Assembly (NCBI GenBank): GCA_945900945.1
Contig: CAMDKL010000024.1
Coordinates: 1-50,938, forward strand
DNA: 50,938 nucleotides
Source of the DNA: Pirellula staleyi DSM 6068
GTDB lineage: Bacteria; Planctomycetota; Planctomycetia; Pirellulales; Pirellulaceae
Direction of reading: 5' to 3'
The translations under genes and the position numbers were made by a program. The notes under the pieces were generated by a model, which made no database searches, was not told where the DNA came from, and saw only the letters and a list, made by a program, of their open reading frames with translations. Below are positions 1 through 50,938 of the stretch, one piece after another (the stretch's first letter is position 1; every line of letters begins with the position of its first letter).

Positions 1-134
1 AGCTCCAACCTCATTCGGGTCGAAAATATCGCGTCGATTCTGCCTAGCCATAAGAGCCTCCCGCAATTGCAAACCGGATCGAAATGAAATGAACAGGCTG
101 AAAGTCTACCAAAATACAGGAATCGGCACAATAC

Positions 135-232
135 ATGTACGGATGGCCCCTGCAATTGATGTATGGATGGCCCCTGCAATTGCGCCCCTGCAATTGCTGC
201 AATTGCCACGCCTGCAATTGCCACTGCAATTG
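135..232. repeat. Short tandem repeat tract built on CTGCAATTG
   Basis: A 24-base unit at 135-158 is repeated at 159-182 with one mismatch. The core CTGCAATTG then recurs, giving six copies in all at 150, 174, 188, 197, 212 and 224. The core contains the palindrome CAATTG. The tract lies about 120 bases beyond the 3' end of the iron-uptake operon. ORFs drawn through it on either strand only read repeat units and are not credible genes. I recognise no gene in 1-353. Slippage expansion is the simplest origin. Confidence 0.8.
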
Positions 233-353
233 TGGAAGAAATCTTCGAATCGTACCGGTTCCAATTCAGGCGTTTGGCTTTGTACAAAACCGCTTGTAGC
301 CATGATCGCCCAAATGAGCAGCATCCATGTCGGCGTCGACGGCTTGCAAGGCA

Positions 354-560
354 TCATGGTCCTTCGCGCTTTAGTTCAACGAGTCGAGGCCCGATGCTGG
401 CTTTTTGACAACCGTTTACGCAACCGCTGCAACTTGACTGAGAGATCTTGGTTGGGTCAGGTTTACGAACGATGCCTACCCAGAAGGAAAACCATGATCG
501 CAGGACGACACCTGCGCAGATGGCAACGACTAGCATTGCAATAAAAGTTTGTAGGTTCAT
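354..560 (-). CDS. FeoB-associated Cys-rich small membrane protein
   Basis: This 68-residue protein starts at an ATG five bases after the feoB stop, with a GGAG upstream that lies inside the end of feoB. It has one N-terminal membrane segment (about residues 4-22), then a basic stretch and a Cys motif SCSGCVNGC at about residues 43-51. This layout, one helix followed by clustered Cys just after feoB, is that of the FeoB-associated Cys-rich membrane protein family. Its role is thought to be helping Fe(II) transport, perhaps by binding iron on the cytoplasmic side; that is family knowledge and not shown here. The longer 140-codon frame starting at 776 is an artefact that reads antisense-frame codons through the end of feoB. 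Confidence 0.7.
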   Translation of the reverse strand: MNLQTFIAMLVVAICAGVVLRSWFSFWVGIVRKPDPTKISQSSCSGCVNGCQKASIGPRLVELKREGP

Positions 561-565
561 GCTTT

Positions 566-2854
566 CTAGCTCCAATAACGGAAGCATTGGTAAGTTAACC
601 AAGCCCCAATATATGCCAGGGTTGTCATGTATGCGAACGAAAAAATAGGCCAACGCCATGAATTCGTTTCCCGCCGAATCGTCATCAACGTTGCAGAGCA
701 CTGCGCACACAATGCAAAGAACACCATAATCGAAAGTGCAGTGGCCAAATTGAAAACCAGCTTGCCGTCCGGCCATTCGGCCATTTGCATCTGTTTCTGA
801 AGCCCTTGACTTTCTTCATCTTGTTCGGAACCGAGTGAGTATATTGTGCCCAGGGTCGCGATGATCACTTCACGCGCTGGAAAGGATGCGATGACAGCCA
901 CTCCGATCTTCCAGTCCCAACCAAGCGGTTTTACGGCAGGTTCGATATAATGCCCAACACTCCCTAAAAAGCTCGATTCAATCAACTGGCTTCGCTGCCG
1001 ATTGACTTGCTCCTGTGCTTCGTCGATGGCTGTTTGGTTTTCTGCGAGAGATGCTTCCATCGTTGAACGCTCGTCGCTTTGTGGTTGACTCACTTGATTT
1101 TTGATCCATTCAGCCCGTGTCGAATTCAATTGTTCTAGCGTTGCCACGGATTGATCAAGCGACCTGTGGTCACCGGGGAAATAGGCTGCGGCCCAAACCA
1201 AAATGGAAGTGCAAAAAATCAAGGTGCCCGCTCGAACCACAAATGCAACCAAGCGTTCCCAAACCCGTTGGTAGATCACGATGAGCGAAGGCCATTTGTA
1301 GCTGTGCAGTTCCATCAAAAAAGTTGCCGGTTCTCCTGGGAAAAAAAACTTTTTAAGAATCCAAGCGACCGGAATCGCCACCAACGCACCGAGCGATTGC
1401 ATCAGCATCAGCACCATGCCTTGCAGCGATATCCAGCCCCCCGCATACCTTGTTGCCGGAACGAAGGCCGCGACCATTAAGATATAGACAGGTAGTCGGG
1501 CCGAACAACTCATCAGAGGTGCAATGAGCAACGTGACCATGCGGTCTTTGCGGCTTTCGATTGTTCGCGTTGCCATGATTCCAGGAACTGCGCATGCAAA
1601 CGAGGACATCAATGGCAAGAACGATTTCCCGCTCAAGCCTACCGTTGTCATGATCTTGTCCATGACAAAGGCTGCGCGAGCCATGTAGCCGCAGTCTTCT
1701 AAAATTGCGATAAACAAAAAAAGGATTGCAATCTGCGGAAGAAAAACGATTACGCCCCCGACACCCGCAAGAATGCCGTCCACGATCAAGCTGCGAAGTG
1801 CGCCTGGGCTAAGAACCGCTTCAACTCCACTACTCGCTTGTGCCTGTAGCCATTGAATGCCGTCCATCGGTAATTTTGCAAACAGCGTAATCGATTGAAA
1901 AACGAGAAACATGATCAAGACAAATACGAGCATCCCAACCCAACGATGTGTCAACCATCGATCGATCCGATCACTTGGCGACGCACTGCGAGATTCTTGT
2001 CGTACTACCGCGCCGTCGATTAGTTTTCGTACCCATGCGTATCGAGCTTTAGTCTCAAACATTGGAACTTTGCAACCCGCCGACTGAAGTCGCGTTCTGG
2101 CTTCGTCAATTCGCTCTGCAATATCGGACAGACCCGACTGGCAAAGCGTTTTTTGAAAATGCCCATCGGAATCAATCAAAAGCCGATCGACTTGAGAGGT
2201 CGAGGGTTTGCGACCTTTGGCTTCGAGCCATTCCGAGAGCAGCTTGGATTCGAGATGAAATGCAGCAGGAAACATTGTGCGAGCTAGTTGCCCAGGCTGT
2301 GGCATGGGGGCCGGAGCATTGAGCGTGTGTTCGATGGTCTTTCTTAGTTGATCAATCCCTTGCCGCTTGTTGGCCGAGGTGCAAACCACAGGCACACCTA
2401 GGCGTTGGGATAACAACTCGGCATCGACAGTCAGTCCCTCGCTGGTCACTCGGTCCCACATGTTCAGCACCACAATCACGGGCAACCCTAGCTCGTATAT
2501 TTGGCTGAAGAGGTAGAAATTGCGTTCGATATTAGCGGCATCGAGAATAACGATCGCAACCTCAGGCCTCGCTTGTTGAGGCAATTCTCCGGACAAAACA
2601 TTAACAGCAACTGCTTCGTCTGCGGAACGTGCTGCAAGCGAATAGGTTCCAGGCAAGTCGATAACGTCAATCAGGTTTGTCGTTCCGGAAAGCCGGCCAA
2701 CTTTTTGCTCGACTGTCACACCTGGATAGTTGCCGACCCGAGCGTTCATACCGCAAAGAGCATTGAACAAACTGCTCTTGCCCGTGTTTGGATTGCCTAT
2801 GAAAGCGACAACGCGAACAGATTTCTGAATCGATTCAGCCTGCAACATCAGCAC
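566..2854 (-). CDS. feoB: Ferrous iron transporter FeoB
   Basis: This 762-residue inner-membrane Fe(II) transporter has an N-terminal G-protein domain. The visible GTPase motifs are GNPNTGKSS (residues 20-28), DLPG (66-69) and NMWD (131-134). The G domain is followed by a helical regulatory region and then a polytopic membrane domain from about residue 308, with the Gate-type motifs typical of FeoB. A hydrophilic, probably coiled-coil segment rich in Gln and Glu (about residues 570-625) sits between membrane segments. Length is normal for the family. The start overlaps the end of the upstream feoA by 7 bases, so translation is probably coupled. All residues needed for GTP binding appear present. 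Confidence 0.95.
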   Translation of the reverse strand: MLMLQAESIQKSVRVVAFIGNPNTGKSSLFNALCGMNARVGNYPGVTVEQKVGRLSGTTNLIDVIDLPGTYSLAARSADEAVAVNVLSGELPQQARPEVAIVILDAANIERNFYLFSQIYELGLPVIVVLNMWDRVTSEGLTVDAELLSQRLGVPVVCTSANKRQGIDQLRKTIEHTLNAPAPMPQPGQLARTMFPAAFHLESKLLSEWLEAKGRKPSTSQVDRLLIDSDGHFQKTLCQSGLSDIAERIDEARTRLQSAGCKVPMFETKARYAWVRKLIDGAVVRQESRSASPSDRIDRWLTHRWVGMLVFVLIMFLVFQSITLFAKLPMDGIQWLQAQASSGVEAVLSPGALRSLIVDGILAGVGGVIVFLPQIAILFLFIAILEDCGYMARAAFVMDKIMTTVGLSGKSFLPLMSSFACAVPGIMATRTIESRKDRMVTLLIAPLMSCSARLPVYILMVAAFVPATRYAGGWISLQGMVLMLMQSLGALVAIPVAWILKKFFFPGEPATFLMELHSYKWPSLIVIYQRVWERLVAFVVRAGTLIFCTSILVWAAAYFPGDHRSLDQSVATLEQLNSTRAEWIKNQVSQPQSDERSTMEASLAENQTAIDEAQEQVNRQRSQLIESSFLGSVGHYIEPAVKPLGWDWKIGVAVIASFPAREVIIATLGTIYSLGSEQDEESQGLQKQMQMAEWPDGKLVFNLATALSIMVFFALCAQCSATLMTIRRETNSWRWPIFSFAYMTTLAYIGAWLTYQCFRYWS

Positions 2855-3090
2855 TCCTTGCGTACAATGACTCGTGTCGATTCGTTTTTTCGCAAGCTAA
2901 TTCTATAGCCACGAACCGCATACTCAGTGGGATCGCCCATGGGGGCGCGTCCAACCATCGAAATAGGCTCTTCTTCGATCAGCCCCATTTCCATCAAACG
3001 GCTTGCAACCACATCCTCGCCAATAATTTCAACGATAATGGCTGACTCACCTTGGCCGAGCTCATCCAACCTAATATTCGGAAGAGTCAT
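2848..3090 (-). CDS. feoA: FeoA family protein
   Basis: This 80-residue SH3-like FeoA protein contains the family pattern LGQGESAIIVEI, then SRLMEMGLIEEEPISMVGRA, and ends with YRISLRKNESTRVIV. FeoA proteins are small cytoplasmic partners that assist FeoB. The gene lies between a second FeoA-type gene, whose stop codon TAA shares one base with this ATG, and feoB, which it overlaps by 7 bases. The layout points to one transcript with coupled translation. Confidence 0.9.
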   Translation of the reverse strand: MTLPNIRLDELGQGESAIIVEIIGEDVVASRLMEMGLIEEEPISMVGRAPMGDPTEYAVRGYRISLRKNESTRVIVRKEC

Positions 3091-3455
3091 TATCCAGCAG
3101 TTGGGATAACGAAAATTTCTGCGGAATCATCTAGTCTTAAACTGATGCGTCTGCCCTCGATGCAGATCAGGCATGGTTCACCCCGGCAAACCATGCGAAC
3201 TTTACACCCCTGGTGGATCCCCAGTTCCGCCAATCTCTGCATTTGACACGGCTGACCGCACATCTCAACGATGGTACCGTGGCATTCTGGTTGCAAAAAT
3301 TCGATTGGGAGGGGAACCGAGTCGGTAATCATGGAACCACAGACTGGAAAGATTTCGTAATTGTGAAACCGCGTTGTTTCTGGCTGTCGGTCGATACCAA
3401 TTTCTAAATAGGTACGGCACTGTTTTTGTTGAGACTCAATTTCAACAACCAGCAA
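3090..3455 (-). CDS. Second FeoA-domain protein, Cys-rich
   Basis: The C-terminal half carries a FeoA-type fold: a segment with RLAELGIHQGCKVRMV, followed by EGRRISLRLDDSAEIFV. Unlike its neighbour it has many Cys residues (C59, C66, C70, C83, C89, C94, C97 of the long form), including CGQPC, so it may bind metal or a cluster; that is inference. The 121-codon form starts at a TTG. An ATG at 3332 would give an 80-residue protein the same size as FeoA, but neither start has a clear ribosome site. It is the first gene of the feo operon, so any iron-dependent promoter should lie upstream in 3456-3690, where I found no convincing Fur box. Confidence 0.8.
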   Translation of the reverse strand: MLVVEIESQQKQCRTYLEIGIDRQPETTRFHNYEIFPVCGSMITDSVPLPIEFLQPECHGTIVEMCGQPCQMQRLAELGIHQGCKVRMVCRGEPCLICIEGRRISLRLDDSAEIFVIPTAG

Positions 3456-3691
3456 CCATTGAACTATACTCGCTCTTTTGAATTATGGAAAGCTGACTCA
3501 TAGTCATTTCTTGTCGGAATTTTGATAATTTTCGCTATGGCCGCTGTGAAAAGCTTTCTGTTGCATTCGGTTCAAGTTTCGGGGAAATCGGCACCAAATT
3601 CCTAGTATTGGATGCTAGTAAAAGTCGATGACCAGCCTAAGTGTAGGCTTCGAAGGGATATTGAAGCTAGCAAAACGGAGGGAATCGTGCG
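3456..3691. other. Divergent intergenic region, feo operon and exporter
   Basis: Together with the small ORF that follows, this forms a 342-base gap between the minus-strand feo operon and the plus-strand exporter gene. It is fairly A+T-rich around 3460-3545 and must hold promoters for both sides. I see no clear -35/-10 pair or known operator. Confidence 0.4.
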
Positions 3692-3781
3692 ATGGAAAAG
3701 CTTACGCAACGGTCTTTTTCGGAACAGCTAGTCACAGTTTCTTTTGAAGTCCCAGATTTTCAAACTGTCGAAAACGAGTGA
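3692..3781 (+). CDS. Possible 29-residue small protein or leader peptide
   Basis: An ATG at 3692 is preceded by GGAGGG nine bases upstream, a strong Shine-Dalgarno site in a genome where many genes lack one. The frame runs 29 codons to a TGA and ends 16 bases before the exporter start. The exporter itself has no Shine-Dalgarno site, so this short frame could couple or regulate its translation. The peptide matches no family I know and carries no regulatory codon run. Chance occurrence remains possible. Confidence 0.35.
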   Translation: MEKLTQRSFSEQLVTVSFEVPDFQTVENE

Positions 3782-3797
3782 GTTCTAGTAAACTCCT

Positions 3798-6700
3798 ATG
3801 GCTTACATCAGTCGCGATGGCAGTCAAGGCAACGGAATACCCGTGCCTAAGAAGTCGAAAGGCTATAGAGTGCAACAACCGTCATTGGATGGAAAAACGT
3901 TTTACGACCGTTGGGGATGGCTAATCCTCATCGCCAGCTTGGCGTGTGTACCGTTCGCTTTTTTTGGAGCGGCCAAAGCCATCCAAAGCAATGTGAACAA
4001 GGTGGAGGACTGGCTTCCCAAGTCGTTTGCAGAGACGGCTGAGCTAGCTTGGTTTCGAAAGAACTTCCCATCGGACCAATTTATTTTGGTGAGTTGGGAG
4101 GGGTGCAAGCTGGCGGAGAACCCGGAACTAGGTGCTGAAGGGGACGACCCTCGAATAGCCAAACTGGCGGCATTGGTTGCACCTCCAGATTCAGACTCCA
4201 CCGATATCGATTTTGTCGAAGCAAAAAAGTATTTTAAGGGCGTATCGACAGGCCGTCAGCTTATTGAGCAGTTAACGACAGGACCACATCCGCTTGAGTA
4301 TTCTGAGGCGATTGAGCGGCTCAAGGGGCAAGTACTCGGTCCGGACGGGCGTCAGACTTGTGTAATAGTTTCGCTGGACCCTGAGACGACAGTAAAGTTA
4401 AAACCAATCCTTGGTCACGGACAAGTGCGTATTTTTCGTCCGAATGTTCCTCCGGGAGTTCTTCGTCGATTAATAGCGCAGGCCGGAATTCCTGACGAGC
4501 AGCTGCATCTTGGTGGCCCTCCTGTCGACAATATATCGATCGATGAGGAAGGCGAACGCACATTGGTTCGGCTTGCAGGGTTTTCTGGGCTGATTGGCCT
4601 CGGGCTGGCGTGGTGGTCTCTTCGAAGCGTTGTCCTTACCTTCATCGTTTTTGGATGTGCAGTGACAAGTGCGGCTTCCTCGCTTGCGATGATTTGGGCG
4701 ACAGGCGAAACGGTTGATGCCATCGTGCTTTCGATGCCTTCCTTGGTGTATGTACTAGCAATATCGGGTGCTGTCCATTTCGTCAACTATTACAAGGATG
4801 CGGTTCAGGTCGGCGGCTTGAAGGGAGCGACCGAACGGGCAGTCATACATGCGCTGAAACCAGCGACCCTTGGTTCGACAACGACGTCACTTGGTCTCTT
4901 GTCGCTCTGCGCTAGTGAGCTAACCCCAATCCGGAAATTTGGTATTTACGCGGCTTCGGGGGTGATGATTCTGACCGTAGTTCTTTTTCTATTGTTGCCT
5001 GCTGCATTGCATTTGATCCGTTATGCGAAACGCTGGGTCGTTGAGGAGGTCCCTGACGAGGTAAAAGGGCTTGCTCGAAGTACGGGATCGCAGCCAACCG
5101 AAGACTCGTACAGTGAAAAGTGGTGGGCCAGCGTAGCGACATTTATAGTAAAGCACCATTTTGGGGTGGCGACGGCTTGTATTCTTTTCGTCTTAACGGT
5201 TGGCTTTGGCTTGACCCGAACCAAGACTAGTATCGATTTGCTAGAGCTTTTTGATTCGCAGGCTCGAATTCTCAAAGACTATCGCTGGCTTGAAAAGAAT
5301 TTGGGAATGCTCGTCCCTCTCGAAATTGTGGTTCAGTTTGATAAGGATAGCGTTGCAAAGTCGGAGGAAACTCGCTCAGGACAAATCGATTCGGACGAGA
5401 ACGCCGGACTTGAGGATGCCACACGCCTAACCTTTTTGGAGCGAATGGAAACCATCGTTCAAATCCAAGATTCCATTCGAGATCAATTTGGCGAAAACGG
5501 ATCGAAGATTGTTGGACGGAGCATGTCGGCCGCAACTTTTGCGTCCAGTTTGCCCTCCCAGGGGCTAAGTTTGAAAAAGTACATGGAGCGACGGGTATAC
5601 AACAAGGCATTGGAGAGTAACCGCGAAGAATTCATCAAATCTGGGTTCTTGAGAATTGATCAAGCTACCGGTGCCGAACTTTGGCGTATCAGTCTGAGAG
5701 TCGCAGCATTTCAAGGAGTTGATTATGGTCAATTTGTGCACGAGCTCCGAGCAGCTGTTTCTCCGATCATTGATGCCCACGGTGACCGTGTAAGGATACT
5801 AAAGCAAATCGCCGCATGGACCGGTGATATGAAATTCACAGGAAAACGAATCGTAATTTGGGATCCGATCATCAATCGAGCGGACTCCGTTGGAGAAGAA
5901 ACGGTATCTAAATTGAAGTCAGATGAACTCTCCTCACTTTTGGGTAAGGCTCGAGTCAACGTTCAAAGACTATCACAAGATCCAGCTTCGATGCCGTTGG
6001 TTCAATTGCAAAAGCTGAGCGAGTTCGATGCGGTAATTTTGACCGGTGCTTTTTCTGAAGCCGAAATTGGAACGCTTGGAGTCACGCTCGGAAAAGTCAT
6101 CGATCTTCAAGCACTCGAAGCGAATTCGCCGAAGGCAATGGTTTCCTCTGTTTACACGGGAGTTGTGCCGATCGTATACAAAGCTCAACGAGCTTTGCTT
6201 CAAAGTCTAGTAGAAAGCACATTCTGGTCATTCATTACAATTACACCGCTCATGATGTTCGTTTCTCGAAGCGTTAGAGCGGGAATTGTTGCAATGATTC
6301 CAAACGTATTGCCGGTTTTGGTGATTTTCGGTTTGATGGGTTGGTTGAATATTCCGATCGATATCGGTTCCATGATGTCAGCAAGTATTGCGTTAGGTGT
6401 TGCGGTGGACGACACCATTCATTTCCTTTCTTGGTTTCGTGGTGATCTACATCAGTTGAAAGATCGGCGCAAAGCCATTATCGCTTGCTACAAACGATGT
6501 GCCACTCCGACACTGCAGGCTGCTTGTATCAGTGGTTTGGGATTGTCGGTCTTTGCATTTAGTACGTTTACGCCAACGCAAAGGTTTGGTTGGTTGATGT
6601 TGACGATCCTGGTTGCGGGCGTGATAGCCGAACTAATATTGCTTCCAGCGATCCTCGCCGGTCCACTTGGAAAAGTTTTCGAACCCAGCCAATCGCGACA

Positions 6701-6815
6701 TAGCACCGTTTCGCGATACATGCTCATTATGCGGTATGAATTGCGCCGGCGTTTCGATCGAAAGTCGCGGGTGACGCCTTCGGTTACCGAAGGGGATTTC
6801 CAAAGCGCCGCTTGA
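3798..6815 (+). CDS. RND/MMPL-family exporter
   Basis: This 1005-residue inner-membrane protein has the RND layout: one N-terminal helix (about residues 39-57), a large extracytoplasmic loop to about residue 255, a block of five or six helices, a central helix near 450, a second large loop, and a final block of helices from about residue 805. The last block contains GVAVDDTIHF, with the paired acidic residues typical of the proton relay of MMPL-type exporters. Substrate cannot be told from sequence; lipids, hopanoids or hydrophobic compounds are typical for this group. No membrane-fusion or outer-membrane partner is adjacent. The start is an ATG without a good Shine-Dalgarno site. The hisE gene follows on the same strand. 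Confidence 0.85.
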   Translation: MAYISRDGSQGNGIPVPKKSKGYRVQQPSLDGKTFYDRWGWLILIASLACVPFAFFGAAKAIQSNVNKVEDWLPKSFAETAELAWFRKNFPSDQFILVSWEGCKLAENPELGAEGDDPRIAKLAALVAPPDSDSTDIDFVEAKKYFKGVSTGRQLIEQLTTGPHPLEYSEAIERLKGQVLGPDGRQTCVIVSLDPETTVKLKPILGHGQVRIFRPNVPPGVLRRLIAQAGIPDEQLHLGGPPVDNISIDEEGERTLVRLAGFSGLIGLGLAWWSLRSVVLTFIVFGCAVTSAASSLAMIWATGETVDAIVLSMPSLVYVLAISGAVHFVNYYKDAVQVGGLKGATERAVIHALKPATLGSTTTSLGLLSLCASELTPIRKFGIYAASGVMILTVVLFLLLPAALHLIRYAKRWVVEEVPDEVKGLARSTGSQPTEDSYSEKWWASVATFIVKHHFGVATACILFVLTVGFGLTRTKTSIDLLELFDSQARILKDYRWLEKNLGMLVPLEIVVQFDKDSVAKSEETRSGQIDSDENAGLEDATRLTFLERMETIVQIQDSIRDQFGENGSKIVGRSMSAATFASSLPSQGLSLKKYMERRVYNKALESNREEFIKSGFLRIDQATGAELWRISLRVAAFQGVDYGQFVHELRAAVSPIIDAHGDRVRILKQIAAWTGDMKFTGKRIVIWDPIINRADSVGEETVSKLKSDELSSLLGKARVNVQRLSQDPASMPLVQLQKLSEFDAVILTGAFSEAEIGTLGVTLGKVIDLQALEANSPKAMVSSVYTGVVPIVYKAQRALLQSLVESTFWSFITITPLMMFVSRSVRAGIVAMIPNVLPVLVIFGLMGWLNIPIDIGSMMSASIALGVAVDDTIHFLSWFRGDLHQLKDRRKAIIACYKRCATPTLQAACISGLGLSVFAFSTFTPTQRFGWLMLTILVAGVIAELILLPAILAGPLGKVFEPSQSRHSTVSRYMLIMRYELRRRFDRKSRVTPSVTEGDFQSAA

Positions 6816-6933
6816 AGTGGTTGGAATCGACAAAACGCCAATTGCGATTTACCATTGGCAAGTTGTTTCCAATCACTCCTTCCAATTGCCCGCACGAGAG
6901 ATTCGCTCAGCGGGTCCCAGCAATGCTCAACCA

Positions 6934-7275
6934 ATGGCAGATGATATTTTTGATCGATTGATGGCGGAACTCCATCATCGCGTTTCCAATTTACCCGAGG
7001 GTTCTTATACCACAAAACTTCTTCAGGGTGGCATCCCAAAAATTGGGAGCAAGATCCTCGAGGAAGCCAGCGAAGTGATTGAGGCGGCAGGCGAAGAGGG
7101 CGAAGCAGGTGTGCAACACACTGTGCGAGAAGCATGCGATGTGGTTTTTCATCTTTGGGTGCTTTTGGCGAGTCGTGGCATTAGTGTAGATGCTCTGCGC
7201 AGCGAGCTGGAACGACGCGAGGGAGTCTCGGGTCTTGAAGAAAAACGTCGACGTGGACAGGAGAAGGCTTCGTGA
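6934..7275 (+). CDS. hisE: Phosphoribosyl-ATP pyrophosphatase HisE
   Basis: This 113-residue cytoplasmic enzyme hydrolyses phosphoribosyl-ATP to phosphoribosyl-AMP and pyrophosphate, the second step of histidine synthesis. It shows the MazG-like all-alpha pattern of HisE: LPEGSYTTKLLQGG, then KILEEASEVIEAA with the metal-binding Glu cluster, then REACDVVFHLWVLLA. I place the start at the ATG at 6934, since the 39 extra codons from a GTG at 6817 are not family-like. It is a stand-alone HisE, not a HisIE fusion. Its stop overlaps the hisG start by four bases. Confidence 0.92.
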   Translation: MADDIFDRLMAELHHRVSNLPEGSYTTKLLQGGIPKIGSKILEEASEVIEAAGEEGEAGVQHTVREACDVVFHLWVLLASRGISVDALRSELERREGVSGLEEKRRRGQEKAS

Positions 7276-8135
7276 GTGCAGTGACAAATCATCTACGTAT
7301 CGGCATCCCAAGCAAAGGGCGGCTCAGTGAACTAGCGACGGAATTGCTATTGCAAGCAGGACTCAACTTTCGTCGGCAAGATCGATCGTTGTTTGCGCGC
7401 GTTAGCAGCATGCCAGTCGAAATCACTTTCCTTAGAACGGACGATATTCCGACATTGTGCGCCGAGGGTGCAATCGACTTGGGTATTACCGGTAGCGATT
7501 TGGTGCAGGAGGCGAATGCGGAAGTCCAAGTTCGCATGAAGCTAGGTGTTGGCCGCTGTAAACTAGCGATCTGTGTACCGACTCATTCGGACATTGAACG
7601 ACCGAGTCAATTGGCAGGAAAAAGAGTAGCCACCAGTTTTCCGAACATCACGGAACGATTTCTTATACAGCATGGTGCGCCCGTGCATTTGGTGAAGTTG
7701 AACGGCTCGGTTGAGGTTATGATCTCGTTGGGGGTTGCCGATGCGATTGTCGACTTGGTTGAAACGGGGAGTACTTTGGCCGCAAACCAGTTGCGGATAC
7801 TGACTGAGATAGGCCATTACGAAACGGTCCTGGTTCAAAGCCCAGCTTGCCGTGACCTCGTTACGGCGGATCGAATTGTTCGTCGTTTAGAAGGGGTCGT
7901 GATAGCCCGAGACTATTCGTTGCTCGAATACAACGTTCCGAGAGCGAAACTGGCCGCAGCGGAAGCGGTTACACCGGGCTTTACATCTCCAACGGTAACC
8001 AGTTTGGAGGACAGCGGATGGTGTGCTGTTCGAGCGATGGTGAAAAGCAGCGATGTCATCTCCATCATGGAAAAGCTGGAAGCCCTAGGGGCGTTGGCGA
8101 TCCTGGAAATGTCGATCAGCAATTGCCGACTATAG
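7272..8135 (+). CDS. hisG: ATP phosphoribosyltransferase HisG, long form
   Basis: This 287-residue enzyme joins ATP and PRPP in the committed step of histidine synthesis. It starts IGIPSKGRLSE, has the PRPP-binding region around DAIVDLVETGSTLAANQL, and continues into a C-terminal ACT-like domain (about residues 215-285). It is therefore the long, homohexameric form that is feedback-inhibited by histidine and does not need HisZ. It starts with GTG overlapping hisE by four bases (GTGA), so the pair is co-translated. No other his genes are in the window. Confidence 0.95.
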   Translation: MSAVTNHLRIGIPSKGRLSELATELLLQAGLNFRRQDRSLFARVSSMPVEITFLRTDDIPTLCAEGAIDLGITGSDLVQEANAEVQVRMKLGVGRCKLAICVPTHSDIERPSQLAGKRVATSFPNITERFLIQHGAPVHLVKLNGSVEVMISLGVADAIVDLVETGSTLAANQLRILTEIGHYETVLVQSPACRDLVTADRIVRRLEGVVIARDYSLLEYNVPRAKLAAAEAVTPGFTSPTVTSLEDSGWCAVRAMVKSSDVISIMEKLEALGALAILEMSISNCRL

Positions 8136-8143
8136 AGCCATTC

Positions 8144-8163
8144 CCCGCAGACGGAGCTACGGG
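8144..8163 (+). terminator. Small hairpin after hisG
   Basis: CCCGCAG and CTACGGG can pair (6 of 7 pairs) around the loop ACGGAG, starting 8 bases after the hisG stop. There is no T-tract after it, so a classical intrinsic terminator is doubtful. It may be a degenerate intergenic repeat. Confidence 0.25.
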
Positions 8164-8253
8164 ACATGGAATGTGCCTGCTACTTTGGTATATTCGAATT
8201 TGCCGGTCGCTTAAGGTCTGTTCTGCATATTTCGCATCATTTATCGTAACGCC

Positions 8254-9606
8254 ATGACAACATTCAAAATATCAATTCGAACCTGTTCGTTAATAAGCCT
8301 TTGTTTGTTCGCTTTTTCGACGTCTTCTGTCGGGCAAGATTGGCCCCAATGGAACGGTCCTATGCGGGACGGTCGATTGCCGAAGGAATTTATCTCGAAA
8401 CCGATTCCCAAGTCGGGGCTTGAGCTGAAATGGAAGCAGCCCGTCGGGTACGGATACTCAGGCCCGAGCATTGCCAATGGCCGCGTGTTTATAACCGACT
8501 ACCAACTCGAGTCTGGAAAAATTACCAACAATCCCGGCAGCCGGGATCGACTGACCGGCAAGGAGAGAATCGTTTGCCTCGATGCCAAGACTGGAACAAG
8601 TTTGTGGACGTATGCATACGAAAGAAAATACTCATTGTCCTATCCCGGCGGGCCGAGAGCTGCTCCTGTAGTGGTCGACGGGACCGTCATTGCCCTCGGA
8701 GCGGAGGGGGACTTGCTTTGCCTTTCCGCTGAAAGCGGTGAACTCAATTGGAAACGGCAGCTTGCCGAGGAATACAAAACCGAAAAGCCAATGTGGGGAT
8801 ACGCTTCGGTTCCGTTGGCAATCGGCGATCAACTCATATGCCTCGCTGGCGGCCAAGGAAGTTTGGTTGTCTCGCTCGACCGCAAAACGGGAAAAGAAAT
8901 TTGGCGGGCATTGAGCAGTGACGAAATTGGCTATTGCCCACCGTCCGTGATCTCGCACGGTGGGGTCTCGCAATTGTTGATCTGGAGTCCGGAGAAGATT
9001 TCGAGCCTCAATCCAATAAACGGTCAAATTTACTGGGAGCAGCCATTCAAGCCGGACTACAGCATGTCTGTCGCACCTCCGATCCTAAGTGGGGATCACT
9101 TGTTTGCATCCGGAGAGGGAATCTCGGCCATGTTCCAATTGTCCGCGAGTCCAGCAGAGTCGAAAATATTGTGGAAGGGCGAAGAGAAGAAATCGCTCGG
9201 CCTATCGAATACTTCCGCCATCATTGACGATGGGTATATATACGGAGCCGACTTTAAGAGTGGAGCTTTGATATGCGTCCGGCAGAACGATGGTACGCGA
9301 ATGTGGCAATCGGCTTTATCAACGACCGGAGTGGATCGAGAGCGAGGCGTGTCCAATGCGAGTGCGTATCTTATCAAAGCAGACGGCAGCAACTACCTGC
9401 TACTGAGTGAAACCGGCGACTTTATTTCTGCCAGACTCACTCCGAGTGGCTACGATGAGACAGGACGATTTCATGCAATTGACCCAACCAACACATCCTC
9501 AGGCCGCAGTGTGCTCTGGACTTACCCTGCCATTGCAGACGGATGTTTATTTGTTCGAAACGACAAGGAGTTGCGCTGCTTTACGCTGGAATCAACTAAG
9601 CTGTGA
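8254..9606 (+). CDS. Secreted PQQ-like beta-propeller protein
   Basis: This 450-residue protein has an N-terminal signal peptide (hydrophobic stretch about residues 10-24, cleavage near VGQ-DW). It then has repeated propeller blades with the PQQ/BamB-type pattern, for example CLDAKTGTSLWTY, CLSAESGELNWKR, SLDRKTGKEIWRA and SSLNPINGQIYWEQ. Such proteins are common in planctomycetes and act in the periplasm as scaffolds or, rarely, as quinoprotein dehydrogenases. There are no clear dehydrogenase active-site residues, so a structural or binding role is more likely. It stands alone, about 120 bases after hisG. Confidence 0.85.
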   Translation: MTTFKISIRTCSLISLCLFAFSTSSVGQDWPQWNGPMRDGRLPKEFISKPIPKSGLELKWKQPVGYGYSGPSIANGRVFITDYQLESGKITNNPGSRDRLTGKERIVCLDAKTGTSLWTYAYERKYSLSYPGGPRAAPVVVDGTVIALGAEGDLLCLSAESGELNWKRQLAEEYKTEKPMWGYASVPLAIGDQLICLAGGQGSLVVSLDRKTGKEIWRALSSDEIGYCPPSVISHGGVSQLLIWSPEKISSLNPINGQIYWEQPFKPDYSMSVAPPILSGDHLFASGEGISAMFQLSASPAESKILWKGEEKKSLGLSNTSAIIDDGYIYGADFKSGALICVRQNDGTRMWQSALSTTGVDRERGVSNASAYLIKADGSNYLLLSETGDFISARLTPSGYDETGRFHAIDPTNTSSGRSVLWTYPAIADGCLFVRNDKELRCFTLESTKL

Positions 9607-9716
9607 TAGCTGAACTTGCAATCTCGGCACTCGTCGCCGAGAATATTTGTTTGGTATTCGTAGGAACGGAACAAAAACTCACGTCATTGGGAAACCAGGA
9701 ATCATAAGCGAATCCT

Positions 9717-10052
9717 ATGGCTAGAGTCCCTAAGTCAATGTTGACCTCGGAGCAGTACTTGTGCCTTGAGCGCAATGCCTCCTTCAAGAGTGAGTTCTAT
9801 CGAGGCGAGATGTTCGCCATGGCAGGGGCGACGCATCACCACAACTTGATTGTTGGAAATCTGATTACGGGGTTGAACAATTTGCTTCGTCAATCCAATT
9901 GCACTTGGCTGCTGAGCGATTTCCATAAATCGACCATCGCGATTCCAATCGATTGCATCGATTGCAAACTTGAGATCGAAGACATCTATTTTAAGGTCGA
10001 TTTTGCAACAAAAGGCATTGGTTTATCGGAATCGCCATTGGGTAGTGCGTGA
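9717..10052 (+). pseudogene. Uma2 (DUF820) nuclease remnant with internal deletion
   Basis: Residues 1-70 match the start of Uma2-family restriction-endonuclease-like proteins (LTSEQYLCLERNASFKSEFY, GEMFAMAGATHHHNLIV, then LLRQSNCTWLLSDFH). The next segment jumps to what looks like the family C-terminus (CIDCKLEIEDIYFKVDF). The central region, which would carry the PDVVV-type catalytic Asp and the EVLSPST motif, is absent. At 111 codons against roughly 190 usual, this is most likely a deleted, inactive copy. The frame is still open, so the deletion was in-frame or is recent. Confidence 0.65.
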
Positions 10053-10158
10053 GAGCATTTGTTAACCGACGCATCGTCTGGGCGAATTTGGTAGAATCGG
10101 CTGTTTCTTGAGTTTGGGTTTCAATCCTTGTTTCGTTTGAATTTTAGAAACGACGGCT

Positions 10159-11445
10159 ATGTTTTCAAAACACGTTTCCTTGTGGCTTGGGTTGGTTCTG
10201 ATTGTACTTGAGAGCGACGTGCGCAGCGAGCAATTGCAGGTGGGAGTTGGACGGCGTGTGATCACGCCGAATCCGCTTTTGCCCGTGTCTGGGGGAATGG
10301 GTCCGACGGCACCCGCGACTGAAAAACGTGGCGAGCTCGAAGCACGCGCAATTGTATTTCGCAGCGGCCAGACAACCGTCGCTTTCGTTTCTTTGGATCT
10401 GTTAGGTTTCCCGTCGGTTCTGTGCGACCGAGTCCGAGCCCAAACGCCAAGGATTCCAGCGACCAACATTTTGATCGGTTCGTCTCACACTCATAGTGCC
10501 CCCGATTGTTACGCATTTCCGGATGGAAAAGGTGGCCATACAGGCGATCTCAAGTACATGGAGCTTGTCTGCAAAAATGCTGCGGAAGCGATCAACGAAG
10601 CCATCGGAAATCTTCGTTCAGCACAATTAAAAGTTGCTACGGACGAAGCAAAAGGCCAGATCGCCTACAACTACTATGCCCCAGATCTTTACGATCGGCG
10701 AATGAGTGTGATTCAGGCGATTGCGACGGACGGCACCAAGATCGCGACGTTGGTGAATTACGCTATACATCCCGAAGTTCTTGGATCGAGACTCGGTATT
10801 GTCAGTCCGGATTTGATTGGGCCGCTACGCGATCGATTGGAAGCGGAATCTGGCGGCATGGCAATGTTCATGAACGGTGCACAAGGGGGCATGGTCACAG
10901 CGGACAATCGCAATCTCGAAAAACCAAAGGATGCCTTGCGAGGATATTGGAACGACAACCGCACCTGGGACGAATGCCTACGCATTGGAAACACGATGGC
11001 CGATGAGGCCATTCGAATCGTTCGCGACGCGCCAGTACAGACTGCCCCAAACTTGCTTTGTGCATCCGTCGACGTGACCTTTCCGGTAGACAACGAGGTT
11101 CTTTGGATGGTCATTCAGGGGTCGCCACTGAAATATCCACACAATCCCAATCACAGCATCACAACACGCATCAACGTCGTCAATTTAGGCAACGCGCAGA
11201 TTCTGACAATTCCAGGTGAGGCGTTGCCAAATATTGGTTTCTATCTGAAGCGAAAGATGCGAGGTCAGCACAATCTATTGTTCGGTCTGACCAACGATGC
11301 GTTCGGATACATCTTGTCAAAAGTCGATTTCGCAAGTTTTCCTCGTTACGAATACATCAGCCGAACTTCCTTGGGTGAAATGACGGGGGAGATTCTTATG
11401 GAGCGAGCGATTGATCTTGTCGATGCGAGTCCTAAGCCTCAATGA
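10159..11445 (+). CDS. Neutral/alkaline ceramidase-like secreted protein
   Basis: This 428-residue protein has a signal peptide (residues 1-23) and the N-terminal domain of the neutral/alkaline non-lysosomal ceramidase family. The visible features are GVGRRVITP near residue 30, VFRSGQTTVAFVSLDLLG, then SSHTHSAPD, which holds the zinc-binding His pair, and the segment NYAIHPEVLG with a further His. The usual ceramidase C-terminal immunoglobulin-like domain is missing, as in many planctomycete members, so ceramide may not be the substrate. It acts outside the cytoplasm. It is a single gene followed by a palindromic repeat. Confidence 0.85.
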   Translation: MFSKHVSLWLGLVLIVLESDVRSEQLQVGVGRRVITPNPLLPVSGGMGPTAPATEKRGELEARAIVFRSGQTTVAFVSLDLLGFPSVLCDRVRAQTPRIPATNILIGSSHTHSAPDCYAFPDGKGGHTGDLKYMELVCKNAAEAINEAIGNLRSAQLKVATDEAKGQIAYNYYAPDLYDRRMSVIQAIATDGTKIATLVNYAIHPEVLGSRLGIVSPDLIGPLRDRLEAESGGMAMFMNGAQGGMVTADNRNLEKPKDALRGYWNDNRTWDECLRIGNTMADEAIRIVRDAPVQTAPNLLCASVDVTFPVDNEVLWMVIQGSPLKYPHNPNHSITTRINVVNLGNAQILTIPGEALPNIGFYLKRKMRGQHNLLFGLTNDAFGYILSKVDFASFPRYEYISRTSLGEMTGEILMERAIDLVDASPKPQ

Positions 11446-11460
11446 TTCTAAACACATTGT

Positions 11461-11516
11461 GTCCGGCTGAGGACAGCCGGACCTACGTGAAAAAGAGCAT
11501 TGCCGGACCTGCGTGA
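11461..11516. repeat. Palindromic repeat, family C, with partial second copy
   Basis: Bases 11461-11490 form GTCCGGCTG-AGGA-CAGCCGGAC (a perfect 9-bp stem with a 4-base loop) followed by CTACGTGA. The same 30 bases occur identically at 24045-24074. A partial copy, GCCGGACCTGCGTGA, follows at 11502-11516. It lies 15 bases after the ceramidase-like gene, between convergent genes, so it could also act as a transcript end structure. Confidence 0.8.
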
Positions 11517-11528
11517 AAGATTTGCGGA

Positions 11529-11900
11529 TTAGACTTCGCGGGTAATCGTCCCTAAATAGAACGGCTGTTGGGCAACAAGTTCCGTGCCATCATTCAGATA
11601 GAATCGTACACGAACGCACCAGGAGATCTTCAACAACCGTCCCTCGTAGGAAAGAGGAGAGTCGGGGAGCGGGACGTGCACCTGCTGCGGAATGGACCAA
11701 TCAGACGCAGCAAGCGAATTGCCCGTGAGGCGTTGAAAGAAATGGACTCCCAGATCTTCGGTTCCTTTACCCTCGGTCAGCCACACCACGGAGACTTCCA
11801 CGGCAGAAATCGAGTTTTGCTGAATATTCGATACGCGATACTCAAACTCTAGAGTATCACGGGACATGTAGGTCGGCTGCAGACCAAGCAATCGGATCAT
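11529..11900 (-). CDS. Hypothetical protein, probable arrestin-like beta-sandwich
   Basis: This 123-residue soluble protein is rich in beta-strand-forming residues, with a pattern of FEYRVSN, VEVSVVWLTEGKG, and YEGRLLKISWCVRVRF. That resembles arrestin/Spo0M-type folds; this is inference from pattern only. I chose the ATG at 11900 because it overlaps the upstream stop as ATGA, whereas the longer frame from 11975 would overlap the previous gene by 79 bases. It is coupled to the membrane protein encoded just upstream and presumably works with it. Confidence 0.65.
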   Translation of the reverse strand: MIRLLGLQPTYMSRDTLEFEYRVSNIQQNSISAVEVSVVWLTEGKGTEDLGVHFFQRLTGNSLAASDWSIPQQVHVPLPDSPLSYEGRLLKISWCVRVRFYLNDGTELVAQQPFYLGTITREV

Positions 11901-13000
11901 AATGGCTGACTGACTGGATTGCTGCGAGCGTGTGGGTACACGACTACGGGAAAACTTCGGGAGTACGATGGCCATCGATTTGCCTCTCCTTCAACGATAA
12001 TTTTCCAGTGAATTGCATTGTGTAAACTTTGGAACGAGTGCATCGCATCGAGGGGAAGGGTGACCTGGCATTCCAGTTCCAGCGGACGCCCCCAATCGAT
12101 TCTAGAACGCCCTTGATCCAAGATATTTTGGGACCGCACAATCTCGCATTCCGTCCTGACGTCGGTACCAAAATGATAGGTGCTTTCCTCCTCGCATACT
12201 AGTCGAATTGAGAGTTTCTTGATGATCAGGCGACCGTATTGGACTAAAAGCAGTTTGTAGGTCTTTCCCGGTACCAGGGGCAGATCTTCAATTTCCACGG
12301 TCGTCGAGCCGATGCCGATTTCTTGAACATACGACCTGAAGAACAACTGCCCAGCGCGCAAGCCCACGTAGATTCCAGGAATCAGGAGCATCAAAAGTCG
12401 AATCTGAACCTTGCCCTCCAAAAATCCGCCGACAGCGAATACGGAAAAGACAACCATCATCGCATTCCAGGCCATCGCAAATAGCCCGATAGAAATCAAA
12501 GCACCTGTCCCCGGCCATTCTCCAGGCAATCGAAATGCCAGTTTCGCACCAGGGCTGTCCGTAAAGGGAGTTAGCAACGGAACCATAGGTGGCAGTAGGT
12601 TTCTGTTGTGTGGCTTGTTGGGGCGAGATACGAGTCCATGTTTAGCGATAACCTCCCTGTGTTCATCGCTGGTTGCGACTTTGAGGACCCGATACCAAAA
12701 ACCCACAGCGCCCATAACGATAAACGACGCCGTCACCGTCGTCAGCAACCAGAATCCGTATCCAATTCGGACTCCCGTAGTTGGCGACACGAATTGCCAA
12801 GCAACCAGAGTGGTAAAGCACATGACGCCGACAAGAAAAAAGGAGGCGAAAAAGAGCGCTTCTCCAAGCGACCCCACGAACCACCAGCCGGACATTCGTC
12901 CGCCCCTTTTTTTTCCCCATAGTCGAAGCAGTGGCCGCATATGCAGCAGTGTATTCCCAATAGCCCAGTTGACCAAGCGGTTTAATCTTCCTATTCCCAA
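11897..13000 (-). CDS. Hypothetical membrane protein with arrestin-like C-terminus
   Basis: This 367-residue protein has about four membrane helices in two pairs (near residues 45-70, 80-105, 170-200 and 203-220). The C-terminal soluble part contains PGKTYKLLLVQYGRL, LSIRLVCEEESTY, and HWKIIVEGEANRWPSYSR. The last motif is like arrestin-fold proteins that have a basic/aromatic edge strand before FPVVVYP. Function is unknown. Its stop overlaps the start of the small partner gene by four bases, so the two form a unit. moeA lies 43 bases further upstream on the same strand. Confidence 0.65.
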   Translation of the reverse strand: MGIGRLNRLVNWAIGNTLLHMRPLLRLWGKKRGGRMSGWWFVGSLGEALFFASFFLVGVMCFTTLVAWQFVSPTTGVRIGYGFWLLTTVTASFIVMGAVGFWYRVLKVATSDEHREVIAKHGLVSRPNKPHNRNLLPPMVPLLTPFTDSPGAKLAFRLPGEWPGTGALISIGLFAMAWNAMMVVFSVFAVGGFLEGKVQIRLLMLLIPGIYVGLRAGQLFFRSYVQEIGIGSTTVEIEDLPLVPGKTYKLLLVQYGRLIIKKLSIRLVCEEESTYHFGTDVRTECEIVRSQNILDQGRSRIDWGRPLELECQVTLPLDAMHSFQSLHNAIHWKIIVEGEANRWPSYSRSFPVVVYPHARSNPVSQPL

Positions 13001-13043
13001 ACCGACAAGCTAGAATTCAGGCCTGGGGTATCCAAACTACGCC

Positions 13044-14255
13044 TCAATACATTAGTACTTCCACTTCGGTCTGTGCCGCGTAGCCTTCGCTGTCCGCAGG
13101 AATGATCACGAAACCGTCGGCTTGTGTTGTTGAAGTCAGGACCGACGCGCCACTGATTGCAACCGGTTCGACGTGGATACCGTCGAGCTTAACACGAGCA
13201 TAGTCAACTCGCCCGACCGTTGAGATTAGCTTGCGTGTCAGCGTTGCTTGAATCCGTCTATAGGGCCAATCTTGGTTCCTGCCACCTAGCGCTCGTATCG
13301 CCCGTCCAGCGAAAAAATCATACGCACAAAGACAGGAAACCGGATTACCAGGAAGCAAAAAGACCAAGTGTTTATTGAACACACCCATGCCCGCTGGACC
13401 ACTAGGACGCATCGCAATTCCGTGAATCGCCAGTGTCCCGTGGTCCGCGAGAACTCGCGGTGCGTGGTCTTCAAGCCCAACGCTCGATCCACCTGACACA
13501 AGTACTATGTCGGCCGGTTCAGCCAGAGCTGCGATCAGGGACTCACGATCATCGGGGACGATCCCGGGCATCACGGACAGACCACCATCACGAGACACCA
13601 ACGCATGCAACATAGGGCCGTTGGCATCTGCGATCTGAAAACCACGCGGACGTGTTCCAGCGGAGAGAAGTTCATTGCCGGTAATCAAGATCCGAACAAT
13701 CGGTCGTCGAATCACCTGCACCGAACTGCAGCCGATGGACGACAGGACACCGATATCTTGTGGTCTGAGTGACCTGCCCGCGCCAAGCACCAACGAACCA
13801 CTGCGCACATCTTCACCAATTGCCCCGACGTGCTTTCCTACGGACAACTCTCCCATCACAAGCACGGTCTGATCTTGAGACTCCGTGTACTCCACCGGAA
13901 TCACAGAGTCAGCACCATCGGGCATCGGTGCGCCGGTCATGATGCGAACTGCTTGCCCCGGCATCACAATTCCCGAAAACGGCGTACCGGGAAAAGACGT
14001 TCCTGTAACGTGGAATGGCAATGCGTTGTAAGCGGTCGCGCCATGAGTCTCTTCAGCCCGAATCGCGAAACCATCCATCATGGAACGAGCAAATCCTGGC
14101 ACATTCACATTGCTGGCGACATCGCAAGCGAGAATCCTACCTGCGCTGTGAAACAAAGAAATTTCTTCGACGGCTAGGTCGCGAAAATTGGGCAACGCAG
14201 AATCAATCCATGCAACGGCCGCGCCAACCGTCGTGCGTCCTGCAAAGCCCTTCAT
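13044..14255 (-). CDS. moeA: Molybdopterin molybdenumtransferase MoeA
   Basis: This cytoplasmic enzyme inserts molybdate into adenylylated molybdopterin. The diagnostic MoeA segments are present: GFARSMMDGFAIR, VRIMTGAPMPDGADSVIPVE, the MPT-binding region ITGNELLSAG, VSGGSSVGLEDHAPRVL, and RPSGPAGMG followed by VFLLPGNPVSCL. I placed the start at the ATG at 14255 (403 residues). The open frame reaches a TTG at 14312 but the extra 19 residues are not typical. The C-terminal domain IV is complete. No other molybdenum-cofactor genes are adjacent. Confidence 0.92.
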   Translation of the reverse strand: MKGFAGRTTVGAAVAWIDSALPNFRDLAVEEISLFHSAGRILACDVASNVNVPGFARSMMDGFAIRAEETHGATAYNALPFHVTGTSFPGTPFSGIVMPGQAVRIMTGAPMPDGADSVIPVEYTESQDQTVLVMGELSVGKHVGAIGEDVRSGSLVLGAGRSLRPQDIGVLSSIGCSSVQVIRRPIVRILITGNELLSAGTRPRGFQIADANGPMLHALVSRDGGLSVMPGIVPDDRESLIAALAEPADIVLVSGGSSVGLEDHAPRVLADHGTLAIHGIAMRPSGPAGMGVFNKHLVFLLPGNPVSCLCAYDFFAGRAIRALGGRNQDWPYRRIQATLTRKLISTVGRVDYARVKLDGIHVEPVAISGASVLTSTTQADGFVIIPADSEGYAAQTEVEVLMY

Positions 14256-14516
14256 TCGGACATCGGAATTTTCAAAAGGCAATGGTGGCGGATTCAACAA
14301 TTGAATTTCCAATGTTCACGACGGTTCTGCGAAGGTTTCTCGCAATCGTTCACGGGTTTGAAACGGCTAGTGCATTGGCATCGATCACAAGTTGGGTCGA
14401 GCTGTGTTTGCCAGCTAAACTTTTGCGGTCGATTTGTCGCTATTCGCTGTTCGCTAAAATCCAGCCAGAAACTCCTATAGACTGAGTATCCATTCCATTC
14501 CAAAGGAGTTTCAAGC

Positions 14517-14738
14517 ATGAACGCTACTCATTCTACCACTGGCAACGCTTCGTCGAAACAACATCTCGTATTTGGCCAAGTCAACGATGGCGGTATCTCG
14601 CCGAGAAAGCTTCACGTGTTGGGAGTCCTCCACAACTTCGTAGTCAAGCGAAGCGACGGAAGGACTGCCGCGAATCGATTCTTTAGCCAAAACACCGAGA
14701 ACTATTTCCATGGCTCTCGTAAAGAAGTTTCAGCTTGA
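14517..14738 (+). pseudogene. Possible transposase C-terminal remnant
   Basis: A 73-codon frame with GGAG ten bases before its ATG. The middle part (LHVLGVLHNFVVKRSDGRTA, then ANRFFSQNTENYFHG) resembles the end of transposase-like proteins that close with a '..HNF..KR.DGTTAAERFF..' segment. I recall this pattern but cannot check it. No catalytic part is present upstream, so it would be only a fragment. It could instead be a new small protein, given the ribosome site. Confidence 0.35.
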
Positions 14739-15035
14739 GATAGCCCGAACATCGGCACCTGTACGGGTGTTAGGTCCCGCACCACCGCCGATCGTGAAGC
14801 TCAGGGGCCACTTCCGTTTCCACGCCATGCTCTAACTCCCAGTATAATGAGAACTGTCGCTCGCTTAAAGAGGTGGTTGAGACAGTCTCGCATGTCGTAG
14901 ATGGCCAAAGGAGTTTGGGATTTCGCTTGCAACAAATTCGGCGTACCGCCGCCCAGATCGCGTCGAGTTCCCATGGTAGATTCGTCATGATTCGCTTTTT
15001 CAGTTAGCAAAATCCAGTTAAATCTTGCGCGCGAA
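14739..15035. other. Gene-free debris between transposon fragments
   Basis: Only short overlapping frames occur here on both strands, none with a recognisable motif. Flanked on both sides by transposase-like fragments, this is best read as decayed mobile-element DNA. Confidence 0.4.
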
Positions 15036-15218
15036 TCACGCGAGTATTCCGTAAGCGTTCACCACACCACAGTCTGAACAACATGGGCAAACGTATTTCA
15101 TGAACTTGTTGAGGAACCGAAACAGTTTGGCCGGTTCCATAGCAAGCGTTTCGGTCGTGTCGCAACCGATGCAAGTCATCGGACCGTGCGTTGGGCAGAT
15201 ACGCTGCGACTCTGGCAT
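15036..15218 (-). pseudogene. IS66 transposase (TnpC) zinc-finger fragment
   Basis: The frame carries CPTHGPMTCIGCD, then ETLAMEPAKLFRFL, and KYVCPCCSDCGVV. This is the zinc-binding domain arrangement found near the N-terminus of IS66-family transposases, where a phrase like 'E.LE..P.K......KYAC..C' links the Cys pairs. Neither the preceding leucine-zipper region nor the following catalytic domain is present, so it cannot be active. A TnpA fragment lies directly upstream on the same strand in a different frame. Confidence 0.6.
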
Positions 15219-15244
15219 GTCATGGTGATTTCGGAGCTAGAACC

Positions 15245-15430
15245 ACTTTGGGTCACGACCGGCATTTTTGCAGGATTGCTTGGCTTGGCGTTCCGATTGA
15301 GGCGTCGCGACCAATATGGGAACGCGTGAACGGAAAGGCGATGGAGTGAGCAGAATTTCTGAACGAAAAAGTTGCTGGACTCAAAGCTACGAAAGCGTTG
15401 CTGCCACTGGAGTGCCTTGGTGTCGTTTAC
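15245..15430 (-). pseudogene. IS66 accessory protein TnpA fragment
   Basis: The segment ALQWQQRFRSFESSNFFVQK, then FCSLHRLSVHAFPYWSRRLN, matches the helix-turn-helix region of IS66-family TnpA ('W...L..FE.SGLSVAQFC...GVS...FYYWRRRL'). Upstream the reading frame is unlike TnpA. Downstream it runs into the zinc-finger piece of TnpC, with tnpB and the start of tnpC missing. One deletion has therefore fused the two ends of the IS66 gene trio. From 15431 to 15675 I see no gene. Confidence 0.6.
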
Positions 15431-15675
15431 AGATCGGGTGATGGTGGCCTCGTTGGAATGAAGTTCGCTGTTGGTAGCGATGTTGCCACAAGGAGAAACT
15501 ACCCTGCGAATCAAGCCCGCGCTGACTAAAACTGCACTGGTTGTGATGAACGCTTACATCGAATGCGATTATGGACAGAGTCGAAAAACGCCCTGAGTGC
15601 ATAAACAGAATCACCTGAAGAACGTTAGCGAACGATTCAAGAAGATCATCGAAGTCCTCGCAGAAAATTCCGGTA

Positions 15676-16086
15676 CTACGAGCGTTTCTGGTTCCTGATC
15701 CAGCCCAAAAGGATTGCTAGAATTGCTGCAATTGCTAAGAACGGGCCGGTGACGAAGAGCGTCTTTCGGTTGTAAATAGAGAGTCCCGCCGCAAAGACGA
15801 TCGCAATAAAAAGTGCCATTCCACTCGGTGCCCGCCAAAGCATCTCAATCGCTGGCCAAGCGAGCCAAGTGCACATAAAAACAATTCCCACCTTGCCGAA
15901 CAAATCGGAAGCGAGCGCCGTGTCTTTGGATAACAACGATGGTTGAAGACGCAGAACGATCGCAAACAACATAAGACCAAGGGATACGGCAAGAACCATC
16001 CAACGCATACGGGCCATTTCGCTATGAGGAACCTGTTGTGGAGACTTCGATTTTCGATGGACCTCGCCTTTGGGTTTTGGTGCCAT
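15676..16086 (-). CDS. Small membrane protein, end of HtrA-like operon
   Basis: This 136-residue hypothetical protein has a short basic N-terminal tail (MAPKPKGEVHRKSKS) and four hydrophobic helices (about residues 29-46, 63-79, 86-103 and 108-127), ending in basic residues RNQKRS. The ATG at 16086 overlaps the upstream TGA as ATGA, which fixes the start and shows translational coupling to the protease-like/hydrolase fusion gene. It may anchor or regulate the secreted proteins of the operon; that is inference. I know no named family for it. Confidence 0.65.
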   Translation of the reverse strand: MAPKPKGEVHRKSKSPQQVPHSEMARMRWMVLAVSLGLMLFAIVLRLQPSLLSKDTALASDLFGKVGIVFMCTWLAWPAIEMLWRAPSGMALFIAIVFAAGLSIYNRKTLFVTGPFLAIAAILAILLGWIRNQKRS

Positions 16087-18044
16087 CAGTAGGCCTCCAG
16101 CAAGCGAAGCCAACGTTGCAGCTTGCCGAGCACCTGCGTGTCGAGCATCTTGGCCGCCGTCATCTCCTCTGCATGAAAGGCGACGCTATAACCAATTTTT
16201 TGAGCCTGCGAAACAAAGGTGTTCAGTGTTGGATCGGTCCCATTGATAAAGAAGTTGATCGACTTGAGCGGTTCTGTCGCTGGAACACGAGCTCGTGCCG
16301 GTATCTTGGCATTGCATAGCCAAATGCCTCGATAGGTCTCGGCACCTTGAAGCCCTAGAATCAGCCCAGGTAACATTCCGGAGGAAATTCCGCCAACGCA
16401 AATGCGTCGCCGATCGATCGTGTAATTGGCGGAAACATACGATCGAAGCCGGACGCCAATTTCCACTTCGTCCAATGACCAGGCTTTTTCGTCCGCAGAC
16501 TGATTCACGACAACGATCCATCGATTGTCTCGGGCAAAAAGTTCCCAAGCGTCGGCCCATTGCTTTTGGTCTTGGACGCCTGCTTCGGCAAATACGATCA
16601 ACAATCCGTGGGGAATCGCATCGGAGTAGCTCGACGGAACGATTGCGAAAGCTTTGTTCTTGACATCCCCTAAAGGCAATTGCACGGTCCCTTTTGCTCC
16701 TTTGGGTTCCGCAGCGTTTTCCGGAGCGGAGACTTTTACGATCGGCCATTCAAAGTCGCTTTCTGGATGGGTCTCCAAAGCAGCGACAACTTCTCTTGTT
16801 GTTCCGTCTGTGTCTAATTTTAAAGTAATCGGTTCGCGGAAATCGAGGAAAGCAAGTCGCGGGCCGAGCGGGGTCTTTTCGTCCATTGTTAATTCGCCTA
16901 CACTCACAATGGAATCTCCCACCTCAATTCCTGCTTTTGCAGCGGGGGAATTCGGCAGGATAGCAATCACTTTCGGAGCAGCTGGTGGACTGTTCGAATC
17001 AATTACAACGCCCAAAAACGGCTCTCGATACGTTGGCAGTTCCTTTACGAGTGTCACTTCAAACTGTTTCTTCGCTCCCTCGCGTTCCACCTCGAAAAAC
17101 ATCGTTTGCTCTGCGTCAAGCGTCCCCATCACATGTTTGAGTTCCGAGTGCATCGCAACCGCTTTGAGTCCTTCGCGATTTGGCCCAGCCCCAACGATTC
17201 GGTCCCCTGCTCGCATCCCAGACTTGGCGGCTGGCGATCCCGGGGTGACTCCACTTAATACAATTTCAGGTTCAAATTCGTCAGGACTCTGTGTTCGGAA
17301 ACCTGCCTTTCCAGAAAAGATATCCTCCCCTCGCTGCATGCGAGGCAAGCGTTCGAGAATATCGGTTAGTGGCACAGCGAATCCGACGCCGGAATCGTAC
17401 CATTGTTCGACTTCACCCTCGGTCACAATTCCCGGATTGATTGGAACGAGAATTCCCATTACGTTCCCTTTCAAGTCAATCAGAGGTCCCCCGTAGTTTT
17501 GCGGTGAGATCTTGGCGTCGGTTTGTATCGCCTTGTTCCAAATGCGACCTTGGGCACTCAATATTCCAACGCTGCGACTAGCAACCTTAAAATCAAACGT
17601 CTTACCAAGTGCAATCGTCCACTGCCCGACCTGCCATGCGCCTCGATCGCTTGCGTTCGCGGCTCTAAGTGGTTTGTCAGTGTCGATTTTCAACAGAGCG
17701 AGTTCTCGACTATGATCGCGAGCGACAAGCTTTGCAGCCTTGCGCTGCTCATCGGGCAATACGACTGTTATCGATGCAGGCTGGCCACGAAATTGAAAGA
17801 TGCTTGTGACAATCCAACCGTCTGGCGTCAGAATCGTACCGGTGGATGGCCCGGACGCGACGAATTGTTTGTTGACAATCTCTTGACCGCCGAACGCTTC
17901 CACCTGAACCACGCAATCCTGCGAGAAGTCAGCGGCTGCCTGGAAAGCTTGTTGTTCTTGTTCATCTAGCGGCGGGTCGCCTGCGAGCATTTCGCTTGAA
18001 ACGAAAAACGATGCGAAAATCAAAAGTGAGAGAGAAACCCTCAC
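16086..18044 (-). CDS. Catalytically dead HtrA-like protein with PDZ domains and alpha/beta hydrolase
   Basis: I start this at a GTG at 18044, followed directly by a good signal peptide (residues 2-21), giving 652 residues. The open frame extends to 18251 but the extra part translates a palindromic repeat. Domains: a trypsin-like domain (about 40-235), two PDZ domains (about 265-340 and 350-430), and a C-terminal alpha/beta hydrolase with the GISSG nucleophile motif near residue 554. By alignment to the intact protease upstream, the catalytic His is Phe83 (TSIFQF in place of TNFHV), Asp is Glu114 (RELALLK), and Ser is Tyr184 (QNYGGPL). All three triad positions are lost, so this domain should not cleave peptides. 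The hydrolase may still work. The protein is probably periplasmic. Confidence 0.8.
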   Translation of the reverse strand: MRVSLSLLIFASFFVSSEMLAGDPPLDEQEQQAFQAAADFSQDCVVQVEAFGGQEIVNKQFVASGPSTGTILTPDGWIVTSIFQFRGQPASITVVLPDEQRKAAKLVARDHSRELALLKIDTDKPLRAANASDRGAWQVGQWTIALGKTFDFKVASRSVGILSAQGRIWNKAIQTDAKISPQNYGGPLIDLKGNVMGILVPINPGIVTEGEVEQWYDSGVGFAVPLTDILERLPRMQRGEDIFSGKAGFRTQSPDEFEPEIVLSGVTPGSPAAKSGMRAGDRIVGAGPNREGLKAVAMHSELKHVMGTLDAEQTMFFEVEREGAKKQFEVTLVKELPTYREPFLGVVIDSNSPPAAPKVIAILPNSPAAKAGIEVGDSIVSVGELTMDEKTPLGPRLAFLDFREPITLKLDTDGTTREVVAALETHPESDFEWPIVKVSAPENAAEPKGAKGTVQLPLGDVKNKAFAIVPSSYSDAIPHGLLIVFAEAGVQDQKQWADAWELFARDNRWIVVVNQSADEKAWSLDEVEIGVRLRSYVSANYTIDRRRICVGGISSGMLPGLILGLQGAETYRGIWLCNAKIPARARVPATEPLKSINFFINGTDPTLNTFVSQAQKIGYSVAFHAEEMTAAKMLDTQVLGKLQRWLRLLEAY

Positions 18045-18064
18045 CGCTCGGCTGGGCTGATGGA

Positions 18065-18129
18065 AATACAAGCCCGACGCGCACGCGAGGGGTCGAAACC
18101 ATCCCTCGCTTGCGCGTCGGGCTTGTATT
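18065..18129. repeat. Long inverted repeat, family A (27-bp arms)
   Basis: Arms 18065-18091 and 18103-18129 pair in 26 of 27 positions around an 11-base loop. One arm begins AATACAAGCCCGACGCGC. On the minus strand the arm translates to ..QARRASEG.., a peptide I recall from many planctomycete ORFs, indicating a dispersed repeat. It lies between two coupled operon genes and inflates the N-terminus of the downstream ORF when that ORF is called from 18251 or 18164. Confidence 0.9.
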
Positions 18130-18237
18130 GAAGCCGTTAGTTCAACTATTGGCGGCGATTTCATCAGGCCCCCTCTCCCTTTATCAAGGGCGAAGAGGAG
18201 AAGTGAACAATTGTTAAAGAGGTAAGGATGCGTAGGT

Positions 18238-19269
18238 CTAAGGTCGAACATGGATTCGAATCAATTCTTGTCCGCGTTGGACGAGCACGTAGAAGGAATC
18301 GGCACGGTTGATGGTTGCAAGCATCTTTTCCAAACTCTTGCGAGAGTCGGCCCGTTGGTCATTCAACAGCAGAATCAAATCATTGGTTTGCATACCAGAC
18401 CTGTGCGCGACCGATCCCTCGCGAACTTGGTCAACAAAGGGTGGCGTTTTTGCCAAAACATCAGGGATTAAAGTGATGCCAAGATCATTGATGCGATGTG
18501 GTTGTGCAACGGCTTTGAGATCCAAAGCCTGAACCGACGTATTGCCAGACAGGATCCGTTCGACAGATGATTTCACCACATCCATCGGCAGCGCATAGTT
18601 CAGCCAGATCCCAGCTTGTTCATCCCGGATTTCTTTTCCTAGTATTCCAACTAAACGACCTTGCAGGTCAATCAAAGCTCCACCCGAAGCTCCCGGATTG
18701 TTTGTCATTGCATCCAAAACATAGACGCGACCTTGGTAGAGCGATTTTGTTTTCCCGCGACGGGTTGTGAGGGGAGTCGATGCCATGATTACCCCTTTTT
18801 GTGCACTGCATGATTCGTTACCTGCTGCAATTCCGAATAAGTTACTGATCGCAAAGATGCGCTGGCCTGTGGAAGCCTGTGCTGCTCGTGACAAGTCAAA
18901 ACCGACAAGACCCGCGTCATCTACTTTGAGAATGGCTAGTTCGTTCTGCGGATCCATTCCTACCATAGTCGCATCCAACCGACGGCCATCGAACGTAACG
19001 ACTCGCACTTTTGCAACATCGAGCACCGTGCTCCAACTCGTTACAATGTGGCCGGAGTTATCAATGATGATTCCGCTTTGATAACTCTCGAGGCCACGCA
19101 CCCCGCCAGCACCATACAGCTTGACCACTTTTTCCTGACTGGTTGCGATGAGTGTTTCGTTGTTGATGAGTACGTTGGCATCCAGTCCTGAATCGGTCGC
19201 AAAGGAAGAAGTAGTGGCGATACGAAACGTTAACGCAATGACGAAAATCAGGGTGAGCATTGGTTGCAT
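18238..19269 (-). CDS. HtrA-like protein with impaired triad, PDZ domain
   Basis: This 343-residue secreted protein has a signal peptide (residues 1-24), a trypsin-like domain (about 40-220) and one PDZ domain (about 255-340). Compared with the intact paralogue upstream, the serine motif is kept (GASGGAL, Ser196) but the His position is Ser80 (TSWSTV in place of TNFHV) and the Asp position is Glu110 (NELAILK). It is therefore probably inactive or very weak as a protease and may bind peptides instead. Its ATG shares one base with the upstream stop (TAATG), so it is coupled to the active protease gene. Confidence 0.82.
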   Translation of the reverse strand: MQPMLTLIFVIALTFRIATTSSFATDSGLDANVLINNETLIATSQEKVVKLYGAGGVRGLESYQSGIIIDNSGHIVTSWSTVLDVAKVRVVTFDGRRLDATMVGMDPQNELAILKVDDAGLVGFDLSRAAQASTGQRIFAISNLFGIAAGNESCSAQKGVIMASTPLTTRRGKTKSLYQGRVYVLDAMTNNPGASGGALIDLQGRLVGILGKEIRDEQAGIWLNYALPMDVVKSSVERILSGNTSVQALDLKAVAQPHRINDLGITLIPDVLAKTPPFVDQVREGSVAHRSGMQTNDLILLLNDQRADSRKSLEKMLATINRADSFYVLVQRGQELIRIHVRP

Positions 19270-21152
19270 TAGAGCCCGGTCCCCGCTGGTATTTCACTAT
19301 TTTGCATTTGATGGATCGAGACAAGGAACTGCGATTCGAGACCGTAAGCCAAACGAATAGTTTTGGGGGTCGCTCGTCCGTCAACCGTTTCGTACTTTTC
19401 AAAAAACAATTCGACAGGGTCCGTTTGCTTGTCTGAAAACACTTCGATGACTTCAATCAAACCGCTTTCTGGCGACGAGTAAACCATGACATCAAAGTCA
19501 CTCACCGTAATCCGAGTGACGTCCAAGAGCAGTTCGCGACCGACGACTGGATTTCGTCCCAGATAGACGGCTTCACCCATCAGTCGCGGCCCAATGCGAT
19601 TCCACTGTTGCCAAATTCGCATCCCCATCACAGCACCGATAGACGATCGCTGCTTGATCCATTTCGGCCAGCCTTGCAGGGGATGTACCGTTTCCGTTTT
19701 ATCCCCAAGCCGAAGCGTTAGACTTGCATCCGACAAAAGCATCTCAACGGCAAGATTTTCGCCTGGGATTTCGCCGCTAATCTTCCAAGATTCCGAACTG
19801 TCCTTCCATGTGCCGCGAGCTGCCTGCAATCCAAGAATTCGATCCAGTTCTACGCGATTGAAATAGTAGTTTGTGTACCCTCGTTTCTCAACAAACAAGT
19901 CATCGACAGCATCTCTTTTAGTAGGCAAGAGTTGATGGGGCGCGTCCGTTTTTTCTTTGCCATTGGGAACAGGGTCGCCGGGAGCTGGATCCTTTCCACC
20001 CGGCGGCTTGCGTGGCAGCTTCTGCTGGGGCGATTCTCCTTTGATGATCTCCTCAAGTTCGCTCGCCAAGTGCAGGTTTTGCAGTCGAATGTACGTCTCT
20101 ACCACCCCACTGTCATTTCGGAAACGAATCGGGATCCGCCATTGGTCCGGGTAGATACCTAGGATGTTCTTTAGCTGGTTGGTCGTTGCAACATCGCGGT
20201 CCCCAAGTCGCAGGATTTCATCGCCGTAACGAATACCACGTCGGTACGCGTCACTGCTTTCCAGAATATTGGACACTGCAACTTTGCCATTGCTTTCTGT
20301 AGTGACTGTGAAGCCTAAAGTTGCGTGGTCCACAACTCGTCCAGAACGCAACTGTCCAAAAAAGTTCATCGCTTGTTTGATGGAAATAGCGTATCCGACA
20401 CCGACATTCACTCGCCCTCGTTTCTCAAACGAACAGCGACCATTGATCCCAATCAGCTCACCTCGGATATTGAAAAGAGGCCCACCGGAGTTGCCTGGAT
20501 TGATGGCCGCGTCGGTTTGAATGCAATCGCTGTATTCGAGAATGGTTCCGCTCGGGTATTGGTAGCGCCGAACACCGCTAATCAAACCATAAGTTATCGT
20601 CGGTTGGAGATTGGTGGCCAGCACAAATGGATTGCCGGCAGCGAAGCACCACTGACCTGTTCGAACTTTGTCACTGTCGCCAATCTCTGCAACGGGGAAA
20701 TCGGTTCGTCCGACCATCTTTAATACGGCCAAATCGCCGGTCGGGTCGCTCCCAGCTACCACTGCATCAACCATTTTCCCATCATTAAGTCCGCACCGCA
20801 TTCGATGACCAAACGGGCTTGAAACATGGAAGTTCGTCAGCACATATCCATCAGGCGAAATGCAGACGCCGCTTCCGCCTCCCTGGCCATCTGTCCCGTA
20901 TACGGCCACGGTAGCGCGAGATGCTCGTTGCATCGCATCAACGCGTTGCTGTTGAGCCGCCAGAACCGCATCGCTCGGACTAGGGGCCGTCTCGGTTTTG
21001 TCATCAGAGGAGTCGAAGGCACTATCTGCAGAATTCGTAACGCAGAAAATCGCAATGAAACCCGTCGCTAGCGAGTACGGCAAGCAAGGAAAAAGGAAAA
21101 TGAATTGCAAAACGTGGGACCATACAACATGATTTCGTCTCGCTCTGGTCAT
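19269..21152 (-). CDS. HtrA-type serine protease with intact triad, PDZ and C-terminal domain
   Basis: This 627-residue protein starts at the ATG at 21152, which overlaps the upstream TGA as ATGA; the longer frame to 21212 is less likely. An N-terminal hydrophobic signal or anchor segment (about 12-38) is followed by a trypsin-like domain with a full triad: His109 (LTNFHV), Asp140 (TGDLAVLK) and Ser222 (NPGNSGGPL). A PDZ domain follows (about 275-355), then a Pro/Lys-rich linker (about 380-405) and a C-terminal domain of about 200 residues that I do not recognise. It probably cleaves damaged or specific envelope proteins. It is the only triad-complete member of the three HtrA-like proteins here. 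Confidence 0.87.
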   Translation of the reverse strand: MTRARRNHVVWSHVLQFIFLFPCLPYSLATGFIAIFCVTNSADSAFDSSDDKTETAPSPSDAVLAAQQQRVDAMQRASRATVAVYGTDGQGGGSGVCISPDGYVLTNFHVSSPFGHRMRCGLNDGKMVDAVVAGSDPTGDLAVLKMVGRTDFPVAEIGDSDKVRTGQWCFAAGNPFVLATNLQPTITYGLISGVRRYQYPSGTILEYSDCIQTDAAINPGNSGGPLFNIRGELIGINGRCSFEKRGRVNVGVGYAISIKQAMNFFGQLRSGRVVDHATLGFTVTTESNGKVAVSNILESSDAYRRGIRYGDEILRLGDRDVATTNQLKNILGIYPDQWRIPIRFRNDSGVVETYIRLQNLHLASELEEIIKGESPQQKLPRKPPGGKDPAPGDPVPNGKEKTDAPHQLLPTKRDAVDDLFVEKRGYTNYYFNRVELDRILGLQAARGTWKDSSESWKISGEIPGENLAVEMLLSDASLTLRLGDKTETVHPLQGWPKWIKQRSSIGAVMGMRIWQQWNRIGPRLMGEAVYLGRNPVVGRELLLDVTRITVSDFDVMVYSSPESGLIEVIEVFSDKQTDPVELFFEKYETVDGRATPKTIRLAYGLESQFLVSIHQMQNSEIPAGTGL

Positions 21153-22453
21153 CGTTTGAGCCTTGGTTGTTTCCATGTGATTTCCGTTCCTATCATCAGC
21201 TTCGATTTGCAAATGACCGCGAGCTTCGTTTTCTTTTCCGATTTAAGTGGGATAGCAAGATCCGCGAAGTCAACGTTGAACGAAAGTGGCTGTTCAGAAA
21301 TTTTCTGGTCATCCTGCCATACTTCGATGGTAATATCCGTTCTCTGCGAACCGTCATCCGTACGTTCGACTCGACATTGCAGTGAAGAAAAACCCTCTGG
21401 AACTCGAAACAAGTAATAGCCAGGGCTCGGAAAATAGAGGTCTTTGTCTGCCGCAAGCGAAGTTGACAAAGGGGCGAGGCCGTTTACAACAAATCGCGGG
21501 GCGAAAGCCTTGTCTACGCTCGCGATAGGCGTTTTGAATTCGATCTGCCTCTCAGCGACCGCTTCCAATGACTCAACATCGGCGAGCCATCGAATATTGG
21601 CTGTGGAGTAGTTGATTCTCGAAATTTGGACCAATGGGATAGAAACGGATTGGCCTAGTGATGTACGCAATTCCAAAACGTTTGACTTCATTGTCAACGA
21701 TTCCGCCATCCAAACGGAATGATCCGTTGCACTGACTTCGATCGTCGGCTTGACCCGCTCCTGGTCGCGTTGGAACCAAACTAGCCCAACTAGTTTTTCG
21801 ATCGGGATGTCAATCTGCTGGCCATCGAGATCGAAGGTAATACTCTCTTCCTGCACTTGAAGGATCACCCCGTTTATTCGGTCAAGGCTATTTCCCGAAC
21901 GCAGGACAATCACAGCATCCGCATTCTTTGTCTCCAAGATGGCACTTTGCCAAGTCTTGACGAGTTCAGGGGCAATGGCTTTGAGCCGAACGGCTTTCAG
22001 TGACTTCGATGAAATTGCGACTTCGTTTCCCAATAAATCTTTCAATCGCCAGCCACTACTACTCTTGCCCGTTAGTCTGTTCCCGAAAGCCTTTGAGCCA
22101 TCCAGCATAAAAAGCTCGACGGGTGGCGTTTGTGCCTCCATCTTGTTGCCAAAACTAACTTGGCCTATGTCTCTGGCCGATTTTTCAATCACGCCAGCCT
22201 TCGTTTGGATAATTACCTTGTCCGAATCCGCCGAGACGAGCAATCCCAGAACGGGTGTTCCGTTCAACATGGAAACGGTAACGTGCGCGGCATCTTCCTC
22301 GGACTTTTGGCTCAGCAATTCACTTGGCCAACAGAGAGAGCAGACGAACCCGATAAAAATTGCACGCCCGATCTGAGCCCATCGAATCACCGAATAAGCG
22401 AACGTGGGATTGCAAAACAAATTCGATTGCGGTTGTCTAATGAATAAGTGCAT
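21149..22453 (-). CDS. Secreted protein with NPCBM-like C-terminal domain
   Basis: This 434-residue protein begins the HtrA-like operon. After an N-terminal hydrophobic signal region (about residues 29-47) come beta-rich repeats resembling LSm-like strands (VTVSMLNGTPVLGLLVSADS; DAVIVLRSGNSLDRINGVIL). The C-terminal 130 residues resemble an NPCBM/NEW2-type carbohydrate-binding fold (FAPRFVVNGLAPLSTS, then FRVPEGFSSLQCRV, ITIEVWQDDQKI). Such domains bind glycans in other proteins; here that is inference. The start is not certain, as an ATG within the first 50 residues is possible. The divergent quinone reductase gene begins 108 bases away, so the operon promoter must be in that gap. Confidence 0.75.
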   Translation of the reverse strand: MHLFIRQPQSNLFCNPTFAYSVIRWAQIGRAIFIGFVCSLCWPSELLSQKSEEDAAHVTVSMLNGTPVLGLLVSADSDKVIIQTKAGVIEKSARDIGQVSFGNKMEAQTPPVELFMLDGSKAFGNRLTGKSSSGWRLKDLLGNEVAISSKSLKAVRLKAIAPELVKTWQSAILETKNADAVIVLRSGNSLDRINGVILQVQEESITFDLDGQQIDIPIEKLVGLVWFQRDQERVKPTIEVSATDHSVWMAESLTMKSNVLELRTSLGQSVSIPLVQISRINYSTANIRWLADVESLEAVAERQIEFKTPIASVDKAFAPRFVVNGLAPLSTSLAADKDLYFPSPGYYLFRVPEGFSSLQCRVERTDDGSQRTDITIEVWQDDQKISEQPLSFNVDFADLAIPLKSEKKTKLAVICKSKLMIGTEITWKQPRLKR

Positions 22454-22561
22454 AATGGTAATAGGGGGTGCGAACCAACACTACGACTATTATAACGCAA
22501 TGACTACATCTCCGGTGCAAATAGACTTGTTGACTCCTACGAAAAGCGATCGGTTTTTGAA

Positions 22562-23557
22562 ATGAAAGCTGCCTATTTTCGAACGACGGGCTCCCCGGAT
22601 GTGATCGAATTCGGTGATTTGCCAGAACCAGTGTGTGGTGCGGACCAGGTAATCGTGAAAATGGGGGCGGTTTCGGTCAACCCGATCGACACCTACATTC
22701 GCAATGGGGCAAACTACTGGCCGCTACCTAATCCTTATGTACCCGGTTGCGATTTAGCGGGCGAAGTCGTTGCAGTCGGTTCCAGCGTGAAGCATCTTTC
22801 TCTAGGTCAACGCGTTTGGGGAAGCAATCAAGGTTTAATGGGGCGTCAAGGGACATTTTCGGAACTCTGTGCGGTCGATTCCAAATGGCTTTACCCGTCC
22901 CCTGAATTTGTTGACGACGCGGAAATGGCAGCGATCGCACTCGTTGGAATTACGGCGCACTTGGGTTTGTTTCAGCATGCAATGCTGCAGCCAGGAGAGA
23001 CGATCTTTATTCGGGGCGGAACAGGGGGAGTGGGCTCCATGGTCGTTCAAATGGCCAAAGCGATCGGTGCAAACGTGATCACTACCGCGGGCAACCCAAC
23101 CAAGCTCGTGAAATGCCGCGAATTGGGAGCTGATCATGTCATTAACTACAATGAAAAAAATGTGGCTGAGGAAATTCGACACGCCGCCCCCAATGGTGTG
23201 AATGTGTTTTGGGAAACACTCCGAGATCCAGATTTCGAACTTGCGGTCGGTGCTCTGGGCGAAGAGGGACGTATGATTCTAATGGCCGGACGGGACGCAA
23301 GGCCCCCGTTTCCTGTCGGACCGTTCTACGTCAAGGGATGCTCGCTGCATGGGTTCGCAATGTTTAAGGCGACAGCCAGTCAGCAGCAAGTTTGCGCTTC
23401 GGATATCAATCATTGGATGACGTCAGATATCCTCAAAGCACAAATCGATCGCATTCTTCCCTTGAACGAAACCGCACAAGCGCATCGCTTGCAAGAAGCC
23501 AATACGGTCCAGAAGCAAAGCATTTTATCCGGAAAAATCGTGCTTACCATCCAATAG
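22562..23557 (+). CDS. Zinc-free quinone reductase-type MDR oxidoreductase
   Basis: This 331-residue cytoplasmic NADPH-dependent reductase belongs to the medium-chain dehydrogenase superfamily, quinone oxidoreductase branch. It has the N-terminal GroES-like domain (VNPIDTYIRNGANYWPLPNP, then YVPGCDLAGEVVAVG), no zinc-binding Cys set, and a Rossmann domain with GGTGGVGSMVVQMAKAIGA. The segment ending DHVINYNEKN is typical of the family. It probably reduces quinones or reactive enones. It stands alone, facing away from the HtrA-like operon. Confidence 0.88.
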   Translation: MKAAYFRTTGSPDVIEFGDLPEPVCGADQVIVKMGAVSVNPIDTYIRNGANYWPLPNPYVPGCDLAGEVVAVGSSVKHLSLGQRVWGSNQGLMGRQGTFSELCAVDSKWLYPSPEFVDDAEMAAIALVGITAHLGLFQHAMLQPGETIFIRGGTGGVGSMVVQMAKAIGANVITTAGNPTKLVKCRELGADHVINYNEKNVAEEIRHAAPNGVNVFWETLRDPDFELAVGALGEEGRMILMAGRDARPPFPVGPFYVKGCSLHGFAMFKATASQQQVCASDINHWMTSDILKAQIDRILPLNETAQAHRLQEANTVQKQSILSGKIVLTIQ

Positions 23558-23965
23558 GCGCTTCTGAAATATTGTTCGACCAAGAATTTTTTCTATAAAG
23601 TTGCAATTCTGCGAAATGGCCGCTCCTCTTCGACCGTCTTCAATGCTAGGGTAACCATTACAACGTCGCTGGCTAAAACGCAAAGTCAGCGTTTTATTCG
23701 AATCGATCGCCAATCGTGGGAGATTATTTGGAATGTTGAAATACATTGCGGTCCGACAGAACAGTAGCGCAAGTTCAACACCAGTGCCTCGAGCTCGTCA
23801 GAGGCGTACGGTACGCGAGTCTACCGCGCCCACGTCGATAGCCAAGCGATGGTCGTACCAGCAGTCTATTGGAATGGGCGGAGCCAACGGCCGACGAGTC
23901 CTTGCAGCAATGAATCGAAGCATGGGTTCGACCTATCTTCGTTAGGTCGACTTCGCCACCCCTAA
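23558..23965. other. Gene-poor intergenic stretch
   Basis: This runs from the quinone reductase to the palindrome cluster. The only sizeable frame (23733-23945, 70 codons) is Arg/Ser-rich, has no Shine-Dalgarno site and no recognisable motif, so I treat it as noncoding or decayed. Confidence 0.4.
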
Positions 23966-24074
23966 GCTCAGCCTGTCCTCAGGCAGCTCACGTAGGTCAG
24001 CCTGTCCTCAGGCTGACTTTGCCAGATAGGGTCCGTTCTGCAACGTCCGGCTGAGGACAGCCGGACCTACGTGA
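23966..24074. repeat. Cluster of three palindromes, family C
   Basis: Three related hairpins lie in about 110 bases. A short one at 23971-23984 (GCCTG-TCCT-CAGGC) and a second at 23991-24017 are in inverted orientation, and the third, at 24045-24074, is identical to the copy at 11461-11490. Read in the same orientation, the second is GTCAGCCTG-AGGA-CAGGCTGAC and the third GTCCGGCTG-AGGA-CAGCCGGAC. Loop and the flanking CTACG are the same, and stem differences are matched on both sides. The cluster ends 27 bases before the stop of the YkgJ-type gene, which reads toward it. Confidence 0.82.
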
Positions 24075-24101
24075 GCAACGCCCACGTTTTTGGCGAACGT
24101 T

Positions 24102-24551
24102 CTAAAAATTACCCTTGTCCTTCGCCAAGCTGGTCTTGATTTCACTGAGATTGTACAGGCGACCTTGATTGCAACCTGGACAATTCTTGGCTGCTCGCAA
24201 CCACGCTTTGGGTGTCGCTACAATACTTTTCCAGAACGGCCAAGTTCGGCATTGAGCTGGACGGGAATCGTATACTGAGCACGTTCTCGACTTTGGGTCC
24301 AAGAAGATACAGTCGCCGTCCGAATACTCGACCAAACTCGTCAGCGTTCCAACTTGGCGTGTGAACTTATGCTCAAACTCCTCCAAGCGATTGGACATAC
24401 CGATCGCAGCAGCTAGTGCGAGTACTTCGTCTTTGGTTACCCAAACGTATCCGGCCTCGGGGCCGCTGCAGCAATTCCCACATTGGGTGCATTCAAAAGA
24501 AAGGCCGCTGGAATACCAAGGGTCCGCTTCGGGTTTTCGGATATCGTTCAA
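24102..24551 (-). CDS. YkgJ-family Cys-cluster protein
   Basis: This 149-residue cytoplasmic protein has two conserved Cys groups: CTQCGNCC near residues 21-28, and CIFLDPKSRTCSVYDSRP followed by AQCRTWPFW near residues 81-106. These are the marks of the YkgJ/zinc- or iron-chelating Cys cluster family (once UPF0153). Its role is unknown, though metal binding is likely. The start is a TTG. The gene is isolated, and the 284 bases upstream hold nothing I recognise. Confidence 0.82.
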   Translation of the reverse strand: MNDIRKPEADPWYSSGLSFECTQCGNCCSGPEAGYVWVTKDEVLALAAAIGMSNRLEEFEHKFTRQVGTLTSLVEYSDGDCIFLDPKSRTCSVYDSRPAQCRTWPFWKSIVATPKAWLRAAKNCPGCNQGRLYNLSEIKTSLAKDKGNF

Positions 24552-24835
24552 TGGTTTCGCCAGTTTACGGTTAAATCAGTTTGAAGTTAACTCTGTGGTT
24601 GCATTGTTGGCGCCCTTGATTCAGACTTCTATTGAAAGCAGCCTAAACGGCTTGGTAACGACAACCATGACCTAGCGCAGAGGGAAATTCTACTTAACCC
24701 AATTGCGTTTGGACATCCTTCCTGAAACCCTTTCTGTGGCTCGCCTGGTGTACAATATCGGCTTCTACACCGTTCGCGGCATCTGACAAATGGCTTGAAA
24801 ATGCTTTCCGCAACTGTCCTTCTCCGTCAACCAAG

Positions 24836-25102
24836 ATGGTCCACCAGATGAACTCAAATTCCTCGGTTCGAATGATTTTCTGTTCAGCGATACTTGCTTT
24901 GTTCCTAGCCAATCCGTCTTTTGCCCAACAGCCGTCGGCAGATGCCACTCCCAAGCCAGCAAAGAAGAACCTATCGGTACTGCTTGTGACCGGAGGATGC
25001 TGTCACGACTACGTTTTCCAAGGGAAAGCGATGCAGTTAGCTGCGCAGAAAAGGGGAATTCCAATCGATTGGACGATTGTAAACCAAGGTGGCAACCTCT
25101 GA
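24836..25102 (+). pseudogene. Truncated ThuA-like protein gene
   Basis: The 88 codons contain a signal peptide (hydrophobic about residues 13-30), then NLSVLLVTGGCCHDYVFQGK and KRGIPIDWTIVNQGG. This is the beginning of the ThuA (trehalose-utilisation type) domain common in planctomycete secreted proteins. The frame stops right after NQGGNL, where intact members continue for about 200 residues. Nothing downstream continues the family before the next gene at 25161, so the rest has been deleted. No function is expected. Confidence 0.7.
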
Positions 25103-25160
25103 GTCACACGCGAGCGTGTTGAGTCAAACCCGATCCTTCCACTACTTTACGAGAGAATAA

Positions 25161-25898
25161 ATGAAATCGATTCCATGGTTTACGATCGTAGTCTTACTAT
25201 GCTGGCTGCCTGACGCTTTCGTTTTGTCTGCGGAGCCCGCACCGGGTCAGCAAGTCGAACAGCGTTTCAAAACCTCCGATTCAGCTGAAGTTCCCTACCT
25301 GCTCTATCTGCCGGAGAACTACAAGCCTGGCTCACTATTGCCCGTGATGCTCTTCTTGCACGGTCGCGGCGAGAGTGATGGCCCGCTGAGCGTTGTAGCA
25401 AAATGGGGGCCTCCATTGTTGGTTTCGCGAGGAGAAAAGCTGCCTTATATTCTTTTGTCGCCGCAGTGCCCCAAAGAAGATAATTGGAGCAGCGCCACAC
25501 AGCAGGCTCGTCTCATCGAACTGCTCAATTCCAATATCGATAGATTCGGAGCCGATAAAAATCTTGTCTATTTGACGGGCCTGAGCATGGGTGGCTCCGG
25601 CTCATGGCGAATGGCGGCCGACCATCCCGAACGGTTTGCTGCCGTGGTTCCGATTTGCGGGCGCGGTGACCTAAAGGATGCGGACAATCTCAAATCGCTC
25701 CCTATTTGGGTCTTTTGCGGCGACCAAGATCAAGTGTTTAAGTCGAACGAAGCTTTGGCCCAGGCGATCAAGCAAGCTGGCAGCCAATTGATTCGCTTTA
25801 CTAGCTTAGAGAATATCGGCCACAATTCATGGTCGGCTGCTTACGCATCCCCCGACTTGTATCAATGGCTCGGTCGTCAATCGCGAGAGAAAAAGTAG
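25161..25898 (+). CDS. Secreted alpha/beta hydrolase (esterase)
   Basis: This 245-residue protein has a signal peptide (residues 1-23, AEP start of the mature part). The alpha/beta hydrolase fold shows an oxyanion-type LFLHGRGESD loop, the nucleophile Ser142 in TGLSMGGSG, acid Asp188 or Asp190 in CGDQD, and His221 in IGHNSW. It resembles the phospholipase/carboxylesterase and feruloyl-esterase-like group, so ester cleavage in the periplasm is likely. The substrate is not visible. Its neighbour on the opposite strand is a sulfatase-esterase fusion, which suggests work on plant or algal polysaccharides. Confidence 0.85.
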   Translation: MKSIPWFTIVVLLCWLPDAFVLSAEPAPGQQVEQRFKTSDSAEVPYLLYLPENYKPGSLLPVMLFLHGRGESDGPLSVVAKWGPPLLVSRGEKLPYILLSPQCPKEDNWSSATQQARLIELLNSNIDRFGADKNLVYLTGLSMGGSGSWRMAADHPERFAAVVPICGRGDLKDADNLKSLPIWVFCGDQDQVFKSNEALAQAIKQAGSQLIRFTSLENIGHNSWSAAYASPDLYQWLGRQSREKK

Positions 25899-25918
25899 TT
25901 GCTGCATGCCGTACCCTT

Positions 25919-28615
25919 TCAAAGTAATTGCAGGATAGCTTGTGCGTACAACCTGTGGCCAAAATCATTTGGATGATTTAATCCGTTGCCCGTCAAATCG
26001 AGATCATGCTTGTTTTCTAAGAGCTCGTGCCATACCGACGTTAGATCCGCCACGACAGCATCGGGACCAGTCAACTTGGAAAGCTCGTCTCGATAGCTAA
26101 AAAACATCTCGCGAGGCGTATGCATCCACTCCTTGTTTCCAAGCATCGAGGCTACCCAAATGATTTCAACGTTGGGTCGTTTCGCCTTGGCGCGATCGTA
26201 AATTAATTTGGCCTGCTGGCCAAACCAGACTGGATCACGACGACCAACATCGTTCATTCCGTACGCAACGATCAGCAAGTCCGGTGCCGACTCCAACATT
26301 GCGTCCAAATCCTGCACTCCGTTAGCAATGCTCCAGCCACTCACGGCCCGATTGTTGAGCAGTACGTCGCAGCCATAACTCTTCATTAACTGAGCCGCTA
26401 CCAAGTCCGCATATCCCTGTTGGTTCGGTGGCGTTTGCGTTGTGCCCGACGCGTCTAAGCCAGTCGAGATGCTATCACCGCTGACACCTATTTTGATCGT
26501 TGTTGCTGAACGGAGCAGTTGCAATGTATGTTGGAGCGACGCGGTTACGGTACTCTTTGCTTTTAGCTTGGAGGATTCGAATCCCGCTCGACGGTAGGTC
26601 ACTTCAAAATCGTGGTCGTGAAACCAACGACCAGGAGCATAGAACAGATTTTGGTCTGGGTTTCCAACGCGATGCCTGTAGCTGTTGGGTGCGTCTTTCG
26701 GAGGGAACATTTGTTCCGCAGTAATGGCTTCGACCGATGACTTGCCGAGCCAAACAAGATTCCGCTTGTCATCGCTCAACTGAAAGTCCTTGCCTAAATC
26801 GAACTTTTTGTTGCGGCTCGCGTTCTCAATCGACAAGATTTCGCTCGCTGGATAAGCAAGTCTCGCTACGATGGGCCCTTCCTTTTCGAGTTGCAACAAG
26901 ACGCTGCTTTCTCGATGCACGACGCTAGAGTTCCAGGCTGGTTCAAGCAAATGCAAATCGGGCAGGGATTCGATCGAGGCCTCATGAGGGGCCTTGAGAC
27001 GTCGGGTGTATTTCCAGAGTTGAACAGGCACGTCATTGTGCAGTTTCGATCCTGGTGTGCTCCTACCTTGTTCGATGCAATGTTCCATCTCCAACGAAAG
27101 TTCCTTAACGAGTTCTGGAAAATCGCTAGCAAGATTCTTGGTTTCTTGAAGATCCTGTTCCAAATCGAATAATTGTAGTCCATCTTCGACGTTCGCCTTT
27201 GCCTTGGGCTTGGGATCGCTCCAGCCTCCAGAGTCAGGACAAAAGCAAAGCTTATAGCGTCCTTTCCGGATTGCAAAAGAACCATTGATCGAATGATGGA
27301 TCGTCGAGGGCCGAACCTGCGGAGCCGAGGGGTTTTTGAAAAGTGAAACCCAACTGAAACTATCTGGAGCTGAATCGGTAGGCGATGAAACTCCTATCGA
27401 ATCGGCAACGGTTGCGAACAAGTCCGTTAAGCAAACGGTTTGCGTTGCCGTTGTGTTAGGTGTGATGACACCAGGCCAACGCACAATCATCGGTACACGA
27501 TGGCCTCCTTCAAAAATATCGGCTTTGTGCCCGCGAAAAGGTCGACAGGGATCGTGTCCCATTTCGCGAAGTTTTGGAAGATCCGCTTGAGGCGAACACC
27601 CATTGTCGCTGGTGAAAAAAACGATTGTTTCCTTGTCCAGATTGCATTTTTCGAGCGCAATGAGAATTCGACCGATGCACTCGTCTTGTTGCATAATGAA
27701 ATCGGCGTACGGATTCAGACCGCTCTTTCCTTCCCAGTCTTTGTTAGGGGCGATCGGTGTATGAGGCGAAGCAAACGGAACGTACAGAAAAAAAGGTTGG
27801 TCGCGGTGATTAGCCGAACGCCGTTCGAGGTAGGCGATCGCTTCGCTCGTCAGACGTGGTAGCACATCCTCGGCGGTGAAGCCCGGAGAGCCAGGGCCAC
27901 GGCGTGTTTGGCTCTTGTCCGTGGCGGATCGCATACCAAACGATTTATCGACGGACGGCGTTTCCGTAACGGCATCGTCTTTAAGATAGACATAAGGGAC
28001 CATGTCCAGGGATGCGCTGATTCCGAAATACTCATCGAATCCAGCTTGAAGCGGTCCGGCTTCGAACGGCTGGCTATAATCGACGCTTCGCGTTTGTTCC
28101 GCAGTTTCGATTGCAAGGTCCGATACGCTCTTTCCTTGTTGCTTTTTCCAGTCGAGCCCTAGGTGCCATTTGCCGATGCAGGCGGAATGATAACCATTCT
28201 CTTTTAAGAACTTTGGGACCGTAGATTGATTAGGAGCGATCAAGCTTGGGCTGAGTCCGCCAAGGACACCATTCTGCAATTTGGTTCGCCAAGCATACCG
28301 TCCACAAATAATGCCGTAGCGAGTCGGTGTACAGACCGCCGATCCCGAATGCGCATCGGTCAATCGCAAACCTTGTGCAGCCAACCGATCCAACGCGGGT
28401 GTTGGAATCTTGCTTTCTGTGTTGAATGCCTTCAAGTCGCCAACACCCAAATCATCGCAGAGCAAATAAACAATGTTAGGCTTTTTTTTGAGCGTAGATG
28501 GCTCGTCTCCATAGGTTGGCTTGGCTCCCGATAGGAGTAAAAGAAAGACCAATCCGAAACGGACTCGCATGTGGGTGGAAAGTGGTTCGAATGCAGAGTT
28601 AGGAACTTGGATCAT
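25919..28615 (-). CDS. Sulfatase fused to SGNH hydrolase
   Basis: This 898-residue secreted protein has a signal peptide (an ATG at 28570 would put the signal right at the start), then a sulfatase domain (about residues 45-500). It shows the metal-binding DD of LLCDDLGVGD, the formylglycine motif CTPTR with Cys95, and GKWHLG. A linker (about 500-700) leads into a C-terminal SGNH/GDSL hydrolase: SGDSIS (Ser about 715), GMND (about 787-790) and LNHPND (His about 881). The enzyme could remove both sulfate and acyl esters from one polysaccharide; that is inference. The Cys needs formylglycine-generating enzyme, which is not in the window. Length is nearly twice a lone sulfatase. Confidence 0.88.
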   Translation of the reverse strand: MIQVPNSAFEPLSTHMRVRFGLVFLLLLSGAKPTYGDEPSTLKKKPNIVYLLCDDLGVGDLKAFNTESKIPTPALDRLAAQGLRLTDAHSGSAVCTPTRYGIICGRYAWRTKLQNGVLGGLSPSLIAPNQSTVPKFLKENGYHSACIGKWHLGLDWKKQQGKSVSDLAIETAEQTRSVDYSQPFEAGPLQAGFDEYFGISASLDMVPYVYLKDDAVTETPSVDKSFGMRSATDKSQTRRGPGSPGFTAEDVLPRLTSEAIAYLERRSANHRDQPFFLYVPFASPHTPIAPNKDWEGKSGLNPYADFIMQQDECIGRILIALEKCNLDKETIVFFTSDNGCSPQADLPKLREMGHDPCRPFRGHKADIFEGGHRVPMIVRWPGVITPNTTATQTVCLTDLFATVADSIGVSSPTDSAPDSFSWVSLFKNPSAPQVRPSTIHHSINGSFAIRKGRYKLCFCPDSGGWSDPKPKAKANVEDGLQLFDLEQDLQETKNLASDFPELVKELSLEMEHCIEQGRSTPGSKLHNDVPVQLWKYTRRLKAPHEASIESLPDLHLLEPAWNSSVVHRESSVLLQLEKEGPIVARLAYPASEILSIENASRNKKFDLGKDFQLSDDKRNLVWLGKSSVEAITAEQMFPPKDAPNSYRHRVGNPDQNLFYAPGRWFHDHDFEVTYRRAGFESSKLKAKSTVTASLQHTLQLLRSATTIKIGVSGDSISTGLDASGTTQTPPNQQGYADLVAAQLMKSYGCDVLLNNRAVSGWSIANGVQDLDAMLESAPDLLIVAYGMNDVGRRDPVWFGQQAKLIYDRAKAKRPNVEIIWVASMLGNKEWMHTPREMFFSYRDELSKLTGPDAVVADLTSVWHELLENKHDLDLTGNGLNHPNDFGHRLYAQAILQLL

Positions 28616-28654
28616 GAAAAATCTCTTTCGATGGTGACACCCATGCGATCACTG

Positions 28655-30322
28655 CTATTCCCCGCGTGTGATCTGATCCATGGTTTTGGTTGGAGTTATG
28701 GCTTGGGGGTCAAGAAAACAATGGATAATAGCGGGTTTACCGCAAGCTAAGGCGCGTTCGAATGCGGGCGCAAATTCACAGGTTTCATGCACTGTTTCCC
28801 CATGTCCGCCATAGGCGCGAGCTAGAGCAGCGAAGTCTGGGTTTTTCAAGTCGGTGCCAATGACACGCTCTGGGTAATTTCGTTCTTGGTGCATGCGGAT
28901 TGTACCGTACATACCATTGTCAATAATAATTATAATTACGTGAATGCCAAACTGAATTGCGACTGCAAATTCTTGCCCTTGCATTAGAAAGCAGCCATCG
29001 CCTGAAAATACAATCACGGGCTTACATGGAAATTGACGCTTGGCCATAACACCCACAGGCACGCTGTAGCCAACCGAGCCAGTGGTGGGGGCCAATTGTG
29101 TTCCCAAGCGTTGATGACGCCAATAACGGTGCAGCCAAATTGAGTAATTTCCCGCGCCGTTGCACACGATGGTATTCGACGGCATGCGGTTGCGCAACCA
29201 TACGATGACTTCGCCGTATTGGAAATCACCGGGGTTCGATTTGGGAATTTCAGTCCAATCCAAATAGTCCTGATGCGCTTTTTTTGTCTGTTCAACCCAT
29301 GTTATCTTATGCGGCGGCGCAAGGCTCTTTAATGCCTTGGTCATCGCATTAGGCGAGGCCACTATACCAAGATCCGGTTGATAGACACGGCCAATTTCAG
29401 CTGGATCCGGATAGACGTGAATAAGTGTTTGTTTGGGTTTTGGAATGTCCAACAAGGTGTAGGATGATGATGGAACCTCGCTCAGCCTCGCCCCGATCAT
29501 GAGTATCAGATCGGCTTCTTTGGCGCGTTTTGCAAGGGCTGGATTGATACCGAAGCCCATATCGCCTACGAAGGACGGATGGTAGGCGTTGAACAAGTGG
29601 GTGCGACGAAACGAAGTCGCCACAGGCAACTTAAACTGCGAGGCAAATTCATGGATCGCGTCATAGCCCGCCTCATCCCAGAGAGAGCCACCCAAAATAA
29701 CCAGCGGTGATTTCGCATCCAATAGGAGTGTCTTTAATACCAACAGGTCATTTTCGCACGGCGCGGTGGCAATGGGGAGGACTTTTGGCGCATCAACACA
29801 CGATGCAATCTCGGTCAACATATCTTCGGGCAGGGACACGACAACGGGGCCGGGGCGGCCTTGGTTCGCCATGCGAAAGGCTCGCGCTATCAGCTCAGGA
29901 ATACGTTCTGCACGATCGATTTCAACTACCCATTTGGCCATATCTCGAAAGAAATGTTTATAATCGACTTCTTGGAAGCCTTCGCGGCCCAAGGTACCTC
30001 GCTGGGCCTGACCAACAAACAAGATCATAGGGGTGGAATCATGGGCGGCAATGTGAACACCATGGGCAGCATTGGTTGCCCCCGGGCCGCGGGTAACAAA
30101 ACAAATTCCAGGTTTACCCGTTAGTTTTCCGTAGGCCTCGGCCATCATGGCCGCGCCCCCCTCGTGACGGCAAATGAGCACATCGATATCGACGTCAAGC
30201 ATGGCATCCAGTGCGGCCAGAAAACTCTCTCCTGGCACGCATGAAATACGTTCTACTCCTTGAATCACCAATTGGTCAACAAGGATTTGCCCGCCAGTAC
30301 GTGGCGATTGGTTTTGGCTCAT
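28655..30322 (-). CDS. Thiamine diphosphate enzyme, acetolactate-synthase-like
   Basis: This 555-residue cytoplasmic protein has the three ThDP-enzyme domains. The N-terminal Pyr domain has the catalytic Glu in CRHEGGAAMMAEAYG. A central Rossmann-like domain follows. The C-terminal domain has GDGCFLMQGQEFAVA and the metal-binding DNGMYG of the GDG..N motif. It looks like the large-subunit-type group, but the gene pairing argues against branched-chain synthesis. It abuts the CoA-transferase gene with no gap between stop and start. Given its neighbours, decarboxylation of a 2-oxo acid tied to glutarate metabolism is possible but unproved. Confidence 0.8.
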   Translation of the reverse strand: MSQNQSPRTGGQILVDQLVIQGVERISCVPGESFLAALDAMLDVDIDVLICRHEGGAAMMAEAYGKLTGKPGICFVTRGPGATNAAHGVHIAAHDSTPMILFVGQAQRGTLGREGFQEVDYKHFFRDMAKWVVEIDRAERIPELIARAFRMANQGRPGPVVVSLPEDMLTEIASCVDAPKVLPIATAPCENDLLVLKTLLLDAKSPLVILGGSLWDEAGYDAIHEFASQFKLPVATSFRRTHLFNAYHPSFVGDMGFGINPALAKRAKEADLILMIGARLSEVPSSSYTLLDIPKPKQTLIHVYPDPAEIGRVYQPDLGIVASPNAMTKALKSLAPPHKITWVEQTKKAHQDYLDWTEIPKSNPGDFQYGEVIVWLRNRMPSNTIVCNGAGNYSIWLHRYWRHQRLGTQLAPTTGSVGYSVPVGVMAKRQFPCKPVIVFSGDGCFLMQGQEFAVAIQFGIHVIIIIIDNGMYGTIRMHQERNYPERVIGTDLKNPDFAALARAYGGHGETVHETCEFAPAFERALACGKPAIIHCFLDPQAITPTKTMDQITRGE

Positions 30323-31570
30323 CTATGTATCTCGATGGGGTTTAGGGGTCGTGAATTCAGGGCTAGAAGAGCCCAGTTTCGGACTGGCCTGATCACTGGA
30401 TTGTCGCACACCATCGATCACGATCGGTGAGGCAATGGTTTTCACAACCGCACCGTCGTCGCCGACTAATTCTCGGCATAGGGTTCGATGGGTGATTTGC
30501 GGATCAGCAAAGACATCTTCGACTCGGTTGATGGGCCCCGCAGGCACGCCGATTGTCTCCAGTTCTGCCAAAAGATCCGATCGGTTCCAATTCAATAGAT
30601 AGGGACTAAGGATTTCGGTTAACCGCTCACGCGATTTGACCCGTAAGGCATTCGTTTGAAACTCAGGATCAACGACACAGACTTCCGCCCCCAAAGCATC
30701 ACAAAAAGCTTGGAATTGGCGATCATTGCCAACCGCAATAATGATAAATCCGTCCTTGACCGCAAAAACTTGATAGGGCGCAATATTGGGATGGGCGTTG
30801 CCAAGACGTGTCGGTGAAATACCCGAGGCTAAATAGTTCATGCCCTGATTGGCCAGCATGGATGTTGCAACATCATAAAGCGCCATGTCAATGTAGGCGC
30901 CCGTGCCTGTTGAATAGCGGCGAACCAGCGCCGCCAAGATGGCCGTCGACGTATAAACGCCTGTGAATAGATCGACGACCGCCACACCAACCTTTTGAGG
31001 TTGACCGTCAGGTTCACCGGTAATATCCATTAGGCCCGACATGCCTTGGAGAATAGAGTCGTAGCCCGCCCGTTTAGCGTAGGGCCCGTCTTGGCCAAAT
31101 CCAGTAATCGAAGCATAGATCAAACGTGGATTGATCTTCTTAAGTGTCACATAGTTCAAGCCATACCGACTCAAATCACCCACTTTAAAATTCTCGATGA
31201 GCACATCCGCCTCAGAAGCCAATGCAGTAATAACCGACTGTCCGATAGACGTCGTAAAATCAATGCAAACCGATTTCTTGCCACGATTGGTTGCGTGGAA
31301 ATAGGCCGCGCCCCATGCTTCACCCTTGGCGCCGGTGATAAAAGGGGGCCCCCAAAGTCGAGTGTCGTCGCCAGTCCCAGGGCGTTCGACCTTGATCACC
31401 TCAGCCCCGAGGTCGGCAAGTATTTGCCCGCACCAAGGCCCAGCCAAAATACGGGCTAGCTCAAGGACACGCACACCATGTAGCGGTTTGACGATGTACA
31501 CGTCCGAAGTTCCAAAGGCCTGAAGCACGTTGATGGGGAGACTGAGTCTGCGAACCCTTGAACTTACCAT
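30323..31570 (-). CDS. CaiB/BaiF family CoA-transferase
   Basis: This class III CoA-transferase has about 415 residues from the ATG at 31570. Marks are the N-terminal VLELARILAGPWCGQILADL, then GAEVIKVERP, the segment LIENFKVGDLSRYGL, the catalytic Asp in KRAGYDSILQGMSG, and RLGNAHPNIAPYQVF. Paired with a glutaryl-CoA dehydrogenase nearby, a succinyl-CoA:glutarate CoA-transferase role is the best guess. The first 25 residues are not conserved-looking, and a GTG about 27 codons in is an alternative start. It is transcribed with the ThDP enzyme. Confidence 0.85.
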   Translation of the reverse strand: MVSSRVRRLSLPINVLQAFGTSDVYIVKPLHGVRVLELARILAGPWCGQILADLGAEVIKVERPGTGDDTRLWGPPFITGAKGEAWGAAYFHATNRGKKSVCIDFTTSIGQSVITALASEADVLIENFKVGDLSRYGLNYVTLKKINPRLIYASITGFGQDGPYAKRAGYDSILQGMSGLMDITGEPDGQPQKVGVAVVDLFTGVYTSTAILAALVRRYSTGTGAYIDMALYDVATSMLANQGMNYLASGISPTRLGNAHPNIAPYQVFAVKDGFIIIAVGNDRQFQAFCDALGAEVCVVDPEFQTNALRVKSRERLTEILSPYLLNWNRSDLLAELETIGVPAGPINRVEDVFADPQITHRTLCRELVGDDGAVVKTIASPIVIDGVRQSSDQASPKLGSSSPEFTTPKPHRDT

Positions 31571-31582
31571 ACCCTGGCTCAA

Positions 31583-31759
31583 GAAACCACGACATTTGCG
31601 TTAGGAAAATCGTCAGGAGCCAAGCCGTTCTGGCGCGTAAAAAAATCGAATTTTTGTCTAGAATCGACCTGTCTTACTAGTTGTTTTTTGCAAACACGAC
31701 CGCTAGCTTTAAAATGTGAATTGAATTATTGAATCTGACAATACATTCGGAGGAAGCAA
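31583..31759. other. Divergent intergenic region upstream of CoA-transferase
   Basis: Part of a 411-base gap between the CoA-transferase (minus) and the duplicated-domain gene (plus). It is A+T-rich around 31640-31750, as expected for promoters, but I see no clear motif apart from the ribosome sites of the short frame that follows. Confidence 0.35.
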
Positions 31760-31870
31760 ATGAGAGTCCTATTCGTTCGGAGGAAAAATACAATGATTGC
31801 GCGGTTGATAAAGAGTTCTTTTGCGTCAACGCTGGAAACACGGATGAAGTCGATCCAGGAGCTTGTGTAG
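31760..31870 (+). CDS. Possible short basic peptide with two ribosome sites
   Basis: A 36-codon frame starts at an ATG with CGGAGGA eight to ten bases upstream. A second in-frame ATG at 31793 has its own CGGAGGA at a similar distance, giving a 25-residue form. The peptide is basic (RVLFVRRKN..MIARLIKSS). Two near-identical ribosome sites (ATTCGGAGGA and GTTCGGAGGA) ahead of one short frame suggest a leader peptide for the gene at 31994, or a duplicated small sequence. Chance is not excluded. Confidence 0.3.
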   Translation: MRVLFVRRKNTMIARLIKSSFASTLETRMKSIQELV

Positions 31871-31993
31871 ATCAGCCGGTTTGGACTCTGGATAGTGATG
31901 GGCCTTTTGAATTTTGGTCACCCATCGCCTGATTTGCCAGCAATCCGAGCTGTGTTGTTATGTAGAAGAACCGTCATTGCAGGGATCGTAAGC

Positions 31994-33190
31994 ATGCGTA
32001 GTGTACTCATGGTAATAGCGGCGTTGCCGTTCATCCTCGGAATTCATTTTGGCAATGCATCTACACTGCTTGGGCAGGTTGCAATGGGCTACAGTATTCC
32101 AGACCCAGACAAGAAGATGTCGATAGCGTATTTCCTCGCCAACAAATCGGTCGCCGATGAGCTCGGATTAGACGATGAGCAGCGAGATACAATCAAAGCA
32201 CTTTTAAGAGAGAATGGCGGATCCCTGTCGGCTATTCGATTGAAAGGAGGTGCGGGGCCTAAACGTGGTCTTGATGAGCTTAAATTGCAGTTTGCGACTA
32301 AGAGAGCAAGTTACGAGGTAATACTCGATGAAACAATTGACCCCATCCAATTGGATAGACTGACGCAGATTGTCTATCAAATTGAGCGTTCGAGAATAGG
32401 GCTTGGAGAATCGTTATCGAATGGGTTTCTAGGGAAAGACATTGGGGTTGACGCAAATCAAAAAACTGAACTAAGGACTGTAGCTGAAGCTGTTGAAAAG
32501 CGATCTGAAAAAGCGATTTGGGATTTGAAGTATGCTGCAATCGACGAGGTCATTCGCGAATTAACCGGTTCGCAACAAGAGGAAGCGAAACAGACGTTGG
32601 GTGACCCATTCCGGTTTCGCGAGGACATGAGTGCGGCACGCAAGGAGCATAGAACAAAAATCGATTCAGGAAAAATTGCATCAATTCCTGATCCAGCTTC
32701 TCTCGTTGCTGTTGCCGGGTTGGCATTGAATGGTTCTATCGCAAAAGAACTCCGGTTAACCTCAGAACAACGTATCTCCATCGAGGGCATGCATAAAAAC
32801 GCAAAAGGTCCGTTGCCTCTAGCAGAGTTTCAGGTGCGAGGTAGTCGTGAGCGGGAGCTAATCAAAAATGAACTACAGAAACAAGTTGACGGAGTTTTTA
32901 CGATTGAACAAAAATCTAGACTACCACAATTAGCATATCGTGTTGAGATCGAACGGGTTGGTGTTATCGGTTCGCTGGTAGACGGGTATCTCGGAAAAAT
33001 TCTTGGTGTTGACAATTCCCAGAAGCCTCTATTGGAAAAAAAAGTCGAAGCCTTGAAGTCCAAAGTTAGCAACGAAATTCGTCGGATTCGTACCGCAGCG
33101 AGAAACGAAGTCTTCTCGCATCTGCCCTCAATTCAGCGAGAGAAGGCCAATAAAATCCTTGGGAATGAGTTTGTTTTCCTGGAAAATTAG
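31994..33190 (+). CDS. Secreted protein with tandem duplicated domain
   Basis: This 398-residue protein starts at the ATG at 31994 with AGGGA upstream and has a signal peptide (about residues 1-25). Two homologous helical units follow, about residues 55-205 and 248-398. They align, for example, as SRIGLGESLSNGFLGKDIGV with ERVGVIGSLVDGYLGKILGV, and each opens with a 'L.L...QR..I' helix like LTXXQ/CpxP-type proteins. Function is unknown; an envelope chaperone-like or sensor role is a guess. The gene appears A+T-richer than its neighbours and splits a minus-strand metabolic cluster. Confidence 0.7.
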   Translation: MRSVLMVIAALPFILGIHFGNASTLLGQVAMGYSIPDPDKKMSIAYFLANKSVADELGLDDEQRDTIKALLRENGGSLSAIRLKGGAGPKRGLDELKLQFATKRASYEVILDETIDPIQLDRLTQIVYQIERSRIGLGESLSNGFLGKDIGVDANQKTELRTVAEAVEKRSEKAIWDLKYAAIDEVIRELTGSQQEEAKQTLGDPFRFREDMSAARKEHRTKIDSGKIASIPDPASLVAVAGLALNGSIAKELRLTSEQRISIEGMHKNAKGPLPLAEFQVRGSRERELIKNELQKQVDGVFTIEQKSRLPQLAYRVEIERVGVIGSLVDGYLGKILGVDNSQKPLLEKKVEALKSKVSNEIRRIRTAARNEVFSHLPSIQREKANKILGNEFVFLEN

Positions 33191-33238
33191 CAAGACTACC
33201 TTGGCGGAAGGGCTTGCGGAAGCTGAAGTGTCGTTCGA

Positions 33239-34432
33239 CTAGATCCCAAAGGCTTGAAGTCCGGTTTGGGCACGGCCAAGGATAAGCGAATGCACATCTT
33301 CGGTGCCTTCATAGGTATTGACGGACTCAAGATTTTGCGAATGTCGCATAACATGATATTCTTCGTGAATACCGTTGCCGCCATGCATGTCACGCGCCAT
33401 GCGGGCAATGTGGAGGGCTTTCGCGCAATTATTGCGTTTTATGATCGAGATCATTTCGGGAGCCATTTTATTTGCATCCAGCAGACGTCCGACCCGCAAT
33501 GAAGCCAAAAGCCCTAGCGTTATTTCTGTTTGCATGTCCGCTAGTTTTTTCTGAAACAATTGGGTCTGAGCCAGCGGTCGATTGAATTGGATGCGGTCTA
33601 AACCATATTGGCGGGCGCGGAACCAACAATCCTCTGCGGCCCCCATTGTGCCCCATGAAATCCCATAACGGGCACGGTTCAAACACGAAAACGGCCCTTT
33701 AAGACCCGATGCCTTCGGCAATAATTGGTCCTCGCTGACCTCGACGCCATCCATAATGATTTCACCGGTGATTGAGGCACGAAGGGATAATTTTCCATGG
33801 ATTTTTGGTGCGGATAATCCCTTCATGCCTTTTTCCAATACAAAGCCCTTGATGGCACCATCATGCGCGTCGGATTTTGCCCAGACCACAAAAACATCGG
33901 CGATTGGTGAATTGGAAATCCACATCTTGGTGCCCATAAGTCGGTAACCACCATCGATTTTTTTGGCGACAGAACGCATGGCACCAGGATCGGAACCCGC
34001 ATCGGGTTCGGTGAGTCCAAAGCAACCGACCCACTCGCCCGCTACAAGTTTTCGTAGATACTTTTGTTTTTGTGTTTCAGAGCCAAAAGCATCGATCGGA
34101 TGAATTACCAGCGACGATTGCACGCTCATCATCGATCGATAACCGCTATCGACCCGTTCTACTTCGCGCGCAATTAGACCGTAGGCGACATAGGATGCGC
34201 CTGCTCCGCCGTATGCTGCGTCTAAGGTTGCGCCTATCAGCCCCAGCTCGCCCATTTCATTGAAGATCTCTCGGTCGGTGATTTCTTCGGCATAGGCCTT
34301 AATAATACGGGGCATTAATTTACCTTGCGCATAAGTACGCGCAATGTCACGAATCATCTTTTCTTCATCAGTGAGCATATCCTCTAGGACGAAGGGGTCA
34401 TCCCATTGAAATGAATTGGATGCGTGGCTCAT
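33239..34432 (-). CDS. gcdH: Glutaryl-CoA dehydrogenase
   Basis: This 397-residue flavoprotein oxidises and decarboxylates glutaryl-CoA to crotonyl-CoA. It matches the GcdH branch of acyl-CoA dehydrogenases: [15 protein letters not shown] for flavin binding, FQWDDPF at the N-terminus, [17 protein letters not shown], then [20 protein letters not shown] with the catalytic Glu in YEGT. The ATG at 34432 is preferred to a TTG at 34450. The closest relatives that I recall for this type with a CoA-transferase neighbour are alphaproteobacterial, so transfer is possible. Confidence 0.92.
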
Positions 34433-34642
34433 TTTCGGAGTTTTATTCAATTAGTAATCAATTTTATACTATGCCATTCAACCGAAGTTACCAGGTACAG
34501 GTTAAATCGGATACCACATAGGCGCGTAGCGGCTGACGCGGGAATACTTTCAATCTGCGGGTGACAAAGGACCGCTGCTCTCTACAATAACGAACCATCG
34601 TTGTGAAACGTTTCACAAAATTGCCGTCCGCAGGATTTGGCC

Positions 34643-35023
34643 GTGGCGAATTATTTACCAATATTTATTTATTTGATAGCCGTCATCGGCTTTGCTGCTG
34701 TCTCGTTGTTGCTCCCCCACATTGTTGCTCCTCGCAAGCGAACGCGTGTAAAAGGAGCACCTTACGAGTCGGGAATGGACCCTATCGGGGATACTCGCAA
34801 GCCTTTTGACGTCAAGTTCTATTTGATAGCGATTCTGTTCTTGGTGTTCGATGTTGAACTGCTGTTCATGTATCCTTGGGCCGTTTCGTTACTTGCCCCG
34901 GACGGTGTCCCAAAAATCTTCCGCCCTGCAGTTCTTGAGGTCCTTTTCGTTTTGATAGCAACCTTGGCCCTTGCCTATATGGTCGCTTATCGCAAAGGGG
35001 TATTTGATTGGCGACGGAAATAA
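34643..35023 (+). CDS. nuoA: NADH-quinone oxidoreductase subunit A
   Basis: The 126-residue membrane subunit has three helices and the conserved loop [20 protein letters not shown], then [16 protein letters not shown] with acidic residues in helix 2. I favour the GTG at 34643, seven bases after CAGGA, over a TTG at 34637. It opens the full complex I operon; the 190-base gap upstream must hold the promoter. Confidence 0.93.
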
Positions 35024-35610
35024 ACAAGCAGCTCGGTGACAATATATTCTTGACCAAGTTGGATGCTGCAGCCTCATGGGCTCGTGCAAACAGTCTTTGG
35101 CCCATGCCCTTTGCGACAGCTTGCTGCGGCATAGAACTGATGAGTACGGCTGCAAGCAAGCATGACCTCGCTCGATTCGGTTGCGAAGTCATGCGTTTTT
35201 CGCCGCGTCAATGCGATCTTATGATCGTCGCAGGTCGCGTTGTGATGAAGATGCTGCCGGTGCTACAGCGGATTTGGTTGCAAATGCCTGAGCCGAAGTG
35301 GTGCATCTCGATGGGTGCCTGTGCCTGTACAGGTGGTGTTTTCGATACCTACGCAGTGGTTCAAGGGATTGATCGGTTCATGCCGGTGGACGTTTATGTC
35401 CCTGGATGCCCGCCGAGACCTGAGCAATTGATTCGCTCGATTATTGACCTCCAGGAAAAGATCCAATCGGGCGGTACGGTGAACGCACGCGAATTCAAGC
35501 TGCGCATTCTTCCGGAGGGGCCGAGTCGATACGACGAGGATGAGTTGTTGCGAATCCGCGAGCGCAACGGGTTCAAGTTCGAAGATCCCAAATACGATCC
35601 AATTCATTAA
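35008..35610 (+). CDS. nuoB: NADH-quinone oxidoreductase subunit B
   Basis: The 200-residue peripheral-arm subunit binds cluster N2. Its ligands are visible: adjacent Cys39-Cys40 (ATACCGIE), Cys105 ([10 protein letters not shown]) and Cys134 (PGCPPRPEQ). It starts at a TTG overlapping the end of nuoA by 16 bases. Confidence 0.95.
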
Positions 35611-35649
35611 GTCTTGCTGATTTCCAAGATTATTGTCCATCCCCATTAG

Positions 35650-36192
35650 ATGCGTCCGAAAATGCCAAACGAATCCACCAACTCTGCAACAGGCGAAATT
35701 GAGGCCGTGCAAACGCGACTCGCAGAGTTGCTTCCTTGGGTCGCGCTCGATTGGTCTCAGTTTAGAAACCAAACCCGAGTGATTTGTCCGGCTGGAGATC
35801 TCTTGAAATGCCTGATCGCATTCAAAGCAGTTGGGTTTGATCAATTGACAGATTTGACCGCAGTCGATTTGCTTGAGTACGGCAATGTGAACGATCGCTT
35901 TGAGGTCGTCTATTGCTTGCTCAACGTCGATACAGGCCTTCGATTAATAGCAAAGATTTACTTGAACGAACCTAACTTAACGATCCCTTCGGCGACGTCG
36001 GTTTGGTTTGGTGCCGATTGGCTTGAGCGTGAAGTCTACGACATGTACGGTATCCTATTCACAGGCCATCCCAACTTCAAACGCTTGTTGTTGCCGCAGG
36101 AGTTTCAGTCTTTTCCATTGCGAAAAGACTACCCCGTCAAAGGAAGAGGCGAGCGTCATAATTTTCCAGTCATCACACGAGCGGAAAGCTAG
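35650..36192 (+). CDS. nuoC: NADH-quinone oxidoreductase subunit C
   Basis: The 180-residue 30-kDa-type subunit has the signature EREVYDMYGILFTGHPNFKR followed by DYPVKG near the C-terminus. It is separate from nuoD, unlike the fused NuoCD of enterobacteria. Confidence 0.93.
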   Translation: MRPKMPNESTNSATGEIEAVQTRLAELLPWVALDWSQFRNQTRVICPAGDLLKCLIAFKAVGFDQLTDLTAVDLLEYGNVNDRFEVVYCLLNVDTGLRLIAKIYLNEPNLTIPSATSVWFGADWLEREVYDMYGILFTGHPNFKRLLLPQEFQSFPLRKDYPVKGRGERHNFPVITRAES

Positions 36193-36207
36193 GAGACGTT
36201 TTTCAGC

Positions 36208-37428
36208 ATGCCTTTAGAACTCCTCGAAAGCCCTGACCTTGACGCCAATAAACGCGAAGGGCTGTGGACGCTCAATTTCGGACCGCAGCATCCGGCCACA
36301 CATACGACGCTGCGTTTGGTGCTGCAGCTCGATGGCGAAATAGTAGTCGATGCGGAGCCCGATATTGGATTTTTGCACAGCGGATTCGAAAAACTAGGTG
36401 AAGTATTGGACTTTAACCAGTACGTCACTATTGTCGACCGAATGAATTATATTTCGCCCTTGGCCAATGAAATCGCGTGGCATCATGCGGTTGAAAAGTT
36501 GCTTGGAATTGAGCTTACGCCACGATGCATCTACATTCGGACGATCTTTGCCGAATTGATGCGTATGCACGATCATTTACTATGTTTGGGCGCTTGTGTA
36601 CTGGATCTTGGAGGTGCGACTGCATTCATGTATGCGCTCAATGCGCGCGAGACGATTTACGAGATTTGCGAACGGGCATCGGGGCAGCGATTTCATACTT
36701 CCTACACTCGCGTCGGTGGGTTGCTTTATGACGTGACCGACGACTGGGTCAATATGGTTCGCGATTTTGTCCGAAACTTCCCAAAGGTCTATCGCGACTT
36801 TAGCGGTTTAGTGATGAAGAATCGAATCTTCGTTGAGCGCACTCGCGATGTCGGAGTACTTTCTCGCGAAGAAGCGATTGCGGGCGGAGCGACTGGGCCT
36901 ATTGCCCGAGCCAGCGGAGTCACTCGCGATCTTCGCCGCGATGAGCCTTATCTTGCATACGATGATTTTGATTTTGATGTCTGCGCGAGCCAAGGTGGAG
37001 ATTGCTATGCTCGATTTCAAGTGCGAATGATGGAGATGCTTGAAAGTGTCAAGATCATCCAACAAGCGATCGATAAATTGCCGAAGGGTCCAATTTTCGC
37101 TACGGATACTGGCAAGACCGGAATGCCGGACAAGACAGAAGTCTACCGAAGTATTGAAGGGTTGATACATCATTTTGAGAGCATCATGCCCAATCGGCAG
37201 ATGCAGGCTCCCAAAGAATCGATTTATGCTGCGACCGAATCGCCGAATGGCGAACTTGGTTATTACATTGTTGGCGATGGATCCTTTCGGGCTTATCGGG
37301 CTAGAACACGTCCCCCGTCTCTATTGCACTTTGCGTTGTTTCCGAAACTGATACGAGGCTGCATGTTGAGCGACGTTGTGGCTGTTCTCGGTAGTATTAA
37401 CATCATCGCTGCGGAGCTGGATCGATGA
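36208..37428 (+). CDS. nuoD: NADH-quinone oxidoreductase subunit D
   Basis: The 406-residue 49-kDa-type subunit helps form the quinone-binding site. It shows FGPQHPATHTTLRL with the quinone-site His, PDIGFLHSGFEKL, and VDRMNYISPLANEIAWHHAV. Its stop overlaps the nuoE start by four bases. Confidence 0.95.
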   Translation: MPLELLESPDLDANKREGLWTLNFGPQHPATHTTLRLVLQLDGEIVVDAEPDIGFLHSGFEKLGEVLDFNQYVTIVDRMNYISPLANEIAWHHAVEKLLGIELTPRCIYIRTIFAELMRMHDHLLCLGACVLDLGGATAFMYALNARETIYEICERASGQRFHTSYTRVGGLLYDVTDDWVNMVRDFVRNFPKVYRDFSGLVMKNRIFVERTRDVGVLSREEAIAGGATGPIARASGVTRDLRRDEPYLAYDDFDFDVCASQGGDCYARFQVRMMEMLESVKIIQQAIDKLPKGPIFATDTGKTGMPDKTEVYRSIEGLIHHFESIMPNRQMQAPKESIYAATESPNGELGYYIVGDGSFRAYRARTRPPSLLHFALFPKLIRGCMLSDVVAVLGSINIIAAELDR

Positions 37429-37901
37429 GTGAATTGAGTAGCAATGCCAAGAAAGTGATCGAGGACCACCTCGGTCGCTACCCAAGCAAACAAGCGGTCA
37501 CTCTGCCGGCATTGCACGTTGTCCAAGAAGAAAATGGCTGCGTAAGTCGAAAGGCGATCAAAGAGATTGCTGATATCCTGGAACTGTCGCCTGCCCAGGT
37601 CAACGACACGCTTTCGTTTTATGGATTCTTTCGAACCGAAGAAGATCCGCTAGGAAAGAAACGTGTTTGGATTTGTCGATCGCTACCTTGCATGTTGCGT
37701 GGTGGAGAGGAATTGCTTGCCGAATTGTGCGAGCGATGGGGGATACAACCTGGGCAAACGACGGCAGATGGCGAATTGACCTTGGAGTTGGCCGAATGCC
37801 TAGGTGCCTGCGATGGTGCTCCCTGCATGTTGATCAACGATGAGTTGAGCTTGTGTGTCACGGCAGACGATGTGGATAAGCAATTACGAGGTCGAGCATG
37901 A
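37425..37901 (+). CDS. nuoE: NADH-quinone oxidoreductase subunit E
   Basis: The 158-residue 24-kDa-type subunit has a thioredoxin-like fold with a [2Fe-2S] cluster. The four ligands are Cys84 and Cys89 (CRSLPC) and Cys125 and Cys129 (CLGAC). It overlaps both neighbours by four bases, so nuoD-E-F are translationally coupled. Confidence 0.94.
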   Translation: MSELSSNAKKVIEDHLGRYPSKQAVTLPALHVVQEENGCVSRKAIKEIADILELSPAQVNDTLSFYGFFRTEEDPLGKKRVWICRSLPCMLRGGEELLAELCERWGIQPGQTTADGELTLELAECLGACDGAPCMLINDELSLCVTADDVDKQLRGRA

Positions 37902-39232
37902 GCAATGAAGAATTTAAACCCGTCCTGCTCGCCAGGCAGGGTAAACCGAATAGCCACAAGCTAGCAACCTACAAAGCGGATGGAGGCTATTCCGCACTTG
38001 CCATAGCTTTGGCCATGAAGAACACGGAAGTCATTGATGTTGTAAAAGCCTCCGGATTACGTGGACGTGGCGGAGCCGGATTTCCAACCGGTCTCAAGTG
38101 GACTTTCCTGCCCAAGGAACTCAACGGACCTATTTACCTTTGCATCAACGGAGATGAAAGCGAACCAGGCACTTTCAACAATCGCGTATTGATCGAACAA
38201 GACCCGCATCAAGTCCTCGAAGGGATCGTCATCAGTAGTTTTGCGACGCGAACGACGACAGCCTATTTCTACCTGAGGTATGAGTACGGGCGATGCTATC
38301 GAGTACTCAAGGACGCGATCGATGAGATGTACGACAATAACTTGCTGGGTAAGAACATACTGGGCTCCGGATATGACTTGGATGTCCACTTGCATCGCGG
38401 TGCGTGTGCTTACATTTGTGGTGAAGAGACGGGACTCATCGAAAGCCTCGAGGGCAAGCGTGCTTGGCCACGAATCAAGCCTCCGTTTCCTGCAATCGAA
38501 GGGGCGTTTCGCCGGCCGACCGTCGTAAATAACGTAGAGACGATGGCTTGTATTCCGCACATAATCAATCGGGGGGCCAGTTGGTTTATGACGATGGGCA
38601 TTCCAAAGGATCCCAAAAACCCTCGTGATGCCGGCTCGTATGGTCCCAAGCTCTATTGCATTAGTGGACACGTCAATAAGCCTGGTCTGGTCGAATTGCC
38701 CATGGGTATTTCGGCGCGTGATTTGATCGACAAGCACGGCGGAGGAGTTTGGAAAGGTCGCAAAGCTAAAGCGGTTGTGCCAGGCGGAATCAGCATGGGA
38801 TTCATGAGCGAAAAGGAACTCGACACGCCCCTCGATTTCGCAGGCCCAGGTAGCGTTGGATGTTTGGGTCTAGGCACCGCAGCCGTTATCGTGATTGACG
38901 ACCATACGAGCATGATCGACGTACTCTACAACGCTTGCCGATTTTTTGCCCACGAGTCGTGTGGCCAATGCACCCCTTGTCGCGAAGGGACCGCTTGGTC
39001 GACCAAGATACTTGAGCGCATTCGAGATGGGCGAGGCAAGCTGAGCGACATCGATGTTTTGCTTGAGATCTCTTCGTCGATCGGAACCATCCCAGGAACT
39101 ACAATCTGTGGTTTGGCGGACGGAGCCGCTTGGCCAATGAAGACAGCGATCCACAAGTTCCGCAGTGAATTTGAAGAGTACATCCAAAGCGGTCGAAAGA
39201 GCGAAAGCCGAACTTTGGCTGGCTCGCATTAA
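37898..39232 (+). CDS. nuoF: NADH-quinone oxidoreductase subunit F
   Basis: The 444-residue NADH- and FMN-binding subunit shows GLRGRGGAGFPTGLKW, NGDESEPGTF, CGEETGLIESLEG, and the N3 [4Fe-4S] motif CGQCTPCREG with a distal Cys in the C-terminal helical domain (TTICGLADGA). Length is normal. Confidence 0.95.
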   Translation: MSNEEFKPVLLARQGKPNSHKLATYKADGGYSALAIALAMKNTEVIDVVKASGLRGRGGAGFPTGLKWTFLPKELNGPIYLCINGDESEPGTFNNRVLIEQDPHQVLEGIVISSFATRTTTAYFYLRYEYGRCYRVLKDAIDEMYDNNLLGKNILGSGYDLDVHLHRGACAYICGEETGLIESLEGKRAWPRIKPPFPAIEGAFRRPTVVNNVETMACIPHIINRGASWFMTMGIPKDPKNPRDAGSYGPKLYCISGHVNKPGLVELPMGISARDLIDKHGGGVWKGRKAKAVVPGGISMGFMSEKELDTPLDFAGPGSVGCLGLGTAAVIVIDDHTSMIDVLYNACRFFAHESCGQCTPCREGTAWSTKILERIRDGRGKLSDIDVLLEISSSIGTIPGTTICGLADGAAWPMKTAIHKFRSEFEEYIQSGRKSESRTLAGSH

Positions 39233-39269
39233 GAACAATCCCACCCATACCATTCCGGAAACGATACAA

Positions 39270-40976
39270 GTGGCAAAGGTAACCGTTAACGATATCGAAG
39301 TCGATGCGGATGCAAAAGACAATTGCATCCTCGCGGCTCGTAGGGCTGGCGTTGAGATCCCGCATTACTGCTGGCACGAGGCTTTGTCCGTCGTCGCGTC
39401 CTGCCGCATGTGCTTGGTAGAAGTGGGAGAAAAGAAACCCGACGGAACGGTGGTAATGGGACCTAAGTTGGTTCCTGGTTGCCAAACGCCCGTCAAGGAC
39501 GGCACGATCATCCGGACCGATTCGGCCAAGGTGAAAACAGCGCAGCAAATGACGCTTGAGTTACTGTTGCTCAATCACCCACTCGACTGCTCCATCTGCG
39601 ATCAAGCAGGCGAATGCTACCTGCAAGACTACACGTTCAAATACGGGAACGCCGCGAGCCGTTTGGATGAACCTAAGATTCAGCGGATGGACAAGTACCA
39701 TATTGGTGAACAAATCGCTTTGTTCACTGATCGTTGCGTTATGTGCACTCGTTGCGTTCGATTCACGCGTGAGATCAGCGGCACCGCTGAACTGCAGGTT
39801 ACCAGTCGTGGCAGCCACGAGGAAATCGATGTCTTCCCTGACACACCATGCGATAACAAACTTGCAGGCAACGTGGTAGATCTGTGCCCGGTCGGTGCTT
39901 TGTGCAGCAAAGACTTCCTGTACAAAAAACGGGTTTGGTGGCTTAAGAGCGCGAGCAGCGTTTGCACCGGTTGTTCAACAGGTTGCAGTATCCATGTAGA
40001 CCAAAATGAAGAAAAGGTTTACCGGTTGCGACCACGCGATAACCCCCTTGCTCAAGGGCACTTTATGTGCGATGACGGTCGTTTTGGGTTCAAGTACATT
40101 CACGACGAACGCCGGCTGCAAAAGCCCAAGCTCGCCGACGCATTCGCTTCGGCGGCATCGTCGAACAATCTATCTAAAATGAACAGTTACGGTGACTTGA
40201 AATTTGCAGACCCATGGGTCGATGTTCTGTCGTTCACACGGTCGAAGATCAAAGAAGCGATCAAGGCTGACGCGCGTGGCTTCGTCGCAGTTTTGTCCCC
40301 TTTCATGTCGGTCGAGGAAGCTTACCTATTGGCCAGCTATCTCAAGAGCATGGACAAACGGGTGCGTTTGGTTCTGGGATGCGTCCCGGTCGTCGGTAGC
40401 GATGACAAATATCCTAAGGGTCCGAAGGGTGAGTCGCCGACCGCCGGCAAAGTGAAGTTTACGATCCGATCCGAAAAGTGCCCTAACCGATTGGGTGTTG
40501 AGGCCATCCTTCGTCATTTCGAGGGTGAGCTCGTCACGCTCGACCAAGCGGTTGCTCGCGCAGATGCGACCGCTTGGTATTTCGTCGGCGGCTACAACCT
40601 TGGTTGGGTAACCGAATCCATTGATCGGGCGGTTGGAAAACCATCGCTATTGATCGTACAGGATATATTCGCATCACCGCTCAGCGAACGAGCGGATATC
40701 GTTCTCGCTGCCAGCACATTTGCTGAACGCGATGGAACCTATGTCAACCACTCAGGCCTCGCCCAAGCGGCCAGGGGTGCAGTTCGCTGTCCCGGTGACG
40801 CACGAGCGGATGGACGTATTTTAATGGAGCTAACTGAACGCAAAGGACTTTTCAATGCGATGACTTTAAGAAAAGAAATAGGCATGGTCGTACCGTCACT
40901 AAAAGCTTTGGCGGATGGCGATCTCGGCGAATACGGCGTCAAGATCTCTACTGCAAGGGAACCCCTCTATTCGTAA
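39270..40976 (+). CDS. nuoG: NADH-quinone oxidoreductase subunit G
   Basis: The subunit has about 568 residues from the GTG at 39270; the open frame begins at 39165 inside nuoF, but the first 35 residues are not family-like. It has an N-terminal [2Fe-2S] ferredoxin domain (Cys in HYCWHEALSVVASCRMC), the His-Cys [4Fe-4S] motif HPLDCSICDQAGEC, a double [4Fe-4S] region (RCVMCTRCVRF, then VDLCPVGALCS), a fourth Cys group CTGCSTGCSIHV, and a shortened molybdopterin-oxidoreductase-like C-terminus. It is shorter than the common form of 680 or more residues. Part of the C-terminal domain is absent, as in some other phyla. Confidence 0.93.
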   Translation: MAKVTVNDIEVDADAKDNCILAARRAGVEIPHYCWHEALSVVASCRMCLVEVGEKKPDGTVVMGPKLVPGCQTPVKDGTIIRTDSAKVKTAQQMTLELLLLNHPLDCSICDQAGECYLQDYTFKYGNAASRLDEPKIQRMDKYHIGEQIALFTDRCVMCTRCVRFTREISGTAELQVTSRGSHEEIDVFPDTPCDNKLAGNVVDLCPVGALCSKDFLYKKRVWWLKSASSVCTGCSTGCSIHVDQNEEKVYRLRPRDNPLAQGHFMCDDGRFGFKYIHDERRLQKPKLADAFASAASSNNLSKMNSYGDLKFADPWVDVLSFTRSKIKEAIKADARGFVAVLSPFMSVEEAYLLASYLKSMDKRVRLVLGCVPVVGSDDKYPKGPKGESPTAGKVKFTIRSEKCPNRLGVEAILRHFEGELVTLDQAVARADATAWYFVGGYNLGWVTESIDRAVGKPSLLIVQDIFASPLSERADIVLAASTFAERDGTYVNHSGLAQAARGAVRCPGDARADGRILMELTERKGLFNAMTLRKEIGMVVPSLKALADGDLGEYGVKISTAREPLYS

Positions 40977-41022
40977 AAGCTAACCGTAGGTACAAGCCCA
41001 ATGGTACTTGCACTACGAACTA

Positions 41023-41091
41023 GTGAACCGGCGGGCGCCAGCCCCGGGCCTGCGTATCATATAGGCCCGGGGCTATCGCCCACCGGTTCAC
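41023..41091. repeat. Long inverted repeat, family B (29-bp arms), between nuoG and nuoH
   Basis: Arms 41023-41051 and 41063-41091 pair in 26 of 29 positions around an 11-base loop (GCGTATCATAT). One arm starts GTGAACCGG and ends CCCCGGGCCT. It lies in the 183-base nuoG-nuoH gap, the longest gap in the operon. I recall related 'ACCGGTGGGCGATAGCCCC' repeats in planctomycetes. In the RNA this would be a very stable hairpin ahead of nuoH and might set the ratio of arms. The 53 codons in front of nuoH called from 41001 only translate this repeat. Confidence 0.9.
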
Positions 41092-41159
41092 GAAGCCCAC
41101 AAAGTCAGCATGGCGATAACCCTTACCAATACTTCCAACATCAACCCAAAAACCGATCC

Positions 41160-42353
41160 ATGTTCCAAACCCTCAAGCAAATTTGGCCAACACTTTGGCC
41201 AACACTCTCTGCCATAGGCGTCATCCTCGCCTTTGTGCCGTTGCTTGGACTGTACATGACCTTTATCGAACGAAAACTGGCTGCCTACGTCCAAGACCGA
41301 ATCGGTCCGAATCGAGTCGGACCTTTCGGGTTGTTCCAAGCGATTGCGGACGGGATCAAGATTTTTCTCAAAGAGCAGATCATTCCGGACCACGTCTACA
41401 CGTTTTTGTACTTCATTGCACCCTCTTTTAGCTTGATGACAGCCATGTTCGCGTTGGTTGTTATGCCGTTCGGCCCTGTTCCCACCGAATATTCCGGGGG
41501 CTTCCGATTCATTGTGGCTCCAGGAATCGATATCGGAATCATGATGATGATTGCGATCAGTTCGCTATCCGCTTACGGAATCATTTTGGGTGGATGGGCT
41601 TCCAACAACAAGTATTCGCTGTACGGTGCAATTCGATCTTGTGCGCAATTCATAAGCTATGAAATCCCATTGGGGCTTTCCATTATTGGAGTGATTGCTG
41701 CGGCAGGTTCGCTCAATATCGAACAGATCGTTTCGGCACAGGGTGGGGATATCTGGAATTGGAATGTATTCTGGCAACCACTGGCCCTACTGGTGTTTTT
41801 TACCAGTGCTCTAGCTGAAACGAATCGTTTGCCATTTGACTTGGCTGAGTGTGAGCAAGAGCTCGTCGGTGGCTTCCACACGGAATACGGCGGTATCAAG
41901 TTCGTACTATTTTTTCTGGCTGAATACACGCACGTTGTGACAGTAAGTTTCCTAACCGTTCTTTTGTTTTTCGGCGGTTGGCATGCCCCTTTCCTGACCG
42001 GCCCTGTCGATGGAACGGTTGGCGGGATGTTGCTTAGAACTTTTGTGTTGGTCTTTAAAGTTTCTTTGGTCGTCGCTCTTATTATGTTGCTAAGATGGTC
42101 CTTGCCGCGATTTCGGTTCGACCAGTTGATGGGCTTGGCTTGGAAGGGACTCATTCCACTTGGGTTGCTCAACCTGCTTTGTGTGGCAGTTGTGCTCACG
42201 CTAGATTTACCGAAACATTACCTTGCGTTGACTGCTCTGTTTTTGATAGCGGGATCGATGATTAGCGTACGCCACATGGACTTGACGATCAATAGACCAC
42301 GTTCCGAAGGTCGACCATCGACGGATATGAATTTGACTGAGAGCGCGATATGA
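41160..42353 (+). CDS. nuoH: NADH-quinone oxidoreductase subunit H
   Basis: The 397-residue membrane subunit with about eight helices connects the peripheral arm to the membrane arm. Signatures are FIERKLAAYVQDRIGPNRVG, AETNRLPFDLAECEQELVGG, then FHTEYGG. I take the ATG at 41160 as start because codons before it fall in the inverted repeat. The stop overlaps nuoI by four bases. Confidence 0.95.
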   Translation: MFQTLKQIWPTLWPTLSAIGVILAFVPLLGLYMTFIERKLAAYVQDRIGPNRVGPFGLFQAIADGIKIFLKEQIIPDHVYTFLYFIAPSFSLMTAMFALVVMPFGPVPTEYSGGFRFIVAPGIDIGIMMMIAISSLSAYGIILGGWASNNKYSLYGAIRSCAQFISYEIPLGLSIIGVIAAAGSLNIEQIVSAQGGDIWNWNVFWQPLALLVFFTSALAETNRLPFDLAECEQELVGGFHTEYGGIKFVLFFLAEYTHVVTVSFLTVLLFFGGWHAPFLTGPVDGTVGGMLLRTFVLVFKVSLVVALIMLLRWSLPRFRFDQLMGLAWKGLIPLGLLNLLCVAVVLTLDLPKHYLALTALFLIAGSMISVRHMDLTINRPRSEGRPSTDMNLTESAI

Positions 42354-42967
42354 CATTCAATAAGTCGAAAACGGTGAAATGGGGTGAGGAGCCCAAACTG
42401 GGATGGCGCGAGGCAATGTATTTGCCAGCGATCGCTTCGGGACTGGCAACGGCTTTGCGGCATGTGTTTGCCGGTAAAACCACGACACGACAGTATCCTG
42501 AAGTTGAGCCCGTCATTCCTCCGAATTATCGCGGAGTCCATCGACTTAATCGTGACGAAGAGGGGCGCGTGAAGTGTGTCGCATGCTACATGTGCCAAAC
42601 GGCTTGTCCAGCAAACTGCATCGAAATCATTGCTTCTCCCGCTCCTAAGGACGATCCGTACTGGAAGGATCGAGACAAATTTCCGCAGACGTTTACGATC
42701 GATGAGTTGCGGTGTATCTATTGCGGCATGTGTGAGGAAGCCTGCCCGGTTGATGCGATAGAACTGACAAGTATTTATGACCTGACAGGTTATACTCGCA
42801 AGGAGCTTGTCTTTGACAAAGAAAAGTTACTCTCCATCTACGACGCGACCTCAAAGACTGGCAAGGACCCAGTGAGAACAAATCGAGGTGCTCTTGGACC
42901 TGCGTCCGAAGAAGCAGCAACGGCATCACAGGGTCCACCGCCGCCAGGTCGTGGAAGCCACGGTTAG
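42350..42967 (+). CDS. nuoI: NADH-quinone oxidoreductase subunit I
   Basis: The 205-residue ferredoxin-like subunit has two [4Fe-4S] motifs: CVACYMCQTACPANC and CIYCGMCEEACPVDA. The last 25 residues are a Gly/Pro/Ser-rich tail that is not usual. Confidence 0.95.
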   Translation: MTFNKSKTVKWGEEPKLGWREAMYLPAIASGLATALRHVFAGKTTTRQYPEVEPVIPPNYRGVHRLNRDEEGRVKCVACYMCQTACPANCIEIIASPAPKDDPYWKDRDKFPQTFTIDELRCIYCGMCEEACPVDAIELTSIYDLTGYTRKELVFDKEKLLSIYDATSKTGKDPVRTNRGALGPASEEAATASQGPPPPGRGSHG

Positions 42968-42990
42968 CCAACCACTCAACTGAATCCAAC

Positions 42991-43887
42991 ATGAACTTAG
43001 CAATTTCAACACCCTTTGCACCCTTTGCACGCTTGGCGGATGTCCTATCGGATATCACGCTCATGGCACAGGCCTTGCCCGATGCTTCGACTGGCCAATC
43101 GCTGGGCCAATCGATTCCGAGTACGTGGACTCTTTCGATGCTTTTACCTATTCTTTTGGGAGCCATTGGATACCTGTTAATCCAACAAGGGGTTTTGAAT
43201 TCGCGGCCTTTTTTTGCGGGAGGCGTTATCGCCAGCGTGATAGCCGTCGTCATTGTGGCGATTGGTTTCACGCCTGCCACCTTGGAGTCCATCCTGTTAA
43301 TGGGATTTTGTGTTCTGGCAACGGGTGGTGGAGTGGGTTTCTTGGTAGCACGGGAACCGGTTTACGCCGCACTTGGATTTGCGACGGTTGTTCTTTCGGT
43401 ATGCGGTGTGTTGTTTATGCAATCCGCCTTATTCATCGCGGCGGCAACCATGATTGTTTACGCAGGTGCAACAATCATTATCTTTTTGTTCGTGCTCATG
43501 TTCGCTCAACAATCCGACTTGCGAAACTATGATATTCAACTCAATCGTCCCCTGGTTGCAGCGACTATTGGCGCGATTTTGCTTACAACTCTCACCTTGT
43601 GTGTTACTGCCGAAAATGCAGTTTTTGCTGCAACGGCTGACCTGACACGGCCCTTGAGTCTTGCAAGCCTGCCAGACAACTTCATTTCGGATGCTGGCAG
43701 AGAATTGTCAAAGAAATTGGAGGCAATGGAACCGGGCCAGAGCATTGTTCCGAAATCTACCGCAGGGCTTGGGAGATCGCTTTACACGGATTATCTGATT
43801 GCGGTAGAACTCGCTGGCACAATCTTGCTGGTAGCAACCATCGGAGCAATCGCGTTAGCACAACGAACCACGGAGAGCCAATCGTGA
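42991..43887 (+). CDS. nuoJ: NADH-quinone oxidoreductase subunit J, extended
   Basis: The 298-residue membrane subunit has the NuoJ core at about residues 105-220 (REPVYAALGFATVVLSVCGV, then IVYAGATIIIFLFVLMF). About 100 residues with extra helices precede the core, and a periplasmic insertion precedes the last helix. The usual length is 165-200. It overlaps nuoK by four bases. Confidence 0.92.
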   Translation: MNLAISTPFAPFARLADVLSDITLMAQALPDASTGQSLGQSIPSTWTLSMLLPILLGAIGYLLIQQGVLNSRPFFAGGVIASVIAVVIVAIGFTPATLESILLMGFCVLATGGGVGFLVAREPVYAALGFATVVLSVCGVLFMQSALFIAAATMIVYAGATIIIFLFVLMFAQQSDLRNYDIQLNRPLVAATIGAILLTTLTLCVTAENAVFAATADLTRPLSLASLPDNFISDAGRELSKKLEAMEPGQSIVPKSTAGLGRSLYTDYLIAVELAGTILLVATIGAIALAQRTTESQS

Positions 43888-44375
43888 ACGGCGTACTCAC
43901 TCAAAACTTGCTGGTTTTTGGCGGGATTCTTTTTGTGATCGGCATGGTTGGATTTCTGACCCGTCGGTCGCTAATCCTGATGTTCTTGTCCCTTGAAATG
44001 ATGTTATCTGGAGTGAGCGTCAATCTCATCGCGTTCTCAAGACACCATCAAAATTACCAAGGTCAGATCCTTGCCATTATGGTCTTGACCATTGCCGCAT
44101 GCGAAGCCGCAATCGCCTTAGCATTGGTCGTGTCTTTGTTTCGACGCAAAGCGACGCTCGACATTGCGGCATGGGACGAACTGAGTGAAACGCTCGTTCC
44201 CAAGGCTATCGAAGTTTCCATTACGCTGACGGACCCCAACCTGGCATTCCCGAAACTGACCCCTGCTGGATTGGATCCGATGTCACATCCCATTTCTGCC
44301 CATTTCGATGATCAATCGAGCGCAGGTGGCGAGCGGGAGAATGCGAGTATGAGGGAGGCTGGATCACATGCTTAG
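43884..44375 (+). CDS. nuoK: NADH-quinone oxidoreductase subunit K, extended
   Basis: The 163-residue protein has a standard three-helix NuoK core (residues 1-100, with the acidic LSLEMMLSGVSVNLIAF and AACEAAIALALVV). It also has a soluble C-terminal tail of about 60 residues (Ser/Pro-rich, no motif) that typical 100-residue NuoK lacks. Its end overlaps nuoL by eight bases. Confidence 0.93.
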   Translation: MNGVLTQNLLVFGGILFVIGMVGFLTRRSLILMFLSLEMMLSGVSVNLIAFSRHHQNYQGQILAIMVLTIAACEAAIALALVVSLFRRKATLDIAAWDELSETLVPKAIEVSITLTDPNLAFPKLTPAGLDPMSHPISAHFDDQSSAGGERENASMREAGSHA

Positions 44376-46314
44376 TCTTTTTGCTTGGATGGTTCCTCTA
44401 GCTCCGTTAGCGGGTTGCATTGCATGTGTGATTCTGGCCTTTCGCGGAGACCGCAAGATCGCACATTTGCCAGCGGTTATATCGCTGCTTTTCGCAGCTT
44501 TGTTCACCCTCTGTTTGATTGTGTTCGGCGCTCAAGGAGAAAAAGGGGCGGTCTTTGCGGGATACCGATATCTCAACGTAGGCAGCTTGACGGTCGACGT
44601 ATCGCTCAAAGTCGACACGTTGTGTCTTTCGCTTTTATCTGTCGTAACCTGCATTTCGGCGATGATTGCGATTTACTCCCGCGACTACATGCGGGACGAT
44701 CCTGGATTTGCTCGGTACTATGCGGTTTTTTGTGGATTCGTTTTTTCGATGACGATGTTGGTTTTGTCCAACAACTTGCTAATGCTCTATGCATTTTGGG
44801 AGGGAGTAGGTACGTGTTCTTTCTTGCTGATCGGCTTTTGGTACAGTAAGCCTAGCGCGGCACGAGCTGCGACGAAAGCATTTCTCGTCAATCGCGTGGC
44901 AGATTGCGCCTTTCTTATGGGCATACTTTTGCTTGCTTATGCGGTCGGCCATGTCGAGGGCGCAGGAGCCAGTTTTTTTGCACGATTGAATTTCGACAGT
45001 ATCTTCAATGCAGTTCCTCATCTTGCGGTTCAGAATCCTGAGTTGCTTACAACAATCGGTTTCCTGTTAATGATTGGAGCGATTGGCAAGTCGGCTCAGT
45101 TTCCGTTCCATGTTTGGTTGCCAGACGCGATGGAGGGCCCAACGCCGGTATCCGCGTTGATACACGCGGCGACCATGGTTACGGCCGGTGTCTATTTGAT
45201 AGCTCGCCTTTCGCCTTTGTTAGAATCGACGCCTGCGGTTTTGAGCGTGGTCGCATGGTTAGGCGGTATCACTGCGTTTATTGGGGCTTGGATGGCGCTT
45301 TTTCAGAGTGACCTCAAACGCGTTTTGGCTTATTCCACCATTAGCCAATTGGGTTATCTATTTATGGCATTGGGGGCTGGGGCTATCAAGGACTTGATGG
45401 TTGTGGCTGTCATCGCCGCCATGTTTCACTTGGTTACACATGCGTTTTTCAAAGCACTGCTTTTCCTTGCGGCGGGCAATGTGATGCATGCGATGGGAGA
45501 TGTGATTGATATGCGTCGATTCGGCGGACTACACAAAGTCTTGCCAAAGACAAATATTTTGTTCTTGATTGGTGCTGCAGCCCTGGCTGGCTTGCCACCG
45601 CTGGCGGGTTTCTTTAGTAAGGACGGCATTTTGGCCGTCTTAGCTCAGGCCAGCAAAGATGGTGAGTATGGAATTCAGTTTACCATTTTGCTATTCCTTG
45701 GATTTGCTACAGCGCTCATGACCGCCGTGTATACGTCTCGAGCTTATTTCAGCACATTTTGGGGAGCCGAGAAGCTGCCCGAGGAAGCAGGGCATCATGC
45801 GCATGAAGCGACGAACGTCATGCTTGCTCCCATGGTCGTCTTGGCCGTTGGAGCACTCTCGGCCGGGCTTCTTCTTGGACCGACGCACGGGATCGCAAAC
45901 TACCTGCAGCAAACCCAAGAACTCAGTTGGCATGCCGAGCACACGGAAGAAATGTGGGTCATGGTTGCCTCGGGATTATTGGCGGTGGTCGGTATTGCAA
46001 TTGGCTATGCACTCTCAAAAGTCGGGCCAAGCACAGCGACGACGGGGCCGATGGTCGCCTTTGCCGACTTTGGACGCAATCGGTTGTATATCGATTGGCT
46101 GTATAGTGTTGCAATCGTCTCTCCGATGGAGTGGTTTGCGGCAATATTGGGTTGGATCGACGAACAAATCGATTCGATGGCAATGCAAATAGCGTCGCTA
46201 CCTAGACTATTTGGCTTGATTGGACAACGCTTCCAAAATGGCCGTATAGCTGATTATACCTACATGACTGCGTTTGGAATTGCTGCCCTCGCTGTTTGGA
46301 TCGCTACTCGATAA
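44368..46314 (+). CDS. nuoL: NADH-quinone oxidoreductase subunit L
   Basis: This 648-residue antiporter-like proton-pumping subunit has WEGVGTCSFLLIGFWY, QFPFHVWLPDAMEGPTPVSA and LIHAATMVTAGVYLI, the expected Glu/Lys/His pathway residues, and the long lateral helix and extra terminal helix expected for NuoL. Confidence 0.95.
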   Translation: MLSLFAWMVPLAPLAGCIACVILAFRGDRKIAHLPAVISLLFAALFTLCLIVFGAQGEKGAVFAGYRYLNVGSLTVDVSLKVDTLCLSLLSVVTCISAMIAIYSRDYMRDDPGFARYYAVFCGFVFSMTMLVLSNNLLMLYAFWEGVGTCSFLLIGFWYSKPSAARAATKAFLVNRVADCAFLMGILLLAYAVGHVEGAGASFFARLNFDSIFNAVPHLAVQNPELLTTIGFLLMIGAIGKSAQFPFHVWLPDAMEGPTPVSALIHAATMVTAGVYLIARLSPLLESTPAVLSVVAWLGGITAFIGAWMALFQSDLKRVLAYSTISQLGYLFMALGAGAIKDLMVVAVIAAMFHLVTHAFFKALLFLAAGNVMHAMGDVIDMRRFGGLHKVLPKTNILFLIGAAALAGLPPLAGFFSKDGILAVLAQASKDGEYGIQFTILLFLGFATALMTAVYTSRAYFSTFWGAEKLPEEAGHHAHEATNVMLAPMVVLAVGALSAGLLLGPTHGIANYLQQTQELSWHAEHTEEMWVMVASGLLAVVGIAIGYALSKVGPSTATTGPMVAFADFGRNRLYIDWLYSVAIVSPMEWFAAILGWIDEQIDSMAMQIASLPRLFGLIGQRFQNGRIADYTYMTAFGIAALAVWIATR

Positions 46315-46327
46315 TTTCCCGAGACTC

Positions 46328-47998
46328 ATGACGTTTATCATCCCACTCTTAATCCTCACGCCCCTCATTGTTGGGCTTGGGATCTTTCTTGCCGGAAGCA
46401 AAGGCAATGCGCTCGTCAACACTGCCATATGGGCCGCCGCTTTGGTTTTGGCGTTGAGCTTTTTATTGGTCGGACACGTGTATACGTCGAGCGCTGCGAA
46501 TGACCCAGCCAACAGCTCGACTATTGTGCCAAGAATGGTCTATGCGCCCGATTGGCTACAAATCCATCTACCAATCTCTGTTGGCGGCCATAAGGTTCAC
46601 TGGCAATTGCAATTTGGTGCCGATGGGATTGGCGCACTACTTGTGTTGCTCACAGGAATTGTTGGTTTGGCCACGATGAGCCTTGCAACGTTTCAGATCA
46701 AGGAACGATTGCACCAGTACCTCGCATTAATGCTCATTACGCAGTCGATGCTATTGGGCGTTTTTTTGTCGATGGACTTGCTGTCGTTCTATCTTTTTTT
46801 CGAAGCTGTTTTATTGCCATTGGTATTGCTCATCCATGGTTGGGGGGACCGAGCCGAGTCGCTCATCGCATCTCGCAAGTTTCTTCTGTTTACCCTAGTT
46901 GGTAGCGTGCCGATGGTGTTGGGTCTGATTGGACTAGCCTTAAACTCCGCCACTCCGGATCGGGCTTCGACGGTTTCACTGCAGGCACTATCGGCAATTG
47001 CCCGAGAAACGCAGCTTGCTGCAATCGGTTCGGCGGTGAACGAATCCGTCAATGCAGTAGATGCTCTTGCGGCGAAAGAGCAGTGGATCGTTTGGCTGTT
47101 GTTGTTGGGTTTTGGTATCAAATTGGCGATTTTGCCATTGCACACTTGGCTGCCAACAACCTACGCAGTGGCTCATCCGAATACGACAGCACTCATAGCA
47201 TCTGTTGTTGCCAAACTCGGTGTCTTTGGAATCATTCGAATTGTCATTCCATTAACTCCCATAGCACTGTCGACATACGCACAAATGCTGTTCGGTGGCC
47301 TGGGTGCATTGGCCATTGTTTATGGAGCGCTCGTTGCGTTGTCTCAAACAGACTTGAGGCGGGTACTGGCCTATAGCTCACTTAGCCATGTTGGGTTCAT
47401 CACGCTCGGACTGATGGCGATGAACACCGAAGGATTGACGGGCGCAGCCATTCAGATGTTCAATCACGGTATCATCACTTGTGGAATGTTTCTGATGCTC
47501 GCAATGCTTGAACAGCGACGAGGTAAGATATCGCTCGCCGAACAAGATCGTGGGTTAGCTGCGATTTACCCGCGACTCGGGGTGATGTTGGTGTTCTTTA
47601 CTTTGGCAGGTGCAGGGCTACCTGGACTGAACGGATTTGTCGGCGAGGTGCTCGCTATGTCAGGCATGATTCGAGTCTCTGGTCTGTTTACCGGAGTTGC
47701 CATTCTTGGGACTGTTTTGGGAGCATGGTACGGTTTGCGTATCGTTCAGCGACTCCTTTTTGGAAGCGACGGGAATACTAGAACCAAGTCGACTGTTGGA
47801 TTAACGAGCGACATCGGAACGAAAGAATTTACACCACTAGTTGCGATGGCTGCAGTTTGTTTGCTCATTGGAGTTCGCCCCCAAGACACCATTCGACTGG
47901 TCGAGAAGGACGTAGCACGTATCGCCATCGTTTCGGAGCCCAGCGCAAAAGCAATTCATCCGGAAATCGATCAGCGGGTAGCACAAATTCGACCGTAG
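46328..47998 (+). CDS. nuoM: NADH-quinone oxidoreductase subunit M
   Basis: This 556-residue antiporter-like subunit shows SFYLFFEAVLLPLVLLIHGW, PLHTWLPTTYAVAHPNTTA and YSSLSHVGFITLG. The ATG at 46328 lies 13 bases after the nuoL stop; a frame from 46274 would overlap nuoL and adds no family sequence. It is the usual length for the family. Confidence 0.94.
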   Translation: MTFIIPLLILTPLIVGLGIFLAGSKGNALVNTAIWAAALVLALSFLLVGHVYTSSAANDPANSSTIVPRMVYAPDWLQIHLPISVGGHKVHWQLQFGADGIGALLVLLTGIVGLATMSLATFQIKERLHQYLALMLITQSMLLGVFLSMDLLSFYLFFEAVLLPLVLLIHGWGDRAESLIASRKFLLFTLVGSVPMVLGLIGLALNSATPDRASTVSLQALSAIARETQLAAIGSAVNESVNAVDALAAKEQWIVWLLLLGFGIKLAILPLHTWLPTTYAVAHPNTTALIASVVAKLGVFGIIRIVIPLTPIALSTYAQMLFGGLGALAIVYGALVALSQTDLRRVLAYSSLSHVGFITLGLMAMNTEGLTGAAIQMFNHGIITCGMFLMLAMLEQRRGKISLAEQDRGLAAIYPRLGVMLVFFTLAGAGLPGLNGFVGEVLAMSGMIRVSGLFTGVAILGTVLGAWYGLRIVQRLLFGSDGNTRTKSTVGLTSDIGTKEFTPLVAMAAVCLLIGVRPQDTIRLVEKDVARIAIVSEPSAKAIHPEIDQRVAQIRP

Positions 47999-48041
47999 TC
48001 ATTCATTTTCGCCAACGACCCTTAAAGAGTTTGAAATAACT

Positions 48042-49484
48042 GTGGAACCATTCCAAACCCTAATATCCTCGCTCATGCTAATGGCACCAGCGATCACATT
48101 GATCCTCGGTGGCTCCATCGTGATGGCAGCGTCGTTGGTTCTGAAATCGGGCACTGCTCAGGATGTCCATGGTCAACGTACAGGAGTCGCAGTCGTTTCA
48201 CTCGCAATTCTTGCCCTGGCTGCGATTTTGGGGACGATCCGAAGTGTTCCAGCCGATTTAGGTCAAGGCTTGTTCCGGTTCGACGGAACCGCTTTGGCAG
48301 CCGAACGTCTTGCGCTGCTTGGCGGTCTCATACTCATTTTGATGTCATGGTCTACTGCACCTAAAGCGAACCTGGGCGAGTATTATGGTTGCTTGATCAT
48401 TATCATCGGAGGGATCCCTGTGGTGGGTGCTTCGAATGATTTGGTATCACTGTTTCTAGGGCTGGAACTGATCAGTATTCCAACCTACATCATGCTTGGA
48501 ATATCTAAAGGGGATAACGCAGGCTCGGAAGCGACGATCAAGTACTTTTTGTTGAGTGCGTTCGCTTCTTGCTTTTTCTTGCTCGGGGTTAGCTACCTGT
48601 ATGGATTTGTTGGTTCGACGAATTTGCAGGTGATACAGAGCGGCTATGCGTCTGGTGGCAGATTGGTTTCGTTCGCGTTGGCAATGGTGATGTGCGGTCT
48701 TGCATTTCGAATCACCGCTGTACCATTTCACTTCTACGCCCCTGACGTCTTTGAGGGAGCAAGTCTTACGATGGCGGCCGTCATGAGTTATTTGCCTAAA
48801 GTGGCAGGCTTTGTTGCGTTAATTCGTGTATTAGGGACGGGACTAGGTACGGAAGCGGTCGAAGTCGTAGTGCCGGTTCTGTTCGTGTGTGCGGCGTTGA
48901 CCATGTTGGTCGGAAACTTTATGGCATCAGCGCAGAGCAGTCTCCGACGTTTGTTGGCGTATTCGAGTGTCGCTCATACGGGTTATTTGCTGCTCGCTTT
49001 GACAGCGCTGCTCAGGCAAAACGCGGAGCCGAATGTATTGTTCTCTTACCTCGCGGCTTATGCAGCTATGACACTTGGATTTTTCGCGTGTTTAGGTGAG
49101 ATTGAGGCGGCGGGAGGCAAGACACAACTGGTTGGCGATTTGTCTGGAATGTTTTATCGCCGGCCTGCGGCATCCATAGGGTTGACGGTATGTTTAATCA
49201 GCTTGATTGGTTTGCCGCTAACGGCAGGGTTCTGGGCCAAGTTTCTGGTCTTCATGGGGACGGTTGCGGCCGGGACAAAGGATCCGTGGTCGATTGCCAT
49301 GGCGGTGCTGATGGCATTCAATGCGGTCATCGCTGCGGGTTACTATTGGCGAGTGTTGAGCAAACTGTTCGAACGGAGCGACGCATACGTACCGTTGCGA
49401 GTGTTTCGCCCGAGCTTGTTTGTGGCGTACACCATCTGCGTTGTACTGACCTTGGTATGGTTCTTTGTACCAGCCGTGATGTAG
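48042..49484 (+). CDS. nuoN: NADH-quinone oxidoreductase subunit N
   Basis: This 480-residue antiporter-like subunit starts with GTG and shows LGLELISIPTYIMLGISKGD, TAVPFHFYAPDVFEGAS and AYSSVAHTGYLLLAL. It is the last gene of the complete 14-subunit operon and lies 43 bases after nuoM. Confidence 0.94.
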   Translation: MEPFQTLISSLMLMAPAITLILGGSIVMAASLVLKSGTAQDVHGQRTGVAVVSLAILALAAILGTIRSVPADLGQGLFRFDGTALAAERLALLGGLILILMSWSTAPKANLGEYYGCLIIIIGGIPVVGASNDLVSLFLGLELISIPTYIMLGISKGDNAGSEATIKYFLLSAFASCFFLLGVSYLYGFVGSTNLQVIQSGYASGGRLVSFALAMVMCGLAFRITAVPFHFYAPDVFEGASLTMAAVMSYLPKVAGFVALIRVLGTGLGTEAVEVVVPVLFVCAALTMLVGNFMASAQSSLRRLLAYSSVAHTGYLLLALTALLRQNAEPNVLFSYLAAYAAMTLGFFACLGEIEAAGGKTQLVGDLSGMFYRRPAASIGLTVCLISLIGLPLTAGFWAKFLVFMGTVAAGTKDPWSIAMAVLMAFNAVIAAGYYWRVLSKLFERSDAYVPLRVFRPSLFVAYTICVVLTLVWFFVPAVM

Positions 49485-49503
49485 GGAGCGTGGCAAGGAT
49501 GTT

Positions 49504-49641
49504 ATGTCCCTCGCAGAGGTGATGCTAGTTGGCATCAGTGAACAGTTTCAGCAAGCTCTCGGCAAAGCCTATGTTTTCAAGACACTTTCGGACGATGCAA
49601 AAAAATTCGGCTCGTCTGACGAATTAGTGGGTGAAAACTAG
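49504..49641 (+). CDS. Possible 45-residue small protein after nuoN
   Basis: An ATG at 49504 is preceded by AAGGA five bases upstream and opens a 45-codon frame starting MSLAEVMLVGISEQFQQALG and ending SSDELVGEN. It has a protein-like mix of helix-forming and acidic residues and no membrane segment. It has no match that I know of. It could be a small protein at the end of the nuo transcript or the remains of a longer gene. Confidence 0.3.
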   Translation: MSLAEVMLVGISEQFQQALGKAYVFKTLSDDAKKFGSSDELVGEN

Positions 49642-49651
49642 TGATCCTCAG

Positions 49652-49670
49652 GGCCAGCCCAACGCTGGCC
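49652..49670 (+). terminator. Hairpin downstream of the nuo operon
   Basis: GGCCAGC and GCTGGCC form a perfect 7-bp stem with loop CCAAC, about 170 bases after nuoN. No run of T follows, so it may end transcripts by a route other than intrinsic termination, or be another short palindromic repeat. From 49671 to 49893 I see no gene. Confidence 0.35.
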
Positions 49671-49893
49671 TGATGAAATCGCAGCCAATAGTTCTTTAAC
49701 TCGTTAAAAATCGATTTCTGTGACAATCGTGAGACACACCCGAACAATCTGCGGTTTCAGTGACGTGAATGTCCCTCCGTGCACAGCGCCAGTTAGCCGA
49801 CGTTGGCCAGGTGTCGCACCTTCAGTGTGCTTGCCAACTGCCAGAGCCGCTCGCGGCTTGCTGCCAGAAACCGACCAAGCAATCGACCACCGG

Positions 49894-50785
49894 CTACTCG
49901 GCCTTCGCCCTCTGGAATCGAAGTGTACCAAATAAACGCCGCCGAAGCTGGTAGGTGTCCGCCTGCATTGCATGTCCTGACCAACTCGTCAATCGTTGCC
50001 GGATTTCTTCGAAACTCATTTTGCCCTCGGAATACTTCAACTGCATCTTGCGAACCCGCCGACGGAACCTCCGCACATTGTCCTTCACCAATAAGCGATG
50101 CGTTGGAAAAACGCGGTATCCCAGAAAGCGTATCCCCTCCTTTACTGGAAAAATCACACTCTTGTTCGGATGCAAATGCAGTCTCCGAGTCTCAGGGAAA
50201 TCGCCTACATGACTACGCACATTATCAAGCTCTCGTTTGTCGTTGGAAAAAACCAAAAAATTATCGACATATCGCACGTAGCCCGGCATTCGCATCCGAT
50301 CCTTGACGAAATGGTCCAATGAATCGAGAAATGCAATTGCCGAGCAGCTCATGATCAATCGACGGAAAGACTTTCTTAATGTCGGCTTTCAGAACATAAC
50401 GAAAGCGACCTGCATAATGCTGTGCGCGTCGCACGGCTGCATGCGTTCCCTTGCCGACTCGACAAGCGTATGAATCCGTGACGAATGTTCGCTCAAATAG
50501 AGGCGATAGAATTTGAGTCAAGGCATGGTGTACGACGCGGTCTCGATACGGCGAAGCGGAAATCAGTCGCTTCTTGGGTTCATGGACATAAAACTCTTTG
50601 TACGGGCTAGGTGAATAAGTTCCATCAACCAGTTCACGATGTAGTGTCCATAGCTCGCGTTGCAAACCAAAATGGAAATTGACTACGGCTGGCTCAAATC
50701 ATTTTCCTCGAGCCGATTGCTGCGCTGCCTTGAGCAAATTCTCAAAGGAGATAAGCTCGTCCCACAAATTGCCAATGCGTTTCAT
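49894..50785 (-). pseudogene. Decayed reverse transcriptase, DGR/Avd-linked type
   Basis: The gene starts at an ATG at 50785 (MKRIGNLWDELISFENLLKA) and an in-frame TGA follows at 50701-50699, where relatives have Arg or another residue. The same frame resumes with SASPYRDRVVHHALTQIL, FVTDSYACRVGKGTHAAVRR and KADIKKVFPSIDHELL (RT motifs up to the first catalytic Asp). Near 50340 about 70 codons and part of one more are missing, removing the SQ/GLPIG-type motif and shifting the frame. The next piece (from DSLDHFVKDRMRMPGYVRY) has YVDN in place of the catalytic YxDD, then LHLHPNKSVIFPVKEGIRFL and a normal C-terminus ending near 49894. Nonsense, deletion-frameshift and active-site changes make it inactive. 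Confidence 0.8.
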
Positions 50786-50791
50786 GGTCGG

Positions 50792-50938
50792 CTATTTCGC
50801 TTTCCGAACCCAGCCACCTACCAAGCGACCGATTTCATCAATCGCCTTACTCGCGAATTCGTAACTGTTGAGCTTGATGCACTGCAAATCCTTTGCCAGT
50901 CTCATTTGAAATCGAAGAATCTCCAATTTGAGATTGGC
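50792..50938 (-). CDS. Avd-like four-helix-bundle protein, C-terminal part
   Basis: The last 48 codons of a gene cut by the window edge. The sequence includes LEILRFQMRLAKDLQCIKLN, SYEFASKAIDEIGRL and GGW near the end, typical of the four-helix-bundle (23S rRNA-intervening-sequence/Avd) family, whose last helix carries 'DEIGRM.GGW'. Its stop lies six bases before the reverse-transcriptase start, the usual layout of avd-RT cassettes. Avd proteins bind the reverse transcriptase and the RNA template in diversity-generating retroelements. The 5' part is outside the window. Confidence 0.7.
   Translation of the reverse strand, partial: ANLKLEILRFQMRLAKDLQCIKLNSYEFASKAIDEIGRLVGGWVRKAK

Follow-up and report, generated by a model that had tools for sequence, protein, structure and literature searches.

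A decayed avd-reverse transcriptase cassette of a diversity-generating retroelement and its sister copy in a Pirellula genome

The end of a contig assigned to Pirellula staleyi DSM 6068 carries the tail of an Avd-like gene followed by a broken reverse transcriptase (RT) gene, which raises the question of what kind of element once stood here and whether any part of it still works. The window, i.e., the whole stretch of DNA analyzed, comprises all 50,938 nucleotides of contig C24 (G000:C24) in an assembly of 6.47 Mb and 313 contigs. A sequence-only reading had taken the gene pair for the fossil of a diversity-generating retroelement (DGR) or of a close unnamed RT class. In DGRs, the RNA of a template repeat (TR) is converted into cDNA with errors at adenines, and this cDNA overwrites a variable repeat (VR). 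Our analysis identifies the window cassette as a decayed DGR paralogue, a fossil avd-RT pair. It is very probably the wreck of a redundant DGR in a genome with at least two avd-RT copies, the window copy being dead. The features of the cassette and of related loci in the same genome are compiled in Table 1.

Table 1 Coordinates of the contig-end cassette and of related loci in the same genome
Feature	Location	Strand	Remarks
avd gene, 3' part (48 codons, open frame, TAG stop)	50938-50792	minus	5' part lies past the contig end
Spacer from avd stop to RT ATG	50791-50786	minus	six bases
DGR RT pseudogene	49894..50785	minus	ATG at 50785, stop at 49896-49894
In-frame TGA in RT pseudogene	50701-50699	minus	CGA in C189 paralogue
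Junction of 176-nt deletion, frameshift	50332/50331	minus	C189 608-783 absent; TTTC microhomology
YVDN instead of catalytic YVDD	50271-50260	minus	YVDD in C189
Transposase-like gene, 3'-terminal fragment	49793..49893	minus	abuts RT stop; 83% over 100 nt to C72:29670-29769
avd(3')-RT-TR cassette with intact RT	L008 (G000:C189) 1-1345		same genome
HRDC-type DGR fossil: open FGE target, HRDC gene, RT without first half	L009 (G000:C113) 5154-7085	minus
Open FGE target with VR-like end, then heavily deleted HRDC-RT remnant	L096 (G000:C101) 800-1908	minus
VR-like FGE end with premature TAA, then broken Avd piece	L093 (G000:C158) 3126-3574

The gene upstream of the RT had been described as Avd-like and as ending six bases ahead of the RT start, and both points hold. 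The fragment matches NCBIfam NF033474 DivGenRetAVD (2.5e-13, 50.2 bits, profile positions 60-104 of 104; the cut-off of 80 bits is set for the whole protein), PHROG 3206 'Avd protein of DGR' (3.4e-10) and Pfam bAvd (36.8 bits, cut-off 40). The scores stay under whole-protein cut-offs because only a 48-amino acid fragment is present, and the juxtaposition of avd with the RT is likewise seen in the window for the 3' 48 codons only. An upstream gene with no homology to avd, which would have spoken against a DGR, is thus not what we found.

Both pieces of the window RT, lying in two broken frames, exceed the Pfam RVT_1 cut-off. The in-frame stop and the YVDN in place of YxDD are present as had been read; the deletion with frameshift is present as well, its size of about 70 codons being corrected to 176 nt, or 58 2/3 codons. 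The deletion takes out GIPIGNQTSQ, the DGR signature in motif 4. Thus, the window copy has neither motif 4 (IGxxxSQ) nor YxDD, whereas the RT on C189 has both, and the loss of the motif together with the change from YVDD to YVDN makes the window copy a fossil that no longer functions as a DGR.

In the own genome, Pfam RVT_1 was matched at seven places, of which the window holds two; the intact RT on C189 scored best. This RT of 355 amino acids contains GIPIGNQTSQ and YVDD, and 830 of 889 aligned nucleotides (93.4%) are identical to the window RT. The window Avd fragment is identical to C189:1-147. Right behind the C189 RT stop lies a putative, asparagine-rich TR coding RGGSFNNNAANVRSSNRNNNQPDNQNNNAGFRVA, which by its sequence has the usual look of the TR of a formylglycine-generating-enzyme (FGE)-type target; PF03781 also detects it (6.7e-5).

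Having a complete sister gene at hand, we compared it with other RTs. In a tree of 53 RTs, for which 58 rows had been gathered and five short or distant ones dropped beforehand, and from which retron and DRT enzymes are absent, 46 DGR-type rows including BPP-1 Brt were separated from 7 group II-like rows by a 100/100 split. The window copy belongs to the DGR clade, where it forms one group (100/99) with C189, the Gemmataceae locus L055 and the congener L113. The motif (I/V/L)GxxxSQ marks DGR RTs and QGxxxSP marks group II RTs; among the 58 rows, where motif 4 was readable (several rows were not), DGR-type and group II-like sequences carried the respective motif. The motif split agrees with the tree. 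Against the PDB, the C189 RT matched 8ub7_A, a 328-residue 'Reverse transcriptase', at 4.6e-62, and the best group II RT (GsI-IIC) at 5.2e-30; we take 8ub7 to be the Bordetella DGR RT, as its 328 residues equal the length of BPP-1 Brt. PHROG 1423 'Reverse transcriptase' was matched at 1.6e-124.

These comparisons bear on the possibility that the pair represents a degraded group II intron, retron or other non-DGR RT beside an unrelated four-helix-bundle gene. The top RT match in NCBIfam is indeed group_II_RT_mat, at 154 bits for a cut-off of 300, group II-like RTs occur in the own genome and in the genus, and PADLOC, which gives no cut-offs, shows cross-matches to DRT models (best RT_UG17, 9.3e-40). 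However, the tree places the gene apart from the group II-like RTs, its motif is IGNQTSQ and not QGxxxSP, 8ub7_A has an E-value 32 orders of magnitude lower than that of the best group II RT, and the retron and DRT models of NCBIfam stay under their cut-offs (Drt3a 66 bits, cut-off 200; retron St85 53 bits, cut-off 235). The TR behind the paralogue, the Avd matches and the tree together refute a non-DGR origin, which we regard as hardly credible. The DGR-type assignment made earlier is thereby supported by the paralogue's motifs, the tree, the PDB ranking and the TR; of the RT phylogeny that had been proposed, the placement with DGR RTs stands, whereas retron and unknown-group RTs were compared through models and the PDB only. 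A grouping with group II introns, the other outcome that had been named as fatal, did not occur.

C24 and C189 start at the same base and their first 149 bases are identical. This could also be expected of two strain variants of a single locus in a mixed assembly, and not of paralogues. The flanks differ, however: the window continues into nuo-like genes at 43884-49484, and C189 continues into unrelated genes. In addition, the contamination estimate of the assembly is only 1.97%, and the tetranucleotide make-up of both contigs is alike (rho 0.917). Strain variation is therefore very improbable, and we treat the two copies as paralogues.

With the Gemmataceae RT of L055 as the outgroup, changes between the two paralogous RTs were assigned to their branches. 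Of these changes, 15 replacement and 13 silent ones fell on the window branch and 4 and 10, respectively, on that of C189, while 17 could be assigned to neither; the compared sites comprise about 681 replacement and about 207 silent sites (of 888). The silent share on the window branch lies above the neutral expectation and far below that of C189, which is an indication of partly relaxed constraint; the counts are small, and each base change was judged singly, with the C189 codon as reference.

The sequence-only reading had proposed a search for template/variable repeat pairs near the cassette. No TR was found in the window: when scanned with the C189 TR, its 50,938 bases gave no match at 60% of non-A positions, and alignment gave the same result. 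Homology between the window and C189 stops at TAGCCG, i.e., the RT stop plus 3 nt, which is where the TR starts in C189 and L055. The latter two are alike through the TR and a further block to about 200 bases behind it (local score 93), and the window DNA downstream of the RT holds no counterpart of this post-TR block (best local score 20 vs 93). Instead, the RT stop abuts the 3' end of a transposase-like gene. Its relative on C72 has an open end of 181 amino acids; across 66% of this length, it shares 35.5% identity with a single plasmid gene that carries the annotation 'transposase'. Pfam recognizes no family in the window fragment, the C72 open reading frame or the plasmid protein, so that the name 'transposase-like' is tentative.

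The junction may stem from a deletion that joined the RT stop to the transposase-like gene, or the copying may have ended short of the TR. Under the second alternative, avd and the RT would have been copied without the TR, as a partial copy or as one using the C189 TR in trans; this is a variant of the history of the cassette and leaves its identity untouched. The homology ending 3 nt past the RT stop, exactly at the TR start of C189 and L055, would fit such a copy. So would the 13 silent changes among the 28 polarised ones of the window branch, set against about 207 silent sites of 888, since they suggest that constraint acted on the window copy for a time, which an RT working in trans could explain. 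However, a deletion into the transposase-like gene explains the junction equally well, CCG being common to both sequences at this point. We therefore consider copying without the TR possible but unlikely, and later loss of the TR from a full DGR the likelier history. An empty-site comparison downstream of nuoN in the readable congeners gave no insertion boundary, as the genes behind nuoN differ among them. Separately, a short dispersed repeat is located at 49646-49693, and 17 further places are listed for the genome, including one at 18144-18170 of the window.

To view the ancestral arrangement, we turned to relatives. The nearest named relative is L055, from the Gemmataceae MAG Baikal-deep-G178, with an RT 68% and an Avd tail 72-73% identical. 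Its order is FGE target with VR, Avd, RT and TR, the target lying in two different frames of the MAG sequence, and its TR/VR mismatches fall on 15 of 28 A and 2 of 87 non-A positions. It resembles the window and C189 in its RT and Avd, and C189 also in the TR directly behind the RT and the conserved post-TR block; unlike the window, its RT and TR are intact and a VR with A-specific differences is present. The congener G398 carries Avd, RT and a TR-like repeat. We examined 39 relative loci; 30 contain a TR-like repeat, and in 18 a TR and a VR occur together. In 19 TR/VR pairs, mismatches occur at 286 of 545 TR adenines and at 56 of 1640 other positions; one non-homologous pair was dropped, and the search pattern, being FGE-like only, misses other targets. 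L064 and L066 are noisy pairs, with 18/88 and 9/88 non-A mismatches.

More widely, RT matches at E <= 1e-10 were obtained in 116 of 392 genomes of the phylum, group II-like RTs included, and at 1e-6 in 20 of 27 genomes of the genus, the own genome counted and group II-like RTs again mixed in. Viral relatives of the RT number only four and are distant (27-38%), and all 166 matching phage records stay below 60% identity; viral and phage records thus give no sign of phage carriage of the close lineage.

From these relatives, the original order would have been a target gene with a 3' VR, avd, RT, TR and trailing sequence. In an intact cassette of this kind, a complex of Avd and RT would copy the TR RNA with adenine errors, and the cDNA would overwrite the VR of an FGE-like target. 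Such adenine-specific writing is shown by the TR/VR pairs of the relatives and would extend by analogy to the window lineage. The C189 copy keeps an open RT and a TR, whereas the window copy was inactivated by the nonsense mutation, the loss of the catalytic aspartate and the 176-nt deletion; it has no TR, its RT stop being joined to the transposase-like tail. The window copy is no longer capable of adenine-specific writing.

No cognate target was found, since the assembly lacks the DNA upstream of both copies: the Avd tail occurs only at the ends of C24 and C189, and a full-length related Avd used as genome query retrieved only these two and the broken piece on C158. PF05635 (23S-IVP) matches, full-length on C33 and truncated on C7, proved to be other than Avd, and the related-Avd query misses both. 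If the spacing is as in L055, the VR is to be expected about 0.3-0.4 kb past the contig end; a near-identical stretch common to both loci probably collapsed and was dropped during assembly. A whole-genome FGE profile search returned 13 places including the C189 TR itself, with no second TR and no VR matching the C189 TR. Whole-genome blast with this TR, which is insensitive to a rewritten VR, gave only short matches besides itself. When the window and L001-L029 were scanned with it, only C158 exceeded 60% at non-A positions. With differences at 35 of 96 non-A and 22 of 34 A positions, C158 is too diverged to be the cognate target; its mild adenine bias would be compatible with its having once been the target of a related TR and having diverged since.

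The genome contains further DGR remnants. On C113, an HRDC-type fossil carries an RT that falls into another DGR clade, together with congeners (36% of columns filled). C101 has a 125-nt deletion relative to C113 and retains only the start and end of the HRDC gene and a scrap of RT; it represents a later stage of the same decay. Two further contigs, C137 (L010) and C195 (L095), carry FGE genes with VR-like C-termini, and searches with five queries (HRDC, two RT, two Avd) found no HRDC, Avd or DGR-type RT on them: C195 gave no match, and C137 a weak RT match to group II-like pieces. On C137, broken group II-like RT fragments with YADG for the expected YADD are seen at 1130-1686 of the minus strand (L004).

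The VRs of C101 and C113 differ at 18 of the 27 positions where a congener's TR has A and at 4 of 87 others, against 33 differences within the 150 bases upstream of the VR; this pattern is a clear mark of past writing. The pair C101/C137 is less clean (21/27 A, 21/87 other). Compared with the TR of congener L116, C101, C113, C137 and C195 each show 17-18 differences among the 29 A positions and 13-14 among the 85 others, which suggests past writing at C137 and C195 more weakly. A TR for this family was not found in a scan of 20 loci (the full C101 and C195 lay outside it). One could imagine that the genus uses DGRs for a while and then removes them piecemeal, keeping the written target, so that the wrecks on C24, C113, C101, C137 and C195 would be the normal end of DGRs after a useful variant and not the outcome of mere neglect; we find this doubtful.

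The prototype BPP-1 DGR (mtd VR, avd, TR, brt) has an Avd and an RT of the same families as the window cassette and follows the same adenine-directed TR/VR principle as the DGRs described here; its Brt is 40% identical to the RT query over 95% of the query. In BPP-1, the TR lies between avd and the RT, whereas in C189, L055 and L113 it follows the RT. The targets here are FGE-like, unlike mtd, and the window copy is dead and has no TR.

Decay of DGR copies has already been described in other bacteria, and the window case is a clear, fairly ordinary genomic fossil. Thiohalocapsa PB-PSB1 is reported to carry degraded redundant DGR loci and truncated DGR RTs (PMC10907252), and an RT-only remnant in Anabaena sp. 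90 and a remnant TR-VR in Anabaena have been described (PMC7517822). The likeness consists of duplicated DGR components decayed by or near mobile elements; the lineage differs, and here an avd-RT wreck by a transposase-like tail coexists with an intact RT paralogue in the genome. For Treponema denticola isolates, targets without RT or TR are reported (PMC4891356). There, FGE-type targets outlive their machinery, as on C137 and C195, and an HRDC accessory gene occurs, as on C113; the stages are spread isolate by isolate there, whereas several are found within one genome here (PMC4891356).

The death of a DGR thus becomes visible with its sister as a yardstick, the window copy lacking the template and the catalytic centre and C189 having both. 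Together with this pair, the other remnants in the genome can be arranged by degree of decay, with an apparently intact machine at one end and targets without one at the other, and this series allows one to ask whether target proteins are under selection after loss of the mutator.

The sequence trailing the TR was also inspected for RNA structure. Folding of C189 1225-1560 was no better than that of shuffled sequences (z -0.02). C189 (L008) 1437-1548 fits Rfam RT-3 at 22.9 bits, under the gathering score of 40.5, and an RT-3-type match was not found behind the TR in L055 and L113. Behind the TR of L070, RT-14 scores 39.1 bits where 48.1 are required. The RT-n RNA families are so named for lying near RT genes, and they may be trailing RNAs of DGR templates.
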